Source of the DNA: an uncultured Blastocatellia bacterium
Lineage (GTDB): Bacteria > Acidobacteriota > Blastocatellia > Chloracidobacteriales > Chloracidobacteriaceae
Length of the DNA: 64,000 nucleotides
Reading direction: 5' to 3'
NCBI GenBank assembly: GCA_937934745.1
Contig: CALGZC010000038.1
Span: 1-64,000 of the forward strand
Each line of letters starts with the position of its first letter. The first letter of the stretch is position 1. A model generated the notes under the pieces. It had not been told where the DNA came from. It saw nothing but the letters and a program-made list of their open reading frames with translations, and ran no database searches. The translations under genes and the position numbers were made by a program. This document shows, one piece after another, positions 1-64,000 of this stretch.

Positions 1-2721
1 CTTGCTTTTGGGCCGTTTGCCGCCCGCGCCGACCGGCGCATCCCCCAACCGACGCGACCAATGACGCAACTCGGTCCGTCCACCTCACTGTCAACCGCCG
101 ATATTGCCAGCAGCGCCAACAGTCGGCTGCTGTTTGAGGAAAATCGTGGCCAGCATGCCGCCTCCGTCCGCTACAAGCTGTTTGGCGGGGCGGTGTTTCT
201 AACCGACCGCGCCGAGGCCTGCATGCTGGTTGAAGTCGCCCGCGAGCCCCTGTGGCGACCGCAGGGCAAAGCAGCACAGAATCCACTGTGGCGGAAAGTG
301 CCGGAATCGCGTCCGGTGTACCGGGCGCTGCGCATGCAGCCGGTGGAACGCGAGACCGGCCGCCCGGTTGCGCCTGCGCCGTCGGAAGGCATCGCCCGCA
401 GCCCGATCAAATTGTCATATTGCAAGGGCGACCGCTCGCGGTGGCGCAGCAATGTGCCGCTTTATCGCCAGGTCGTCTATCACAATGTCTATGCCGGGAT
501 TGACCTCGTGTATTACCCCAAGGACGAACGGCTGACCTATGATTTTCGCGTTGCCCCGGGCGCCGATCCCGGCGCGATTCGGTTGCATTTCGACGGCGCT
601 GACCGCCTGGCGCTCGACCGCGAAGGCAATTTGCAGTGCTTTGTCGCCGGGCGCGCGGTTGTGATGCAGAAGCCAACCCTCTACCAGGAAGTGGCCGGCG
701 AGCGGCGTCTGGTGGCGGGGCAGTTTGTCCTGAACGGCAACGACGTCGCCTTCGAGGTCGGCGCCTATGACCGCCAACTGGCGCTGGTCATTGACCCGGT
801 ACTGCCGTTCTACTCGACCTATTTCGGCGGCAGTCAGGATGATGAGGCCGTTGGCGTTGCTGTTGGGCGCGCATACAACCGCAGCGCGACGTCGAGCGCC
901 GCCGTTTTTACGACGCCCGACACCATTCCGGTTTTCATCGGCGGCACAACGTTTAGCCCGTCGCTTCCGGTTCCGGTCGGGTCAGGCCCGAATGCCAACC
1001 TGCCGGTTCCAAGCCCGGACGTGGACCTTTTCGTGGCCAGATTTGAGTTTCGCGCGGATGGCCTTGTCCCGGCAAACCTGCTTGACCTGGGACCTTCGCG
1101 GCGCTTTGCCCCGTGGAACGATTTTGCAAACGGCAGTGACGAGAACTTCACGTATGACGACCGCGGGGCCGAAAACGGGTTGTCGGCGGTGGTGGTCTAT
1201 GGCGGCAGCGGCGACGACGTCTGCACCGGGGTCAGCGTCAATGCCAGCTACAGCGGCACGGAAAATGTAACCTCGCCGAGTGCCTACTTCCGTCCGGCGA
1301 TTGGCCCGGCGCTGGTTGGCTACACGACGAGCAGCGACTTTCCCACCGGTCGCTCCGGGCTAGGCGACAGCTCGCCGGTCACTTTTCAGAGTAGTTTCGG
1401 CGGCGGTTTCACGGACGCCTTTGCGATGCTGCTCCCGTTTTGTCTTGACGCAGCGGCGGACAATATCACGACCGACCCCATAGCCTACAGCACGTATGTT
1501 GGCGGCGCTGGCGATGACTTCGCCTGGGCCTGCGCCGCCGAGCAAGGTTCCGGCGGGACGCAGTTCGTCTTGGGGGGCGAAACTTCCGGGAGCTTCCCGA
1601 CGGGGAGCGCGTCATTGCCCGTTTTTGACGCCAGCTATGGCGGCGGCGACGGCGACGGCTTTCTCGGGCGCTTCGACCCGGCGATTAATACTGCCACGGG
1701 CCAGCGCCGGTATCTGACCTACTTCGGCGGGAATGACTATGACGCCATTACCGGGATTTCGGTTTTTTTGAGCGGTGGAGCGCGGGTCGCGGTGACCGGC
1801 ATTACGCTTTCCGACCCGGAGACAGACTTTATCAACGGCGCCTCTGGCGCCGTCTCCAGCACCGTCAGCGGCGCGACGCGCAACGGCAGCGTGGACGCCT
1901 TCGTCGCCCTGTTTACGAATAACACCGGCCCGACGCGGGCTTTCTCGACCTACCTGGGCGGCGCCGGCGACGACTGGGGGATAGGCATCTATGCGCGGCG
2001 CCGCCTGACCGGCTCGGGCCCGACCACCGGCCGTTATGTCGTTCATGTCGCCGGCCTGACCAACTCCACGACAACCGGCTTCGGTGTCCTAACCAGCGGG
2101 CAGTTTTCAGACACCAACCATGGCTTGAACGATGCGTTCATCGCCCAGATCAGATGGGATGAAAGCATCGCCGGCACGCGCGTCGTGCAGTATTTTGGCT
2201 ATCTGGGCGGCGCGGGCGACGATGAAGCCTATGCGTTGGCGACGAGCAATCAGGCTGGGCCGGGTAACTCGATTGTGTATGTCGGAGGCACTTCGGACGG
2301 CCCGCCCAGCACGCTGTTCACGCCCGTGGGGGCAATGCCAGGCTTGCCGACCTTTGCCAACGATCTGCTTTATCCCGCCACCGGCACCGGCATCCCGACC
2401 AGTCGGGGCTTCCTGGCGCGGATTTCCGCAGTCAACGAGGACGGCACAAACTTGCCGGCTTCGCTGCACAACCTGGTCAATGTCGGCGGGCGCGACCTGG
2501 CCGTGGGCGAGCCGATTCAGCGCGTGCTCGGCATCGCGCCCTACCTAGCGCCGCCTATCGCGGAAAACGGCGGCGTGCTCTTCTTCACGGGGACATCCAC
2601 ATCCACCGATACCTTGCCTTCGTCGCCGCCGGCGCCCTACAACGTGTTTCAGACGACGCGGGCGAATAACACGAGCGACCGTAAGGATGCCTATCTCGGC
2701 TCGGTTCGGCTAACGCCGTAG
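1..2721 (+). CDS. SBBP-repeat beta-propeller protein, 5' end outside window
   Basis: Large secreted or surface protein of unknown ligand. The N-terminal ~250 residues resemble the domain that precedes SBBP propellers (motifs such as NRGQH, YAGIDLVYYP and YDFRVAPGADP). The rest carries at least five repeats of the form (Y/F)-S/L-T-Y-x-G-G-x-x-x-D-(D/Y), which is the SBBP blade signature. The ORF track starts at ATG 61, but the same frame is open back to base 1 and reads LAFGPFAARAD, which looks like the end of a signal peptide. The true start is therefore probably upstream of the window. A strong terminator follows. Function is unknown; cell-surface adhesion or a structural role is only a guess. 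Confidence 0.8.
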   Translation, partial: LAFGPFAARADRRIPQPTRPMTQLGPSTSLSTADIASSANSRLLFEENRGQHAASVRYKLFGGAVFLTDRAEACMLVEVAREPLWRPQGKAAQNPLWRKVPESRPVYRALRMQPVERETGRPVAPAPSEGIARSPIKLSYCKGDRSRWRSNVPLYRQVVYHNVYAGIDLVYYPKDERLTYDFRVAPGADPGAIRLHFDGADRLALDREGNLQCFVAGRAVVMQKPTLYQEVAGERRLVAGQFVLNGNDVAFEVGAYDRQLALVIDPVLPFYSTYFGGSQDDEAVGVAVGRAYNRSATSSAAVFTTPDTIPVFIGGTTFSPSLPVPVGSGPNANLPVPSPDVDLFVARFEFRADGLVPANLLDLGPSRRFAPWNDFANGSDENFTYDDRGAENGLSAVVVYGGSGDDVCTGVSVNASYSGTENVTSPSAYFRPAIGPALVGYTTSSDFPTGRSGLGDSSPVTFQSSFGGGFTDAFAMLLPFCLDAAADNITTDPIAYSTYVGGAGDDFAWACAAEQGSGGTQFVLGGETSGSFPTGSASLPVFDASYGGGDGDGFLGRFDPAINTATGQRRYLTYFGGNDYDAITGISVFLSGGARVAVTGITLSDPETDFINGASGAVSSTVSGATRNGSVDAFVALFTNNTGPTRAFSTYLGGAGDDWGIGIYARRRLTGSGPTTGRYVVHVAGLTNSTTTGFGVLTSGQFSDTNHGLNDAFIAQIRWDESIAGTRVVQYFGYLGGAGDDEAYALATSNQAGPGNSIVYVGGTSDGPPSTLFTPVGAMPGLPTFANDLLYPATGTGIPTSRGFLARISAVNEDGTNLPASLHNLVNVGGRDLAVGEPIQRVLGIAPYLAPPIAENGGVLFFTGTSTSTDTLPSSPPAPYNVFQTTRANNTSDRKDAYLGSVRLTP

Positions 2722-2755
2722 CCATTGCCGACGCAGACGACTTCCGGTTTGCCTT

Positions 2756-2795
2756 GACCGCCGGGTTGCCTGTGAGCCTGGCGGTCTTTTTTTTC
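2756..2795 (+). terminator. Rho-independent terminator after SBBP gene
   Basis: An inverted repeat (gaccgccggg / cctggcggtc, about 10 bp with one G-T pair) with an 11-base loop is followed by eight T residues. It lies 35 bases after the stop codon of the SBBP gene and ends its transcript before the nfeD/flotillin set. Confidence 0.9.
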
Positions 2796-2902
2796 TCACT
2801 TGCTTCCAGCTTGAACCCGGACGCGGAAGCTGTTAGCGTACGATAAGTCACAGCGCGCTCCCCGGCAGCTGTCCTTTCCCGTTTTTCTCGCCTGGAGTGG
2901 TT

Positions 2903-3580
2903 ATGACAGAGTGGCTTGCGACGCATTCGGTGGCGGAGGCGCTGTGTTGGGGGCTTGCCTTGGTTTCAACCCTCCTGCTGGCAGCCAAGCTCCTCCTTGG
3001 GTCGTTTCTGGATGGTCTTGATGGCCACTTCGACGGCAGCTTTGACCTGTTTGGCGGGACCGATCCGGTTCCGGGGGGCGGACTCAAAGCGCTGCTGGCC
3101 GGGTTGATGGTGACCGGATGGGGCGGCGTGTTGTGCTTTCAACTTACGCGCCTCTCGCCGCTGGTGGTCGTGGGAACGGGGCTGGGCGCCGGCCTGATGA
3201 CATTTCTGGCAACCGCCTGGATTCTGCGCCAAGCATCCCGCCTAGAATCCGATGGAACCCTCCAACTGGCCAACGCCATTGGCCGGTTCGGAACGGTGTA
3301 CTTAACAATCCCGGCGCAGGGACAGGGCAGCGGGCAGATTCAAATCGAGGTGCAAGGGCGACTGACTACGCTGAACGCCGCGACCGATGGCCCGGCCATT
3401 CCGACCGGCGCGCGGGTTTTTGTGCACAGTGTCAGCGATGGCGTTTTGATGGTTTCGCCGGAGTCATGGCTGAGCCCCTATGCCGCTTCCGAGCCGGCAT
3501 CGCTGGCATCCGAGACCGCTGAAACAACAACCGACCGCGCCGCTTTGGCCGCGCCGCGCAAGGAGCTTTCCCATGGGTGA
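2903..3580 (+). CDS. NfeD-like membrane protein (flotillin partner)
   Basis: Membrane protein of 225 residues. Hydrophobic segments lie near residues 10-35, 65-85 and 90-110, followed by a C-terminal beta-rich region (about 120-195) typical of the NfeD/YuaF OB-fold domain. In this family such proteins are encoded next to flotillin-like scaffolds and are thought to act with them in membrane microdomains. The start is ATG 2903 rather than the tracked GTG 2897, because the GGAG at 2894-2897 is well placed for 2903 and overlaps the GTG. The last eight bases overlap the flotillin start (ATGGGTGA), suggesting translational coupling. The assignment rests on topology and context more than on motifs. 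Confidence 0.8.
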   Translation: MTEWLATHSVAEALCWGLALVSTLLLAAKLLLGSFLDGLDGHFDGSFDLFGGTDPVPGGGLKALLAGLMVTGWGGVLCFQLTRLSPLVVVGTGLGAGLMTFLATAWILRQASRLESDGTLQLANAIGRFGTVYLTIPAQGQGSGQIQIEVQGRLTTLNAATDGPAIPTGARVFVHSVSDGVLMVSPESWLSPYAASEPASLASETAETTTDRAALAAPRKELSHG

Positions 3581-5168
3581 AATCAATATCGCATTGCTGG
3601 CTATCGTCGGCGTATCGGCTCTGGCGGTTTTGATCGTGATCGGCATCATCGTCAACCAGTATAAGCGCTGCCCATCCAATCGCATTCTGGTGGTGTACGG
3701 GAAGGTCGGCGGCGGGCGGAGCGCCAAGTGCATCCACGGCGGCGGGGCCTTCGTCATTCCCGTCATCCAGGACTACCAGTTCCTCAGCCTGCAACCGATG
3801 CCGATTGAGATTAACCTCACCGGGGCGCTCTCGAAGCAGAATATCCGCGTCAATGTGCCGAGCACGTTTACCGTCGCCATTTCGACCGACCCAGCGATTA
3901 TGAACAATGCTGCCGAGCGGTTGCTGGGTTTGGATGAACGCCAGATCAAGGAACAAGCGCAGGAGATTATCCTGGGTCAACTACGTTTGGTGATTGCGAC
4001 GCTGACGATTGAGGAAATCAACCGCGACCGCGAAGTATTTCTCCAGCAGGTCAACAAGAACGTCGCGGCTGAGCTGCATAAGCTGGGGTTGGAGCTGCTA
4101 AATGTCAACGTTCGCGACATTACCGATGCTTCGGGCTACATCGAGGCAATCGGCAAGAAATCGGCTGCTGAGGCCATCAACAAGGCGCGGGTTGAAGTTG
4201 CCGAGCAGGAGCGTTTTGGCGCCGTTGGCGAGGCCAAGGCCGTGCGTGAGCGCACTGTGCAGGTTGCACTGGAGACGACGGAAACCGAAAAGGGACAAAA
4301 GGAAGCCGAACGGACCATGCGCATGGCCACGGCCCAGTTGGAAGCCGAGGCCGCCATTGCCGAAGCCCAGGCCTCGCGCAAGAAAACCGTTGATATTGCT
4401 GCCGAGCGCGCCGAAGCCGAAGTCGGGCTTAAACGAGCCGAAGCACAGCAGCGGATTTCCGTGGCCGAGCTGGAAGCCGAGACGGCGGCTAAGGAAAACC
4501 AATCGCGCGCAGCCGTCATTGAGTCGAATGCGATGCTGGCTGAGCGTGAGGCGGCCGCGCGGCAGCGCGCCGAGGTTGCCAGGGCCCTTGCCGAGCGTGA
4601 AATCCTCATCGCGCAGCGGCAGCGGGAAACGGCCTTGCTTGAGAAGGAAGAGCTGGTCCGGCAGGAAATTGAAAAGCTCAAGCGGCAAGTGGATGCCGAT
4701 GCCGAAGCCGAGCGCATCCGGCGCGTGGCGCAGGGCGAAGCCGATGCCATTTTGCTCAAGTACAAAGCCGATGCTGATGGACTGCGGCAACTCCTGCTGG
4801 CCAAAGCCGAGGGCTATCACAACATCATCCGCGCCTGCGGCAATAATCCCGACACAGCTGCTAAGCTCATCCTGCTGGAGAAGCTGGAAGCGATTGTTGC
4901 GAAGCAAGTTGAGGCAATTGCCAACCTTAAGATTGACAAAATTACGGTGTGGGATTCAGGCGGTGGCGGAGACAGCTCGTCCACGGCGCGTTTCATTCGC
5001 GATTTCGTTGCTGCGTTGCCACCGCTCCAGGAAATTGCCCGGCAGGCCGGCGTTGAGTTGCCGGCTTACTTAGGGTCGCTGACGGAATCCGTCGCAAACG
5101 GCAGAGCAGAAAGGGAGCTGCTCGGGGCGGTGGCCGTAAAGCCTCAGCCGCCTTCGAAGGAAGGATGA
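3573..5168 (+). CDS. floA/yuaG-like: Flotillin-like protein (SPFH/band 7)
   Basis: Membrane scaffold of 531 residues. One N-terminal transmembrane segment (about 5-28) is followed by an SPFH/band 7 domain (about 35-210) and a long Glu/Ala/Arg-rich coiled coil (about 210-430) full of AEAEA-type repeats, as in flotillins/YuaG. It ends in a short hydrophobic-to-polar tail. Flotillins organise membrane microdomains and usually pair with NfeD proteins, as here. The start at 3573 is set by AAGGAG at 3560-3565; the tracked ORF start at 3480 lies inside nfeD. The stop overlaps the next start by ATGA. Confidence 0.93.
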   Translation: MGEINIALLAIVGVSALAVLIVIGIIVNQYKRCPSNRILVVYGKVGGGRSAKCIHGGGAFVIPVIQDYQFLSLQPMPIEINLTGALSKQNIRVNVPSTFTVAISTDPAIMNNAAERLLGLDERQIKEQAQEIILGQLRLVIATLTIEEINRDREVFLQQVNKNVAAELHKLGLELLNVNVRDITDASGYIEAIGKKSAAEAINKARVEVAEQERFGAVGEAKAVRERTVQVALETTETEKGQKEAERTMRMATAQLEAEAAIAEAQASRKKTVDIAAERAEAEVGLKRAEAQQRISVAELEAETAAKENQSRAAVIESNAMLAEREAAARQRAEVARALAEREILIAQRQRETALLEKEELVRQEIEKLKRQVDADAEAERIRRVAQGEADAILLKYKADADGLRQLLLAKAEGYHNIIRACGNNPDTAAKLILLEKLEAIVAKQVEAIANLKIDKITVWDSGGGGDSSSTARFIRDFVAALPPLQEIARQAGVELPAYLGSLTESVANGRAERELLGAVAVKPQPPSKEG

Positions 5169-5863
5169 CCAAGACGGAGATTTTGGCGTGTTTTGACGAC
5201 TGCGCTGCCCGACGCGCCATGCCGATGCTGGATGCGCCGGGCTTTCGACTGGCGGCAGCGCGACTGCATGCCTACCGCGCCCCCGGTCGCTGGGCGGTCA
5301 TCATCGAGACGCTCGGCTGTTGTGACTGGGAAGTCGGGCACGCTGCCATTGATAACTGTCTGCATGTTTTGGGGAACTGCCTGGATCGTCCGCCGGGCGC
5401 GACCCCGGACGATTACCTGTACCCGACGGCCGACGGAGATGAAGGACCGACCTTCAATGACCGTGGGTGGGTGCGTCGTACGGCGCGGACGGTTCGTGTG
5501 CGCGGTCGCGTTGTTCCACTGCCCGATCAGTCGCCGCTCCGCGACGCGGCCGGTCAGCCAGTCGCCTATGGCCGGCGATGGCGCGCCGACGATTTGCTGC
5601 GCTGGCTGACAGAGCGCCGGCGCGACGAGCTGTTGGCGACGGAAGAGGAGCTGCGGGCGCGCCTTCCGCCGGGGCTTCTCAAGTTGTTGAGCCTCGATGC
5701 GTGGCAGCATCCTGATCTGGGAAGCGGGGAAAAACCCAGCCGATCCGCTACCTTGCGCCAACTGGCGGCGGCGCTGGCATCGGGTGAGCCGGCGCACGTG
5801 CAGGGGTCACAGGCACTGAACATGCCTTGGTTTGGGTTGCGTAGAGGCGCGGTATGCGATTGA
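5165..5863 (+). CDS. Hypothetical protein in flotillin operon
   Basis: Soluble protein of 232 residues that I do not recognise. It has no signal peptide or membrane segment. It includes a Trp-rich stretch (RWAVIIETLGCCDWE, about 42-56) and a charged helical region (about 145-185). The ATG overlaps the flotillin stop (ATGA), and its end overlaps the pgpA start by 10 bases, so it is almost certainly co-translated with both. Its place between flotillin and a phospholipid phosphatase hints at a membrane-related role, but this is inference only. Confidence 0.75.
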   Translation: MTKTEILACFDDCAARRAMPMLDAPGFRLAAARLHAYRAPGRWAVIIETLGCCDWEVGHAAIDNCLHVLGNCLDRPPGATPDDYLYPTADGDEGPTFNDRGWVRRTARTVRVRGRVVPLPDQSPLRDAAGQPVAYGRRWRADDLLRWLTERRRDELLATEEELRARLPPGLLKLLSLDAWQHPDLGSGEKPSRSATLRQLAAALASGEPAHVQGSQALNMPWFGLRRGAVCD

Positions 5864-6432
5864 CCAAAGCTGCGGTCTGTGACCACCCGCGCATGCAGCC
5901 GCGCACGCCCGGCGACTACCTGGCGCTGGTCTGGGCAATGGGCTTTTTTTCCGGTTATGCGCCTATCGCGCCGGGGACGGTCGGCTCGGCCGTCGTCGGC
6001 GTGCTTTACTACGCTGGCGGCAAGCTGGGGTGGTTTCAGCCCTTCGCGCCGGACAGCGCGTGGGGGCTGCTACTGGTCGCGGCGCTGGTGAGTTACACCG
6101 GTATTTGGGCATCTGACCGCGCGGCTCATTTTCTTGGCGCGAAGGACCCGCGCGAGGTTGTTGTGGATGAGTTCGCCGGGCAGTTGATTACGTATCTTTT
6201 TTTGCCGCTGGCGCCGAATCTGTCCGGCCTGAGCGGGGCCTTTGAAGTCTGGGTGATCGCCGGTTTTCTCGTCTTTCGGGCGTTTGACATCCTGAAGGTG
6301 TATCCGGCCCGCCAGTGCGAGGCGCTGCGCGGCGGGCTAGGGATTATGGCCGATGACATTGTGGCCGGCCTACAAGCGGGGCTGCTCCTGCTCACGTTGG
6401 CCAAGATCGGCGAGTACGTCCTGTGCGCGTGA
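5854..6432 (+). CDS. pgpA: Phosphatidylglycerophosphatase A
   Basis: Enzyme that dephosphorylates phosphatidylglycerol phosphate to phosphatidylglycerol at the inner membrane. The 192 residues match the PgpA fold: an N-terminal hydrophobic segment with SGYAPIAPGTVGS, then the acidic metal site KDPREVVVDEFAGQ near residue 95, and the end motif GLGIMADDIVAG. Hydrophobic helices fill the rest. The start at 5854 overlaps the preceding gene; ATG 5893 is a shorter alternative that keeps the whole domain. It belongs to the nfeD-flotillin transcript, consistent with a membrane-lipid theme. Confidence 0.93.
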   Translation: MRLTKAAVCDHPRMQPRTPGDYLALVWAMGFFSGYAPIAPGTVGSAVVGVLYYAGGKLGWFQPFAPDSAWGLLLVAALVSYTGIWASDRAAHFLGAKDPREVVVDEFAGQLITYLFLPLAPNLSGLSGAFEVWVIAGFLVFRAFDILKVYPARQCEALRGGLGIMADDIVAGLQAGLLLLTLAKIGEYVLCA

Positions 6433-6494
6433 AGGCCGCGCGAGAAAGTTGACCGACGCGCAGGGGAGGCCCTGACGCGCGTTTCGAACCGGCG

Positions 6495-7274
6495 ATGCCT
6501 CTGATAAGCCGCGATGCTGACGGACAGATTACCTTTGGCAAAGGCGAGCTCTTCATCCAGGCCGTCATTTTTCTCTCGCTGGCCGACTTCGCGCTGGACA
6601 CGCTGCCGAGCCTGACGCCGGAGCAGCGCTTTTGGATTGAGTCGTTTGAAGTGTTTTCGGTGAGCGTCTTCACGCTGGAGTATCTTGCGCGCTCTTTGGG
6701 CGCGCGCCCGATGACCAAGTATGTCTTCAGTTTTTACGGCGTAGTGGACTTGCTGGCGATTCTGCCGTTCTATGTCGGGCTGGCGGTGGATTTGCGCTCG
6801 CTGCGCTTGCTCCGCCTGCTGCGCATCCTCAAGCTGACCCGCTACAGTCGCGCGATGCGACGCTTTCACCGCGCCGTCATGATTTCCAAGGAAGAGCTGC
6901 TGTTATTTGCGGCGACGGCGCTGATCCTGATTTACCTGGCGGCGGTAGGGATTTACTACTTCGAGCATGAGGCGCAGCCGGAGGTGTTCGTCTCCATGTT
7001 TGACGGGCTGTGGTGGGCGGTGGCGACGCTGACCACCGTCGGCTATGGCGACAGCTATCCGGTGACCGCCGGCGGGCGTTTCTTTACCTTTGTGGTGTTG
7101 GTGATCGGCTTGGGGATTGTGGCGTTACCGTCCGGCATTATTGCATCGGCGCTTGTTAAGGCGCGGGAGGAAGAAGAGACAGTACAGGAGGCACGTGCCG
7201 AGGGCAACGCGGTGAAGGACCTCAGCCACCAGCAGGACGAAACCCACGGGCCGAAAACTGAAGTCCCAAACTGA
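6495..7274 (+). CDS. Voltage-gated-type potassium channel
   Basis: Six-transmembrane ion channel of 259 residues. The selectivity filter TVGYGD lies near residue 180. An S4-like segment with regularly spaced arginines (RSLRLLRLLRILK, about 100-113) marks the voltage-sensor type, as in bacterial Kv channels. A short charged cytoplasmic tail follows S6. There is no clear ribosome binding site before ATG 6495. The gene lies 62 bases after pgpA. The extreme 3' end, including the stop codon, lies in a 13-bp tandem repeat, so the tail length may vary between strains. Confidence 0.93.
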   Translation: MPLISRDADGQITFGKGELFIQAVIFLSLADFALDTLPSLTPEQRFWIESFEVFSVSVFTLEYLARSLGARPMTKYVFSFYGVVDLLAILPFYVGLAVDLRSLRLLRLLRILKLTRYSRAMRRFHRAVMISKEELLLFAATALILIYLAAVGIYYFEHEAQPEVFVSMFDGLWWAVATLTTVGYGDSYPVTAGGRFFTFVVLVIGLGIVALPSGIIASALVKAREEEETVQEARAEGNAVKDLSHQQDETHGPKTEVPN

Positions 7275-7288
7275 AGTCCCAAACTGAA
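7256..7288. repeat. 13-bp tandem repeat, 2.5 copies, over a stop codon
   Basis: The unit aactgaagtccca occurs twice exactly, with a partial third copy. The channel gene's TGA stop is in the second unit. Such a repeat can change copy number by slippage. Confidence 0.9.
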
Positions 7289-7312
7289 AGCTCGGCGCTC
7301 TGGAAACAGGCG

Positions 7313-8938
7313 CTATCGGTAGCGGTAGGACTGGGTTCCGGCGTGTGGGCTGCGCGTCAGTTCCTCAAAAAGGGCAAACAGTTGTGGATCGCGGCGGGCC
7401 AGTTCGTCGCGGGTATGGCCTGCGGTTGGGCTGGCCGGTCGGCGCTTAACGGTTGAGACGTACGCTTCATAGCCCTGCGCAAAGTACTCAAACTTGTCCG
7501 AGGCGGCATAGTAATCGAGTGCGTGGCCCTCGCGGACGGCTGCTTCATAGAGCTTCTCGATGCGCATCAGGGTCGGTGTATCCAAGGCGCAGCTATGAAT
7601 TTGGTGGGCAAACTCATGCGCTAACGTGTTGAAGCCGCCGGAGGCGACGGCGTACAGCGTTTCGATGCCGGAGACTGTGACAACCCCGCCGACGCCGCGC
7701 AAGCTCCCGTAGTAACGCCCGTCGAAGGTTGTCCGCTCTGCCAGGGCCGCGCAGCCCGGCACATCACCCAGCAGGCGGTCAAGGGGTAGAATCCAGTGTT
7801 TGGCTCCAGACCGACGGAGTGTGGGCAGTAGGTGTGCCAGTGGGGCAATGGTTGCTAAGACAATGCGTTGTTGCTGGGGTGTCAGCGTGGTGTAGTTTGG
7901 GAAGACCGCCTCCAAGTCTTCGGGTTGGTGGGTGACTTCGGCAAAGGTGAGCTGTGGGATCTGCGCGCCTAGTTCGCGGACGGCGGCTTCATGCCGGGCG
8001 AGGTGCACCAGACTCAACTGTAAGTGTGGGAGCGGGTGGTGGGAATCAAGCGCCAGCGCGCGCCGGGCCAACTGTTCAGCGTTGTCCAGCTCGTTGTCTT
8101 CCAGTGCCAGTGCTGCACGACTCAGCAGGGCGGCAAAAAAAGTCGGATGGTGGGCGAGCGCGGCATCGTAGTGCCGTTTGGCTTCGGCGATCTGGTGTTG
8201 TTGTCGTGCCGCTTGCGCTGCGAGGTAGGCGGCCTGGGCGGCGGAAGGAGGGAGTGGGTGGACTTTGCGGCTGCGGATGTACTGGGCATAGGTGCGGCGC
8301 ACACGGATGTTGGCCGGCTGGAGTTCCAGGATGCGCTCGGCTAGGCGGCGTACGTCATCGGGACGGCGTTCCATGACGCGCACGGCGCACAGGGCCGCGA
8401 GCGCCTCTGGGTTATCCGGGTCGAGGGCGACGGCGCGTTCGGCATAGCGTCGTGCCTCCGCCGTTTGATTCCGCTCAATATAAAGCCGCGCGCCAAGCAC
8501 ATAAACGCCGACCGCCTTCGGGTATTGCGCTACCAGCTTTGCCACGTCGGCTTCACAGTCTTCCAGACGACCTTCTGCCAGGCTGATGGCTGCCAGTCCG
8601 GTCGGGCCGCGCGGATCGTCGGGAAAGCATTGCGCAAGGCTTTGGAAGTGCTGTGCGGCCGCTTCAAAACACTCCGCCGTGAGATAAGTCAGCCCCAGTT
8701 CGGCGAGGGCATCTGCCTGTGTTGCCACATCGCCGAGTTGGGCGGCCTGTTCGGCGTAGCGGAGTGCCGCCGGATAAGCATGCGCTGCGCGGGCAGTCCG
8801 GGCGGCTGTCAGTAGTTCAGCAGCGCCGGTCGGTTCGTGAGGCCACGGCGTACCTCCCGCCGGCGCGCTGAGTACAAACCCAAGCCACAGCAAAAACCAA
8901 CTGTGGTTTCGTCGCCAAAGCAAGGCAGCCAATGTCAC
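7313..8938 (-). CDS. Secreted TPR protein with HExxH metallopeptidase domain
   Basis: Exported protein of 541 residues. A signal peptide (about 1-28, ending SAPAGG) precedes a long array of TPR helices (about 35-330; repeated Ala-rich helix pairs such as EARRYAERAVALDPDNPEA). The C-terminal part holds HEFAHQIH (about residue 430) and, some 50 residues on, EYFAQGYEAY. This is the spacing and pattern of a gluzincin zinc site with a glutamate third ligand, resembling anthrax-lethal-factor-like and related domains. I chose GTG 8938 because GGAGGT lies eight bases upstream and the signal peptide then starts cleanly; the tracked start at 9034 adds 32 residues. Substrate unknown. Confidence 0.8.
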   Translation of the reverse strand: MTLAALLWRRNHSWFLLWLGFVLSAPAGGTPWPHEPTGAAELLTAARTARAAHAYPAALRYAEQAAQLGDVATQADALAELGLTYLTAECFEAAAQHFQSLAQCFPDDPRGPTGLAAISLAEGRLEDCEADVAKLVAQYPKAVGVYVLGARLYIERNQTAEARRYAERAVALDPDNPEALAALCAVRVMERRPDDVRRLAERILELQPANIRVRRTYAQYIRSRKVHPLPPSAAQAAYLAAQAARQQHQIAEAKRHYDAALAHHPTFFAALLSRAALALEDNELDNAEQLARRALALDSHHPLPHLQLSLVHLARHEAAVRELGAQIPQLTFAEVTHQPEDLEAVFPNYTTLTPQQQRIVLATIAPLAHLLPTLRRSGAKHWILPLDRLLGDVPGCAALAERTTFDGRYYGSLRGVGGVVTVSGIETLYAVASGGFNTLAHEFAHQIHSCALDTPTLMRIEKLYEAAVREGHALDYYAASDKFEYFAQGYEAYVSTVKRRPASPTAGHTRDELARRDPQLFALFEELTRSPHAGTQSYRYR

Positions 8939-9248
8939 GGCAAGGTACCTCCAACATGCGCCAAACGGCTGAGTGAAGCATCCGACAGCGGCAGTGCAGA
9001 ACGGCGCACCCGTGACACAGGGCCGATGCTGCACTGACTGAGGTCAGATGAGCTTTGGAAGTTTGTGTGCCGTCAGATAGAGGCTGAAGGTTAGTCGGTT
9101 TGCGAGTCGGACGGCAACCCTGAGTTGCCGATTGGTGAACATTTTGTAAACACATGACAATCAGGAGGAAAGAAGGCAAGATAGGGCTTCCAAAAAAAAA
9201 ACAGCCGTCAAAAACACACTCCCGAAAGAATACTCCCTGAGGTTTGCT
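8939..9248. other. Intergenic region between divergent genes
   Basis: About 310 bases between the minus-strand TPR/peptidase gene and the plus-strand TonB receptor gene. It must hold promoters for both. The part near the receptor (about 9130-9235) is AT-rich, with an A10 tract at about 9193. I see no ORF I would trust and no convincing -35/-10 pair. Confidence 0.6.
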
Positions 9249-12200
9249 ATGCCTGCTGCCGAGAAGCTCGCTTACCTGACCGGTCGTTGTTTGTGCGATG
9301 GGTTATATGACGTGACACGGTTTGTCGTCGTCCTGCTGTGTTGTTTCCCCACCTTGTGCCTGATTGACGTGACGCTGGTCTGGGCGCAGGGCACAACCTC
9401 GCGCCTGACGGGAACGGTGCGCGATCCGTCCGGCGCACTCATCGCCGGGGCGCGCGTCACGCTGATCAACGAAGGCACCAATGCCACCTTTGAAGCGCAG
9501 TCTGGCGACAGTGGTGTGTATGTTTTTGACGCAGTTCAAGTCGGCGTCTACACCGTTACGGTCGAGGCGGCGGGCTTCAAGAGGATGGTTTTGAAGGGGA
9601 ACGTCGTCAGCGTCGGTCAACCGACGACCGTCAATGTCACCCTGGAGATCGGCGGGGCATCGGAAGTGGTCGAGGTCACCGGCGCTGCCGAGCGGATTCA
9701 AACCAGCAGCTCCGGCAACTTGGGCAACCTGGTCGAGCAGCAAGCAGTCGTCGCCTTGCCGATTGTCGGCGCGCGCGGGCGCAACCCGCTCAACTTCATC
9801 AACTTTCAGCCCGGCGTGGTGGTCGGCGCGAATACCGGCGGCGGCGTTCACGTGCATGGCGCGCGCGACCGCGCGGTGAACTTCACACTTGACGGGGTTG
9901 ACACGAATGAAACCAGCGCCGGCGGCTCGAACTTCTCGCCGACGCGCGTCAATCCCGACGCGCTGGCCGAATTCCGCGTCATCACGAGCAACCCCTCGGC
10001 CGAAAACGGGCGCAGCAGCGGGGCGCAGGTAAATATGATCACCCGCTCCGGGACGAACGAGTTTCACGGGACGGGCTTTTGGTTTTACCAGACGCCGGGC
10101 TTGAACGCGAACGAGTACGAGAACAACCTCAACGGCATCGTCAAGCGGCAGTTCGTGCAGCACATCGGCGGCGGCAGCCTAGGTGGCCCCATCGTGCGCA
10201 ACCGGCTCTTCTTCTTTACCAACGTGCAGGTCTTGCGGGCGAGCGAGGGGCGCCCGGTCACGCGCCTGGTGTACACGCAGTCGGCGCGCCAGGGATTGTT
10301 TCGCTACGTCATCGGCGGACGCAATCTGCCCTTCGGCGCGACCGGCGCGTCGGTGGATGCCAACGGCAATCCCGTGCCGGGTCTCAATATCGGCGCCTAC
10401 AACATCGGTATGATGGATCCGCAGGGACTGGGGATTGACCCGACCATTCGGCGCGTGATTGACCTGACGCCGCTGCCGAACAACTTCGCTTTCGGCGACG
10501 GCCTCAATACGGCCGGATTTCTGTTCAACGCCCGCGGGCGCGAGCAGCAGGAGGATTACACGGTCAAAGTCGATTACGTCATCAGTGATCGCCAGACGGT
10601 CTTTGGGCGCGTTTCGTGGGGGCGGCAAGACTCATTGGGTGACTTTGCCAACGCCGGTCCGGCGGCGTTTCCCAACACGGAGCGGCTGGTGGATACGCGC
10701 CGGTCGCCCCGCAATGTTGCCATTAATCACCGCTGGTCGCCGACGGGCAATCTCACCAACGAGTTTGTGATCGGTCTCAACCGCTTCACGTTTAGTTTTG
10801 ACAACCCCGACCCAAACTTCGCCAGCAATCCACCGATCACGCTAAACGACGTCACGACGCCGATTTCAAACCTGGCGCCGGTCATCAATCGGCGCGCGCT
10901 GACGACGTTTCAGTTTGTAGACAACTTCACCGCCGTGCGTGGGGCGCACACCGTCAAGGCCGGGATGAACCTGCGGTTTGGGCGGCACATTGACCGGCGC
11001 ACATCGGTCGCGGGCCTCAACACGCAGCCGTTGGCCAACTTCAGTACCGCCATTAACACGGTGAGCGTTGCGGCGTTTGGCATTCCGGGTAACATCAATA
11101 CGGCTTTTGATTTGCCCCTGCTCCAGCGCACAATTAACAACCTACTGGGGCGGGTGGGGCGCATATCGCAGGCGTTTGTCTCAGTTGGGAATCAGTATGG
11201 GCCGCCCGGCACGATCTTCACTGCCGATGCGCGTTATCCGGAGTATGATCTTTACGTTCAGGACACCTGGCGTGTGCGACCGAATCTGGTCGTTGATTAC
11301 GGTGTGCGGTGGGAAGGTCGCCCGGCGATGCGGGAGCCGAACCGCCTCAGTGTGCCGAACGTTCCGCTGTATTTTGGGGCGGCTCCGACCAACACCGCAG
11401 CCTGGTTCAACGGCAAGCCGTTTGCCGATGACTGGAACAACTTTGGTCCGAGTGTCGGTGTGGCCTGGGATCCATTTGGGGACGGGAGGACTTCCGTTCG
11501 CGCCAACTATCGGCTGGCGTATGACCGGCTGAATACCTTTGTGACTTCATCATTTATCCTGCCGACCGTGCCGGGCGCGACGCTGGGCGTCATCAACGAC
11601 GCTTTTGGGCAGGGCGGCGGGCGGCTGCGCAATCTGCCGACCCTGGCGCCGCCGCCGGGCATCTCGCCGGATGCGCTGCGGCAGCCGCCGCCCTTTTCGG
11701 CCAACAGCATCACCGTGTTTGACCCACGCTACCGAACACCAAAGGTCCATCAGTGGGCGCTTAGCCTTCAGCGCGATCTGGGGTGGAATCTGGTGCTTGA
11801 AGCTAACTACATCGGACGCCATGGGAACGGCCTGCTAAGCGGCTACAACGCCAATCAGGTCAAAATCTTTGAAAATGGCTTCCTGGACGCCTTCAACACC
11901 CTGCGCCCCTGCGCTGTGTCGGGGTCCTTTGCGCCGGCTTGCAACAGCCCGCTCATCAACTCGCTGTTGGCCAATCCGAACGGCTCGCAGACAACCATCA
12001 ACAACTTTCGCGGCAGCCTGACCAACAACAATGTCGCTGGCCTGGCGGTGTCGCTGGCCCAGCAGATTGGGGCGAACCTGCCGGCGCGCGGCTTTTCGCC
12101 TTTTTTCTTCTTTGACTTTCCGCAGTACACTGGCGGGGTGTCGGTGATTGATAACTATGACTTCTCGAACTACCACGCGGCCGAGGTGCAGTTGTCGCGG

Positions 12201-12935
12201 CGCTTTCGCGATGGCTTGAGCTTTCAGTTCAGCTACACCTTCGCGAAGTCGCTCGATACGCGGTCCTTTGATCCGACCTTTACCGTGGCGGCGAGCGGCA
12301 GCGCCCAGTCGGCGTCGAGCACGCCGTTCGATCTCCGCAACCGACGCCTCAACTATGCCCGCTCGGACTTCGACCGAACGCATGCGTTGCAGGGCAATTT
12401 CGTGTGGGAGCTGCCGTTTGGGCGCGGGCGGCAATACGCCAACAGTCTCCATCCGGCCATTGACCAGGTCATCGGCGGGTGGATGGTCGCCGGCATTCTT
12501 CAGCTCACGTCGGGGCGGCCCTTTACGGTCTTTTCCGGCGCGAACACGCTCAGCAACGCGGTGCAGTCGTTTGCCAACTGCAATGGCTGCTCGCGGTCGC
12601 TCGGCTCGGTACGGCAGGAGTCTGGGACAAACTACTACTTTACGGCCGATGAACGGACGCGGTTTAGCATCCCGTCCCCTGGGACGCTGGGCAACACTGG
12701 GCGCAACTTTTTCAATGGCCCCGGCTTTTTCCAGCTCGACCTGACCGTGGCCAAGTCCTTCCGCATCGTGGAGGGGGTCAATCTCCAATATCGGCTGGAG
12801 ATGCAGAATGCGACCAACACGCCTTCGTTCGCGTTTCCAACTGCGGTGGTGACGGCGGCGACCTTTGGGCGGATTCGGGATGGCGTGGTGAGCAGCGCGC
12901 GCCGAATCCAGATGGCGCTTAAGTTGACATTTTGA
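9249..12935 (+). CDS. Oar-like TonB-dependent outer membrane receptor
   Basis: Outer membrane protein of 1228 residues. A signal peptide (about 20-50, ending LVWAQG) is followed by a carboxypeptidase-regulatory-like domain (SRLTGTVRDPSGALIAGARV, about 53-135), a plug domain (about 145-270, with FTLDGVDTNET) and a beta-barrel that ends in a C-terminal phenylalanine (ALKLTF), as outer membrane proteins do. This architecture is typical of the large Oar/CarbReg TonB-receptor family of Acidobacteria, thought to import polysaccharide or oligopeptide fragments. GAGG lies six bases before ATG 9249. No SusD-like partner or glycoside hydrolase is nearby, so the substrate cannot be guessed. Confidence 0.93.
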   Translation: MPAAEKLAYLTGRCLCDGLYDVTRFVVVLLCCFPTLCLIDVTLVWAQGTTSRLTGTVRDPSGALIAGARVTLINEGTNATFEAQSGDSGVYVFDAVQVGVYTVTVEAAGFKRMVLKGNVVSVGQPTTVNVTLEIGGASEVVEVTGAAERIQTSSSGNLGNLVEQQAVVALPIVGARGRNPLNFINFQPGVVVGANTGGGVHVHGARDRAVNFTLDGVDTNETSAGGSNFSPTRVNPDALAEFRVITSNPSAENGRSSGAQVNMITRSGTNEFHGTGFWFYQTPGLNANEYENNLNGIVKRQFVQHIGGGSLGGPIVRNRLFFFTNVQVLRASEGRPVTRLVYTQSARQGLFRYVIGGRNLPFGATGASVDANGNPVPGLNIGAYNIGMMDPQGLGIDPTIRRVIDLTPLPNNFAFGDGLNTAGFLFNARGREQQEDYTVKVDYVISDRQTVFGRVSWGRQDSLGDFANAGPAAFPNTERLVDTRRSPRNVAINHRWSPTGNLTNEFVIGLNRFTFSFDNPDPNFASNPPITLNDVTTPISNLAPVINRRALTTFQFVDNFTAVRGAHTVKAGMNLRFGRHIDRRTSVAGLNTQPLANFSTAINTVSVAAFGIPGNINTAFDLPLLQRTINNLLGRVGRISQAFVSVGNQYGPPGTIFTADARYPEYDLYVQDTWRVRPNLVVDYGVRWEGRPAMREPNRLSVPNVPLYFGAAPTNTAAWFNGKPFADDWNNFGPSVGVAWDPFGDGRTSVRANYRLAYDRLNTFVTSSFILPTVPGATLGVINDAFGQGGGRLRNLPTLAPPPGISPDALRQPPPFSANSITVFDPRYRTPKVHQWALSLQRDLGWNLVLEANYIGRHGNGLLSGYNANQVKIFENGFLDAFNTLRPCAVSGSFAPACNSPLINSLLANPNGSQTTINNFRGSLTNNNVAGLAVSLAQQIGANLPARGFSPFFFFDFPQYTGGVSVIDNYDFSNYHAAEVQLSRRFRDGLSFQFSYTFAKSLDTRSFDPTFTVAASGSAQSASSTPFDLRNRRLNYARSDFDRTHALQGNFVWELPFGRGRQYANSLHPAIDQVIGGWMVAGILQLTSGRPFTVFSGANTLSNAVQSFANCNGCSRSLGSVRQESGTNYYFTADERTRFSIPSPGTLGNTGRNFFNGPGFFQLDLTVAKSFRIVEGVNLQYRLEMQNATNTPSFAFPTAVVTAATFGRIRDGVVSSARRIQMALKLTF

Positions 12936-13266
12936 ACCTCAGTCGGGCGTTCCTGGTTTTCCGGCGACCGGATGCGATTGTTGCTTGGGCGGTCAAAGGG
13001 AGCTTTGGGCGCGGTGGTTTGTGCTTCGGGTGGATGGCTATCCCGGCAGGTACTGCCTGGCGGGGAAGGTCCCTCTGCCGTCGCCGTGCACTAGGCCACA
13101 TGGTAGCATCGCCCTTCCACGGCGAAGCGCCGTCTGCCCGATGGGACGCCAGATCGGCGCGCACACGTCGGGCAAGTCGGCTGCGCTGGGGGCGCGCGCC
13201 GGTTGATGTCGCGACAGATGGCGGCCTAGGGGGCAGCGGCGGGTCGGCTACGGGGGACGGGTTGAG
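12936..13266. other. Gene-free intergenic stretch
   Basis: About 331 bases between the receptor gene and the convergent small gene. A 120-residue ORF (12932-13294) spans it, but its Arg/Ala/Gly-rich content looks like GC-rich noise. No terminator with a T tract and no tRNA is visible. Confidence 0.6.
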
Positions 13267-13482
13267 CTACCGCCCCTTTTTGTCCACGTTGTAACGTTCC
13301 AGGACTTCGCCGGTCAGCCCGTCTAGGACAACACAGGGGCGGTCGCCCATGTTGCTGATGTGCAGGTTGAGGGCCGCACGTGCATTTTGCGCACGAATTA
13401 CGTAGATGAAACGTTCTTCAGGGGTGTTCCCAATGACGCGGATGAAGAAGTCGCGCATGACTTCATTCGTTCCACCGGGCAT
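13267..13482 (-). CDS. Small conserved-looking hypothetical protein (71 aa)
   Basis: Soluble protein of 71 residues, predicted alpha/beta, with DFFIRVIGNTPEERFIYVIRAQN at its start and LDGLTGEVLERYNVDKKG at its end. I do not recognise the family. I place the start at ATG 13482 (the track's TTG 13488 is only three bases from GAGG 13492-13495). A clean sigma-70-type promoter lies about 95 bases upstream, which supports a real gene. It stands alone on the minus strand. Confidence 0.7.
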   Translation of the reverse strand: MPGGTNEVMRDFFIRVIGNTPEERFIYVIRAQNARAALNLHISNMGDRPCVVLDGLTGEVLERYNVDKKGR

Positions 13483-13576
13483 GGCCAATGTCCTCAGCGT
13501 GCTAGGATGTGCAACAAATGCAAACGAAACCGTTGGCGCAAAGTGTATGACGCTATACGGTTATGTGTGATGCGCG

Positions 13577-13606
13577 AATATAGCCACGCTAAAATCCTCC
13601 GGTCAA
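13577..13606 (-). promoter_or_regulatory. Sigma-70-type promoter for the 71-aa gene
   Basis: On the minus strand, TTGACC (13606-13601), an 18-base spacer and TATATT (13582-13577). Transcription would start near 13570, giving a leader of roughly 90 bases before ATG 13482. Confidence 0.65.
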
Positions 13607-13725
13607 CCTACCCCGGATACACCTCCGGCGGTGACTCAGCCGGTTGTTGACGCGTTGTGCTACCTTGGCAGCCGAGCGCCACGCAGGGTAAGCTCTGAAG
13701 AGCGATGTCACGGAGGTGAAATCCT

Positions 13726-14160
13726 ATGGCCGGGCAGGAAGAGCGAAAAGTCGTTATTATTGAGCGAAAAGATGATCCGCGACCGGCGTCGGAAGCTACG
13801 CCGGGTGCGCCAAGCGAGGAGCCGAAGGGCGCAATTGAGGAGATTACAAGCTCCGTCCGTGAGCTGGCGCGGACGCTGCCGGAGTCAATCGGCCGGCTGC
13901 CGGGTTCGATTGGGGCAGCCATTCAGCAGGCGTTGGCCAGCCGTGACTTGAACGTGACGGTACATCTGTCGGAAGACACGATGCGTTCGATTGAAATGCT
14001 CGTTCAGGCGGGTATTTTCGCCAACCGCTCAGAGGCAGCCGCCTACCTGATCGGGGAAGGGATTGCTGCCAAGCGTGAGCTTTTTGAGCAGGTAACGGAA
14101 AAGATCATCCAGATTGAAAAGCTCAAGTCGGAGCTGCGGTCACTGGCGGGACGCGCCTAG
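13726..14160 (+). CDS. Ribbon-helix-helix-like protein
   Basis: 144 residues. The first ~80 are charged and Pro/Ala-rich. Residues about 83-140 read VTVHLSEDTMRSIEML... NRSEAAAYLIGEGI, which has the beta-helix-helix pattern of ribbon-helix-helix DNA-binding proteins, then a C-terminal coiled-coil helix (EKIIQIEKLKSELRSL). A near-perfect Shine-Dalgarno (GGAGGTGA) sits nine bases or fewer before ATG 13726. It could be a transcription regulator or a structural coiled-coil protein; the DNA-binding role is inferred from the pattern only. Confidence 0.75.
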   Translation: MAGQEERKVVIIERKDDPRPASEATPGAPSEEPKGAIEEITSSVRELARTLPESIGRLPGSIGAAIQQALASRDLNVTVHLSEDTMRSIEMLVQAGIFANRSEAAAYLIGEGIAAKRELFEQVTEKIIQIEKLKSELRSLAGRA

Positions 14161-14197
14161 CGTCCCGGTTGTGTTGGCAACAGAATGCCTGAACAGA

Positions 14198-15502
14198 ATG
14201 CCTGTGCTCTGGGTTGTCAAAGTCATTGTCCAGGCACTCTTCCGCGTGCTGTTCACGCTAGAGTATGCGGGGGTTGCCAATGTCCCGCCGACCGGCGCGG
14301 TGATTTTGGCTGGCAATCATCCCAGCTATCTTGACCCCGTTCTGATCTCGCTGCCGATTCGGCGGCGGATTCGCTTCATGGCATGGGATAAACTGTTTGC
14401 GATTCCGGTCTTCGGATCGCTCATTCGTTTTCTGGGCGCTTTTCCGGTTGATACGAGCAAACGCGACCAGCAGGCTTTTGCCCAGGCGCTCGAGGTTTTG
14501 CAGTCCGGCGAGGCGCTGGGCATTTTCCCCGAAGCCGGACTTTCTAAAGGAGAGCGGGTGAACGCGCTGCTGAAGTCAGGCGCAGCTCGGTTGGCAATTG
14601 CGGCCCGGTGTCCGATTGTTCCGGTGACCATTGCCGGCGCCCGCGCCGCCTGGCCACGGGGGCAGTGGCTCCCGCTGCCGCGGAAGATCACGGTCAAGTA
14701 CCATCCGCCGCTTCAACCGCGAGTGCGTGCAGCGTGGACGGCGGAAACCGAGCTGGAGGCGGCGCGGGCACTGACGGAGGAACTGCGCCAGGCCATCGAG
14801 CGGCGACTTGTTCCGGCTTTGAAGGTCGGCGCAAAGCGGGCGGAGCGTTACCGCCGGCCGGCGTGTGCCCTGCGCTCCTACGAGTATATTCCGCTGTGGG
14901 TTTGGCTGGGCAGTGTGGGTTTGTTTGGGGTGGCGGGGGCGCCGACCTGGCCGACCGCACTGTATCTGGCATACGTGTTGCTCGATATTTGGGTATTGCC
15001 GCAGCGGCGATTGACTAAAGTGCTGCGGGACCTGGCGCTGCCGGTTTGGCTGGCCGCCGGTTACCCGTGGGCGGTCACGGCGTTTGTGGAAGTGGATGCG
15101 CAGGGGGCCTTTCTGGACGCCAAGGCCTGGCTGTTGGGGTTGGTGGGCGCCAGTATTGTGTTTCCGTTTCACTGGACAAGCTACTACGCTACCCAGCGTT
15201 TCCTGCGTGGTTTGGCGGTCGGCTATCCGGTGGTATGGTGGTTGGAAATGCTGCGTCCTGAAAGGCTTGGGTACGGTCCGCATGTGTTGTGGTTATCCTT
15301 TACCGTCGCGTATGCTGTCGGGGTACGGCACCTGCACTGGGCCTGGGTGGCGATGGGGGCACTCAGCTACCTGGCGCTGTTTTGGTGGTTGTCGCCCGAA
15401 CGCTGGGCGCCGACTATGCTTTACTATGCTGGCGCAGGTGTGGCGGTGTTCTGGTACGTGCGCTGCGTCAGCTATGCAGCACACGACGGCCGGTGGGTAT
15501 AG
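14198..15502 (+). CDS. PlsC-type acyltransferase fused to a polytopic membrane domain
   Basis: About 434 residues. The N-terminal half is a 1-acylglycerol-phosphate acyltransferase-like domain: NHPSYLDP (the H-x4-D motif, about residue 45), then IFPEAGLSKG (about 113-122, the substrate-binding motif) and VPVTIAGA. The C-terminal ~220 residues hold five to seven hydrophobic helices rich in Trp/Leu/Tyr, which ordinary PlsC lacks. The enzyme probably acylates a glycerophospholipid precursor or a related lipid. The start is uncertain: ATG 14198 gives a natural N-terminus, GTG 14171 is possible, and neither has a good ribosome binding site. Domain fusion is the odd feature. Confidence 0.83.
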   Translation: MPVLWVVKVIVQALFRVLFTLEYAGVANVPPTGAVILAGNHPSYLDPVLISLPIRRRIRFMAWDKLFAIPVFGSLIRFLGAFPVDTSKRDQQAFAQALEVLQSGEALGIFPEAGLSKGERVNALLKSGAARLAIAARCPIVPVTIAGARAAWPRGQWLPLPRKITVKYHPPLQPRVRAAWTAETELEAARALTEELRQAIERRLVPALKVGAKRAERYRRPACALRSYEYIPLWVWLGSVGLFGVAGAPTWPTALYLAYVLLDIWVLPQRRLTKVLRDLALPVWLAAGYPWAVTAFVEVDAQGAFLDAKAWLLGLVGASIVFPFHWTSYYATQRFLRGLAVGYPVVWWLEMLRPERLGYGPHVLWLSFTVAYAVGVRHLHWAWVAMGALSYLALFWWLSPERWAPTMLYYAGAGVAVFWYVRCVSYAAHDGRWV

Positions 15503-15545
15503 GCCCGCTCTGAAAGGTTGCAGCCCAACAGCATAGTCGGGGGGT

Positions 15546-15566
15546 GCCGGGCTTTTCTGGCCCGGC
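15546..15566 (+). other. Hairpin upstream of the diadenylate cyclase gene
   Basis: Perfect 7-bp inverted repeat gccgggc / gcccggc with a T-rich 7-base loop, between the acyltransferase stop and the cyclase start. No T tract follows, so it may be a processing or attenuation element rather than a terminator. Confidence 0.5.
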
Positions 15567-15606
15567 GCGATTCTGGGGATTTCCGCCGAGGAAACGTGAT
15601 TTTGTG

Positions 15607-17517
15607 ATGACGACCCTGATGCACTGGCTCAGTCAATCCTGGCTCGCGTCTGTCCTAGACCTGGTGCTGGTGTTTTTCGTCGTCTACGAGGTGCTCAAGC
15701 TGCTCAAAGGAACGCGGGCGGCGCAAGTGGCACTTGGGATTGCCTTGGTCGCGCTGCTGTACCAGGCTTCCCACTGGCTGCATCTGCCGACGCTGGAGTT
15801 CGTCATCCGCCACAGCTTCCTCTATGTAGGCTTTGCGGTTGTCGTGCTGTTTCAGAATGAAATCCGAACGGCGTTTGCCCATTTTGGGCGCAACATTCGC
15901 TTTTCGGCGCTGTTTGGATGGCGGGCACCGAAGTCGCCGATGGCGCAGTATGAAGACGTGTTGTTGGCCGTGACGACGTTTGCGGCGAAGAAAACCGGCG
16001 CGCTGATCGTGTTTGAGCGGCAGGATAATCTGGATGAATACATTACGCGCGGCGTCAAGCTCGATGCCGTGGTGGGCTATGACCTGCTCATCAATTTGTT
16101 TAACCCGGAAGCGCCGCTGCACGATGGTGCCGTCATTATTCGGCAGGGACGGATTGCAGCGGCGAGTTGCTTTCTGCCGCTGACCCTCAATCCCCGGCTT
16201 TCAAAGGACACCGGCACCCGCCACCGTTCGGCAATTGGGATTACCGAGGAAACCGATGCGTTTGTCATCGTTGTTTCGGAAGAAACCGGTATGGTCTCGT
16301 GCGTCGAGCATGGGCAGATCAAGCGTGGGCTTGGCATCCGGGAGGTACGGGCGCTGCTATCCCGCGCGTTGAATGCAGCCGAGGGTCCATCGCCTCCGGT
16401 ACGGCGCCGGCGGCGGTTGCTCATTGAGGACACGTCCGGCGTGGATTTTGTCACTGCCGACTTGCGCAGTGAGACCGGCGAAACGCCTGCAGCCGGGACA
16501 CCGGCCCTTGTGGGTGAGGGTCGGACTTCGCGGATGCGGGAGCGCGGCGTCGTGGATGTGGCTGCTGTGTGGCGGCAAGGGCAGCACTGGGCGGCCTGGT
16601 GGGGCGAGCGATGTCGCGCCCTGTTGTTTGAAAACTTCCCCCTCAAGTTCATTGCAGCCGTGATTACGAGTGCGCTGTGGCTCTCGGCAACCAAGCAGGA
16701 TGCGATTCCATTTGTGTTGCGCGGCGTCCCGATTACTTATCAGGGCCTCCAGGAGGACTTGATCATTGCCAACAGCCAGGAGGTCCAGGAGGTGACGATC
16801 CGTGTGCGCGGACCGCGGGATGTTGTCGAACGCCTGCGCCCTGAGTCGTTTGTCGTCACCGTTCCGCTGGCCGGTAAGAATCCCGGCGAGCGGGTGATTG
16901 TGTTGCGGGAAGACGCACGCATTGAGAAGCCCACCAATGTCGAGATTCTGGAGATTGAGCCGGTGCGGATTACGCTCAACCTGGAGCGGCAAGTGTACCG
17001 CGAGGTGGAGATCAAACCGAACTTTCGCGGCGTGCTGCCGGTGGATCGGGAAATTGCCGAGTATCAGGTGACCCCGCCGACGACGCGGGTGCGCGGGCCA
17101 GAATCACAGGTGTACGCCCTGCAGGCTGTCGGGACGGAGACCATCTGGCTCAATATTCACGACCGGTCGTTTGTTGAGCGCTACAAAGTGGATGTCAAAG
17201 ATCCACGGATTGAGATTGTCGGCGCTTCAGAGGTTGAAGTGAAGGTCACAATTCGGCCGATCATCATCCGGCGGCGAGTGGATGTCATCTTGGACGTGCC
17301 GGGGACGCCACCCAAACGTTTGGAAGTCACCGTGGAGGGGCCGAAATCGGTTGTAGAAAAGCTCCGGGGGCGTGATTTTCAGGCAACCGTTGCCAATGAG
17401 CCGGTGGCGGAACATCCGTTTCGCCGGGCGGTCGTGGTGACACCGCCGCCAGCTGTCGCCGGACAAGTGCAGATTGTAGCGGTCAATCCGAGCGAGGTTC
17501 TCTACCGTGCGCCATAG
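15607..17517 (+). CDS. cdaA-cdaR fusion: Diadenylate cyclase (CdaA-type) fused to YbbR/CdaR domains
   Basis: Predicted c-di-AMP synthase of 636 residues with its usual regulator on the same chain. Three N-terminal transmembrane helices (about 11-33, 38-56, 66-84) lead to a cytoplasmic DAC domain with both catalytic motifs, DGA (173-175, in LHDGAVII) and RHR (205-207, in GTRHRSA). After a ~90-residue linker, a fourth membrane helix (PLKFIAAVITSALWLSA, about 350-370) precedes about 260 residues of YbbR-type repeats, which would face the periplasm. In Firmicutes these are two adjacent genes, cdaA and cdaR. The start is ATG 15607 or GTG 15604, with GAGGA further upstream. The fusion has no frameshift and reads through cleanly. 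Confidence 0.92.
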   Translation: MTTLMHWLSQSWLASVLDLVLVFFVVYEVLKLLKGTRAAQVALGIALVALLYQASHWLHLPTLEFVIRHSFLYVGFAVVVLFQNEIRTAFAHFGRNIRFSALFGWRAPKSPMAQYEDVLLAVTTFAAKKTGALIVFERQDNLDEYITRGVKLDAVVGYDLLINLFNPEAPLHDGAVIIRQGRIAAASCFLPLTLNPRLSKDTGTRHRSAIGITEETDAFVIVVSEETGMVSCVEHGQIKRGLGIREVRALLSRALNAAEGPSPPVRRRRRLLIEDTSGVDFVTADLRSETGETPAAGTPALVGEGRTSRMRERGVVDVAAVWRQGQHWAAWWGERCRALLFENFPLKFIAAVITSALWLSATKQDAIPFVLRGVPITYQGLQEDLIIANSQEVQEVTIRVRGPRDVVERLRPESFVVTVPLAGKNPGERVIVLREDARIEKPTNVEILEIEPVRITLNLERQVYREVEIKPNFRGVLPVDREIAEYQVTPPTTRVRGPESQVYALQAVGTETIWLNIHDRSFVERYKVDVKDPRIEIVGASEVEVKVTIRPIIIRRRVDVILDVPGTPPKRLEVTVEGPKSVVEKLRGRDFQATVANEPVAEHPFRRAVVVTPPPAVAGQVQIVAVNPSEVLYRAP

Positions 17518-17544
17518 AGGCGGGGCGGCAGTCGGTAGGGTGGC

Positions 17545-17871
17545 TTACTGAGGGGTTTTGGCTGCCTGGCGCAGGGCGTTGCGGCGGAACATCGTCAGTA
17601 AGAACGTACAGGCTAGGACATCATCGAGGAGGAGGACGCTATACAGCGCCACATCACCGCGCAGGCCGACCGCCATCAGAAGATGGATAAGCCCCATATT
17701 CACCAGGTACAGCAGGAACAGTACGACTGACATGACGAGCAAGGGCTGGATCGAGGCAGAGTACAGACTGGCACCCTTTTTGACGCGCACGGCCGAAACC
17801 CGCGCCAGAGCCAGCAACATCACGGTGATGATCAGCGTACAGGACGTACCGACAAAAAAATCTGAAGCCAT
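17545..17871 (-). CDS. Small membrane protein, unknown
   Basis: About 108 residues with three predicted membrane helices (about 5-25, 40-62, 75-95) and a basic C-terminus. I do not recognise it. ATG 17871 gives a natural start (MASDFFVG); the tracked ORF extends upstream into the tRNA region. It is convergent with the cyclase gene, and 27 bases separate the stops. Confidence 0.6.
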   Translation of the reverse strand: MASDFFVGTSCTLIITVMLLALARVSAVRVKKGASLYSASIQPLLVMSVVLFLLYLVNMGLIHLLMAVGLRGDVALYSVLLLDDVLACTFLLTMFRRNALRQAAKTPQ

Positions 17872-17944
17872 AGCGCCATTGCCGGTTGTTGTGCGTGGCG
17901 CACGCTGCCCTGGGGGCAGTGAGCGCACGCCACCGGCCCACAAT

Positions 17945-18019
17945 TGGAGGTGGCGGTCGGAATCGAACCGACGAATAAGGGTTTTGCAGACCCGTGCCTT
18001 ACCACTTGGCTACGCCACC
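17945..18019 (-). tRNA. trnC: tRNA-Cys (GCA)
   Basis: Read on the minus strand, the sequence starts GGTGGCG, pairs with CGCCACC at the 3' end, and has the loop CTGCAAA with anticodon GCA and a TTCGATTCC T-loop region. A CCA end is encoded (17947-17945). It is 75 bases long. Confidence 0.97.
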
Positions 18020-18029
18020 GTTTCGGTTA

Positions 18030-18054
18030 GGACTGTGAACGGGGGGCACAGTCC
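18030..18054. promoter_or_regulatory. 8-bp inverted repeat between tRNA-Cys and lpxL-like gene
   Basis: Perfect inverted repeat ggactgtg / cacagtcc with a G-rich 9-base centre. It sits ten bases upstream of tRNA-Cys and 19 bases before the divergent acyltransferase start. It could be an operator or a hairpin in the acyltransferase leader. Confidence 0.5.
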
Positions 18055-18072
18055 GTTCGCGTTGGGCAAGTA

Positions 18073-19035
18073 ATGCTAATCACCCGGCTGACAACTGTCA
18101 ATTCATGGGCGGCCTGGCGTCAGCAGGTGGAAGCGTGGATTGTCGCGGCCGTGCTGTGGGGATTGGGGCGGCTTCCGCGCTGGTGGGCGCGGCGGTTGGG
18201 GATTGTCCTGGCCGGGCTGTTGGCGCTGGTATTGCCGCGCTTGCGGCGCGTCGGGCGGGATAATTTGACGGCGGCCTTCCCCGAGGCGCCGGCGCGCGTC
18301 CGGCGGCGCCTGTTGTGGGGGTCGGTGGCGAATCTGGGGCGGCTGCTGGGTGAGTTTGCCCACTTGCCCACCGTGCATGCTGGGAACGTGGCCGAATTGG
18401 TGGAGTATGAGGGGTTTGAGCACTTTGCCGCCGCGCAGGCACAGGGGCGCGGCGTGATTTTTTTTACTGGGCATCTTGGGGCGTGGGAGCTGAGCGCCTA
18501 TGCCCATGCGGTGTACGGCTATCCACTGACGATCCTTGTACGTCCGATTGACAATTCACTGGTGGATGCGATTGTGACACGCTATCGCGTCGGGAGCGGG
18601 AATCGGGTTGTGTCCAAGCACCGCGAGTTGCGGGCGCTGGTGGCGAGCTTGCGGCGTGGGGAAACGGTAGGGATTTTGGCGGATGTCCATGTGCAACCGC
18701 AGTATGGGGTGTTTTGTGAGTTTTTCGGTCGTCCGGCTTCAACGTCGCCGTTGGTGGCGCGGCTGGCGCGGCGCACCGGCGCCGCTGTGGTTGTGGGCTA
18801 TGTGGTTTGGGATGCCGCCCGCAAACGGCATCGGTTGATCGTTGAGCCGCCGCCGGTGCTGGTGCAAACGGCGGATGAAGCGTTTGATGTGCAGGAAAAT
18901 ACGGTGCGTTTGACGCGTTGTTGGGAGGCGATTGTCCGGCGCTATCCTGACCAATGGCTGTGGATTCATCGCCGGTGGAAGAGTCAGCCGCTGCCGGCAA
19001 CCCAACGCACTGTCCCGGCTGACGGTGTAACTTGA
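18073..19035 (+). CDS. Lipid A acyltransferase, LpxL/HtrB family
   Basis: Inner membrane acyltransferase of 320 residues that adds a secondary acyl chain to lipid A or a related glycolipid. It shows the N-terminal hydrophobic anchor (about 20-55), the catalytic H-x4-E in TGHLGAWE (about 137-143), the region GILADVHVQPQYGVFCEFFG (about 197-216, where classical LpxL has DQ) and the end motif WLWIHRRWK. The stop (TGA in TGAGGG) forms part of the ribosome binding site of the next gene, suggesting co-translation. An exact lipid A role is inferred from the family. Confidence 0.87.
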   Translation: MLITRLTTVNSWAAWRQQVEAWIVAAVLWGLGRLPRWWARRLGIVLAGLLALVLPRLRRVGRDNLTAAFPEAPARVRRRLLWGSVANLGRLLGEFAHLPTVHAGNVAELVEYEGFEHFAAAQAQGRGVIFFTGHLGAWELSAYAHAVYGYPLTILVRPIDNSLVDAIVTRYRVGSGNRVVSKHRELRALVASLRRGETVGILADVHVQPQYGVFCEFFGRPASTSPLVARLARRTGAAVVVGYVVWDAARKRHRLIVEPPPVLVQTADEAFDVQENTVRLTRCWEAIVRRYPDQWLWIHRRWKSQPLPATQRTVPADGVT

Positions 19036-19046
19036 GGGCGTTTTTG

Positions 19047-21182
19047 ATGGAAAACCAACAGATGCGAAACCAGAAGAGGATGGCCGCCGCCGGTGCCGTT
19101 TTAGTGTGGGTGGGGCTGTGGATGGGGGTTGTGTACGGTGAGAAGACGGCGTTTTGGGAAGCGAGTCGGAAGGAGGACTATCTCGCGGGGCGGTTGGTGG
19201 GTCTCTCTGTGTCTGATAACGGCATTCTGCGGGTTGTTCCGCCGCCCCGACTGGTCGGTGATCCGCAGCAGCCGTTTGCGTTCTGTAGTGTGGCCGTCGG
19301 CCGTGAAATCTATGTGGGGACAGGCCATGATGGAAAGCTCTTCAAAATCGGCGCGGACGGCGTGACGACGCTTGTCGCTGACTTTGAGGAGTTGGATGTC
19401 ACGGCGCTGGCGACGGACGGGAAGGGGACGGTGTTTGCCGCAACGTCGCCCGATGGGAAGATTTACCGGCTGCGTGACGAGGAGGCAAGCTGGCAGGTGG
19501 CGTATGATCCGCCGGAGAAGTACATCTGGGCGATGTGTTGTTTGCCGGACGGGACACTCGTCTATGCGACCGGCGCCAAGGGCGGTGTGTTTGCCTTGTC
19601 GTCCGGCGCGACGGACGTCAGATCTCTGCTGACAACCGACGAGCTCAATGTGACGAGTCTGATGGTTGCGCTGGACGGGGCGATCTGGGCCGGTACGGAT
19701 CCAGGTGGGTTGGTTGTGCGGTTGGCGCCGGATGGGCAGGCGACGGCAGTATTTGATGCGCCGGCGCGGGAAATCCGCCAATTGGTGCAGATGGCCGACG
19801 GCACGGTATTTGCCCTTGGGATTGGGGAGGACAAGGCGGGGGCCTCTGGAGGCGAGGAGGCTGTGGGGAGTTCCGGGGAGGGGGCCGGCGGCGGGGCAGT
19901 TCGGCCGGCAGCGGGTGGGACAACACTGTACCGGCTGGGGGGAGACGGGCGTCAGACGGCGGTATGGACTTCGCCGGACGCAGCGACCGTGCTGATGTGC
20001 CGCCCCGATGGTCTGTTGGTCGGTCTGGGCAGCCAAACGATGGGGGGACAGGGGCGGCTTTTTTTGGTAGCCGAGGACGGACGGGCTGTTTTGCTGGGTG
20101 CTGTTGAAGAGGAACGGATTGTGGCGGTCAACATCGTCGGCGACACGCTGTATGTCCTGACCAGTGGTTTGGCAAAGCTTTACCGGTTGCGTGAGACGGC
20201 ACAGGATGAGGGCGTGTTTACGTCGGCCGTACAGGATGCAAAGGCCGTAGTTGAGGCCTGGGGGCGGATTGTGGTGGAGGGGACGGGGGAAATTTTTGTG
20301 CAGACGCGGACGGGGAACACACAGACGCCGGGACCCCTATGGAGTGCGTGGTCGGCGGAGATGCCGGTGCCAGGGGGAGGCATTACCAGTCCGAAAGCGC
20401 GGTTTCTGCAATGGCGGTTGCGCCTGAAGAAAGGTGCCGAAGTGCGGTCGGTACGCGCTGCATACCTGCCGCGGAATCTCCCGCCGACGATTACGTCACT
20501 GACGGTGTTGCCGGTTGGGGTGGCGTTACAGGAGGCGGTCGTACCGCCGCCTGATCCAAATGTGATGACGGCAGGATTAGACCCCACCCAGTTCGGTATC
20601 CTGGTCAACCAACCACCCCGCAAGGTGTTTCAGCGCGGGGCGCGCACGTTGCAGTGGCAAGCCGAGGACAAAAACGGGGATACCCTGACCTATCGCCTGT
20701 CGTATCGGTTGCGCGGTGAGACCCGGTGGAAGCCTCTGGCCGGGAAGCTCGACCAGCCGTTTTTTGTGATTGCGCCGGAGATGTTGCCCGATGGGACGTA
20801 TGAGTTTCAGCTTGAGGTCAGCGACGCCGCTTCCAACCCCCCGGCGTTTGCACTGACCGCGGTCGAGACGTTAGGGCCGGTCGTGATCACCAACACAGTA
20901 CCTAAGATAACCTTTTTTCCTTCTATCATTTCTGCTAAAGAAGTGAAGCTGCAAGTTAAGGTAACGGTGACGACTGAGCCGCCAAAATTGGTCGAGGTGG
21001 CGGTGAATGGCAACGACTGGGCGCCGATCTATCCTGATGATTTGGTTTTAGATTCTCCGCAGGAAACTTTTACTCTGACATACCAAAACCTGGTGCCGGG
21101 CGAATATCTGGTGGCGGTACGGGTTTTGGATGCGGCGCTCCACACGACGAGTGAGAAGTTTGTGTTTGTCATTCGGCCCTAA
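19047..21182 (+). CDS. Secreted beta-propeller protein with C-terminal Ig/FN3-like domain
   Basis: Exported protein of about 711 residues. After a signal peptide (about 12-32) come repeated propeller blades (about 50-390; motifs such as GTGHDGKLFKI, ATSPDGKIYRL and AGTDPGGLVVRL) and a Gly/Ala-rich insert (about 258-285). A beta-sandwich C-terminus (about 515-710) has ITSLTVLP and DGTYEFQLEVSDAAS, like FN3/Y_Y_Y-type domains. The start ATG 19047 fits GAGGG eight bases upstream; the tracked TTG 19032 does not. It could be a sensor-like or scaffold protein; no enzyme motif is seen. Two short stretches near the end (about 20896-20965 and 21041-21090) are notably AT-rich. Confidence 0.8.
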   Translation: MENQQMRNQKRMAAAGAVLVWVGLWMGVVYGEKTAFWEASRKEDYLAGRLVGLSVSDNGILRVVPPPRLVGDPQQPFAFCSVAVGREIYVGTGHDGKLFKIGADGVTTLVADFEELDVTALATDGKGTVFAATSPDGKIYRLRDEEASWQVAYDPPEKYIWAMCCLPDGTLVYATGAKGGVFALSSGATDVRSLLTTDELNVTSLMVALDGAIWAGTDPGGLVVRLAPDGQATAVFDAPAREIRQLVQMADGTVFALGIGEDKAGASGGEEAVGSSGEGAGGGAVRPAAGGTTLYRLGGDGRQTAVWTSPDAATVLMCRPDGLLVGLGSQTMGGQGRLFLVAEDGRAVLLGAVEEERIVAVNIVGDTLYVLTSGLAKLYRLRETAQDEGVFTSAVQDAKAVVEAWGRIVVEGTGEIFVQTRTGNTQTPGPLWSAWSAEMPVPGGGITSPKARFLQWRLRLKKGAEVRSVRAAYLPRNLPPTITSLTVLPVGVALQEAVVPPPDPNVMTAGLDPTQFGILVNQPPRKVFQRGARTLQWQAEDKNGDTLTYRLSYRLRGETRWKPLAGKLDQPFFVIAPEMLPDGTYEFQLEVSDAASNPPAFALTAVETLGPVVITNTVPKITFFPSIISAKEVKLQVKVTVTTEPPKLVEVAVNGNDWAPIYPDDLVLDSPQETFTLTYQNLVPGEYLVAVRVLDAALHTTSEKFVFVIRP

Positions 21183-21197
21183 CTGCCGTACCGGCAG
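21183..21197 (+). other. Short hairpin after the propeller gene
   Basis: ctgccg-tac-cggcag, a perfect 6-bp stem directly after the stop codon, without a T tract nearby. About 65 bases on, the 13-base string gggctgttttgtt occurs twice, 17 bases apart (21258-21287). This may together be a weak terminator region. Confidence 0.4.
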
Positions 21198-21359
21198 GGT
21201 GGTCGGAGTCCCTGAAGAGCAGCCGGTTGAGAACAACGGCTCGGCGGCGAGGTTGCGGGGCTGTTTTGTTGCGAGGGCTGTTTTGTTTTTTGGTCGGGTG
21301 CGATACAGTGCTCGGTGTGGTCACTAACCCTACACCTAACCCTCTGTGCCGATTTGTCC

Positions 21360-23018
21360 ATGCATTCTTCCACGGCTCTTCCGCGTCTTACGGCATCTGC
21401 TCTACAGGAAGCTTATCCACGGACGGCCGCCGCCTTCGCTACGATGCCCGACGGTGAACTGTGGTTTGAGCGGCTGGTTGAGCTTGATGTCAACCGGCAC
21501 CGACTGTTGTCACCGCCGGCACGACTCCTGCGCTACGGCCCCTCGGCAGAAACCGCACCGGCGGTTGCCGAGACCTTTGATGTCATGATTGCCGGCGGTT
21601 GTTTTGGGTTGATCGTGGGTGCCACGCTGGCGGCGCGCTATGGCTGGCGGGTATTGGTTTTTGACCGGCATCAGGTGGGGAAGACGCACCGGGACTGGAA
21701 CATTTCACGGGGCGAGATTCAACGGCTGATCGAAGCCGGTTTGTTGACCCGGGCCGAGGTGGAAGCGGTTGTTGTGGCCGAGTACGACGGGGGCTTCGTC
21801 AAGTTTCACGGCGCGGACTGTCTGATTGATGCCGACCGGCTGTGGTTTGACGATGTCTTGACGTTGGCCGTGTCTTCAGATCGGCTCTTGGCGCTGTGTC
21901 GGCAGAAGTTGCTGCAAGACGGTCGCAGTCGGTGTTATGACCGAACAACGCTTCAGGCAGTAGAGGTTGGGGAGCAGAGTGTCACGGTGGAGGTGGTCTG
22001 CCCGGAGCAGGGGCGCCTGCGTTTTCAGGGGCAGCTGTTCATTGATGCGATGGGCACGCTCTCACCGATTGCCCGCCAACTCAATCCACGCGAGACGGTG
22101 ACGTACCTGTGTCCGACGGTGGGGACGATTGCGACCGGTTTTGTCACGGGCACAGCGGCCGACGAAGTGGATGCGCGGGTAGGGGAGATTCTTGTGACCA
22201 CCGAGCATGCCCAGGCTGGGCGGCAGTTGTTCTGGGAGGGTTTTGCCGGGCGGGACGGGGAGTTTACCACCTATTTGTTCCACTATGCGCCGGTTGGGGC
22301 AGCCGAGCGGCTGTCGCTGCTCGCGTTGTTTGAGACCTACTTTGAGACTTTGCCGCGCTACAAGCGTCCTGGGGCGACCTTTGCGTTTCGGCGGCCGGTG
22401 TTTGGCTACATTCCTGGGTTGCACCAGGTTGGTTTTGGGCCGCAGAAGCGGACGGCGACGCACCGGGTGTTGCTGTTGGGGGATGCGGCATCGTTGAATT
22501 CGCCGTTGACGTTCTGTGGATTTGGGTCGCTGGTGCGCAACTTGCGTCGGATAACGCATCTGATTGACCTGGCCCTCAAGGGCCGGCATCTCGATGAAAC
22601 CTCGCTGCGACTGATCAACGCCTACGAGCCGGGTGTGGCCATCATGGCGGCATTTACACGCTACATGGTCGTGGACGCGGGGGAGCCGCCACAGGCCGTC
22701 AACGAGCTGCTGAACATTGTCATGGAGGCGTTGCACCGGTTGCCACCGTCGGTGCGGCGGGGACTCTTTCAGGACTGCATGGAATGGGGTGACTTTGTGA
22801 AGCTGATGCTTGAGATGCAAAAGCTGCATCCGAACATCTGGGAGGCGGTGCCGCGCAAGCTGGGGGCAGTGTACACCTCAGCGTGGCTGCTCAACTTTGT
22901 TGAGTTTTCGTTCTTCGCGATGCAGAAGCAACTGAGTACGTGGACAGGGCGGCTTGGGCAGGGTGTCCGGGAGGACTTTTACAACTACGCCAACTACTAC
23001 CGGTATGCCATGGTCTGA
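21360..23018 (+). CDS. cruA: Lycopene cyclase, CruA/CruP family flavoprotein
   Basis: FAD-dependent carotenoid cyclase family member of 552 residues. An N-terminal dinucleotide-binding segment (DVMIAGGCFGLIVGA, about 72-86) is followed by the CruA/CruP signature RDWNISRGEIQ (about 112-122), LFIDAMGTLSPIARQ (about 223-237), EILVTTEH...FWEGFAGRDG (about 272-295) and GDAASLNSPLTFCGFGSLVR (about 372-391). CruA converts lycopene to gamma/beta-carotene in green sulfur bacteria and some cyanobacteria; CruP is a paralogue of less certain role. The ILVTTE...WEGF type favours CruA. The glycine motif is GGxxG rather than GxGxxG. ATG 21360 is preferred to GTG 21315. Its 3' end overlaps the next gene by 14 bases. 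Confidence 0.82.
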   Translation: MHSSTALPRLTASALQEAYPRTAAAFATMPDGELWFERLVELDVNRHRLLSPPARLLRYGPSAETAPAVAETFDVMIAGGCFGLIVGATLAARYGWRVLVFDRHQVGKTHRDWNISRGEIQRLIEAGLLTRAEVEAVVVAEYDGGFVKFHGADCLIDADRLWFDDVLTLAVSSDRLLALCRQKLLQDGRSRCYDRTTLQAVEVGEQSVTVEVVCPEQGRLRFQGQLFIDAMGTLSPIARQLNPRETVTYLCPTVGTIATGFVTGTAADEVDARVGEILVTTEHAQAGRQLFWEGFAGRDGEFTTYLFHYAPVGAAERLSLLALFETYFETLPRYKRPGATFAFRRPVFGYIPGLHQVGFGPQKRTATHRVLLLGDAASLNSPLTFCGFGSLVRNLRRITHLIDLALKGRHLDETSLRLINAYEPGVAIMAAFTRYMVVDAGEPPQAVNELLNIVMEALHRLPPSVRRGLFQDCMEWGDFVKLMLEMQKLHPNIWEAVPRKLGAVYTSAWLLNFVEFSFFAMQKQLSTWTGRLGQGVREDFYNYANYYRYAMV

Positions 23019-24630
23019 GCCGTGGGCACGTGGCCGGCAGGTCCGTCGGTGGCGTGGCGGATGGTGGGGGGGCGGATGGTTGTTGGTCAGTGTGTTCGTC
23101 GTGTTGCTGCCGGGCGGTTGTCGGCAGCCGGCGACAACCGATCCTGACACACTGGTGATGGCGGTGGAGAAGCCGCCCAAAACCCTCGATCCGCGTGTCG
23201 GCAACGACGCCGTTTCGGCGCGGCTACATCAGATCATCTTTGATACCCTGGTCAACAAAAACGAACGGCTCGACATTGTGCCGGATTTGGCCGCCGAGTT
23301 TACGGTCTCTCCCGATGCGCGGCTGTTCACGTTTCGGCTGCGGCCCGACGTGCGGTTTCACGACGGTCGTCCGTTGACGGCCGGCGATGTCAAATACACC
23401 TTTGAGACGCTGTGCGCACCGGACTTCAACTCGCCGAAGAAGGGGGACTTTGCGCTGGTCGAGCGCATCGAGACACCGGATGAACGAACGGTCATTTTCC
23501 GGTGTCGGGCGCCGAACTTGCCGATGCTGGGGAGTCTGGTGGCCGTGGGCATCCTACCGCAGGGGACCACGCCGGAGGAGGCGGCCCAGAAGCCGGTGGG
23601 AACGGGGCCGTTTCGGGTGCTGTCCTACCGGGAAAACAACGATATTGTGCTCGGGGCGAATGCCGCCTATTTCAAGGGCGCGCCTCGGTTGAAACAACTC
23701 CGGATTCGCTTCATTCCCGATGCGACAACGCGCGAGCTTGAGCTCCGCAAGGGTACTGTCCAGTTGGCGGTCAACGCCGATCTGGCTTACAGCACGAGCC
23801 AGGCATTGGGGAAAACCCCGGGGTTGAAGTTGGTGCAGGCGAAGGGGACGAACATCGCCTACCTGGGGTTAAACTGTGAGGACGCGCGTTTGGCGGATCG
23901 GCGTGTTCGCCAGGCGCTGGCGCTGGCCATTGACCGGGAAATGATGATTCGGACGGTCTTGCGCGGTATGGCGCGTCCGGCGGCCGGGCCGTTGCCGCCG
24001 GAGCAGTGGGCCTACCCTGACGACTTACCCCCGCCACGTTACGATCCGGACGAAGCGCGCCGGCTGTTGGCGGAAGCCGGCTACGGGCCTGAGCAACCCT
24101 TGCGATTGGAGCTAAAAACTTCGTCGGCAGAGTTGCCGCGTCAGATTGCCGCCGTTTTGCAGGAGCAACTCAAGCAAGTGGGGATTAAGCTTTCACTGCG
24201 CTCCTATGAGTTTCAGACCTTTTTACAGGACACCATCGCCGGCAATTTTCAGATGTTTTACCTCATCAACGTCGGTGGGAATCAGAGCGTTGATTTTCTG
24301 AGCTACTTTTATGAGTCATCGCGGATTCCGACCAGGGAGAAAGGCTACAGCGAGGGGGCAAACCGTGGGCGCTACCGGTCGCCCCAGGTTGATGCCTGGT
24401 TGCGTGCGGCCGCCGCAACGACGGACAAGGCTGAGCAGCGCCGGCTGTATGGTTTGGTGCAGAAGCAGGTTGTCGCCGATGCGGCGCAAGTGTTTCTCTG
24501 GCATCCGCACAACGTTGCCATCGCGCAGGAGCGGGTGCAGGGCATTGAGCTCGAGTTGTCGGGCAGCTACGCCTTTTTGCGGAAGGTCTGGATTGCCGCG
24601 GTCCCGCCCCGGGAAACGGCAAGCTTTTAG
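23005..24630 (+). CDS. ABC transporter solute-binding protein, family 5
   Basis: Periplasmic peptide/nickel-type binding lipoprotein of about 541 residues. An Arg-rich N-terminus and hydrophobic segment (about 20-37) end in LLPGGC, a degenerate lipobox. Family 5 motifs follow: PKTLDPRVGNDAVSARLHQIIFDTL, LTAGDVKYTFE (about 118-128), PVGTGPFRVLSY (about 194-205) and DRRVRQALALAIDRE (about 297-311). ATG 23005 lies inside the cruA 3' end, so the two are probably co-transcribed. No permease or ATPase gene is nearby, so it is an orphan subunit. Ligand unknown. Confidence 0.88.
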   Translation: MPWSEPWARGRQVRRWRGGWWGGGWLLVSVFVVLLPGGCRQPATTDPDTLVMAVEKPPKTLDPRVGNDAVSARLHQIIFDTLVNKNERLDIVPDLAAEFTVSPDARLFTFRLRPDVRFHDGRPLTAGDVKYTFETLCAPDFNSPKKGDFALVERIETPDERTVIFRCRAPNLPMLGSLVAVGILPQGTTPEEAAQKPVGTGPFRVLSYRENNDIVLGANAAYFKGAPRLKQLRIRFIPDATTRELELRKGTVQLAVNADLAYSTSQALGKTPGLKLVQAKGTNIAYLGLNCEDARLADRRVRQALALAIDREMMIRTVLRGMARPAAGPLPPEQWAYPDDLPPPRYDPDEARRLLAEAGYGPEQPLRLELKTSSAELPRQIAAVLQEQLKQVGIKLSLRSYEFQTFLQDTIAGNFQMFYLINVGGNQSVDFLSYFYESSRIPTREKGYSEGANRGRYRSPQVDAWLRAAAATTDKAEQRRLYGLVQKQVVADAAQVFLWHPHNVAIAQERVQGIELELSGSYAFLRKVWIAAVPPRETASF

Positions 24631-24678
24631 TAACATTAGTCTGATAAAAGGCCAAGATGGCCATTCGGAGGGGCTTAC

Positions 24679-25236
24679 TTGGGGACACTGAAGCGCGTGT
24701 GTGTGTATTGTGGGTCGCAGACCGGGCAGGTGGCGGCGTACCGAGAAGTTGCCCAGGCGTGTGGGCGGAGGTTGGCGCGGCAGGGCATCGAGGTGGTGTA
24801 CGGCGGCGGGCAGGTCGGACTGATGGGGGTTGTTGCCAGGGCAGCGCTGGCAGAAGGTGGGCGGGTCATTGGGGTGATCCCGGAACGCCTGCTTGCGCGT
24901 GAGGTTGCCTGCCGTGAGGTGACGGAACTGTATGTCGTGCGGACGATGCATGAGCGCAAGGCACAGATGATGGCGTTGGCGGATGCGTTTGTAGCATTGC
25001 CGGGCGGCATTGGGACGCTGGATGAATTGTTTGAGATTTGGACGTGGCGGCAGCTGGGCTACCACGCGAAGCCGGTCGGGCTGTTGAACGTTGCCGGCTA
25101 CTACGATGGTTTACTGTCGTTTCTCGACCGGGCCGTTGCAGAGGGTTTTTTGACGCCGGACTGCCGGGCGCTACTCATGGTAGAGACGGATTTCGAGGCT
25201 CTGTTGGCACAGATGATGGCCAGCGCCTGTCGGTAG
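24679..25236 (+). CDS. LOG-family nucleotide phosphoribohydrolase (TIGR00730)
   Basis: Soluble enzyme of 185 residues related to LOG cytokinin-riboside monophosphate nucleosidases; in bacteria these cleave AMP or similar nucleotides to base and ribose 5-phosphate. Motifs: VCVYCGS at the start, YGGGQVGLMG (about 41-50), the catalytic PGGIGTLDE (about 107-115) and an upstream MHERKAQM. TTG 24679 is used as start, with GGAGGGG at 24667-24673. The last 136 bases are antisense to the end of mobA. Confidence 0.92.
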   Translation: MGTLKRVCVYCGSQTGQVAAYREVAQACGRRLARQGIEVVYGGGQVGLMGVVARAALAEGGRVIGVIPERLLAREVACREVTELYVVRTMHERKAQMMALADAFVALPGGIGTLDELFEIWTWRQLGYHAKPVGLLNVAGYYDGLLSFLDRAVAEGFLTPDCRALLMVETDFEALLAQMMASACR

Positions 25237-25865
25237 TCATCCGGTGTATTGAGGTTGACCAGCAACTGGTCAGCGTAGGGGAGGTCGGCGTACCTTGGAA
25301 AGGTGAGTTGTGCTGCGCCGACACGTGTCAGGAAGTCTTGGACACGCCGTTGTCCGCGGTTGAGAAGGTCTGTCAGGGTTGGTTGGATTGCCGGTCCATA
25401 GGCGGCGCAGACGCCGGTGATGTTTCCGGTCGGGGAACAGGGTACAACCGCCGGGGCAGCCAGGTCAGCCGTGACAAGCCGTGCGAGGAAAGCCGGCGTG
25501 AGAAACGGCAGGTCACAGGGGATAACCAGCCAGCGCGCCGCGCCGAGATGGAGCGCGTGGCGGGCGGCGCGTTCGATACCGGCGAGGGGTCCGGCGGCGG
25601 GCCGGTCATCGAGGAGGATTGCGTCCAGGAGTCCATAGTCTGATAATGCTTTTTCAAAGCGTGGCGACAAGGCCTCGTGAGTGCAGATAACCCACTGCCG
25701 CGGAAACGCCGCCGCCAGACGTTCTGCCAAAACTACTAATAACGGCCGCTCTGGAAAGGGAAGCAGTGGCTTCGGGAAACCCATGCGACGACTATAGCCA
25801 CCTGCCAAAATGTACAGAGGGACGTACAGAGGCGGGTGATGGTCGTTCCGGTGTACGGTCACCAT
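25101..25865 (-). CDS. mobA: Molybdenum cofactor guanylyltransferase
   Basis: Nucleotidyltransferase of about 254 residues that attaches GMP to molybdopterin. It has the N-terminal signature LAGGYSRRMGFPK, then DRPAAGPLAGI, WLVIPCDLPFLT (metal-binding D) and a LNTPDDY motif near residue 210 where the family normally ends. About 45 further residues, Ser/Arg/Lys-rich, are encoded antisense to the LOG gene and may be non-essential. ATG 25865 is chosen because GGAG sits eight bases upstream; the tracked GTG 25874 overlaps that GGAG. It could also be another MobA-like NTP transferase, since no other molybdopterin genes are close. Confidence 0.85.
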   Translation of the reverse strand: MVTVHRNDHHPPLYVPLYILAGGYSRRMGFPKPLLPFPERPLLVVLAERLAAAFPRQWVICTHEALSPRFEKALSDYGLLDAILLDDRPAAGPLAGIERAARHALHLGAARWLVIPCDLPFLTPAFLARLVTADLAAPAVVPCSPTGNITGVCAAYGPAIQPTLTDLLNRGQRRVQDFLTRVGAAQLTFPRYADLPYADQLLVNLNTPDDYRQALAIICANRASKSVSTMSSARQSGVKKPSATARSRNDSKPS

Positions 25866-26000
25866 TTCGTCCACTCCAGAGCGTCTGCCTCACGTCTCGC
25901 CGGCCGACGGTTTCCCGGGGCAAGCTCAGGCTGATACGGTCAGACCCTCCCCTGGCCTTCCCCTGGGGGTCACGCTCGATACCTGCCCTCACCTAAGGTG

Positions 26001-26279
26001 TTAGGGAATATGGTGGGGCGTGAGCGTGAAGGTCTCAACCATGTAGTCGTGTAAATAGTTAAAGACCAGGTTCTGAAACCGCCAGCCATAGCGTGGGTCC
26101 TGCATGTCACGGTGCGGAACGACAAAACTATAGGGTTCTAAGATACCCTCTACCTTGAGCGAGATGATGACCCGAACGCCCTGGGGGTCTGCCTCGGCCT
26201 GGAAGTTGAACAGCGGGTGTTCATACCGCTGCAATTCGGCTTGGATTTTTTCAAGTGTCGAGAGATCAGGTGCAGGCAT
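26001..26279 (-). CDS. Small conserved hypothetical protein (92 aa)
   Basis: Soluble protein of 92 residues with an alpha/beta look: an N-terminal helix (STLEKIQAELQRYEH), beta strands (VRVIISLKVEG) and an aromatic end (YGWRFQNLVFNYLHDYMVET). I do not recognise it. AGGAAGG is suitably spaced before ATG 26279. It follows fabG on the same strand and may be part of that transcript. Confidence 0.7.
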   Translation of the reverse strand: MPAPDLSTLEKIQAELQRYEHPLFNFQAEADPQGVRVIISLKVEGILEPYSFVVPHRDMQDPRYGWRFQNLVFNYLHDYMVETFTLTPHHIP

Positions 26280-26336
26280 GGTGGGCCTTCCTGGTTAGTG
26301 GGAAAGAGAGCGCCGACAGCAGCGACGATGGAGCAC

Positions 26337-27083
26337 CTAGATGGCCAAGCCGCCATCAGCTTGAATGACCTGTCCGGTAATGTAGCGTGCGTCGTCCGAC
26401 AAGAGAAAAACGGCAATGCGCGCCACCTCCGCCGCGGTACCGAAGCGGCCCAGCGGAATTTGATCGAGCAACTTGGCGCGGTATTCGGGGGAGAGTGCCT
26501 GCGTCATCTCGGTTTCAATCAACCCCAGGGCCAGCGCGTTGACGGTAATACCCCGTCCGGCGACTTCCTTGGCCAGCGCCTTTGTGAAGCCGATCATGCC
26601 GGCCTTGGACGCCGCATAGTTGGTCTGTCCGGCCATGCCGACGAGGCCACTGATCGAGCTAATGTTGAGGATCGTGCCCCCTTGCTTTTGCCTGAGGAGT
26701 AGGGCGACGACGGCCTTGGACATGTTGAACACGCTCTTGAGGTTTGCATTCAGCACGGCGTCCCAGTCTTCCTCTTTCATCGTCACCAACAGTTTGTCGC
26801 GGGTGATCCCGGCGTTATTGACCAGGCCGTGCAGCGCGCCGAAGTGTTCCCGGACCTGTTTGACAACGGTTTGCGCCGCTTCAAAGTCGGCGGCATCTGC
26901 TTGATAACCTTGGACCTCCACCTGGTATGCCCGTGCTGCTTCCACAACGGCTTGCGCGGCCGCAGCTTGACTGCGGTAGGTGAAAGCCACGTTGGCGCCG
27001 TACGCAGCAAGGGCAAGGACAATGGCGCGGCCAATGCCGCGTGAGCCGCCCGTGACAAGGATAGTTTGACCGTGAACGTTCAT
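26337..27083 (-). CDS. fabG: 3-oxoacyl-ACP reductase
   Basis: Short-chain dehydrogenase of 248 residues that reduces 3-oxoacyl-ACP with NADPH in fatty acid synthesis. It has the cofactor motif TGGSRGIGRA (about 10-19), NNAGITRD, the catalytic Ser (NISSISG) with Y-x3-K (YAASKAG), and the C-terminus ITGQVIQADGGL typical of FabG. The tracked ORF of 411 residues is too long; the real start is ATG 27083, overlapping the stop of the upstream CPBP gene by ATGA. Confidence 0.93.
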   Translation of the reverse strand: MNVHGQTILVTGGSRGIGRAIVLALAAYGANVAFTYRSQAAAAQAVVEAARAYQVEVQGYQADAADFEAAQTVVKQVREHFGALHGLVNNAGITRDKLLVTMKEEDWDAVLNANLKSVFNMSKAVVALLLRQKQGGTILNISSISGLVGMAGQTNYAASKAGMIGFTKALAKEVAGRGITVNALALGLIETEMTQALSPEYRAKLLDQIPLGRFGTAAEVARIAVFLLSDDARYITGQVIQADGGLAI

Positions 27084-27925
27084 GGCGTTGTCGGTGGGGA
27101 GGCTTCGAGCCACTCCCAAAAGAAGATGATGGCGACGGCCTGAATGCCGTTGAAGGCGTAGTGCAGCACCAGGGACGGTATTACTGAACCGGTGACTGCG
27201 CGCAGCCAGGTCAGGGTGAGGCTGAGCAAACCGAGCATGGTGAGTCCGGCCCAGCCGCCCCAATACTGGGGGATGTGAGCGGCCAAAAACAAGGCCGAGA
27301 CCAGGAAGATCGCCGGGCCGGTGCTGAGCCGACGAGATAGGGCGCCAAATAACACACCGCGGTAGACGATTTCTTCGACCAGTGGGGCCGATACAGCCGC
27401 CACCGAGGCGACGGCAAGTCGGATGGATGGTCCGAGCGCCAACACGCGGTCGAGGTCGGTTTTGGCATTGGGGACGTAGCGCTCCAGCCAGGTGCCAAGT
27501 GTCAGGAAGACCGGCGCAGACAGTAGGGCCGCCCCAAGGATGGCTCCCTCGCGCGACCACAGGGTTTGGCACCAGTCAAGCCCAAGCGCTCTGCGGAAGC
27601 CCTGGGGGATCGTCATCTGGATCACTTTCCAGCACCAGAGGAGCGTGAGGGCGTGGGCCACGAATGTGGAGAGGACGAGGGCCAGTGTCAGCGAATGCGA
27701 GCCGAGCAGGTCTGCTTCCGTCGGGAGGACTGCCCGGCGGGCATAGAACCAAGCCGTCCAACCCAGTTGGGCACCAATGGAAGCCAGAAGCAGCGAGCCG
27801 ACACTCACCAGCCAGGTGATGAGCGCAGCCCAGAGCGTCCATTCAACCGGCTGGGACGGCGCTGGTTTGGTGAGGTTGGATGGATGTTCGACTGGATCAA
27901 CGGTGATCTTCATGCGTGGGGTCAC
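27080..27925 (-). CDS. CPBP-family intramembrane protease
   Basis: Polytopic membrane protein of 281 residues with about six to eight helices. The family's metal motifs are all visible: EE-x3-R in APLVEEIVYRG (about 185-195), F-x3-H in FLAAHIPQY and H-x3-N in HYAFNGIQ. CPBP (Abi/CaaX-like) proteases act inside membranes; substrates in bacteria are mostly unknown. GTG 27925 overlaps the plsC stop as GTGA; ATG 27913 is an alternative four codons in. Its place between plsC and fabG suggests co-transcription with lipid genes. Confidence 0.88.
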   Translation of the reverse strand: MTPRMKITVDPVEHPSNLTKPAPSQPVEWTLWAALITWLVSVGSLLLASIGAQLGWTAWFYARRAVLPTEADLLGSHSLTLALVLSTFVAHALTLLWCWKVIQMTIPQGFRRALGLDWCQTLWSREGAILGAALLSAPVFLTLGTWLERYVPNAKTDLDRVLALGPSIRLAVASVAAVSAPLVEEIVYRGVLFGALSRRLSTGPAIFLVSALFLAAHIPQYWGGWAGLTMLGLLSLTLTWLRAVTGSVIPSLVLHYAFNGIQAVAIIFFWEWLEASPPTTP

Positions 27926-28683
27926 CGTTTACCGGTTAGCGCAACGGGTGACATCGCTGGCGGTTGCGCCATCCGTATCGCTTCAGCTTCCAGTTGCCGA
28001 TTCATCACCGTTGCAACCTCAGCCATCAATGATTCGAGTGTTCCGGTCGGTGGTATGGGTGGGTGAACGGTGAGCGAGACCGGGCCGGGAGACAACTGCC
28101 ATGTTCGCGCCGGTAAGAAGGCCGCCGTACCATAAATTGTGACCGGTACGATTGGGACGCCAGCTGCCTGGGCCAGGCGGAAGCCACCCGCCTTGAAAGC
28201 CTTGACGCGCGCCGGTTGGGCATTGCGTGTGCCTTCGGGGAAGAGCACTACCGGAATGCGTGCTGCCAGGGTTTGACGCGCCATCCGCAGCATCGCCGGC
28301 GTCGCCTGGCGCTTGGCCCGATCAACGGGGATGTGGCCGGCCCGCCGTAAGAACCAGCCCAGAAAGGGGAGGCGAAAGAGTTCTTTTTTGGCCAGAATCC
28401 GAAATTGAAAGGGCAAGCAGATAAACAACACGGGAATATCCAGCAGGCTCTGGTGGTTTGCCATAACGACTGCCGGCGTATCGTGTGGTATGTGCTCAAG
28501 CCCGGTAGCGATGGGGCGCAGGCCGACCGTCGCGGAAATCATACGGCACCAGCTACGGGCAATGCTGTGTTGCCACGCACCGGTGCGGTCGAAGAAAGAG
28601 ACCAGGAGAGCAAGGCTGGCCATGATGACGGTGTAACAAACAATTGCCGTGAGCGCCACAAGAGCGTGCAATTTACGGAGCAT
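27922..28683 (-). CDS. plsC: 1-acyl-sn-glycerol-3-phosphate acyltransferase
   Basis: Inner membrane enzyme of about 253 residues making phosphatidic acid. An N-terminal membrane segment (about 5-30) precedes NHQSLLDIP (H-x4-D, about 77), a GHIPVDR block, FPEGTRN (about 148) and VPIVPVTIYGT. ATG 28683 gives the usual N-terminus and overlaps the FGGY kinase gene by 11 bases; the tracked start at 28758 lies deeper in that gene. This is a standard-length PlsC, unlike the fused protein at 14198-15502. Confidence 0.92.
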   Translation of the reverse strand: MLRKLHALVALTAIVCYTVIMASLALLVSFFDRTGAWQHSIARSWCRMISATVGLRPIATGLEHIPHDTPAVVMANHQSLLDIPVLFICLPFQFRILAKKELFRLPFLGWFLRRAGHIPVDRAKRQATPAMLRMARQTLAARIPVVLFPEGTRNAQPARVKAFKAGGFRLAQAAGVPIVPVTIYGTAAFLPARTWQLSPGPVSLTVHPPIPPTGTLESLMAEVATVMNRQLEAEAIRMAQPPAMSPVALTGKR

Positions 28684-30178
28684 AGCCGAGGGTAGGGGCA
28701 GGGTAGAGTTGATGGTAGGCCACACGGTGCTGCCGGAGGACGGCGCGGTAGTTGTCACGGGCGGTTATGTCCGGCAGGAACCATTGTCCGACCGGGAGTG
28801 CGCATTGTGTCGGCGTCACCAGGCCCAGCTGCAGGGCGACCCAGAGGGCAGCGCCACGCGCCGACATCTCGGCTTGGGTCACGTACAGCGGACGCCCCAG
28901 CGCGTGGCACAGGAGGGTGGCGAAGGCCTCCGACCGCGCCACGCCGCCGGATACAACACATGGCGCATCGGCTGGGAGGAGGTTAGCCGCTCTCAGTTCG
29001 TCGGCAATCCAGGCGAGGCGGACGGCAAGGGTTTCCAGAAGCGCGCGCCAGATGGTCAGAGCATCCGTTGCAAGCCGGAGACCGAGGATAGCGCCGGTGG
29101 CATTGGGATGCCAGCCAAGGCTGCGTTCGCCGGCCCAGAACGGCAGGATGGTCAAGCCGGTATCGGCTTGGTGGGCGGCACGGAGTGCCGTCTCCAGTCT
29201 GGATGATGAAGGGAGCCGCAATGTCCGGCGAGCCCAGGTCAGGAGGTTTCCGGCATTACTCAGCGCCCCACCGGTGAGGACCCGCCGCCGATCAAGGCAG
29301 TACGTCCAGAGTCCTGGCGGCGGCGTTGCGGGGGCCTGGTCGAGCGTGTGTGTGACCCGCAACGCTGCCGTTGTGCCGATGTTGAGGGCAGCCTGTCCAT
29401 CAGAGAAGCAGAGGCTTCCCAGGTTGCCACACGCACCGTCGCCGAGCGGTAGAAAAAACGTTGCGCGGCGAAGCAGCCCCCAGCGCCGATGAAAGGGTGG
29501 GCGGAGCTGCTCACCAGAGAAGGTTAAGCGGTCATCGGCAAGAGGTGTCAGGTTGTGCTTGGTGAGTCCCAGGTCGGACAGGATGTCTGTGTCCCAGTCG
29601 CCGCTTTGGCGGGCATACAGGCCGGTTGCCGACGCCAGGGAAGCGCTTGCATACGCGACGCCGAAGAGCCGGAGCCAGACATACTCGGCAAAGGACATCC
29701 AGCGCCATTCGGCAATGTTCAGTTGGCGTTTGAGCCAGAACAACTTGAGCAGCCAGTAGCTGGAATGGAGTGGGCAGCCGGTGCGAGCATAGAGGCGGCG
29801 TTCGGCAAAGTACGCCCTTAGATGCTCGCTTTCGACCTCGGCACGTGTGTCACCCCATGCAAACACAGGCGTTGTCGGCGCGCCGACATCGGCTGTGCCG
29901 TCCGGCCGCAAGCGGACACCGACGAGGCTGTGCATCATGGTGGCGACGCCGACGCCGGACAGGGAAAGGCCGCACTGGGCCGCGCGGCGCAGTGTCTGTC
30001 CGACCACTTGTGTTAGGTGGAGGAACAGGGTCGGTGCGTCGTATGTCATGCCGCCGTCGGTTGTTATGACCGGCGCGACCGGGCGCTGCGCCCAGGTTTC
30101 CGGCACGGGCTGTCCGTCAGGGGTAAAGACCGCTGCCCGCAGTGAGGATGAGCCGATGTCCAGTGCCAGAATGTGCAT
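28673..30178 (-). CDS. FGGY-family carbohydrate kinase
   Basis: Sugar kinase of 501 residues. It has the ATPase-fold signatures ALDIGSSSLRAAVF at the N-terminus, LGDGACGNLGS (about 244-254), NIGTTAALR (about 264) and VVSGGVARSEAF (about 410), matching gluconate/xylulose kinases. The substrate is probably gluconate, xylulose or a related sugar. It lies nine bases after glk and is the third sugar kinase in a row. Exact specificity cannot be read from the sequence. Confidence 0.88.
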   Translation of the reverse strand: MHILALDIGSSSLRAAVFTPDGQPVPETWAQRPVAPVITTDGGMTYDAPTLFLHLTQVVGQTLRRAAQCGLSLSGVGVATMMHSLVGVRLRPDGTADVGAPTTPVFAWGDTRAEVESEHLRAYFAERRLYARTGCPLHSSYWLLKLFWLKRQLNIAEWRWMSFAEYVWLRLFGVAYASASLASATGLYARQSGDWDTDILSDLGLTKHNLTPLADDRLTFSGEQLRPPFHRRWGLLRRATFFLPLGDGACGNLGSLCFSDGQAALNIGTTAALRVTHTLDQAPATPPPGLWTYCLDRRRVLTGGALSNAGNLLTWARRTLRLPSSSRLETALRAAHQADTGLTILPFWAGERSLGWHPNATGAILGLRLATDALTIWRALLETLAVRLAWIADELRAANLLPADAPCVVSGGVARSEAFATLLCHALGRPLYVTQAEMSARGAALWVALQLGLVTPTQCALPVGQWFLPDITARDNYRAVLRQHRVAYHQLYPAPTLGYAP

Positions 30179-30187
30179 GACTTCTCA

Positions 30188-31174
30188 TCATGACTCGGTG
30201 TGACGTTTGGCGTAGTCGGCCGCGCCGAGCAGGGCCGTCTGCTCATTGAGGATGACGGCAACCGGCACCTGCTCTAAGAAGTGACGAAAGCGGCCCTTGG
30301 CGACAAATGCGCGGAGAAAGCCGCCCTGGGTCAGCCAGGGAAGGATTTTAGGGGCAATGCCACCGCCGATGAAGACGCCGCCAACGGCGAGTGTCTTGAG
30401 CGCCAAGTTGCCGGCTTCGGCACCGTACAGAGCAACGAACCGTTCCATGGTGGCGACGGCAATCGGCAGTCCTGCCGCTGCAAAGTGGGCAACGGCAATG
30501 CCATAACCCTGTTGTTCGGCCAGGGCTTCTAAGTCCGGTGAACCGGCTGCTCGGCCTGTATCGCGCAGAAAGGTGTAAATGTGCTTGAAGCCGAACGTTC
30601 CTGAAACGACGCGTTCCCAACTCACGTGCTCGTAGGTTTCCCAGAGGTAGGCGAGCAGGGCTGCTTCGGTGGGGTCGCTCGGCGAAAAGCTGGCATGACC
30701 GCCTTCAGATGGAACGGCCACGTGACGGCTGCCATCCCAGAACAGGGTACACTCTCCCAGCCCTGTTCCGGCGGCAATCAGCGCGGCGTGACCGGTGCGC
30801 GGGATACCGGTTTGCAGGTAGTGGAAGTCACTCCGGGGCAGCAGGTGGATGCCGTTTCCCTTGGCTTCCAGGTCGTTGATGACAAAGGCCGGACAGTTCA
30901 GTACCCGGCAGAGTTCATCCGCCCGAACGGCCCAGGTCAGGTTGGTAATGCGGCATATACCATCCAGGACGGGGCCGGCGGCGCCGATGCAGGCGGCTTG
31001 ACAACGCCACGTGCACCCGCCCAAGAAGGCGTCAAGCATGGCCGGTAGGTTGGGGAAGTCGTGACTGGCAAAGGTCTGAACGTCGAGCGGGGTGAGGGTG
31101 GCCGCGTCGAAGAGGCCCAGGTGAGTTTTTGTGCCGCCGACATCGCCGGCCAGAAGGTAACGCGCCTCTGTCAT
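30188..31174 (-). CDS. glk: ATP-dependent glucokinase
   Basis: Glucokinase of 328 residues. Motifs: LLAGDVGGTKTHLGLF (phosphate 1), ACIGAAGPV, NDLEAKGNG (catalytic Asp), AAGTGLGECTLF and the glucose site EGGHASFSPSD. Its later part has GGVFIGGGIAPKI. This is the Glk/hexokinase-like family, not the ROK family. The tracked ORF is too long; ATG 31174 is seven bases after the ppgK stop. It phosphorylates glucose to glucose 6-phosphate in the cytoplasm. Confidence 0.93.
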   Translation of the reverse strand: MTEARYLLAGDVGGTKTHLGLFDAATLTPLDVQTFASHDFPNLPAMLDAFLGGCTWRCQAACIGAAGPVLDGICRITNLTWAVRADELCRVLNCPAFVINDLEAKGNGIHLLPRSDFHYLQTGIPRTGHAALIAAGTGLGECTLFWDGSRHVAVPSEGGHASFSPSDPTEAALLAYLWETYEHVSWERVVSGTFGFKHIYTFLRDTGRAAGSPDLEALAEQQGYGIAVAHFAAAGLPIAVATMERFVALYGAEAGNLALKTLAVGGVFIGGGIAPKILPWLTQGGFLRAFVAKGRFRHFLEQVPVAVILNEQTALLGAADYAKRHTES

Positions 31175-31181
31175 GCGTCTG

Positions 31182-31961
31182 TCATGGGTTGGTGGTCCAA
31201 GGAGAGGGTTGCCGGGTGGGGAGGGTCGCCAGCGCAGCGCCGACAATCCCGGCCAGATTCGCCAGCTCAGCGGGTAGTACCGGAACCGAGCAGGTGAGGT
31301 AAGCAGCAAACTTATCGAACTTCTTGCTTGCGCCACCGCCGATGATAAAGGCATCGCACCACAGCAGGCGGTGGAGTTCGTTGAGATACTCTGTAACGTA
31401 GCTGGCCCATTTTTTCCAGGACCAGTCATGTCGCTCACGGGCAGCGAGGGCAGCCCGCCGTTCGGCGTGCTTGTTACGGATGACGAGGTGTCCGAGTTCG
31501 ATATTCGGGATGAGTTGTCCCTGGTCAAAGAGTGCCGTCCCAATGCCGGTACCGAGCGTGACGACGGCGACCAGGCCTGAGCAGTGGCGGCCGGCACCGA
31601 AGCGCATTTCGGCCAGTCCGGCGGCATCGGCGTCGTTGATGAGTGCCATGGTGAAGCCGGTGCAGTCTTTCAGGAGTGTCGCGGCGTGGCAGCCGACCCA
31701 GGTCGGATCGATGTTGCCGGCCGTGTACGTCGTGCCTTGCCTGACAACAGACGGCAGTCCAACACCGATCGGTCCATCCCGTTCGCGCCAACCGAAGTGG
31801 CGAATCAGCTCAAAGATGGCTTCGGCAACGGCGCGTGGCGTGGCCGGTTGGGGTGTCAGCAGGCGGAAGCGGTCGCGCAGCAACGCACCGGTCTGGAGGT
31901 TAACCGGTGCGCCTTTGATCCCCGTGCCACCGACATCAATCCCAAGTGCGGACTGAGGCAT
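31182..31961 (-). CDS. ppgK: Polyphosphate glucokinase (ROK family)
   Basis: Glucose kinase of 259 residues that uses polyphosphate (and often ATP). It shows [23 protein letters not shown] (catalytic Asp), [12 protein letters not shown] and the diagnostic [13 protein letters not shown] / [15 protein letters not shown] block of PPGK enzymes. GAGGAG is eight bases before ATG 31961. It precedes glk, so the cell can trap glucose by two routes encoded together. Two exact 11-bp repeats lie in its leader. Confidence 0.93.
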
Positions 31962-31975
31962 AGGGAAGACTCCTC

Positions 31976-32018
31976 AGGGGCCCTCGTTGGGCGTTGAGCG
32001 AAGCATAAGGGGCCCTCG
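31976..32018. repeat. Two 11-bp direct repeats in the ppgK leader
   Basis: aggggccctcg occurs at 31976-31986 and 32008-32018, exactly 32 bases (about three helical turns) apart. Each contains the palindrome GGGCCC. The first abuts the ppgK ribosome binding site. They are candidate operator sites for the sugar kinase genes. Confidence 0.6.
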
Positions 32019-32093
32019 CCAAGCGGCCGAGCGCCGTCGAGCAGCAGGTTTGGTGGGTGGTTGTTTGGGAGTCATAGAGTCTGATAATATTTG

Positions 32094-33050
32094 TTATGTA
32101 CTTAGACGCCACCGCGCCTGAAGCCACAGGCGTGGGACAACCCATAACTTACCACCTAGTGAGACGTGCGCCCGGCGTGAAAAGACGTCGTAGCCGTGAC
32201 GCTCAATGTCACGCAGAATTCCACCGTAAAGCCGGCTGCTGAGGAGGACCGTGAAACGGCTGTCACGCGACAGGAGCGGAATACCACACTCGGCCTCGCG
32301 GTAAAAATCCCGTGCCCGGCGGATTTGAAACTTCAGGAGCGCCACCACTTCCTGCGTCAATTGCTCCCGGAGAATCATTTCCTCCGTGCACCCAAAACGC
32401 CGGAGGTCTTCCAGCGGGAGGTAGATTCGGTTACGCCGTGCATCTTCACCGACATCACGCAGGATATTGGTCAACTGAAACGCGATACCGAGTGCCACTG
32501 CATACTGGAGCGCGCTGGCATCACGGTAACCAAACACTTCGCTGGTCATCAGGCCGACCAGCGCCGCAACGCGGTAGGCATAGAGGTAGAGTTCGTCGAA
32601 GGTCTCAAACCGCACCGGGCCATCGGCGCGGGCATCCATCAAACAGCCCTGCATCAGCTCCAGTGGGTGTTCGAGCTTGACAGGAAAACGCGGCAGAAAA
32701 TCATGCCAGGCAATGAGTACTGGGTGCGCCGGGAACGGCGCACCGCGGTAGACGGCGCGCAGCGCCTCAGACCATACGGCAATGGCAGCCGAGACTTCAG
32801 CCGGGGATACCTGACGGTTGGTGTCCACCAGATCGTCAACCCGCCGGCATAAGGCATAAATGCCGTAGATGGCCGGACGTTTCCAGGGCGGCAGGGTCTG
32901 CGTACAGAAGTAAAAGCTCTTGGCATGCGTGCGGGTGACATCGCGGCAGTAGGCGTAAGCGGCTGCAATCTGCTTGGCGTCCGGGCTGTGAATCACAGGG
33001 TAGTCCGTCAAAGGATCACGACTCGTCGCGAGTCCAACGTGAGTGGTCAT
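32094..33050 (-). CDS. crtB: Phytoene synthase
   Basis: Squalene/phytoene synthase of 318 residues that joins two geranylgeranyl diphosphates to form phytoene, the first carotenoid step. Both Asp-rich metal sites are present: LCRRVDDLVD (about 67-76) and ILRDVGEDARRNRIYLP (about 197-213). AKSFYFC near residue 45 is typical. ATG 33050 has no strong ribosome binding site. The gene is divergent from a chlorophyll synthase, with a 171-base shared promoter region, linking carotenoid and chlorophyll synthesis. Confidence 0.95.
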   Translation of the reverse strand: MTTHVGLATSRDPLTDYPVIHSPDAKQIAAAYAYCRDVTRTHAKSFYFCTQTLPPWKRPAIYGIYALCRRVDDLVDTNRQVSPAEVSAAIAVWSEALRAVYRGAPFPAHPVLIAWHDFLPRFPVKLEHPLELMQGCLMDARADGPVRFETFDELYLYAYRVAALVGLMTSEVFGYRDASALQYAVALGIAFQLTNILRDVGEDARRNRIYLPLEDLRRFGCTEEMILREQLTQEVVALLKFQIRRARDFYREAECGIPLLSRDSRFTVLLSSRLYGGILRDIERHGYDVFSRRAHVSLGGKLWVVPRLWLQARWRLST

Positions 33051-33095
33051 GCAAAGCAGTTCGGTAGTTCGGCAGCAGGCTCCATGGGGGCTTTC

Positions 33096-33123
33096 TTGAC
33101 AGGAAAACCTAGGGCACTATGGT
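33096..33123 (+). promoter_or_regulatory. Predicted promoter of the chlorophyll synthase gene
   Basis: Perfect -35 TTGACA (33096-33101), a 16-base spacer and TATGGT (33118-33123). The start of transcription would be near 33130, leaving a leader of about 90 bases before ATG 33222. Confidence 0.6.
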
Positions 33124-33145
33124 ATAGACTCACGTGTGGCGTCAA
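33116..33145 (-). promoter_or_regulatory. Predicted divergent promoter of crtB
   Basis: On the minus strand, TTGACG (33145-33140), an 18-base spacer and CATAGT (33121-33116). Its -10 element overlaps the -10 of the opposing chlorophyll synthase promoter. The -10 match is 4 of 6, so this is weaker than its partner. Confidence 0.45.
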
Positions 33146-33221
33146 CGGCGTCCGGCCGGTTCCCGGCAGCCTGCGCCGGCCTGACGCAGATCACCGATGC
33201 TGGGCTTGCAGGACATCACCT

Positions 33222-34232
33222 ATGCCGTCCTCGGATGTGGCTGCGCCATCACCCTTGACACGAACGCTCCTGACCCATCTTCAACTGCTCGACCCGGTTA
33301 CCTGGCTTGGGCCGTGGCAGTGTTTTTGCTGCGGTGTGCTGGCAACTGGTCTGCGGTGGTCAGATGTGACACCGGCCGACGGACTGAAGTTTTTTCTTGC
33401 CTGCGGCCTCATTGGGCCTCTGCTGACCGGCTTTAGTCAGTCCATCAACGACTACTTCGACCGCCATCTGGACGCTATCAATGACCCAGAGCGCCCCATT
33501 CCTGCGGGTCGTATCTCGTTGGCCGCTGCCAGGGCGAACTTCATCCTGACGGGACTGCTGGCGGTCGGCAATATGCTGGTGTTGTACCTGGTGACCAATA
33601 GCCTGCTGATTTTGGCACTCGGGCTTGGGGGGCTGTGGCTGGCCTACGCCTATAGTGCGCCGGGGTTTCGCCTGAAAGAAAACGGATGGCTCGGCACAAC
33701 TGCCGTCGGTCTTGGGTATTGCTTAATCCCCTGGCTGTTGGCGGCGCACCTGTTTTCCCGGACACCGGACTTCCCGACCTTTCACCTGGCACTTGGCATC
33801 GTTAATGCGTTGGTCGCCATGGGGCTGATCACGATGAACGATTTCAAGTCTATTGAGGGCGACCGGAAGAACCGGCTGCGCACACTGCCGGTGCTCTATG
33901 GTGAGCGTGGGGCCATGCTCATTGCCTTTACGGAAATCAACCTGGCGCAGGTCATCTTTGTGGCCACGTGCTTTTATTTCGGCCACCCGACCATTGGGTG
34001 GCTGGGTCTTGCCTTTTTTATTCCGCAGATGATCCAGCAGGTGCAATTGTACCAGGCGCCGCATGACAGCCGGTTACTGACCAGTTTGGGACGCAATGCC
34101 GCCGGCCGGTCGCTCATCAGCCAGAGTCAAACCGGCGCACATCCGGGCTTTATTCGCTTTCTTGTCGGGAGTAACCTGTTTACCGTGACGGCGCTAACTT
34201 CCCTATCCGTTGTCCATGGTTACTGGCGATGA
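33222..34232 (+). CDS. bchG: (Bacterio)chlorophyll synthase, UbiA family
   Basis: Polytopic prenyltransferase of 336 residues that esterifies a (bacterio)chlorophyllide with a C20 or similar alcohol at the membrane. The family signatures NDYFDRHLDAINDPERPIPAG (about 78-98) and NDFKSIEGDRKNRLRTLPVLYG (about 205-226), plus YSAPGFRLKENGWLG, match ChlG/BchG/BchK rather than quinone UbiA. A chlorophototroph such as Chloracidobacterium would need several such enzymes (Chl a, BChl a, BChl c), and which of the three this is cannot be settled by eye. AGGA lies eight bases before ATG 33222; the tracked start at 32925 lies inside crtB. Confidence 0.9.
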   Translation: MPSSDVAAPSPLTRTLLTHLQLLDPVTWLGPWQCFCCGVLATGLRWSDVTPADGLKFFLACGLIGPLLTGFSQSINDYFDRHLDAINDPERPIPAGRISLAAARANFILTGLLAVGNMLVLYLVTNSLLILALGLGGLWLAYAYSAPGFRLKENGWLGTTAVGLGYCLIPWLLAAHLFSRTPDFPTFHLALGIVNALVAMGLITMNDFKSIEGDRKNRLRTLPVLYGERGAMLIAFTEINLAQVIFVATCFYFGHPTIGWLGLAFFIPQMIQQVQLYQAPHDSRLLTSLGRNAAGRSLISQSQTGAHPGFIRFLVGSNLFTVTALTSLSVVHGYWR

Positions 34233-34337
34233 GCGGACCAACCGACATTCGTTCACCGGTCCCGGTGGTGTTGCCGACTCGATGTTCCGTACCGAGGCGA
34301 CACATGGATGTGACAGACACTGATGGAGGTTCACGTT

Positions 34338-34547
34338 ATGCAGGAAAAACCGTCCACGTCGGGCCAGGACACACCGGCCGTCAAAACCTCTCTGGCAACA
34401 TTTCGGACACTTTCTCTCCCCGAAAAAGCCCTGACCATTGCCCAGACACAGGCCATGCTGTTTTCAAACACGGTCGTGCGTACGTTCGCGACGTTGCTCC
34501 GGGGTGCAACGCCAACGTCATCCACGCCCGAGCGTCCCGGTGCGTGA
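34338..34547 (+). CDS. Small protein (69 aa) downstream of chlorophyll synthase, unknown
   Basis: 69 residues with a polar N-terminus (about 1-18), a Thr/Leu/Ala-rich helical middle (SLATFRTLSLPEKALTIAQT, about 18-37; then a hydrophobic FSNTVVRTFATLLRG) and a short polar tail. The start ATG 34338 is fixed by GGAGGT seven bases upstream, which lies inside the longer tracked ORF. It follows the chlorophyll synthase by 105 bases on the same strand. An amphipathic small protein in a pigment locus might be a chlorosome or reaction-centre accessory protein, but I see no match to CsmA and make no functional claim. Confidence 0.65.
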   Translation: MQEKPSTSGQDTPAVKTSLATFRTLSLPEKALTIAQTQAMLFSNTVVRTFATLLRGATPTSSTPERPGA

Positions 34548-34581
34548 TGCTCCTGAGGAGCATCCTGAGGATGTTCCTGAG
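34546..34581 (+). repeat. Nested hairpins with 12-bp periodic CCTGAG
   Basis: gatgctcc-tga-ggagcatc is a perfect 8-bp hairpin starting at the stop codon of the 69-aa gene, followed by catcc-tga-ggatg. The core cctgag occurs three times, 12 bases apart (34552, 34564, 34576). No T tract follows. Confidence 0.6.
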
Positions 34582-34649
34582 TACGTCCGGCGGGTCTGCC
34601 CGCGCCGTTGAGGCTGGGGTGGGTCTGGGAGCCTTATTGTCAGCCTCTC

Positions 34650-35495
34650 TTAGGCCTGGGCTAAGGCTGCATCCAGGTCAAAGGCTGGATACCAACCCAG
34701 CGCACGTCCGACATAGGTCAGATCGCTGACGTAACGGAATTGGTCGTCCGGGGGTGGTGGCTCGTCGGTTAGTTCAACGGTCGGTGAGACGCCGTAGATG
34801 CGGCCGAAGCGCCGGGCTAACTCATGCAACGTTAGTGCATAAGCCGGGCCGCCGCCGATGTTGAACGTTGCCTCCGGGAGCGTTGAATTGACGCAGGCCC
34901 GGATCACCTTGACCAGTTCTGCAACCGGGAGTAGATCGCGTACCTGTCTGCCCTGCCCACGCAAGGTCAGCAGCCGTCCGGTCCGCACGGCGCGCGCAAA
35001 ATGGCCGACCAACCCACCGGGATTGCCGGGTGTCGGCGGTGCGAAAACGGTTGACAGGCGCAAGATAAACAGCCGAAATCCCCGCTGGGCGGCATAGAAG
35101 CGGGCATAGTCCTCCGCCAACCGCTTCGACCAAGCATAGGCATTGTGTCTGTGAAGCGTCGTTGGACACGTTTCAGGAACGGTCACATACGCTTCGGCAT
35201 GGCCACCATAGACGTCTTTTGTTGAGGCGAGAACGAGCGTATGGCGTTCGGTAAGGTGTTCGCAGACCCAGCGCGTTCCATCACTGTTGATTTCAAAGCA
35301 GCGTAAACGTTCGCCGGGCTGTTTAGCAACGTGCGCAGCCAGGTGCACAATGATGCGGTGTGTCGCCAGGGCGTGGGCCAGCGGCGGCTCAAACAAACTG
35401 CACCCGACGCGCCGTCCGGCGGCGGTCGCTCCAAGCGCGGCGGCGACGTGAACACCTAAGTAGCCGGTTCCACCTGTCACCAACCAGTCGGTCAT
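34650..35495 (-). CDS. NAD-dependent epimerase/dehydratase (extended SDR)
   Basis: 281 residues with a Rossmann start (VTGGTGYLGVHVAAAL), VHLAAHVAK, a Thr/Ser active site followed by Y-x3-K (AYAWSKRLAED, about 142-152) and NIGGGPAYALTLHELA. These are signatures of sugar-nucleotide epimerases and dehydratases. The N-terminal domain is compact compared with GalE-type enzymes. Its start overlaps the histidine kinase stop (35492-35495), so it is part of the coaBC-kinase transcript. Substrate unknown. Confidence 0.87.
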   Translation of the reverse strand: MTDWLVTGGTGYLGVHVAAALGATAAGRRVGCSLFEPPLAHALATHRIIVHLAAHVAKQPGERLRCFEINSDGTRWVCEHLTERHTLVLASTKDVYGGHAEAYVTVPETCPTTLHRHNAYAWSKRLAEDYARFYAAQRGFRLFILRLSTVFAPPTPGNPGGLVGHFARAVRTGRLLTLRGQGRQVRDLLPVAELVKVIRACVNSTLPEATFNIGGGPAYALTLHELARRFGRIYGVSPTVELTDEPPPPDDQFRYVSDLTYVGRALGWYPAFDLDAALAQA

Positions 35496-36691
35496 AGTGC
35501 GACCGGGGTCTCGGCAGCGGCTGCACGTGGCGGCACATAAGTAATCGGCAGGGACACGATGACGGTTGTGCCTTGGTTCGGATGACTAGTAATCCCAACC
35601 CGTCCACCGTAGGCCGTGACAATCTCATGGACTAACGTTAACCCAATGCCGAGGCCGCCTCCCTTGAACTTCGTGCGTGATGTGCTGTGGTGCTGTGTTT
35701 TGGCTGCTTCGTAAAACAGCTCAAAGGCAGTGGTCAGCTCCTGCTGGCTCATCCCAATCCCGTTATCGGCGACTTCAATGTTGAAATTGGCGCCCTCCGT
35801 GGTCAACGACAGGCGAATTTGCCCGTGGTTAGGAGTAAACTTGACGGCGTTGAACAGCAATTCGCGGGTAATCTGTGTAATTCGCAGCGGGTCGCCAAAG
35901 GCCGGAAGGGTTTCCGGCCCGGTCAAAAGATATTCATGCCCACGGTCACGGGCATGCACCTTGATCTCCGCGAGTGTGGTACGTAACACCCCCATGACAT
36001 CAAATGCCCGTTGGCTCATCGGCAGGGTGTCGCTCTTAGCCTGCATCAGGAGGGTTAAATTCTGGACGATGACGGTCAGATTCAAGATGGCCACCTGCAT
36101 GGCCGCCTGGGCTTCGCGGATTTGCTGCGGGGATTCGGCCAGACTGTCGAGCAAGTCACAGTACCCCTGCAAAATCGTGAGCGGGCCGCGCAGTTCGTGG
36201 CTTGTCAAACGGAGGAACTTTTCCTTGAGCTCACCGAGCCGGTGGAGTTCTTCGTTTGCCTGGCGTAGCGCCGTATTCTGCAACCGAAGGGCGACCCGTT
36301 CGAAGCATCTGTCGATTGCAGTCCGCATCTGCTCGATTTCAAAGGGCTTTTGAATAAAGTCGCTGGCACCTAACTTCATCGCCTGGACGGCTTCTTCAAC
36401 CCGTCCATACCCGGTGACGACCAACACTTCGACAATTGGATTGTGGCTTTTGGCGAGTTCGATGACCGTCAGTCCTCCCTGCCGTGGCATGCGCAGGTCG
36501 GTGATCACGACATGCGGCCGAAACAGCGTCAACAGCGGCGCAACCTCACAGCCATCGGCGACCGTGCGAACCTCGCAGTCTTGAAGAAAATCCTCGAAAA
36601 ACTCACGGATTTCGGCCTCGTCGTCCACCACAAGGACGCGGCGCGGCAGGTCAGGCGGTGTGTCCGGTGCCTTGGGTACATCAGCAGTCAT
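35492..36691 (-). CDS. Hybrid receiver-histidine kinase
   Basis: Soluble two-component protein of 399 residues. An N-terminal receiver domain (about 18-130; VVDDE, phosphoacceptor Asp in VVITDLRMP, Lys in FIQKPF) leads through a coiled linker to a HisKA domain (LTSHELRGPLTILQGY, His near 166) and an ATPase domain (N box LLFNAVKFTP, G1 VADNGIGM, G2 GGGLGIGLTLV). It has no membrane segment, so its input must come by phosphotransfer or protein contact. ATG 36691 overlaps the coaBC stop by four bases. Confidence 0.93.
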   Translation of the reverse strand: MTADVPKAPDTPPDLPRRVLVVDDEAEIREFFEDFLQDCEVRTVADGCEVAPLLTLFRPHVVITDLRMPRQGGLTVIELAKSHNPIVEVLVVTGYGRVEEAVQAMKLGASDFIQKPFEIEQMRTAIDRCFERVALRLQNTALRQANEELHRLGELKEKFLRLTSHELRGPLTILQGYCDLLDSLAESPQQIREAQAAMQVAILNLTVIVQNLTLLMQAKSDTLPMSQRAFDVMGVLRTTLAEIKVHARDRGHEYLLTGPETLPAFGDPLRITQITRELLFNAVKFTPNHGQIRLSLTTEGANFNIEVADNGIGMSQQELTTAFELFYEAAKTQHHSTSRTKFKGGGLGIGLTLVHEIVTAYGGRVGITSHPNQGTTVIVSLPITYVPPRAAAAETPVAL

Positions 36692-37941
36692 ACGGCAGTC
36701 ACCGAAGGTTGGCAGAGTCGGTCCAGGACGGCGTCCAGAATGCGGTGGGCCAGCGCGTCCTTGGTCATCAGCGGCAACTGGCTCAGGCTGCCATCCGGCA
36801 TCACCAGTGTGACACGGTTGGTGTCGGCGTCAAAACCGGCATCGGCTTCGGTGATATTGTTGAAGACGAGAAGGTCGGCCTGCTTCCGCCGGAGTTTTTC
36901 CACCGCCGCCGCTGCCGACCAACTTGTTTCAGCGGCGAAGCCGACGACGAAGCGTTGTCCCTTCCGGGCGCCGACGGCTGCGAGAATATCCTCGGTCGGC
37001 TCTAACTCGAGTCGCTCCAGGGGGGACTGGGACTTCTTCAGCTTTTCTGGCGATGCCTGCCGTGGGCGATAGTCACATACGGCGGCTGCTTTGACGACAA
37101 TCGTCGCCGCATCCAGTCTTTGCAGGACGGCCTCGTACATTTCACGTGTTGAGCGCACGCGGATCACCTCAATGCCGTCGGGTGGTGGGAGTCGGGTCGG
37201 GCCGGTAACAAGCGTCACCTGTGCGCCACGGGCGCGGGCAGCGCGCGCCACGGCGTAGCCCATTTTGCCGGAGGAGCGGTTGGTAAGATAACGCACCGGG
37301 TCAATGGCCTCGATGGTCGGCCCGGCCGTAACCAGCACGTGGTGGCCGGCCAACGACCGACCGGCTGCCGTCAGCCGCTGCACCACAGCCGCGACAATCC
37401 GTTCCGGTGCCGCCAGGCGGCCCTCACCAACGGCGCCGCAGGCGAGAAACCCCGACTCCGGTTCAATAATGTGGACGCCGCGTTCCCGGAGCCGGTCGAG
37501 GTTGGCCTGAGTTGCCGGGTGGCGCCACATTTCGACATTCATGGCCGGCGCAACCAGCACCGGGCAGGTGGTGGCGAGGTACAGGGTTGAGAGGAAGTCA
37601 TCGGCCAGCCCGTTAGCGAACTTCGCTAAGCAGTTTGCCGTCGCCGGGGCAACGACGAGGGCTTGGGTGCGTCGGGCAAGTGCGATATGTGCGATCTCGG
37701 CGCCTGCGGTCTGGTCCCACAGGGACGTATGCACGGGACGCCCGGCAATGGCCTGAAATGTCAGCGGTTGGATGAAACGCTGCGCGGCATCTGTCATCAC
37801 GACTTCGACCGTCGCCCCTGCCTGCTGTAACCCGCGCAGGACGAGCACGGCTTTGTAGGCCCCGATACACCCTGTCACGCCCAACGTCACATGGGTTGCG
37901 GCTGGGAAGGTGGTTGGAGAGATGGCATTGCCGGTCTCCAT
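36688..37941 (-). CDS. coaBC: Bifunctional CoaBC (PPC synthetase/decarboxylase)
   Basis: Coenzyme A biosynthesis enzyme of about 417 residues. The CoaC flavoprotein half (about 1-190) has GVTGCIGAYKA, the active His region TFQAIAGRPVHTSLWD and PAMNVEMW. The CoaB half (about 195-410) has VLVTAGPTIEAIDPVRYLTNRSSGKMGYAVA, AAVCDYRP and NNITEADAGF. It ligates cysteine to 4'-phosphopantothenate, then decarboxylates the product. ATG 37941 (METGN) is preferred over the tracked 37962. It is first in an overlapping set with the kinase and epimerase. Confidence 0.95.
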   Translation of the reverse strand: METGNAISPTTFPAATHVTLGVTGCIGAYKAVLVLRGLQQAGATVEVVMTDAAQRFIQPLTFQAIAGRPVHTSLWDQTAGAEIAHIALARRTQALVVAPATANCLAKFANGLADDFLSTLYLATTCPVLVAPAMNVEMWRHPATQANLDRLRERGVHIIEPESGFLACGAVGEGRLAAPERIVAAVVQRLTAAGRSLAGHHVLVTAGPTIEAIDPVRYLTNRSSGKMGYAVARAARARGAQVTLVTGPTRLPPPDGIEVIRVRSTREMYEAVLQRLDAATIVVKAAAVCDYRPRQASPEKLKKSQSPLERLELEPTEDILAAVGARKGQRFVVGFAAETSWSAAAAVEKLRRKQADLLVFNNITEADAGFDADTNRVTLVMPDGSLSQLPLMTKDALAHRILDAVLDRLCQPSVTAV

Positions 37942-38143
37942 GACAGTCGTTCGCAGGAGCAAGTGTCGGTGTGGGCGTTGCGCGTACCGGCTCCGATGAG
38001 TGCCGGCCTTGGTTTAGCTGTTGAATAAAGGTATCGTAGTCAGCGGTCCACGCCAAGGCTTTCCGTCGGCCGCCCACGCCAGGTCGGTTGCGGAGTTCAG
38101 GAAGCCTCAGGGTTTTGCCCACGTTGAGAGGTGATTACCGCCC

Positions 38144-39181
38144 ATGGAAACGAAATTTTCGCATCTCTCCAAAGAGTTTTTGCACGTGGTAGAAGTCGCT
38201 GCCATCGCCGCTGCGCGGACGATGGGTTTCGGGCAACGGAAGCAATCCGACCGAGCTGCCGTCGAGGCCATGCGGGAAGCGATGCGAACCGTACGGATGA
38301 ACGGGCGGGTTGTCATCGGCGAGGGGGAACGTGACAAAGCGCCGATGTTGTACATCGGCGAGCGTGTCGGCGCCGGCGCCGCGTTGCCCGATGATGACGA
38401 AACATTTCCGGCCGTGGATATTGCCGTCGACCCACTTGAGGGCACCAACCTATGCGCAACCGGCGCTGCCAATGCCATTGCCGTTCTTGCTGCTGCTGAG
38501 CGCGGCGGCCTGCTTCATGCGCCGGACATGTACATGAACAAGCTCGTCGTTGGACCTGCCGCACGGGGACGGCTGAATATTGACGCGCCGGTTGCAGAGA
38601 ACCTCGCCGTGTTGTCCGCGTGTCTGCGGCGTGCGGTCAGCGATCTTGTCGTGTCCGTGCTGGATCGTCCCCGCCACGCCAAGCTCATTGCCGACATTCG
38701 CGCTGCCGGCGCACGGATTCAACTGATTTCAGACGGAGACCTGTCGGCCGGCATCAGCGCGGCCATCGGCGGCTCCGGCGTTCATGCCGTGATGGGGATT
38801 GGCGGCGCCCCGGAAGGGGTGCTGACGGCAGCAGCGATGAAGTGTCTCAACGGAGAAATCCAGGCGCGTTTTGTCTTCAAAGATCAGCTCCACGCGGAGG
38901 ACTACGCTAAAGTCACTGAAGACAGCGAAATGCTGGCGCGTTTACAGGCGATGGGGATTACCGACCCGACCCGTGTTTACCGGACGGACGACCTAGCGCC
39001 GGGACAGCACATTATCTTTGCCATGACCGGCGTCACCAACGGCAACGTGCTCCGCGGCGTTCGGTTCTTCGGTGACGGTAAGCGGACATCATCCCTCTTG
39101 ATGACGACCCAACCACATACGGTGCAACTGGTGGAAACGGTACACGTGGACGGTGGCCCCGAAACGGTCATCCGCCTCTAA
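38144..39181 (+). CDS. glpX: Fructose-1,6-bisphosphatase class II
   Basis: Gluconeogenic and Calvin-type enzyme of 345 residues. It shows the class II signatures [15 protein letters not shown] (about 60-74), the metal site [12 protein letters not shown] (about 94-105), DRPRHAKLI and [18 protein letters not shown] (about 219-236). A GAGGTGA ribosome binding site precedes ATG 38144. It is divergent from coaBC. It may also hydrolyse sedoheptulose bisphosphate, as some family members do. Confidence 0.96.
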
Positions 39182-39385
39182 CTTGTGTCGAACCGCCGCA
39201 ACGCTGCTGGCGCACGGTTGCCGTTGCTTGACAGTGAGCGGCCGAGCCGAGTTGATTAACATGCCTGAAATGCCGTGTGATGGCGGTATGGCGGCCGCGG
39301 TAGAACCGGCCCTTGTCGGGAAGTTGCGGCCCTGCAAGCCATCCTGATGAACGTTGACCGCCAGGCCCAGGCGGAAGGAGACACC

Positions 39386-40954
39386 ATGCGACACCTGATC
39401 GGTAGTTTGCTGTTGGGCTTTGTGCTGCTGGCAACCGGCGCGGTGCACGCCGCGCCGAAGCCTCCCGAAGGATGCAGTTTGACCGGGATTATTACTGACC
39501 ACCACGGGCAGCCGGTTGCCGATGCGCTGATTGCCCTGGCCCGGGAGGGTGAAGGCCAGGCCGTCATCAAAACGGCAGCCAGCGACCCCCAGGGGCGGTT
39601 TGTGCTCTTGCGCCTCACACCGGGCACCTACCGACTTTCGGCTGCAGCGCATGGTTTCCAACCCCTGCTCGGCGAGCGGGCCATGGTTAAGCCCGGGCAG
39701 GCATCACAGGTCCGCCTGATGCTCCGCCCGGCGCCGGACGCTACAACCTCCGGGGTCAATCCGGTCAAGTACCAAAATCGTCGCTACCGTGGACTGTTCA
39801 ACATCGCCCCGGCAGGTGGTCTGGCCGCGTCACCTGGCGGGGCCACAACGACAGCGCTGGTAGATTCAGACGGCTACGCTGTCCATACGCTGGTGCAACT
39901 GACGCCTGAGATGGCGACCAGCACGTTTGTCCGACGCGATTGGGCAGGGCGCCACACCACCTTTGGCGGTTTGCTGCGTTACATGACCGACCACCACCAC
40001 ACGCTTGTCCGTGTCGTCGGCGGGCCGGTGGCCGAGGACGGCGCGCCGGCTGCGCGGGCGGGCCGGGCAGTCTTGCGCCACCACACGGGGGTGCAGGCTA
40101 TGGATGCCTGGCAGGTCTCTGAAGTTCTCCAACTCGTGTACGGTGTTGACTACGTCCACATCGGGCAGGGCCAGGCCGACACCTGGCGCCCGCGTGTTGC
40201 GCTGCACTGGCAGGTACGTCCCGGGCTACAGTTGCACACGGCTGTGACACCGGACGGGCAGACAAGCTCCGGTGGTGTCGAAACAGGGGTAGAAACATGG
40301 GTGGGAGCAGGAGCCGTTCTGCCGTCCGATGACCTTCTGCTCCGGCCGGCCTGGGCGATTTCTCCCATTCAGACGCCCTTGGCAGCGCACAGTCTGCGTA
40401 CGGAAGTCGGCGCCGTTTGGCACCCGCATCCCAAGGTCACCGTCAAGGCGTTTGCCCACCATGATCGGTCGGGCGCACCGTCCGTTTTCAGCCGGCTACC
40501 TGGGCAGTTCCACGGCAAGGTCCGGGGAGGTAGTCTTGTGGTCGCTTACCGTCCACACCGGCGCCTGGCGGTGGTGACGGCGTATGCCGGTGGGCGCGCT
40601 TCGGCAGTGCTGCCGGCCGGTGTTATGCAGCCGGCAGCAGACTACCACCTGGTGGCCCTGGCTGCCGAGACGGTTTTGCCGAAGGCCGAAACGCGCTTGA
40701 GCCTAGGGTACCGTGCTACACCGCGTGCGACCGTCCATGCCCTTGATCCGCTGGTGTCCCACCTGCCGTGGACGGAGTCAGGCCTGAGTCTGGCTTTTGT
40801 TCAGTTACTGCCGTCGTGGCTGACACCCCCAGGCCGGTGGGAGGTGGTTCTGGAAGGACGTCACCTGGGTAGTTGCCGGGGTGATGGAGCCGGTGCGAGC
40901 ACCCTCCTCAGTCACTGGCGTCACCTGCGGGGTGGTCTCCGCGTTCGTTTCTAA
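39386..40954 (+). CDS. Exported protein with carboxypeptidase-regulatory-like domain
   Basis: About 522 residues. A signal peptide (1-23, ending VHAAP) is followed by a CarboxypepD_reg-like beta-sandwich (about 30-110, LTGIITDHHGQPVADALI). The long C-terminal region (about 220-522) has alternating polar/hydrophobic strands and ends GGLRVRF; a terminal Phe suggests an outer membrane beta-barrel. The start ATG 39386 is set by AAGGAGA; the tracked start is 13 codons upstream. It ends six bases before the large histidine kinase start, so the two may work together, for example as surface sensor and kinase. I do not recognise a specific family. Confidence 0.78.
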   Translation: MRHLIGSLLLGFVLLATGAVHAAPKPPEGCSLTGIITDHHGQPVADALIALAREGEGQAVIKTAASDPQGRFVLLRLTPGTYRLSAAAHGFQPLLGERAMVKPGQASQVRLMLRPAPDATTSGVNPVKYQNRRYRGLFNIAPAGGLAASPGGATTTALVDSDGYAVHTLVQLTPEMATSTFVRRDWAGRHTTFGGLLRYMTDHHHTLVRVVGGPVAEDGAPAARAGRAVLRHHTGVQAMDAWQVSEVLQLVYGVDYVHIGQGQADTWRPRVALHWQVRPGLQLHTAVTPDGQTSSGGVETGVETWVGAGAVLPSDDLLLRPAWAISPIQTPLAAHSLRTEVGAVWHPHPKVTVKAFAHHDRSGAPSVFSRLPGQFHGKVRGGSLVVAYRPHRRLAVVTAYAGGRASAVLPAGVMQPAADYHLVALAAETVLPKAETRLSLGYRATPRATVHALDPLVSHLPWTESGLSLAFVQLLPSWLTPPGRWEVVLEGRHLGSCRGDGAGASTLLSHWRHLRGGLRVRF

Positions 40955-40960
40955 CGGCCT

Positions 40961-43903
40961 ATGCCTTCGCGCTCCTACGCTACGGTTCTGGTCGTTGTGG
41001 TCAGCCTGGGAATTCTCCTGCTCGGCATTACCAATCTAGTCGAGCGGGCCGTGCAACCACTGCCGGCCGACGACGGTGTGCGCTGGCAAATGACCCGCTA
41101 TGGGCTGACGGCCGACTATGTCCGTCCGGGTAGCTCGGCAGAACGGGCCGGCGTGATCCGGGGTGACGTACTGCGCGCCATGATGTTGACACCGGTTGAC
41201 GGCGGCCCGCCGGAACCGCTCGCCGTCACCCAGCCCTGGCACATTCAGTACTATCTGGATGAATACGTCCACGTTGGCGGCAACGTCACCTACCTTGTCG
41301 AGCGATACAACCCGGTTGGCTTGAGCCTTGGATTGTGGCAGGCCGATTTGCGCGCACTTGATGCCCAACCAAGCCGTTTCTGGCTGGAAGTGTATGCCGC
41401 TTTGGTCGGAACGCTCTACCTACTGATTGGGCTAGTGGTATTTGCCAAGCACGAACACCTCTCCCAGTCGCTGCATTTTTTTGCCATCTGCGCGTTATCG
41501 TTTGTGTATCTGGTATGGAATACCAGTGGCACCCTCAGCGTGTTTGACACCTGGATTCTCTGGGGAGACCGGGCATCATTGACCCTGCTGTGCCCGACCT
41601 TTCTGCACTTCTGTGCTGTCTTTCCACTGCGCAGTGCGTGGCTGGAGCGCCACCGGCGCCTGGTCTGGCCGATGTATGCCCCGGCCTGTCTGTTGGTTAT
41701 CCTGGAAGCGTTGCACCTGTGGGGTGGGCGCCACAGCACCTGGTTGCTCGACTTACGTCCCACGCTTGACCGCCTGACCGTGCTGCACTTCGGTGTAGCA
41801 TTTACAGCCGCGCTGGTTGTTGTTGCCGTCACGTTTGTGCAGACGGAGACGGCACTTCTCAAGCAACAGATGAAGTGGATGGTCATTGGGCTGACGGTGG
41901 GGATTACGCCCTGGCTGGCCTTTTACGGCGGGCCCGTCGTTGCCGGCGTTACACCGACGCCGACGATGGAAGCCCTTGCCCTGGGGCCGACCGTCTTTAT
42001 CCCGCTTGCCTTCGGGTATGCCATTGCGCGCTACCGGTTGATGGATGTGGACGTGATTGTCCGGCGCAGCCTGACCTACGCACTGGCGACCTTCAGCGTG
42101 GTCATGCTGTTTATGCTCGGCGTTGTCAAAGCAGCCGATTGGATGCGTGAAGCCTATCCCACCGTACCGCCTTTGACGACGACGTTTTTGCAGGTTATCG
42201 TCCTGTCCTGTGGGGCCATACTCTATGCACCCTTTAAGAACTGGCTCCAGGAACGCATTGACCGGCTCTTTTACGGCGCACGTTACGACACCCGGCGCGG
42301 CGTTGCTGACTTTGGGCGCGCGATGGCGACGACCACTGCCCTCCCCGAACTCCTCTCGGCCGTTGCAGCTAAGCTGTCGGACACGGTGTCCGTCACTGAC
42401 CTGGCGATTTTTTTACCGGATGCTCTCCAGGACGACGAGTTGTCTGTGCCTGTGGCCTTGCGCCCGGTGTTTATCGGCGGCAGCCTTGAGTCGGCAGAGG
42501 TACCACGCTATGTCGGCGCCCGGCTGCTCCACACCGGCCCGCGCGGGTACATCGTAGATGAAGCCGGTCTGGCGTCCGGCGGCTTAGCCTACTACTTCCC
42601 TTGTTTGGCGCGTGGGCGACTGGTGGCCGTCATTGCCCTCGGCAAGACAACCCAGCGCACACTGTTGACCTCGGAAGATACGGAGTTGCTGCGGAGTTTA
42701 TCCCCCTACATTGCCGTCGCGATTGAAAACAGTTTGCTCTATGAACAGGAGCGCGCCCGCGTTGAGGAGTTAGCGCGGCTCAAAGAGTTCAACGAAAGCA
42801 TTATCGAGTCAATCAACGTCGGCATTGTCGTTCTTGATCGGCACGGGCGACTGACCACATGGAACAGCGCCTTCGAAAAACTGTTTACCGTCCCGCCCGA
42901 GCGTGCCTCGTCCCTGGATGGCCTAGTTGACCCGGATTTACTTCGCATCATCCGGCAGATCGGCGGCGATTGGCAGATTACTGAACCCCGCACCATCTAC
43001 CGCTGCCGGACGCAGGGTCGGGATGGACAACTGTTGGTCCTCAACATGACCCTGCTGCCGTTTCAAAGTCGCGCTACCGTTGATGGGGTGTTGATTTGTT
43101 TTGAGGATGTTACGGCGCACGTCCGCCTTGAAGAGCAACTGCGTGAGGCGGACAAACTGTCTTCGATTGGTTTGCTCGCGGCAGGCGTCGCTCACGAAGT
43201 CAACACCCCGCTGACCGGTATTTCCAGCTACACGCAGATGTTGCTGGCCGAATGCCCCGCGGACGACCCATGGCGTGTGATTCTGGAAAAGATCCGCCGC
43301 CAGACGCTCCGCGCCTCCAATATCGTTAACAATCTCCTGAATTTTTCCCGCACCGGGAACGCGACCTTTGCACCGGTATCGCCAGCCGGTGTCCTGGATG
43401 ACACGCTGCAACTGTTGGAAATGCATCTGCGGGGGACGGCCATTGAAATCCGGCGCCGCTACGGCCACAACCTGCCGCTCATCTGGGGCGACGCCGGGAA
43501 ACTCCAGCAGGTTCTCATGAACCTTATCCTCAACGCCCGCGACGCGATGCCACACGGCGGTGTCCTGACTATTGCCGCAACAGCCCAGGGCAACGCCGTT
43601 GTGATCGAGGTTGCCGATACCGGTGTCGGGATCCCACCGGATGTGCTGCACCGGATTTACGATCCGTTCTTTACCACCAAGGAAGTCGGACGCGGAACGG
43701 GCCTTGGCCTCGCCGTCAGCTACGGGATTGTGCAAGAACATGGCGGCCACATGGTTGTTGAGAGTCTGCCGGGCCAGGGCACAACCTTTCGCGTCAAGCT
43801 GCCGGTTGCAGCGGCCGTGACGGAAACACCGGCAGCTGTCGCGCCGGCCGAAGTCGCATCTGCCTCCGGCCGCGCGATGGACATCACACATTTTGATCGC
43901 TAA
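40961..43903 (+). CDS. Large membrane histidine kinase with GAF and PAS domains
   Basis: Sensor kinase of 980 residues. A first membrane helix (about 7-27) is followed by a PDZ-like extracellular part (about 40-120). Seven or eight membrane helices come next (about 147-400), then a GAF domain (about 440-595), a PAS domain (about 615-725), HisKA ([16 protein letters not shown], His near 745) and HATPase (N box [39 protein letters not shown]). No receiver is fused and no response regulator is adjacent, so its partner is elsewhere. Signal unknown. Confidence 0.92.
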
Positions 43904-43911
43904 CCATCCTT

Positions 43912-44898
43912 ATGTCACCCTCCACCGTGACTCGCTTGTGTGTTCGCCGCTATCGTGAGGCCCGGATGGTCGTCCGGGGTGTTCTCCATCGTTGGCATCC
44001 GGTACTTGTTCACATTGTCCCGATTCGGCGCTGCAACCTGGCCTGCGCTTACTGTAACGAGTACGACGCCGTTTCCAGTCCTATCCCGCTAGATGACATG
44101 CTGCGCCGCATTGACAAGCTTGCGGCGCTTGGCAGCTCCATTGTCGCCTTTAGTGGCGGCGAGCCGATGCTGCATCCTGACCTGTACACTATGATCGGCC
44201 GCATTCGCGCCCATGGCATGATGGCCGGACTGATCAGCAACGGCTACTATCTCACCCGTGAGCGCATCGAGAAACTCAATGCGGCCGGCCTTGAGTATTT
44301 ACAAATCAGCATTGACAATGTTGAGCCGGATGAGGTTTCCCAGAAAAGTCTCAAGGTTCTGGACCGGCGGTTGGTCGATCTGCACCGCTACGCGCGCTTT
44401 GCAGTCAGTATCAACTCGGTCATCGGGGGAGGCATCCGGCACCCTGAGGATGCGGTCACGATTGCCCGGCGTGCCGCCGAACTCGGTTTTGCCGTGTCCT
44501 GTGGGATTATTCATGACGACCGGGGAGCGCTGAAACCGCTCTCGGCAGCAGAGCTGCTGGCCTATGAGGAAGTCAAGCGAATCGGTAAATGGGGCTACTC
44601 GATGATCCGCACCTTTCAGGACAACTTAGCCTATGGCCGTCCGAACACGTGGAAATGCCGGGCCGGGGCACGTTACCTGTACATTTGTGAGGATGGCTTG
44701 GTTCACTATTGCTCACAGCAGCGAGGCTTCCCGGGAATTCCGCTGGACAAATACACACAGGACGACTTGCGGCGGGAGTATGCCACGCCAAAGCCCTGCG
44801 CCCCGTTCTGCACCATTGCCTGTGCGCATCGGGCCTCAACCATGGATTTTTGGCGCGACCCACAGAACCGCCGTGAGCCGGCTACCTTTCAAACGTAA
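43912..44898 (+). CDS. Radical SAM protein with extra C-terminal cysteines
   Basis: 328 residues. The 4Fe-4S/SAM motif CNLACAYC (C-x3-C-x2-C, about 43-50) and [11 protein letters not shown] (about 83-93) identify a radical SAM enzyme. The C-terminal part (about 245-312) has cysteines in CRAG, HYCSQQ and the cluster [12 protein letters not shown], suggesting an auxiliary iron-sulfur site as in SPASM/twitch-type enzymes. Its start follows the kinase stop by eight bases. The reaction is unknown. Peptide, quinone or pigment modification are all possible. Confidence 0.88.
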
Positions 44899-44964
44899 AT
44901 TTGTGTTAGCCTTGAGTCGGGTTTACAACCCAGCGTTGGCGTCCGCCGTTGGGTGACGCATCAT

Positions 44965-45045
44965 GCGGAAGTGGCGAAATGGCAGACGCACCAGACTTAG
45001 GATCTGGCGCCGCAAGGCGTGAGAGTTCGAGTCTCTCCTTCCGCA
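44965..45045 (+). tRNA. trnL: tRNA-Leu (UAG)
   Basis: GCGGAAG pairs with CTTCCGC. The anticodon stem-loop CCAGA-CTTAGGA-TCTGG gives anticodon TAG, which reads CUA leucine codons. A short variable arm (GCCGCAAGGCGT) and a T arm with TTCGAGT complete the molecule. CCA is not encoded. Confidence 0.97.
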
Positions 45046-45459
45046 CTCTGTTTCCCTCCCCCGCCGGCAAAGGCCGGCGAAGACTTTCGCGGTGAAACCC
45101 TTCCCGACCGGCGGGCCATCCGGTGGCGCGCCTCCCTGCCCGCGCCGGAACCTGCACCGCAGCCGACCACCACTGCGTCGATTACGTAAATTACATGGGG
45201 TAAATTACATGCGGTTTCATGCGCACGTCATCCGGTGAGCTGGTCGGGCCTTGTTGACTGCCGTGTGCGGACAGACCGATTCGTGGACGGATTCGTTCCC
45301 GCCTCTATGGTACCCGTTCCACGACACGCATCCACAAATCCGTCAGCCGCCGTTGCAGACCGTGTGGGCGCCAAGTAAGGTTTCCGCGTCTGTCGCCCGG
45401 CAGAGCGACAACAGCGTTTCTATGTCCTCAAGAACTGTTCCTCAGTAAAGGAGTGTCCT
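45046..45459. other. Long intergenic region upstream of ahpC
   Basis: About 414 bases between tRNA-Leu and ahpC. It holds two copies of an AT-rich element (45186-45213). A 65-residue ORF (45251-45448) is present but has no ribosome binding site and looks random. The rest probably contains the ahpC promoter; I do not see a clear -35/-10 pair. Confidence 0.6.
45186..45213. promoter_or_regulatory. Two GTAAATTAC elements, 14 bases apart
   Basis: The near-palindrome GTAAATTAC occurs at 45186-45194 and 45200-45208 inside a 14-bp tandem repeat (gtaaattacatg plus two bases). It stands out in GC-rich DNA about 250 bases before ahpC and may be a regulator binding site. Confidence 0.5.
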
Positions 45460-45993
45460 ATGCTACAAGTTGGGCAACCGGCGCCAAATTTTGACATGGC
45501 GTCCACCAAAGACCTGGCCACGCTGAAGGAGCGGGTCAGACTCGAAGACTACCGTGGCAAGTGGCTCGTCTTATTTTTCTATCCGCTGGACTTCACCTTT
45601 GTCTGCCCGACTGAAGTGACGGGCTTTAGCGACCGTTTGGAGGAGTTTCACGCCCTGAATGCCGAAGTGCTCGCCGTCAGCACCGATAGCGTTTACTCCC
45701 ACAAGGCCTGGATTGAGACACCGCGCGAGAAAAACGGCGTCGCCGACCTCAAGTATCCGCTTGCCAGTGATATCACCAAAGACGTGAGCCGCCGCTACGG
45801 CGTCCTCATCGAGAACGAAGGGATTGCCTTGCGTGGCCTGTTCATCATTGACCCAGAGGGCGTCCTCCAGTATCAGGTGGTTCACTCACTCAACATCGGC
45901 CGCAATGTGGACGAGGTCCTGCGCGTTTTGCAGGCGCTGCAGTCCGGTGGGCGCTGCCCGGTCAACTGGAAGCCGGGGCAACCGAATATCTAA
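45460..45993 (+). CDS. ahpC: 2-Cys peroxiredoxin (AhpC/Tsa family)
   Basis: Peroxidase of 177 residues that reduces hydrogen peroxide and organic peroxides. The peroxidatic Cys is in FVCPTEV (about residue 49) and the resolving Cys in GGRCPVNW (about 167). FYPLDFTF is the usual lead-in. AAGGAG precedes ATG 45460. It is followed by a thioredoxin-like gene whose ribosome binding site overlaps the ahpC stop (TAAAGGAG), which could supply electrons. Expression is probably oxidant-dependent, but no known operator was recognised. Confidence 0.95.
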   Translation: MLQVGQPAPNFDMASTKDLATLKERVRLEDYRGKWLVLFFYPLDFTFVCPTEVTGFSDRLEEFHALNAEVLAVSTDSVYSHKAWIETPREKNGVADLKYPLASDITKDVSRRYGVLIENEGIALRGLFIIDPEGVLQYQVVHSLNIGRNVDEVLRVLQALQSGGRCPVNWKPGQPNI

Positions 45994-46006
45994 AGGAGAA
46001 CAACCT

Positions 46007-46468
46007 ATGCCGATGCGGATTGGTACGCCGCTGCCGCCGTTGGACGGCGCCACCGAATGGCGCAACGGCGTCGTCACGGCTGACAGCCTGCTGGGGCAGC
46101 CCATCCTTGTTCACTTCTGGGCCGTGAGTTGCGGCATTTGTTCCGAGCAAATGCCACAGGTGAATGCCTGGCGGGAGATGTTGGCCGGCAAGGGGGTTCG
46201 GCTTGTCAGTGTCCACATGCCACGCTATGAAGCCGACACTGACATTGCTGCCGTAGAGGCCGCAATTGCCAAATACGGACTAACCCAGCCATGTGCGATT
46301 GACAACCTGCACCGGATTGCCGACGCCTTTGGCAACGAGTTCGTGCCGGCGTTTTACCTCTTTGACGCCCAGGGAAAACTCAAAAGCTTTTCCGCCGGCG
46401 AGCATGCCGCACGACTCGTGCAGCCGGCGCTGGAACGTCTTCTGAGTAGCCCACCTGCCGCAAATTAG
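46007..46468 (+). CDS. TlpA-like thioredoxin-fold protein
   Basis: Redox protein of 153 residues. The active site is CGIC in HFWAVSCGICSEQMP (about 40-54), followed by VRLVSVHMPRYE, VPAFYLFDAQGKL (cis-Pro region) and a C-terminal helix. There is no signal peptide, so it is probably cytoplasmic, unlike typical TlpA proteins. The gene shares the ahpC transcript (spacing 13 bases) and may reduce the peroxiredoxin; that partner role is inferred. Confidence 0.87.
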   Translation: MPMRIGTPLPPLDGATEWRNGVVTADSLLGQPILVHFWAVSCGICSEQMPQVNAWREMLAGKGVRLVSVHMPRYEADTDIAAVEAAIAKYGLTQPCAIDNLHRIADAFGNEFVPAFYLFDAQGKLKSFSAGEHAARLVQPALERLLSSPPAAN

Positions 46469-46599
46469 CTCGGCAAACCGGCCCGCCCCTGCCAACTACA
46501 TCGTCAGAGAGGCTCTCCACACCGACGGCAAAGCTGCTGCCCGGTGACCGGATCGTTGACCTTGGGGATTGCCGGCCTTCGGATGGTTGGTCTTTCTTC

Positions 46600-46628
46600 C
46601 GGCGCGCCACTAAGGCGCGCCGTTTTTT
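46600..46628 (+). terminator. Rho-independent terminator after ahpC-thioredoxin genes
   Basis: A perfect 9-bp stem cggcgcgcc / ggcgcgccg with loop actaa, followed by six T residues. It lies 132 bases after the thioredoxin stop and directly before the convergent uvrA stop. Confidence 0.93.
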
Positions 46629-46636
46629 CTGCTTCT

Positions 46637-49450
46637 TTACTGCGCCTGCTTCAGCTTGGCGCCGCACAGAACAGCTGCCAGGGCGCGCCCGGTCGGTGTT
46701 GCCAACCGAGCAATTGCCTCCGGTGTTCCTTCGCCAACCACCTGCCCGCCGCCGGTACCCCCTTCCGGTCCGAGGTCAACGATCCAGTCTGCCGCTTGCA
46801 TTACGTCGGTATGGTGCTCGATGACAATCACGGTGTTTCCCTGCGCCACTAAGGCGTGCAAGACATCGAGCAACCGCCGAACATCCTCAAAGTGCAGTCC
46901 AGTCGTCGGTTCATCCAAAATGTACAACGTTCGTCCGGTGGCACGCCGCGCCAATTCACAGGCCAGCTTCAACCGCTGTGCCTCGCCGCCGGAAAGGGTT
47001 GTGGCCGCTTGACCAAGGGTCAGGTATCCCAATCCGACTTCAGACAAAACCCGTAGCTTGTTCGTCACTGCCGGCCAGGCAGCAAAAACCTCCAGCGCTT
47101 CATCAACGGTCAGGTCAAGGGTCTCGGCAATGTCCCGCTCGCGGTACTTGACCTGTAGCGTTTCTCGGTTATACCGCCGCCCCCGGCAAACTTCGCACGG
47201 AACATAGACATCCGGTAGAAAAGCCATTTCGATTCGCCGTAGGCCGTCGCCTTCGCAGGCTTCACAGCGTCCCCCTTTGACGTTGAACGAGAACCGGCCG
47301 GCCCGGTAACCACGGGCTTTAGCTTCCGGTAATCCCGCATACAGTTCCCGAATCGGCGTAAACACGCCTGTGTACGTGGCCGGGTTTGAGCGTGGCGTGC
47401 GCCCGATGGGCGTCTGGTCAATGGCAATGACCTTATCCAGGGCTTCTGCACCCTCGATACGACGGTGGGCGCCGGGGCGCTCGCGTTGCCCCGCCGGACT
47501 CAGGGCGCGGTAGAGAACATCCATGACCAGGGATGATTTGCCAGACCCGCTGACACCGGTAACAACCGTCAGCAGGCCGATGGGAAACCGTACCGTGATG
47601 TCACAGAGGTTGTTGTGAGTCGCCCCAACGACCGTCACATAGCCACGGTTGGCGGCACGTGGCGCCCGCGGCCGGATCACCGTTACCGCACCAGTCAAGT
47701 ACCGCCCCGTAGGTGATTCAGGTGCTGCCATCACCGCTTCTGGCGGCCCGGCAACAACCACATGTCCACCCTGGGCGCCGGCCCCGGGTCCAAGGTCAAC
47801 GACCCAGTCTGCCCGGCGAATCGTGGCCTCATCGTGCTCAACCACGAGAACCGTATTGCCGGCATCCCGCAGTTGCTCCAGCGATGCCAACAGCCGTTCG
47901 TTGTCGCGTGGGTGAAGTCCGATACTTGGTTCATCCAGGATGTACAACACGCCTCGCAGAGGGGCGCCGAGCTGAGACGCTAGCCGAACACGCTGACTCT
48001 CCCCGCCTGACAGCGATCCCGTCGGACGGCCAAGCGTCAGATAGCCCACCCCAATGTCCACCAGGAAGCGCAACCGGGTTTGAATTTCCGCCAGAATACC
48101 GGCGGCAATATCTGCCTGTCGCCCGGTGAGACGCAAACCCTGTGCCCAGGCTTCGACCTCTGTCAGCGGCAACTGGATGAGCTGCCCTAGAGACCGTCCC
48201 TGAACGGTCACGGCCCGCGCTTCGGGCCGCAGTCGCGTCCCGGCGCAGGATGGACAAGGCATACTGTGCACGGCCTCGGCCGGTTCCTCCGGCAGCCACC
48301 TCATCTGTCCGCGACGGCAGTGCGCAAGGAGATAGTCGGCGACGCCGGCCCAGCGGGTACGGTATGAACTGCCCTCCTGTTGGAAGGCGATCCGTTCAGA
48401 CGTTCCATAGAAAAAGGCCTGCTGCATAGCAGGCGGCGCATCGTGAAAGACCGTTTCCGGCGGCACGCCATAGTGGCGTGCTACGGCCTGCAGCGCCGCC
48501 CGAAACATCCTGTGGACTTGGCGGTCGCCGACCCGGAATGTGATCTCATCGAGTGGTCGGGAAGGATTCCGGATAACGGTCTCCGGGTTAAGCGCTGTCA
48601 CTGCCCCCAAGCCAGCACACCGTGGACAGGCTCCGAACCGGCTGTTGAAAGAAAACAACCGAGGCTCAAGGTCAGGCAGGCTCAGGCCGCAATCCGGGCA
48701 AGCCAGTCGCAGGGAAAACAAAGTCTCTTCACCGTTGTGTACCTCAAGTAACGCCAGGCCCTGTGCGAGTTCGGTGGCCCTCTGCACCGCCACCCGCAAC
48801 CGCTCATCAATGCCGGGTTTCACCACCAGTCGGTCAACGACAATGGCAATATCATGGGCTTTCCGCCAGTCAAGCTGGAGTTCTTCCTCGTCCAGCGCAT
48901 AGAGCTTCCCGTCAACTCGTACCCGTGGGAAACCTTGCTTCAGTGCTGCAGCCAGTTCCTTCTTGAACGCACCTTTCCGGCGACGCGCTACCGGGGCCAG
49001 TACCGTCAGCCTAGCGCCGGCCGGTTGTGCGCCGGCCCAGGCCGCCACGGCCTCAGGCGTTTGGCGGCGGATCACGGTGCCACAGTTGGGACAGTGTGGT
49101 GTTCCGACCGCCGCGTAGAGTAGCCGGAGGTAGTCATACACTTCCGTCACCGTTCCAACGGTTGAGCGCGGACTGCGGTTGACCGTTTTCTGCTCAATGG
49201 CAATGGCTGGACTAAGGCCGCGGACGGCATCCACTGCTGGGCGTTCGAGCTTGACGAGAAACTGGCGGGCGTAGGTCGAAAACGATTCGATGTAGCGTCG
49301 CTGGCTTTCGGCGTAGATCGTGTCAAAGGCGAGGGATGATTTTCCCGATCCGCTGACGCCGGTAATGACCGTGAGCGAACGCGATGGAATGTTGAGGGTG
49401 ATGTTTTTGAGATTGTGCTCACGAGCGTTGACAATTTCAAGTGCCTGCAT
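46637..49450 (-). CDS. uvrA: Excinuclease ABC subunit A
   Basis: Damage-recognition ATPase of nucleotide excision repair, 937 residues. Two ABC modules are complete: Walker A GVSGSGKSSL (about 30) and GVSGSGKSSLVMD (about 640), with signatures LSGGESQRVRLA and LSGGEAQRLKLA. Zinc-binding cysteine pairs are at CPNC, CPDC...CPRC and CEAC...CEVC. ATG 49450 (MQALEIVNAREHNLKNI) fits the family; the tracked GTG 49483 adds 11 codons. It stands alone on the minus strand. A 6-bp inverted repeat sits just upstream of the start. Confidence 0.97.
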   Translation of the reverse strand: MQALEIVNAREHNLKNITLNIPSRSLTVITGVSGSGKSSLAFDTIYAESQRRYIESFSTYARQFLVKLERPAVDAVRGLSPAIAIEQKTVNRSPRSTVGTVTEVYDYLRLLYAAVGTPHCPNCGTVIRRQTPEAVAAWAGAQPAGARLTVLAPVARRRKGAFKKELAAALKQGFPRVRVDGKLYALDEEELQLDWRKAHDIAIVVDRLVVKPGIDERLRVAVQRATELAQGLALLEVHNGEETLFSLRLACPDCGLSLPDLEPRLFSFNSRFGACPRCAGLGAVTALNPETVIRNPSRPLDEITFRVGDRQVHRMFRAALQAVARHYGVPPETVFHDAPPAMQQAFFYGTSERIAFQQEGSSYRTRWAGVADYLLAHCRRGQMRWLPEEPAEAVHSMPCPSCAGTRLRPEARAVTVQGRSLGQLIQLPLTEVEAWAQGLRLTGRQADIAAGILAEIQTRLRFLVDIGVGYLTLGRPTGSLSGGESQRVRLASQLGAPLRGVLYILDEPSIGLHPRDNERLLASLEQLRDAGNTVLVVEHDEATIRRADWVVDLGPGAGAQGGHVVVAGPPEAVMAAPESPTGRYLTGAVTVIRPRAPRAANRGYVTVVGATHNNLCDITVRFPIGLLTVVTGVSGSGKSSLVMDVLYRALSPAGQRERPGAHRRIEGAEALDKVIAIDQTPIGRTPRSNPATYTGVFTPIRELYAGLPEAKARGYRAGRFSFNVKGGRCEACEGDGLRRIEMAFLPDVYVPCEVCRGRRYNRETLQVKYRERDIAETLDLTVDEALEVFAAWPAVTNKLRVLSEVGLGYLTLGQAATTLSGGEAQRLKLACELARRATGRTLYILDEPTTGLHFEDVRRLLDVLHALVAQGNTVIVIEHHTDVMQAADWIVDLGPEGGTGGGQVVGEGTPEAIARLATPTGRALAAVLCGAKLKQAQ

Positions 49451-49478
49451 CGCTTGGTGGTCTGCCTTTGCTATACTA

Positions 49479-49499
49479 CCCACTTATCTTAGTAGTGGG
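49479..49499. promoter_or_regulatory. Inverted repeat at the uvrA promoter region
   Basis: cccact / agtggg arms separated by nine bases, 29-49 bases upstream of the uvrA ATG. It partly overlaps a possible -10 (minus strand TAGTAT). It is a candidate damage-regulated operator, but it does not match the E. coli or Bacillus LexA box. Confidence 0.4.
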
Positions 49500-49620
49500 A
49501 TGCCTGTATTAGTTATCAGACGTTTGTTTTAATGAGAAACACCACAGGTTGCAATTCTGCCGGTGATGGCGAAATATCGCCCTACGGACGACACCTGTGG
49601 CAACACAGCCCGGCGTGCGC

Positions 49621-50835
49621 ATGGTGGCTATGAAGGTTTACGCAAAACAGCCCGCAATCACACCCCATCCGTTCCATCCACCGAAAGCTCCACTCCCTAG
49701 CCGCCGGCTCTTCAACCGGTGGCTATACGGTCTCGGAGCATGCCTCGGAGTCATCATCGCGGGCACCCTGCTCTTCTTCTTTTCCAAACCAACCGTTGTC
49801 GTTGTGACGAACATCAGCGGTGCGACCGTTTACTTCAACGGCGAGCCACGTGGTGCAACGAACCAACTCAATCGCTTCTCCATCCCCGGCGTTTCCCCGG
49901 GACGCCACACCGTTCGGCTGACACATCCCGAGTACCTTGACGCCGAGCAAACGGTGACCGTCTCGCACAGTTTCTTTGCTATCAAGGTCAACCTCCCGCT
50001 TCGCCCATCCCAGTTTGACTTGACCGTCCAGACGGAACCGATGACCACTGTGACCCTCGACGGTCTGCAGATCGGTGAAACCGACGTACAAACCGGCCTA
50101 CTCACTATTCCTCGGGTCCGGGTGGGCAGCCACTTCCTTTCCCTCCGGCGTACCGGCTACCTGCCTCTGTCCGCCGTCGTCGAGATGCCCGAGGGCAACC
50201 ACCGCCTCACACTCCCGCTTCAGCGCGATCTGTCTGGCTACTGGAAGGGTGTCTTCCAGGATGCTACCGGTAAGGCAACCGACTTTGTCCTCAACCTCAC
50301 CCAGACCGGAGCAACCCTTTCCGGACTCTGGGAAGAAGCGCCGCCAACACCCCACCGACCACCTAAGACGTCGCTCATTACCGGGCAGGTCCTTGACAAC
50401 CAGCGCCTAACCCTCAAACGCCAAGACAACGGACGGACGCTCACCCTTGAAGCCCAGATTGCCACCGGCGGACGCGACCTCGTCGGGACGTGGCAGGATG
50501 GCCGGCGCACGGGGAGCTGGCAAAGCAGTCACACAGACACGAAACCCACCCTCCTGCCCCCTGTACCACTGCCGAGCCTCCCCGAACCAGGCCCACGCCT
50601 CACCGGAGCGGCCCCACCACCCGATCTCCTCCCGCCGGATGCGGCATCCCCTCTCGCCTACGCCCAAAAACTCTATGAACAACGTCGCTACAATGAAGCT
50701 TTGGCGCAGTGCGATACCGTTCTCAAACAAGACCCCACCAACGCTGCAGCCCGTGACCTGAAGCGGCGGATTCAAACATCCATCGAGATTTTGACATCCC
50801 CGCCAACGGTAACCAAACCACCGCCACCACCCTAA
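49621..50835 (+). CDS. Membrane-anchored PEGA/TPR protein
   Basis: About 404 residues. One transmembrane helix (about 38-60) follows a Pro/basic N-terminus. PEGA-like beta domains come next (about 65-130, with YFNGEPRG and GRHTVRLTHPEYLD; and about 135-205, with VTLDGLQIGET), then a region with ISG/GxWxG-like strands (about 210-315). The tail is Pro-rich with a TPR pair (YAQKLYEQRRYNEALAQCDTVLKQDP) near 355-380. PEGA domains are carried by surface proteins; function unknown. The start is unclear (GTG 49597, ATG 49621 or 49633, none with a good ribosome binding site). Confidence 0.75.
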   Translation: MVAMKVYAKQPAITPHPFHPPKAPLPSRRLFNRWLYGLGACLGVIIAGTLLFFFSKPTVVVVTNISGATVYFNGEPRGATNQLNRFSIPGVSPGRHTVRLTHPEYLDAEQTVTVSHSFFAIKVNLPLRPSQFDLTVQTEPMTTVTLDGLQIGETDVQTGLLTIPRVRVGSHFLSLRRTGYLPLSAVVEMPEGNHRLTLPLQRDLSGYWKGVFQDATGKATDFVLNLTQTGATLSGLWEEAPPTPHRPPKTSLITGQVLDNQRLTLKRQDNGRTLTLEAQIATGGRDLVGTWQDGRRTGSWQSSHTDTKPTLLPPVPLPSLPEPGPRLTGAAPPPDLLPPDAASPLAYAQKLYEQRRYNEALAQCDTVLKQDPTNAAARDLKRRIQTSIEILTSPPTVTKPPPPP

Positions 50836-50916
50836 CGGTATCCTTTCACCGCCATCTATTCACCAATCTGAATGCTACTCCAGCTATCGTTTTACCGTCG
50901 TTGCTTGGACTGCTCT

Positions 50917-53439
50917 ATGTGTATCCCCTTCTCCCTGCGCTTGTTGCTGTGCTTGCTCACGATTGGCTTCGGACTGCTTTGGCCCGGCACCATACCCGCT
51001 GCCGCCCAGAATGAAAGCGGGAAACCACTCTCACTTGAACAAATCAAACGTCTCATTCAAAACGATTTCCCCGATACAGCTCTGGCCGGCGAAATCCGCG
51101 ACCGGGGCATTGACTTTTCCGACACCTTTGACCGCCAAACCCTCGAGTCACTCCGTCTCCTCGGCGCGCAGGAAAAAACACTCCGCGCCCTTGAACCCTA
51201 CCTGCCCAAAGCCGCCGTGCGCATTGTCACCAAACTCGACCGCACGACCGTCTTCGTGGATGGGAAACAGTACGGCGTCACCGACTCTACCGGCATCCTC
51301 CAAATCAACGACCTTGAACCCGGCGAGCACCTCATCGAAACCCGCAACCGCCCCAAGTACAAAGATGGTCAACTGCGCGTCGTCCTGCGCCCGCGCGACA
51401 ACCAAGAGGTCATCTTTGAGCCAGAACTCAACGTCGGCAGCCTGACCATTACGCCCCTGACGCCGAACATGGAGGTCCGGGTGTACAACGAACTGACTTC
51501 CCTGACCGGTGTCTTCGCCAAACGTGAACTCCCGCCCGGTGTCTATACCCTCCAGGCCCGCAGCCGGTGGTACCGCCCTATCACCCAGATCATCCAGATC
51601 CAGTCGGGCCAGCACCTGACGCTGCCAATTGAACTCGAACTTGATGAAACACTCATTGAGAATACCATTAATGAAGCTCTAAAGTTATTTTCTAACAAAG
51701 AATATCATCGCTCAGTACATACATTACTTGAAGTTTTAGCGACCACGCCGCGGAACCTGACGGCCCTGAATCTGCTCGCCCAAAACTACCTCCGCCTCAA
51801 CGACACCCCGAACTTTATCGCTACCGCGAAGCGTGTTCTCGACACCGACGGTGTCCTCGACTTTACGCTGCTCCTCCATCACGAGAAAAAAGCGCCCCAG
51901 CCCGTCCGCCTTCAACTGTCACGCTCAAACCTGACACTCGAATACCTCGACACCAGCGAAACACAAACCTATCCCCTCGAAGCTTTCTCCCGGGTGTTCA
52001 TCCGGGGTGACATCCAAAACGAGGTGTTTCTTGTCCTGGCCGGAGCGCGCAGCCCCAAACGCCTACCCGACCTCCAGTTCATCATGAGCGACAGTTACGA
52101 TCCGCGCTACACCGGCGAAGCGCAACTATCTCAACGTGATAAAATCAATATTTTGTGGAATATAGAAGAAATACTTCGCTTTTCACTTGAGGTAAACCGC
52201 GAATTCGTCGCCCTAAACGCCAAAACTGCCCGCCCCACCCCTGCTCTCTCCACGCCACCGGCCAATCCGTCATCGCTCTCCACGACCAACACACCGACAG
52301 ACCAGGCACCGAGCCTGCCCTCCCCGCCGGCTACCGTCGACAACACGCCGCCGGCCGTTACCGGAGCAGCAGCAAACGGCAAAGCTGCCGCAAAAGCATC
52401 CAAGAAGTCCAAACAATCCAAGAGTAAGCAGGCTAAGCCTGCCGATCTACCAGAAGCGGCTGTCGCCTCCCAACCAACTTCGGAGCCGACCTCGGAGCCG
52501 CCGCCGGTATCCAAACAACCGAACTCCGACAACCGGGAAAAACAACCGGAAAAACGAGAAAAAGAAAAACGAGAAAAACCAAAACCGGACACCACCGGTC
52601 GCAGTCAGATGACCGCCGATGCCACGCCCACGAAACGCCCCGATGAGCGTTCCGATGCAGGACGTCCGGCACACACAGCAGAGGCATCGGCAACACCCCC
52701 ACCACAGCCATCCCACGCCCCCACCGATGCGCCGAAAATGCTTCCGGCCCGGGTCCGCGCCCGCGCCCTGATCGGCACAATGGTTGGCGCCGTCGGCGGC
52801 CGCGCCAACATTGAACGCATTACTGCTGTCCGATGTGACGGCACGCAGGTCACCGTCGATCCCGAACTCAGTGCGCCCGAAACCGCTCCCGACCCAAAGC
52901 CCATTCGCCAGTTTTGGACACGCAACAAACGCCTCCGCTTTGAAGTCGCCCCCGATCACCCAACTGGCTTGGTGTTTCTCCGCGTCGAGAAAATCTTCCA
53001 GCAGCGTGCCAACGGCCGCGTCGAACGCATCACCCAGCCGGAAACGCTGAAGCAAATTCGACTCCAGTCAAAACTGGCCGGTGTCGGACTGTACCAGCAA
53101 CTCCTCGCGCCACACCCCGAAATCATCCGCTTCTCCCGGCATTTAGCCGACGGCCAGGTCGAGGAAACCATCCGTGTGACCGATGCCGACGGCGATACCT
53201 ATGATGTCGTCATTGACCTGGAAACGTACCGCCCCGTGAAATGCCGCTACCAACTGCCGACCGACCTGGGCCAACCTCTCCAAATCGAGGAACGCTACGC
53301 GGACTTCAAGCCCGTGGACGGCATCTGGCTGCCCCACCGCATCGTCCGCAGCGTCCAGGGGGGACGCACGGTGACCCTGACGTTCACAAACATTGCGTTT
53401 CCCCCAAACCTCGCCGATACCCTGTTCCGCCGACCATGA
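50917..53439 (+). CDS. Exported PEGA-containing protein with low-complexity linker
   Basis: About 840 residues. A signal peptide (about 1-30, ending IPAAAQ) is followed by PEGA-like repeats (about 100-250, TTVFVDGKQYGVTDSTG and GVYTLQARSRWY), a TPR-like helical block and a globular part (about 340-430). A long charged linker (about 435-610; Ser/Pro/Ala, then KREKEKREKPK) follows, and the C-terminal domain (about 620-840) has LDETYRPVKCRYQL-like strands and ADFKPVDGIWLPHRIV, similar to outer-membrane lipoprotein-carrier-like folds. ATG 50917 gives the signal peptide; 50872 is longer. The ogg gene overlaps its stop by four bases. Two short stretches are AT-rich. Confidence 0.75.
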   Translation: MCIPFSLRLLLCLLTIGFGLLWPGTIPAAAQNESGKPLSLEQIKRLIQNDFPDTALAGEIRDRGIDFSDTFDRQTLESLRLLGAQEKTLRALEPYLPKAAVRIVTKLDRTTVFVDGKQYGVTDSTGILQINDLEPGEHLIETRNRPKYKDGQLRVVLRPRDNQEVIFEPELNVGSLTITPLTPNMEVRVYNELTSLTGVFAKRELPPGVYTLQARSRWYRPITQIIQIQSGQHLTLPIELELDETLIENTINEALKLFSNKEYHRSVHTLLEVLATTPRNLTALNLLAQNYLRLNDTPNFIATAKRVLDTDGVLDFTLLLHHEKKAPQPVRLQLSRSNLTLEYLDTSETQTYPLEAFSRVFIRGDIQNEVFLVLAGARSPKRLPDLQFIMSDSYDPRYTGEAQLSQRDKINILWNIEEILRFSLEVNREFVALNAKTARPTPALSTPPANPSSLSTTNTPTDQAPSLPSPPATVDNTPPAVTGAAANGKAAAKASKKSKQSKSKQAKPADLPEAAVASQPTSEPTSEPPPVSKQPNSDNREKQPEKREKEKREKPKPDTTGRSQMTADATPTKRPDERSDAGRPAHTAEASATPPPQPSHAPTDAPKMLPARVRARALIGTMVGAVGGRANIERITAVRCDGTQVTVDPELSAPETAPDPKPIRQFWTRNKRLRFEVAPDHPTGLVFLRVEKIFQQRANGRVERITQPETLKQIRLQSKLAGVGLYQQLLAPHPEIIRFSRHLADGQVEETIRVTDADGDTYDVVIDLETYRPVKCRYQLPTDLGQPLQIEERYADFKPVDGIWLPHRIVRSVQGGRTVTLTFTNIAFPPNLADTLFRRP

Positions 53440-54449
53440 GCTGTCGCAACGTTCCCACGGCAATTGTGCTCCCGCCTGACTTTGACCCCCACCTGACGCT
53501 CTGTGGTGGCCAGGCCTTCCGGTGGACGCCAATCCCAACGGCCGGCCCAACAACGGCTTACCTCGGCGTCGTTGGTGACACGGTCCTTGCCCTCACCCGC
53601 ACCGTCAACGGCCAATGGCAAGCCCAACCCTGCAATCATCCCCTGACCGCCGCTTGCCGGCGTCAGATCAGCACGTACTTTGATCTCGACCGTGACTATG
53701 CCGCAGCCCATCGCCTGGTCGTTGAACGCCTCGCACGTTTCTCCCGACAGACGGCTGCCGCCGGTGACGACGGTTGTGTGACCGCATTTCAGGCGGCGCT
53801 CCACAACCTATCCGGCCTCCGTATCCTGCGGCAGCCGTGGTTTGAAACGCTGGTCTCCTTTGTGATTGCCACCAACAACCATCTCCCCCGCATTCGGGCA
53901 ATCATTAACGTTATCAGTCGCAAGTTCGGCCGCCACCTCGGCAATCATTGCTATACCTTCCCCACCCCAGACACCCTGGCGGCCGCCGACCCCGGCGAGC
54001 TTCGCACCGAATGCCGTGTCGGCTACCGCGACCGCTACCTGCCTCACCTCGCCCGGCACATTCTGCACAATCGCTCTTTCTGGCAGCACGCAGCCGCCGT
54101 CCCAACCTCCGAACTGCGTGCCGCACTCCGCAACCTGCCCGGTGTTGGACCCAAAGTTGCCGAATGTGTCCTTTTGTTCGGCTTTCACCGCTGGGAGGCC
54201 TTTCCGGTGGATGTCTGGGTGTACCGCGCCCTCACGCTTTTGTCCGGCCGGCCACTGGCAAAGCCAGCCACCCACCGCCTCGCCGCCGACGCTGCCGCCT
54301 TCTTCGGCCCCGTTGCCGGACTCGCCCAACAATATCTCTTTGAAGGTATGCGCCGGTTCACGCCCCCAAACCGTTCAGGGGACCCACCCAGACGCAGGGC
54401 CCTATGCCACAACCGCAAAAGTAGCCTGGGGAGAGCAGACGGAGTATGA
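53436..54449 (+). CDS. ogg: 8-oxoguanine DNA glycosylase, OGG1 type
   Basis: Base excision repair enzyme of 337 residues that removes oxidised guanine. The N-terminal OGG domain has CGGQAFRW (about 24-31). The helix-hairpin-helix/GPD region reads LPGVGPKVAEC (about 233-243, with the catalytic Lys) and FPVDVWVYRAL (about 255-265, with the conserved Asp). WFETLVSFVIATNNH is also typical. It overlaps the PEGA gene as ATGA. The tracked start 53241 lies inside the PEGA gene. An oxygen-tolerant phototroph would have clear use for such repair. Confidence 0.92.
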   Translation: MSCRNVPTAIVLPPDFDPHLTLCGGQAFRWTPIPTAGPTTAYLGVVGDTVLALTRTVNGQWQAQPCNHPLTAACRRQISTYFDLDRDYAAAHRLVVERLARFSRQTAAAGDDGCVTAFQAALHNLSGLRILRQPWFETLVSFVIATNNHLPRIRAIINVISRKFGRHLGNHCYTFPTPDTLAAADPGELRTECRVGYRDRYLPHLARHILHNRSFWQHAAAVPTSELRAALRNLPGVGPKVAECVLLFGFHRWEAFPVDVWVYRALTLLSGRPLAKPATHRLAADAAAFFGPVAGLAQQYLFEGMRRFTPPNRSGDPPRRRALCHNRKSSLGRADGV

Positions 54450-54503
54450 TGCCCCCAACACCACCGCTGCCGCCCACACGCCGGGCGGCGCACCTACACC
54501 ACC

Positions 54504-56180
54504 ATGCCTGAGACGACCCCTGCACCACTGAACACCGCCCCAACATCTGCCCCGGGCACACTCACCCCGACCACCGGCCAGTTGACTGCCGTCGGCGTCC
54601 CCGACCTGATCCGCCGCGCCTACGGTGAGCGTTTCACCGGCGAGCTCCTACTCAAGCGTGGCGACGAACAAAAGCAAATCTACTTTGAAACCGGGAATAT
54701 CGTTTTTGCTTCCAGCAACCAGCCCGCAGACCGCATTGGTGCAGCCCTGCTGCGCCAGGGACTCATCACCCAGGCCGATTTCGACCAGGTTCTCGCCCAA
54801 ACGGCTACCGGAAAACGTTTCGGACAGGCCCTGGTTGAAGCCGGACTGATGTCCCAACGCGATCTCCTGACGAACATCACCTTTCAAATCCTTGACATCA
54901 TTTACTCAGTGTTCAACTGGACGACCGGCACGTTTACCTTTATCGCCGGTGAACAGCGTGTCGCCGAGGAACTTAAGCTCAAGCTCACCACGGCCAGCAT
55001 CATTCTGGAAGGCGTCCGACGCATCGAGGACTTTGGTATCATCCGGCGCGGACTCGGCGACCTCAACCGCTTTATTGCCCCCGCATCGTCGCCGCTCCTG
55101 CGCCTGCAAACCATGACCCTCAAGCCGTTCGAACGCCAACTACTTGAACTCATCACGCAACCACTTGACCTGCTGCACCTGCTGATCATCGCCGGCGCTC
55201 CCCCCGCCACCACCCTCAAGGCGCTGTTCGGTCTGCTTTCGGCCGGCGTCCTGGAACAAACTGACCCGCCGACCGTGTCCCATGACACCGGCAAGCTCGA
55301 AATTCCGGCAGTGCTGCGCCCGCCCATCCCGCTGTCCGCCTCCGCTGCCGTCTCCCAGGCCCTGCCGGCCTATGCCCCAGACCATGCGGCGCTGCGGGCA
55401 CAACTCGACGACCTCTGGGCACGCCTCCGCCTCAGTAACCCCTACGCCCTGTTCCAGATTGCCCACGGTGCCTCCCTGGAAGACCTCAACGCCGCCTATC
55501 TGCGCCTCGCCAGCCGCTTTCACCCGGATCGCTTCCTGACGGCACCCCTGCCACTCCGCCGGGAAATTGATGAGGCCTTCCGGCACATCGCACACCACTA
55601 CGAGCACCTGCGTCAACAGCTGTTCCAGAACCGTCTGGCGCACACGACGGGTCGTTTGGCAACAGCGCCCACGGTGACCCGCAGCACCGGCGCCTATCCG
55701 GCGATCACGACCGGAAAGCTGCCAGCTTCGGACACAATCCTGCCGCCACCCCGCCCGGAGCAGGCGCAACGGCGGCCGAACCCCGTTAAACCAACCGGCA
55801 ACCCAGACGTCGATGCTGCCATTGACGACCTTTTAGCCTATCTCGATGACCAAAAAGCGCCGCTTGTGGTCGGCGACTCCCTGTCGCTTTTGCTCCGTAC
55901 CGAACCACCGTTTGCGCTCCCACGCGAGCGGGTGGCGGAAATCATTGCCGGCTGGGCTTACCACCAGGCCGGCCAGCGCAACCGCCCACTGAACGAAATG
56001 TTCCTTGCTGCTCTCGAGGATATTCGCCATGCCGAACGCGCGCGAGTCCTGCGGGCCTTCAATCCCGATGCCTTTTACGAAACATTCATTGCCGATCTGA
56101 TGCTCTTTTGCCCACCGGATGAACAGGAGTTATTCCGGCTCAAGCTCGGTGGCCTCCAGGAGTTTTTGCGCCACGCGTAA
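54504..56180 (+). CDS. DUF4388 and J-domain protein
   Basis: 558 residues, cytoplasmic. The N-terminal part (about 20-140) is a DUF4388/PATAN-like domain (RFTGELLLKRGDEQKQIYFETGNIVFA), followed by GLITQADFDQVLAQ...GKRFGQALVEAGLM, a T2SSE_N-like repeat. A J-domain-like helix pair (about 312-345) contains HPD in RFHPDRF, which in DnaJ proteins stimulates DnaK. The C-terminal helical part (about 415-558) is not recognised. PATAN proteins often work with two-component and motility-like regulation, so the HPD may link that to a chaperone. Start without ribosome binding site. Confidence 0.83.
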   Translation: MPETTPAPLNTAPTSAPGTLTPTTGQLTAVGVPDLIRRAYGERFTGELLLKRGDEQKQIYFETGNIVFASSNQPADRIGAALLRQGLITQADFDQVLAQTATGKRFGQALVEAGLMSQRDLLTNITFQILDIIYSVFNWTTGTFTFIAGEQRVAEELKLKLTTASIILEGVRRIEDFGIIRRGLGDLNRFIAPASSPLLRLQTMTLKPFERQLLELITQPLDLLHLLIIAGAPPATTLKALFGLLSAGVLEQTDPPTVSHDTGKLEIPAVLRPPIPLSASAAVSQALPAYAPDHAALRAQLDDLWARLRLSNPYALFQIAHGASLEDLNAAYLRLASRFHPDRFLTAPLPLRREIDEAFRHIAHHYEHLRQQLFQNRLAHTTGRLATAPTVTRSTGAYPAITTGKLPASDTILPPPRPEQAQRRPNPVKPTGNPDVDAAIDDLLAYLDDQKAPLVVGDSLSLLLRTEPPFALPRERVAEIIAGWAYHQAGQRNRPLNEMFLAALEDIRHAERARVLRAFNPDAFYETFIADLMLFCPPDEQELFRLKLGGLQEFLRHA

Positions 56181-56226
56181 CGTTTCCTGTCCCTTGTGAT
56201 CCCTAAGCCGTACCGAGGTTCTGCTT

Positions 56227-56991
56227 ATGCCGCATCATCACGACCGCTCTCCTCGCCTACCCCTGCGTCCGACCCATCCGCATTGCGCGACAGGGCGTTT
56301 GTTTGTTGGCTTGGCACTGAGCGCGGCCCTCGTCCTCGCCGGCAGTAGCCCGGATGTGCGCGGACAGATCGCACCCGACCCGGCGGCCACGCGCCCCCGG
56401 ACCATCGCCCCATCTGGGAGCCAGCGCGTGACCTTGCCGGCCGGCACGCTGCTCGTCCTCGAACTGCTGACCCCCGTCCACACCCGCATCAACGGTCCCG
56501 GCGACGAGGTCACGGCCCAGCTAAAATCATCGGTGCGCCTCGACGACGGGACGCTCGTCCTTCCCCGCGGCACGGAAGTTCACGGCGTGGTTGCCGCCGT
56601 CAGTCCGGCCAGGATGCCGCAGCGCCCGGCGCGCCTGCGGCTGGTGTTTGATACCCTTGTCACCGACCTTGGCCACCAACCCATGGTGGCCAAGGTCGTC
56701 TCCATTGATGACAGCCAGCTCGAAATGCGCCTGCACGCCGACCGTGACGGCACCGTCTCCGGCGGCCGGTCAGGTCGGCGGACCGTCAACAATGCCATCC
56801 ACGGCGGCTGGCTGGGCAGCATCGGTGCCGGAGTAGTGATCCTGAGTGGCGGTCCCAAAGCTGCGGCAGCCGGCGCGCTCGGCGGCGGCGCACTCGGCGG
56901 TGTGCTGCTCACCCACGGTAACGACATCCGTCTGCCGCAGGGAACCATTGTCCGCCTCACCCTGACCAAACCCACGACGATTGCCCTGTGA
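56227..56991 (+). CDS. Exported protein with glycine-zipper-like C-terminus
   Basis: 254 residues. A positively charged N-terminus and hydrophobic stretch (about 23-45) end in RGQIAP. A beta-rich domain (about 68-150, with LLTPVHTRINGPGDEVTAQL and LPRGTEVHGVV) resembles the C-terminal fold of TrbI/VirB10-like proteins. The last third has a Gly/Ala-rich membrane-like segment (AAAAGALGGGALGGVLL) followed by RLPQGTIVRLTL. The stop overlaps the M16 peptidase GTG start (GTGA). It could be an outer membrane or periplasmic protein; function unknown. Confidence 0.75.
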   Translation: MPHHHDRSPRLPLRPTHPHCATGRLFVGLALSAALVLAGSSPDVRGQIAPDPAATRPRTIAPSGSQRVTLPAGTLLVLELLTPVHTRINGPGDEVTAQLKSSVRLDDGTLVLPRGTEVHGVVAAVSPARMPQRPARLRLVFDTLVTDLGHQPMVAKVVSIDDSQLEMRLHADRDGTVSGGRSGRRTVNNAIHGGWLGSIGAGVVILSGGPKAAAAGALGGGALGGVLLTHGNDIRLPQGTIVRLTLTKPTTIAL

Positions 56992-58394
56992 AGAAAGCCA
57001 TTCCACCGACCCCAACCCCAGACACTACCCCCACCCAGTCTCCACCCTATGTTCCGGCACACCTGACCACGCCGCGTCGGGCCGGACGGCAGCGCGGACG
57101 CCACTGCACAACACTGCCGAGCGGACTGACGGTTATCGTCGAACCGATGGCGCATGTCCGCGCCGTGGCACTTTCCGTCTGGAGCTGCATCGGCGCGCGC
57201 CACGAACCGGCAGCGCTCAACGGCATCAGCCACTTTGTTGAACACATGCTCTTCAAGGGCACCGCGCGGCGGACGACCCGGCAGATTGCCGTCGAAAGTG
57301 ACCGCCTCGGCGGCTGCGTCGAAGCCGCGACCATGATGGAAGGTGTCAACTACTACATTCAAACCCTTGACCTGGACTGGCCCAAGGCGCTTGACCTTTT
57401 GGCCGACCTGCTCTGTGCACCGCGTTTTGACGAAACCGAGTTCCAGCGCGAGCGCGCCGTCATCCTGGAAGAGATGAAGATGATTGCCGACAACCCCGAA
57501 GAACTCATCTTCGAACTGTTTCTGTCGAACTTCTTCCCGCATCACCCCCTGGGACGCCCGATTGAAGGCACCCCCCGCACGCTGCGCCGCCTCACACCGG
57601 ACGACCTGCGCCGGTTTCACCGACTGGCCTACCACCCCCGGCAGCTCGTCCTGTCGGTCGCCGGCCATGTCACCCCTGATGATGTTCTCGAAGCGGCCCG
57701 AACATACTTCACGGCTGCACCGCAACCATCTGACTATCAACAGGTTGAACCTTGTGTCGGCGCGCTGACCTTCTGTCTCAACCAGGAACGTGACTTCGAG
57801 CAAGTCCACCTCCTGCTCGGATTGCCCGCTCCGGCGCTGCTGGCCCCGGAACGCACGGCATCCACCCTCCTGACAACCCTGCTCGGCGGCGGACTCAGTT
57901 CACGGCTCTTTCTCCGCATCCGTGAAGAAGCCGGTCTCGCCTACAACATCTATGCCGACACCATGGCCTACCGCGATGCCGGCGTGTTCCTCATCTATGC
58001 GGCCGTTGCCCCACGCCATCTCAAGCGGACCGTCCAGGCCATCATCCGCGAGGTCGCCGCCGTCGCCCACGGTGACTTGACTGCCGATGAGGTTGCGCTG
58101 GCCAAAGCCCAGCACCTTACCGGACTCTATCTCGGACGCGACAGCGCCAGCGTCCGCGCCAATCAGAACGGGTATCAGCACATCACCTTTGGTCAAGTCT
58201 TTAGCAACCGAACCCTGGCGCGAGACATTCAGGCCGTCACCCACGCTGACGTGCAACGGCTGGCCAAGGAAATCTTTGCCGGCCAAACCTTCTCAGCCCT
58301 TGCCCTGGGGCCGCTGGGGCGGTTTGGCCTGCAATCGAACTGGCTCCACGTCCCACGCCACGTTTCACGTTCAACAGTTCATGTAGCGGCTTAA
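56988..58394 (+). CDS. M16-family zinc peptidase
   Basis: Metallopeptidase of 468 residues like the mitochondrial processing peptidase and bacterial YmxG. The inverted zinc motif HFVEH (in GISHFVEHMLFKGT, about 83-96) and the downstream glutamate in ERAVILEEMKM are present, with the C-terminal half (SSRLFLRIREEAGLAYNIYA, about 303-322). A Pro/Thr-rich N-terminal extension of about 40 residues is unusual. Start is GTG 56988, overlapping the preceding stop. Likely cytoplasmic. Confidence 0.92.
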   Translation: MKKAIPPTPTPDTTPTQSPPYVPAHLTTPRRAGRQRGRHCTTLPSGLTVIVEPMAHVRAVALSVWSCIGARHEPAALNGISHFVEHMLFKGTARRTTRQIAVESDRLGGCVEAATMMEGVNYYIQTLDLDWPKALDLLADLLCAPRFDETEFQRERAVILEEMKMIADNPEELIFELFLSNFFPHHPLGRPIEGTPRTLRRLTPDDLRRFHRLAYHPRQLVLSVAGHVTPDDVLEAARTYFTAAPQPSDYQQVEPCVGALTFCLNQERDFEQVHLLLGLPAPALLAPERTASTLLTTLLGGGLSSRLFLRIREEAGLAYNIYADTMAYRDAGVFLIYAAVAPRHLKRTVQAIIREVAAVAHGDLTADEVALAKAQHLTGLYLGRDSASVRANQNGYQHITFGQVFSNRTLARDIQAVTHADVQRLAKEIFAGQTFSALALGPLGRFGLQSNWLHVPRHVSRSTVHVAA

Positions 58395-58415
58395 CGTTCC
58401 ACGCCGAATACGGCC

Positions 58416-59207
58416 ATGCGCTTTACCATCCTTGCCAGTGGCAGCACCGGCAACGCCACCCTCATCGAAACGGCCCAGACGGCGGTCCTCATCGACGCCG
58501 GCCTGTCTGCCCGCGCCCTTGTCCGCCGGATGACCGCCGTTGGCTTTGACCCGGCCCGCCTGACCGCCGTTTTGATCACCCATGAACACAGCGACCACGT
58601 CGGCGGTCTATCAGTCCTGGCCCGGCAACTGAACCTTCCGGTCTTTATTGCCCCGGCAGCCCGGCGCCACTTACGCCTGCCGGAAAAGGAGGCTGCCGCC
58701 ATCCGCTGGGCTGACCCACTCGCGCCCGAACAACCGGTCGTCCTCGGCGACCTCACCCTGATGCCAATTGCTGCCCCCCACGATGCCGCCGAACCATTTG
58801 TCTTTACGGCAACCGCCGGCGGTGTCAAACTGGGCATTGTCACCGACCTCGGCTACATCCCACCTCAGGTCGCGCACCGCCTCGTCGGCTGCCAGGCGCT
58901 CATTCTTGAAGCGAACCACGACGGTGACATGCTCCGCGCCGGACCCTACCCGTGGGAACTCAAGCAGCGCGTCGCCGGCCGGCTCGGCCACCTTTCCAAC
59001 GATGAAATGGCCCGCTTTTTACGGGAAGACTTTGACGGCAACGCTGCCCACATCGTCCTGGCCCACCTCAGTCGCCAGAACAACCACCCGGCGCTGGCCC
59101 GCCTGGCCGCCCTGCAGGCGCTGGCGGGCCACACCGTACACCGCGACTGGGAAGCAGTTATCACCGTTACACCACCTGACGGATTGCCACACTGGTACAC
59201 GCTGTGA
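58416..59207 (+). CDS. Metallo-beta-lactamase-fold hydrolase (YycJ/WalJ type)
   Basis: 263 residues. The MBL metal motif HEHSDHVGGL (about 55-64) and an N-terminal ASGSTGNATLIE are typical of the YycJ (WalJ) exonuclease-like family. Later metal ligands include PHDA (about 125), VTDLG, EANHD (about 170) and a C-terminal HLS. Members are thought to act in DNA mismatch repair or nucleotide processing. Its stop overlaps the thioesterase start as GTGA. Confidence 0.88.
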   Translation: MRFTILASGSTGNATLIETAQTAVLIDAGLSARALVRRMTAVGFDPARLTAVLITHEHSDHVGGLSVLARQLNLPVFIAPAARRHLRLPEKEAAAIRWADPLAPEQPVVLGDLTLMPIAAPHDAAEPFVFTATAGGVKLGIVTDLGYIPPQVAHRLVGCQALILEANHDGDMLRAGPYPWELKQRVAGRLGHLSNDEMARFLREDFDGNAAHIVLAHLSRQNNHPALARLAALQALAGHTVHRDWEAVITVTPPDGLPHWYTL

Positions 59208-59659
59208 CACGTCACCCACGGCCTCGCTCCGACTTTCACTTCACCTATCCGCTGCGCGTCCGCTGGGCCGAAGTTGACCGTCAGGGGGTCGTCTTCAACG
59301 GCCATTACCTGACCTACTTCGACGTCGGCGTGACGGAATACTGGCGCGCCGCCGGAATGAGCTATCCGGGGGACTTTGTCACCGACGCCGCCGATCTCTT
59401 CCTGGTCAAAGCCACCGTTGAATATTATGCCCCGGCTCATTTTGACGACCTGCTGGACATTGCCGTTCGCTGCGTCCGGCTGGGGCGGTCAAGCATGACC
59501 TACGCCCTGGCGGTGTACCGCCAAGCAACGTGTTTGACCGGCGGCGAACTCATTTACGTTTACACCGATCCCCACACCCGCACGGCGCAGACGCTTCCCG
59601 ACGCCATTCGGGACGCCCTGTACCGATTTGAACCAACCCTTGCCCCGACCCAATCCTGA
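59204..59659 (+). CDS. Acyl-CoA thioesterase, YbgC/FadM type
   Basis: Hotdog-fold enzyme of 151 residues. It shows VRWAEVDRQGVVFNGHYLTYFDVGVTEYWRA (about 20-50; in this family the Asp before the Gln/Pro-Gly is catalytic) and YYAPAHFDDLLDI. It hydrolyses short acyl-CoA thioesters. GTG 59204 start. A 22-bp duplication covers its stop codon and the start of purB. Confidence 0.9.
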   Translation: MTRHPRPRSDFHFTYPLRVRWAEVDRQGVVFNGHYLTYFDVGVTEYWRAAGMSYPGDFVTDAADLFLVKATVEYYAPAHFDDLLDIAVRCVRLGRSSMTYALAVYRQATCLTGGELIYVYTDPHTRTAQTLPDAIRDALYRFEPTLAPTQS

Positions 59660-59701
59660 TTGCACGCTACGCGCTACCATGATTGCCCGCTACGCGCTAC
59701 C
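59657..59701. repeat. 22-bp tandem duplication at the purB start
   Basis: tgattgcacgctacgcgcta and the following cc recur 23 bases later with one mismatch (a/c). The first copy contains the thioesterase stop; the second contains the purB start. The upstream copy is out of frame with purB. Confidence 0.85.
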
Positions 59702-61010
59702 TGAAATGACCGCTCTGTGGAGTGACGAACGGCGCTTTGCCACCTGGCTCGCCGTTGAACTCGCCGCCTGCGAGGTCCAGGCCGAACTTGGCCTCATTCC
59801 GTCCGCCGCCCTGGCGGACATCCGCGCCAAGGCCCGGTTCTCCGTTGCCCGCATTGCTGAACTGGAACAGACCACACGCCATGATGTTATTGCCTTCACA
59901 ACGGCGCTCGCCGAAGCCATCGGCCCCGCCGCCCGCTATATCCACTTTGGACTCACCTCGTCAGATGTCGTGGACACCGCCCAGGCCATACTCCTGCGCG
60001 ACGCCTGCGACCTTCTCGTGCAGCGCGTGGACGCCTTTGCCGCCGCGCTCAAGACGCGCGCCTACGAACACAAGGACACCGTAATGATCGGACGCACGCA
60101 CGGCGTCCACGCCGAACCAACAACCTTCGGGCTGGTGCTGGCGCTGTACTACGCCGACACGCAGCGCAATCGGCAACGCCTGGTGCAGGCACGCCACACC
60201 GTTGCCGTCGGCAAGCTCTCCGGTGCGGTCGGCACATTCGCCCACCTTCCCCCGGAAGTTGAAGCGCGCGTCTGTGCCCGCCTCGGACTCACACCCGACC
60301 CGATCTCAACCCAAATCGTCCAACGCGATCGCCACGCCGAACTCCTTACCACCCTGGCCCTCATCGGTGCCGGAATTGAAAAACTGGCGCTTGAGGTCCG
60401 TCATCTACAACGCACCGAAGTGCGCGAAGTGCGGGAAGCCTTCGGTACGGGCCAGAAAGGCTCGTCGGCGATGCCACACAAACGCAATCCCATCGTCGCC
60501 GAGCAACTTTGCGGGCTGGCGCGCATTCTCCGCGCCAACGCCCAGGCAGCACTGGAAAACATTGCCCTCTGGCACGAACGCGATATTTCACATTCGAGCG
60601 TCGAACGCATTATCCTGCCGGACAGTTGCATCCTTGCCGATTACATGCTTGCCAAAGCCACGGAGCTGGTGCAGGGACTGGTCGTGGACGCAGACCGCAT
60701 GCGCGCCAACCTGGAGAGCCTGCGCGGCGTGATCTTTTCCGGAACACTCCTGCTCGAACTCGTCCGCCGTGGGTTGGAACGGGAAGCCGCCTACGCCATT
60801 GTCCAACGGCTGGCCCTGGCAGCGTGGGATCACGGCGCTGATTTTCAGACGTTGGTCGGCCGCGATCCGGATGTGCAACGCCTACTCACACCGGAAGACC
60901 TGACCCGGATCTTCACCCTGCCACACCACCTGCGTCACGTTGATGCCATCTTCCGGCGTGTCTTCCCGCCACCGGACACCGCGCCTCCTGGAGAGGCAGA
61001 ACTGTTTTAA
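59679..61010 (+). CDS. purB: Adenylosuccinate lyase
   Basis: Purine synthesis enzyme of 443 residues that cleaves SAICAR and adenylosuccinate to give fumarate. Fumarase-superfamily motifs are clear: IHFGLTSSDVVDTA (about 86-99), GRTHGVHAEPTTFG (catalytic His) and the signature GSSAMPHKRNPI (about 265-276). The tracked start 59628 is upstream; ATG 59679 (MIARYALPEMTALWSDE) is the family start. Confidence 0.96.
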   Translation: MIARYALPEMTALWSDERRFATWLAVELAACEVQAELGLIPSAALADIRAKARFSVARIAELEQTTRHDVIAFTTALAEAIGPAARYIHFGLTSSDVVDTAQAILLRDACDLLVQRVDAFAAALKTRAYEHKDTVMIGRTHGVHAEPTTFGLVLALYYADTQRNRQRLVQARHTVAVGKLSGAVGTFAHLPPEVEARVCARLGLTPDPISTQIVQRDRHAELLTTLALIGAGIEKLALEVRHLQRTEVREVREAFGTGQKGSSAMPHKRNPIVAEQLCGLARILRANAQAALENIALWHERDISHSSVERIILPDSCILADYMLAKATELVQGLVVDADRMRANLESLRGVIFSGTLLLELVRRGLEREAAYAIVQRLALAAWDHGADFQTLVGRDPDVQRLLTPEDLTRIFTLPHHLRHVDAIFRRVFPPPDTAPPGEAELF

Positions 61011-61233
61011 CGAACCGGTTGTCACAAAACCGTTCTCACAACACTGTCCTTACTCCGTTGGGACACGGAACTTTTCGCATTGCCGTTCGTTGGACAGAAC
61101 GTGTTTCGCTAAACAATCATCGCCGCCGGACTGACCGAGCCGGCGACCGAACCGGCTTCAGCCCGGTGGCCTCTTCAGGGTGACGTACGCCTAAGACGCC
61201 CGCTACAGGGTACGCGCAAGGAGATAGAAAGTC

Positions 61234-62775
61234 ATGACTCGTTATCAGACGATAGTACATATCCCCCAACCACTCCAAACCCTGGCACGCCACGCCCTCC
61301 ACATCAAAACCTGGCTTGCCGTGACACTCCTCATCACGGCGGCGCTCCTCGGCGGCATCGGAGGAACGGCTGCTGCCCGGTGGTTTACCCCACGGACGGA
61401 CAGCCCTCCCCCCACCCCACCGCCCGGACTGCCGGCGCACAGCGGTGAAGCCCTCGCCACCAGTGGCTTTTCGGCCGTTGTCAAAGCCACCCTCCCGGCC
61501 GTTGTCAACATCTCCACAACCCGCGCCCCACAACGTCCGCTGGCTCCGGGCTTTGAGTTTCCTTTCTTTCCAGATATCTTCGGCCCCGAGCTGCAACGCC
61601 CCCAGCCCGCCACTAGTCTCGGCTCCGGAGTCGTCGTGCGTGCCGATGGCTACCTGCTCACCAACCACCACGTCATTGACGGCGCGAGCGACATCAAGGT
61701 GACCTTCGCTGACGGCCGCAGCCTCCGGGCCAAACTCATCGGCACCGATCCCAAAACCGACATTGCCGTTCTCAAAGTCGAGGAAACCAACTTACCGGTC
61801 ATCCCGCTGGGGGACTCCAATCAAGTCCAAGTCGGCGACTTTGCCCTCGCCATCGGCAACCCCTTCGGCCTCGGTCAAACCGTCACCTTTGGCATCATCA
61901 GTGCGCTTGGTCGCGGCAACCTCGGCATCGAAACCTACGAAGACTTCATCCAAACCGACGCCGCGATCAACCCCGGTAACTCCGGAGGCGCTCTGATTAA
62001 CCTTCAGGGGCAGCTCATCGGCATCAACACGGCCATCATTGCACGCGGTGCACAGGGGAACCAGGGCATTGGCTTTGCCGTGCCCATCAATATGGCACGG
62101 CTTGTCATGGAGCAGCTCATCACCAAGGGGCGCGTCGTACGCGGCTACCTGGGCGTTACCCTCCAGGACCTCAATGAGGCCCTCGCCAAACAATTCGGCG
62201 TCCCGGATCAACGGGGCGTTGTCGTCACCGATGTGGCGCCGGATAGCCCGGCGGCTAAGGCCGGGTTTCAGCCCGGCGATGTCATCGTGGCCTTTGCGGG
62301 GCAGCCCGTCCGCGACCTCCGCACCCTGCGCCTAACGGTTGCCCAAACACCACCCGGCACGACGGTCAAACTCAAAATTCTCCGCAACAAAGCGCCGCGC
62401 GAACTGACCGCCACCCTCGACGAACTCCCCGAAGATCAGCCACTGGCCAGAGAACCCGGTAACAATAACGAGCCGCCCGCCACCACACCGGCTGGCAGCG
62501 CTTTGGCAGGTGTCGTTGTTGCCGAGCTTGCGCCGGCCGTGCGCGCCCGCCTCAACCTGAAAGGTGGGGTCGTTGTCCGTGCCGTCCAGCCATCTAGCGC
62601 GGCCGCCGAAGCTGGACTCCAACGCGACGACATCATCCTCCAGGTCAACCAGCAACCCGTCTCCAGCGTCACGGCGTTTGACGCCGCCGTGCGCCAAAGC
62701 CACGGCGAGGTCTTGCTGCGCATTTACCGTGGCGGTGTCAACCTGTTTCTCGTTGTCCCACTGGACCGCAACTAA
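61234..62775 (+). CDS. degP: DegP/HtrA-type periplasmic serine protease
   Basis: Envelope quality-control protease of 513 residues. A signal or anchor segment (about 25-50) precedes a trypsin-like domain with all three catalytic residues: His (TNHHVIDG), Asp (KTDIAVLKV) and Ser (NPGNSGGALI). Two PDZ domains follow (about 305-395, VTDVAPDSPAAKAGFQPGDVI; and about 425-505, VRAVQPSSAAAEAGL). AAGGAG precedes ATG 61234. A terminator follows. Confidence 0.95.
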   Translation: MTRYQTIVHIPQPLQTLARHALHIKTWLAVTLLITAALLGGIGGTAAARWFTPRTDSPPPTPPPGLPAHSGEALATSGFSAVVKATLPAVVNISTTRAPQRPLAPGFEFPFFPDIFGPELQRPQPATSLGSGVVVRADGYLLTNHHVIDGASDIKVTFADGRSLRAKLIGTDPKTDIAVLKVEETNLPVIPLGDSNQVQVGDFALAIGNPFGLGQTVTFGIISALGRGNLGIETYEDFIQTDAAINPGNSGGALINLQGQLIGINTAIIARGAQGNQGIGFAVPINMARLVMEQLITKGRVVRGYLGVTLQDLNEALAKQFGVPDQRGVVVTDVAPDSPAAKAGFQPGDVIVAFAGQPVRDLRTLRLTVAQTPPGTTVKLKILRNKAPRELTATLDELPEDQPLAREPGNNNEPPATTPAGSALAGVVVAELAPAVRARLNLKGGVVVRAVQPSSAAAEAGLQRDDIILQVNQQPVSSVTAFDAAVRQSHGEVLLRIYRGGVNLFLVVPLDRN

Positions 62776-62796
62776 CCGGCACTTTTGGCGGCGGCA

Positions 62797-62830
62797 GGCA
62801 GGCGTCCACCGTGACGCCCGCCTTTTGTTT
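62797..62830 (+). terminator. Rho-independent terminator after degP
   Basis: A 10-bp stem with one mismatch (ggcaggcgtc / gacgcccgcc), loop caccgt, then ttttgttt. It lies 21 bases after the degP stop codon. Confidence 0.8.
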
Positions 62831-62941
62831 GGCAGCGAACCTTTGGTGTATGTTTGGCACAGGGTCTGCTGCCAGGCACCGCAGACTCCAAACCAACGCA
62901 CCGTCTGAACCCTCAGCCGGCTCCCGTCAGCTCCCTACCAC

Positions 62942-63391
62942 ATGGCTTTCCGCTTCCAAAAACGCGACGCCCTCTTTGCCGCCGTCGTCGCGCTGGTCAT
63001 CGCCGGGTTGTCTTACCTGTCGAGCACCGGCAAGCGACCGCGGCCGGTAGCCGCCACCTGTGATGTATCGCGCCAAAAACCAGACCTGCCGGTACGCGAG
63101 CGGCGTGGGCAATGCCTCAGCTGCCATGACCCTCAGCACGGAGCGGCCGTAGCACATCGCCTACAGCCGACCCACCCGCAAAAATGGCTCGATGAAAAAT
63201 TTGCTTGCACCGGCTGCCATGTCCTCGCTAAACCCACATGGCCCACACAACCATCGCGCCAGACATCCCCACCGCCGGGAGGATACACACACTGCCATGC
63301 CGACCAAGAAAGCTTCTTCTGCTCCTGCTCACCAAACCGCCGCGCCGCTGACCTACGCCAACTACATCGGTGGCCAATGGGTTCCCGCTAA
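62942..63391 (+). CDS. Membrane-anchored c-type cytochrome-like ORF
   Basis: 149 residues. A membrane helix (about 10-28) is followed by two heme c motifs, CLSCH (about 58-62) and CTGCH (about 89-93), so it is a plausible small multiheme electron carrier facing the periplasm. The last ~30 residues (after THCHADQ) overlap the aldehyde dehydrogenase gene by 95 bases in another frame and do not look structured. The real protein may end earlier or the sequence may contain a frameshift. No ribosome binding site is obvious at ATG 62942. Confidence 0.65.
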
Positions 63392-64000
63392 GAATGGAGA
63401 AACCTTTGCCAACTATAACCCGGCCGACACCCGCGACATTGTCGGCTACTTCCCCCACTCCACGGCCGAGGATGTCGCCGTCGCCGTCGAGGCCGCAGCC
63501 GAGGCCTACCCGAAATGGCGACGCGTCCCACCGCCCAAACGCGCCGAATATATCGTTCGCGTCGGTGAGATCCTAATCCGCGACAAAGAAGCCATCGCGC
63601 AGGATATGACACGCGAAATGGGCAAGATCCTCAAAGAAACGCGCGGCGACACGCAGGAGGCCATTGACATGGCCGCGTTTGTCGCCGGCGAAGGCCGCCG
63701 TCTCTACGGACAGACGACAACCTCCGAACTCCCCGACAAGTTCGCCATGACGGTGCGCGACGCCATTGGCGTCTGTGGACTGATCACGCCCTGGAACTTT
63801 CCGATCGCCATTCCTTCGTGGAAAATTTTCCCGGCCATTCTGTGTGGCAACACGGTCGTGATCAAACCGGCCGAAGATACACCCCTGTCGGTCTACCGTT
63901 TTATGAAGGCGTTTGAAGAGGCCGGCCTTCCACCCGGTGTCGTCAATATGGTGACCGGATACGGCGAAACGGCCGGCGCCCCGCTGGTGACGCATCCGAC
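63297..64000 (+). CDS. Aldehyde dehydrogenase, 3' end outside window
   Basis: NAD(P)-dependent aldehyde dehydrogenase; only the first ~234 codons are inside the window, so it is absent from the ORF track. Seen motifs: [24 protein letters not shown], the Rossmann-associated [13 protein letters not shown] (about 163-175), [14 protein letters not shown] and NMVTGYG at the edge. The catalytic Cys lies beyond the window. GGGAGGA is 13 bases upstream of ATG 63297. Substrate cannot be told; succinate- or ketoglutarate-semialdehyde type enzymes look similar. Confidence 0.9.

Follow-up and report, generated by a model that had tools for sequence, protein, structure and literature searches.

The cdaA-cdaR fusion gene and its neighbors

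Frame analysis of the window, i.e., the whole stretch of 64,000 nucleotides under study, revealed a single open frame without interruption on the plus strand from 15544 to 17517. At this base composition, the chance expectation for its 636 stop-free codons is 4e-10. Both the CdaA and the CdaR (YbbR) parts lie inside this one frame, and the gene thus encodes a CdaA-CdaR fusion protein; the placement of both on one 636-residue chain, proposed in the first-pass annotation, was borne out by the frame, by Pfam, by TIGR00159, and by 10 of 10 family genomes. A whole-genome search found the gene to be the sole DAC gene and the sole YbbR gene of the source genome (G000, 99.9% complete, 73 contigs). The fused proteins of Chloracidobacterium metagenome-assembled genomes (MAGs), the nearest named records, are 79% identical to the window protein, and the source organism belongs to Chloracidobacterium or is closely allied to it. 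The features of the locus are as follows.

13726-14157, plus strand: frame of 144 residues with a weak ribbon-helix-helix match, 5' of the acyltransferase gene
15607..17517, plus strand: cdaA-cdaR fusion gene, 636 aa, start ATG at 15607, alternative start GTG at 15604
15607..15882, plus strand: CdaA N-terminal membrane region, aa 1-92, with three predicted transmembrane (TM) helices (hydropathy, model, weak CdaA_N match)
15967..16317, plus strand: DAC catalytic domain, aa 121-237 (Pfam DAC, Foldseek)
16123..16131, plus strand: DGA catalytic motif, aa 173-175, intact
16219..16227, plus strand: RHR motif, aa 205-207, intact
16393..16557, plus strand: cytoplasmic linker, predicted to be mostly disordered, aa 263-317 (pLDDT, codon-position pattern)
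16558..16629, plus strand: helix ahead of the fourth membrane helix, aa 318-341 (predicted model)
16636..16692, plus strand: fourth TM helix (TM4), CdaR-derived, aa 344-362 (hydropathy, predicted model)
16726..17499, plus strand: three YbbR domains, about aa 374-457, 467-547, and 566-631, predicted to be extracytoplasmic (Pfam, model)
17548-17943, minus strand: small antisense frame of 132 residues directly 3' of the fusion gene
17945-18019, minus strand: tRNA-Cys, flanked by the small antisense frame and the lipid A acyltransferase gene

The 5' neighbor of the fusion gene is a PlsC-type acyltransferase gene, and on the 3' side the small antisense frame and tRNA-Cys are followed by the lipid A acyltransferase gene; this order was kept in loci L047 and L048. 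The 132-residue antisense frame had no Pfam or NCBIfam match but was conserved in this position in L047 (79%), L048 (74%), and L049 (55%). The 144-residue frame was 86% identical in L047 and L048.

Enzyme and regulator halves of the fused protein

The front half is, judging from profile and structure matches, a CdaA-type diadenylate cyclase predicted to synthesize c-di-AMP. It scored 220.1 bits with the CdaA equivalog model NCBIfam TIGR00159 (cut-off, 188.8), Pfam DAC was matched at aa 121-237 (E 4.6e-42), and CdaA/DacA structures ranked first in the Foldseek search, the best being S. aureus DacA (6gyw, E 2.7e-18). The predicted model placed the membrane helices at aa 12-32, 37-57, and 61-82, hydropathy agreed on three, and the Pfam CdaA_N match at aa 13-86 was slightly below the cut-off (22.4 versus 23.8 bits). 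The DGA and RHR motifs named in the first-pass annotation were present at aa 173-175 and 205-207; in the alignment of 54 sequences, D and G as well as R205 and H206 were invariant, and A and R207 were conserved in at least 90%. Three N-terminal membrane helices followed by DAC with DGA and RHR are shared with CdaA/DacA (TIGR00159; DAC family PF02457), to which the fusion adds about 375 residues at the C terminus, housing the regulator.

The rear half is, by its domain matches, the CdaR (YbbR) regulator and probably has a regulatory role. Pfam YbbR matched three stretches (47.1 bits versus a cut-off of 22.3, E 3.1e-12, best stretch aa 374-457), and a single membrane helix (aa 344-362) precedes the repeats, as in CdaR. 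The arrangement of one membrane helix and then three YbbR domains is common to CdaR/YbbR (PF07949), whereas the CdaR part of the fusion has no separate gene and is joined to CdaA at its N terminus. A sequence search of solved structures with the YbbR half retrieved isolated YbbR domains only, and weakly (2l3u, E 0.014). No solved CdaA-CdaR complex with YbbR was found in the structure search, nor a cryo-EM complex in the open-licence literature. In the AlphaFold2 model, built on 54 sequences, the DAC and YbbR domains were predicted with high confidence (mostly >90); the overall pTM was only 0.48, and the relative placement of the domains, including TM4 versus TM1-3, is unreliable.

Linker and integrity of the chain

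The end of the DAC model and the fourth membrane helix are 80 residues apart in the fusion. The intervening linker contains RRRRR and a semi-conserved SETxxxGTP stretch, and its pLDDT of <50 across aa 260-317 predicts disorder. The one linker and the extra membrane helix of the first-pass annotation were thus found again in the predictions, as the disordered stretch at aa 260-317 and the TM helix at aa 344-362. Within the genus, linker 263-341 is less conserved than any other region, with 61% mean amino-acid identity, and its within-genus differences per site at codon positions 1, 2, and 3 (0.28, 0.22, and 0.55) indicate that it evolves as translated sequence.

A disordered, fast-evolving linker at 260-317 would also suit a polypeptide that is cut there, or a separate CdaR made from an internal start, with a two-subunit complex as the working form. 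An in-frame GTG or ATG at 'VDF', which precedes the TM4 motif by 66 codons, was found in most of the genus, and a weak AGGA or GGAG lies upstream of it in several of these genomes. However, no start codon at any linker position is conserved family-wide, the 'VDF' start is absent from L018 and L032, and no protease site was identified; a two-subunit working form is considered quite improbable. The fixed 1:1 stoichiometry expected by the first-pass annotation follows, provided that the chain stays whole.

Distribution of the fusion

In the Chloracidobacterium family (f1), 10 of 10 genomes from four genera carried a cyclase frame of 642-685 residues ending in YbbR, and the fused proteins were 49-88% identical to the window protein. 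Three of the ten assemblies consist of two contigs each and share the frame. A frameshift or stop between the domains was looked for, and the frame was unbroken in all ten. A sequencing or assembly error that deleted the stop between two genes is refuted by conservation of the frame in the other nine genomes and has a practically negligible probability; nothing was found in its favor.

With the fused-protein profile, full-length uninterrupted matches among 396 Acidobacteriota genomes were confined to the six sampled f1 genomes; the next-best matches (G055, G026, G016, and G017) had one to three stops inside. In the sister family and the remaining sample of the phylum, cdaA and cdaR were separate and mostly adjacent. 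Among 80 loci from many phyla, the genes were fused only in the four f1 loci and in none of the other 76. The spread of single chains with DAC and YbbR, about which the first-pass annotation had made no claim, was thus mapped to f1 among the sampled genomes and to one clade.

Several long DAC frames were inspected and rejected. The only DAC frames of more than 450 residues in the Bacillota sample, in G516 and G483, were both split, with the extra length 5' of the cyclase and YbbR separate, and the long DAC frames of Acidobacteriota (G308, G256, G294, G323, G317, G240, and G041) likewise had an extension 5' of the cyclase and a separate YbbR. In the cases read, these upstream extensions were GC-rich spurious frames.

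That the two proteins are separate subunits in Firmicutes, as the first-pass annotation stated, held as a rule: none of 150 Bacillota genomes, of which 133 matched DAC strongly, had a fusion, in surveys that are samples and that rare fusions, such as the streptococcal ones, would escape; but some streptococci carry CdaA-CdaR fusions (UniProt A5LQF8, E1M7C3, and V8IIN0; 2023 review, PMC10243994, section 6). According to the description in the review, these join the same two proteins in a single chain (PMC10243994). They occur in some strains of one Bacillota genus, whereas in the acidobacterial family all sampled genomes have the fusion. The acidobacterial and streptococcal fusions are likely of separate origin, because the sampled Bacillota and the other acidobacterial relatives are split. 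The objection that such fusions might be common and already characterized applies by half, the streptococcal ones being in print (PMC10243994), and the CdaA-CdaR architecture is not new in kind; it is a real but modest variation. In the open-licence literature, no reports of a CdaA-CdaR fusion in Acidobacteriota and none linking Chloracidobacterium to c-di-AMP were found.

Origin of the fusion

The ten fused proteins formed one clade in both the DAC tree and the YbbR tree, each with support 100/100. The split sister family f2 (L043 and L044) adjoined the fused clade in the YbbR tree with support 99/96 and was placed next to it in the DAC tree with weaker support, 84/60. Alignment A2, with YbbR-only rows, was dropped as MAFFT spread those rows across the DAC part; alignment A3, which includes four split loci read through a single in-frame stop, was used instead. 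Because both halves form one clade, the fusion likely arose a single time, in the ancestor shared by the Chloracidobacterium family.

In nearly all split acidobacterial loci examined, with the exception of L042, cdaR lies directly 3' of cdaA. In f2, GGAGG and the GTG start of cdaR come after the stop of the cyclase gene, and about 85-87 codon-equivalents separate the end of the DAC model from the CdaR membrane helix, compared with 80 residues in the fusion. In L006, L008, L024, and L025, cdaA and cdaR are in the same frame with one stop codon between them. From this similar spacing and these single-stop relatives, stop loss between adjacent cdaA and cdaR with a small frame adjustment would be a sufficient route to the fusion.

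A neutral read-through fusion without functional consequence, its stop loss tolerated between operon genes whose products already bind, would agree with adjacency as the norm, at times in frame with one stop, with the almost complete lack of added length, and with the restriction of streptococcal fusions to some strains (PMC10243994). It remains doubtful, though deserving serious consideration, as the fusion was kept in 10 of 10 genomes of four genera without reversion, although one new stop and start would undo it.

The single in-frame stop between cdaA and cdaR in L006, L008, L024, L025, L035, and L097 is TAG in five loci and TGA in one, and its read-through could yield some fused product in those species, too. 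Unlike its sister genus, L042 (G010, sister family) encodes a diverged CdaA without an adjoining YbbR gene; its branch is long (1.35, entered in the tree under the other locus id L012).

Proposed mechanism and relation to known systems

We favor, with some reserve, the reading that the fusion is an ordinary CdaA-CdaR complex, covalently tethered, formed once by stop loss and obligatorily 1:1, with YbbR regulating through the membrane helix. The DAC domain would convert two ATP to c-di-AMP when two DAC domains have come face to face. The extracytoplasmic YbbR domains would act via TM4 packed against the CdaA helices, and this packing would shift how readily the chains adopt the active DAC arrangement. 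The disordered linker would merely hold the parts together, and the tether, in an intact chain, would set the 1:1 stoichiometry and retain the regulator beside the enzyme.

Since the linker is predicted to be disordered, a signal is more plausibly passed by helix packing in the membrane, and in Bacillota, CdaR and CdaA make contact through membrane segments (PMC10243994, PMC8573169). The first-pass annotation had expected direct periplasm-to-cytoplasm signaling; this would be no advance over the split pair, which is already a membrane-spanning complex, and a low-confidence linker of ~80 residues is unlikely to relay a conformational change alone. CdaR has been reported to activate or repress the cyclase depending on growth condition (PMC8573169), in Chlamydia YbbR is said to be necessary for DacA activation (PMC12422730), and in S. 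aureus CdaR was reported to have no conclusive effect (PMC6368335). This species-dependent effect, the possible internal start in the genus, and the pTM of 0.48 count against the tethered complex.

Regulation of CdaA by CdaR is unsettled, being activating, repressing, or neither by species, and the fusion is useful as a test system; it does not amount to a new type of signaling. As a natural one-chain version, it fixes the stoichiometry and makes co-expression of two membrane proteins unnecessary, which should aid structural work on CdaA-CdaR. It is also gene-fusion evidence that CdaA and CdaR act together outside Bacillota.

Linkage to glmM and other c-di-AMP genes

The enzyme and regulator are the same as in the cdaA-cdaR-glmM operon of Bacillota, where glmM encodes the other regulator of CdaA. 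In contrast to that operon, no glmM lay close to the fused gene in the window, L135, L136, L047, or L048, the family members covered. The source genome has three phosphoglucomutase-family genes, all on other contigs, with the best GlmM candidate on contig C15. Split relatives, L044 and L138 among them, have glmM adjoining cdaR. L043 of the sister family f2 is also without glmM downstream, so this loss of linkage is not confined to fused loci. A family-wide, long-fixed sensor-cyclase with covalently joined CdaA and CdaR, in which regulation would have moved from cytoplasmic GlmM to the outward-facing YbbR domains and c-di-AMP synthesis of Chloracidobacterium would be a direct report on the cell envelope, appears unlikely.

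Searches of the genome found neither a PgpH phosphodiesterase nor a c-di-AMP riboswitch. A DHHA1 frame of 371 residues on contig C4 could be a candidate c-di-AMP-degrading enzyme.
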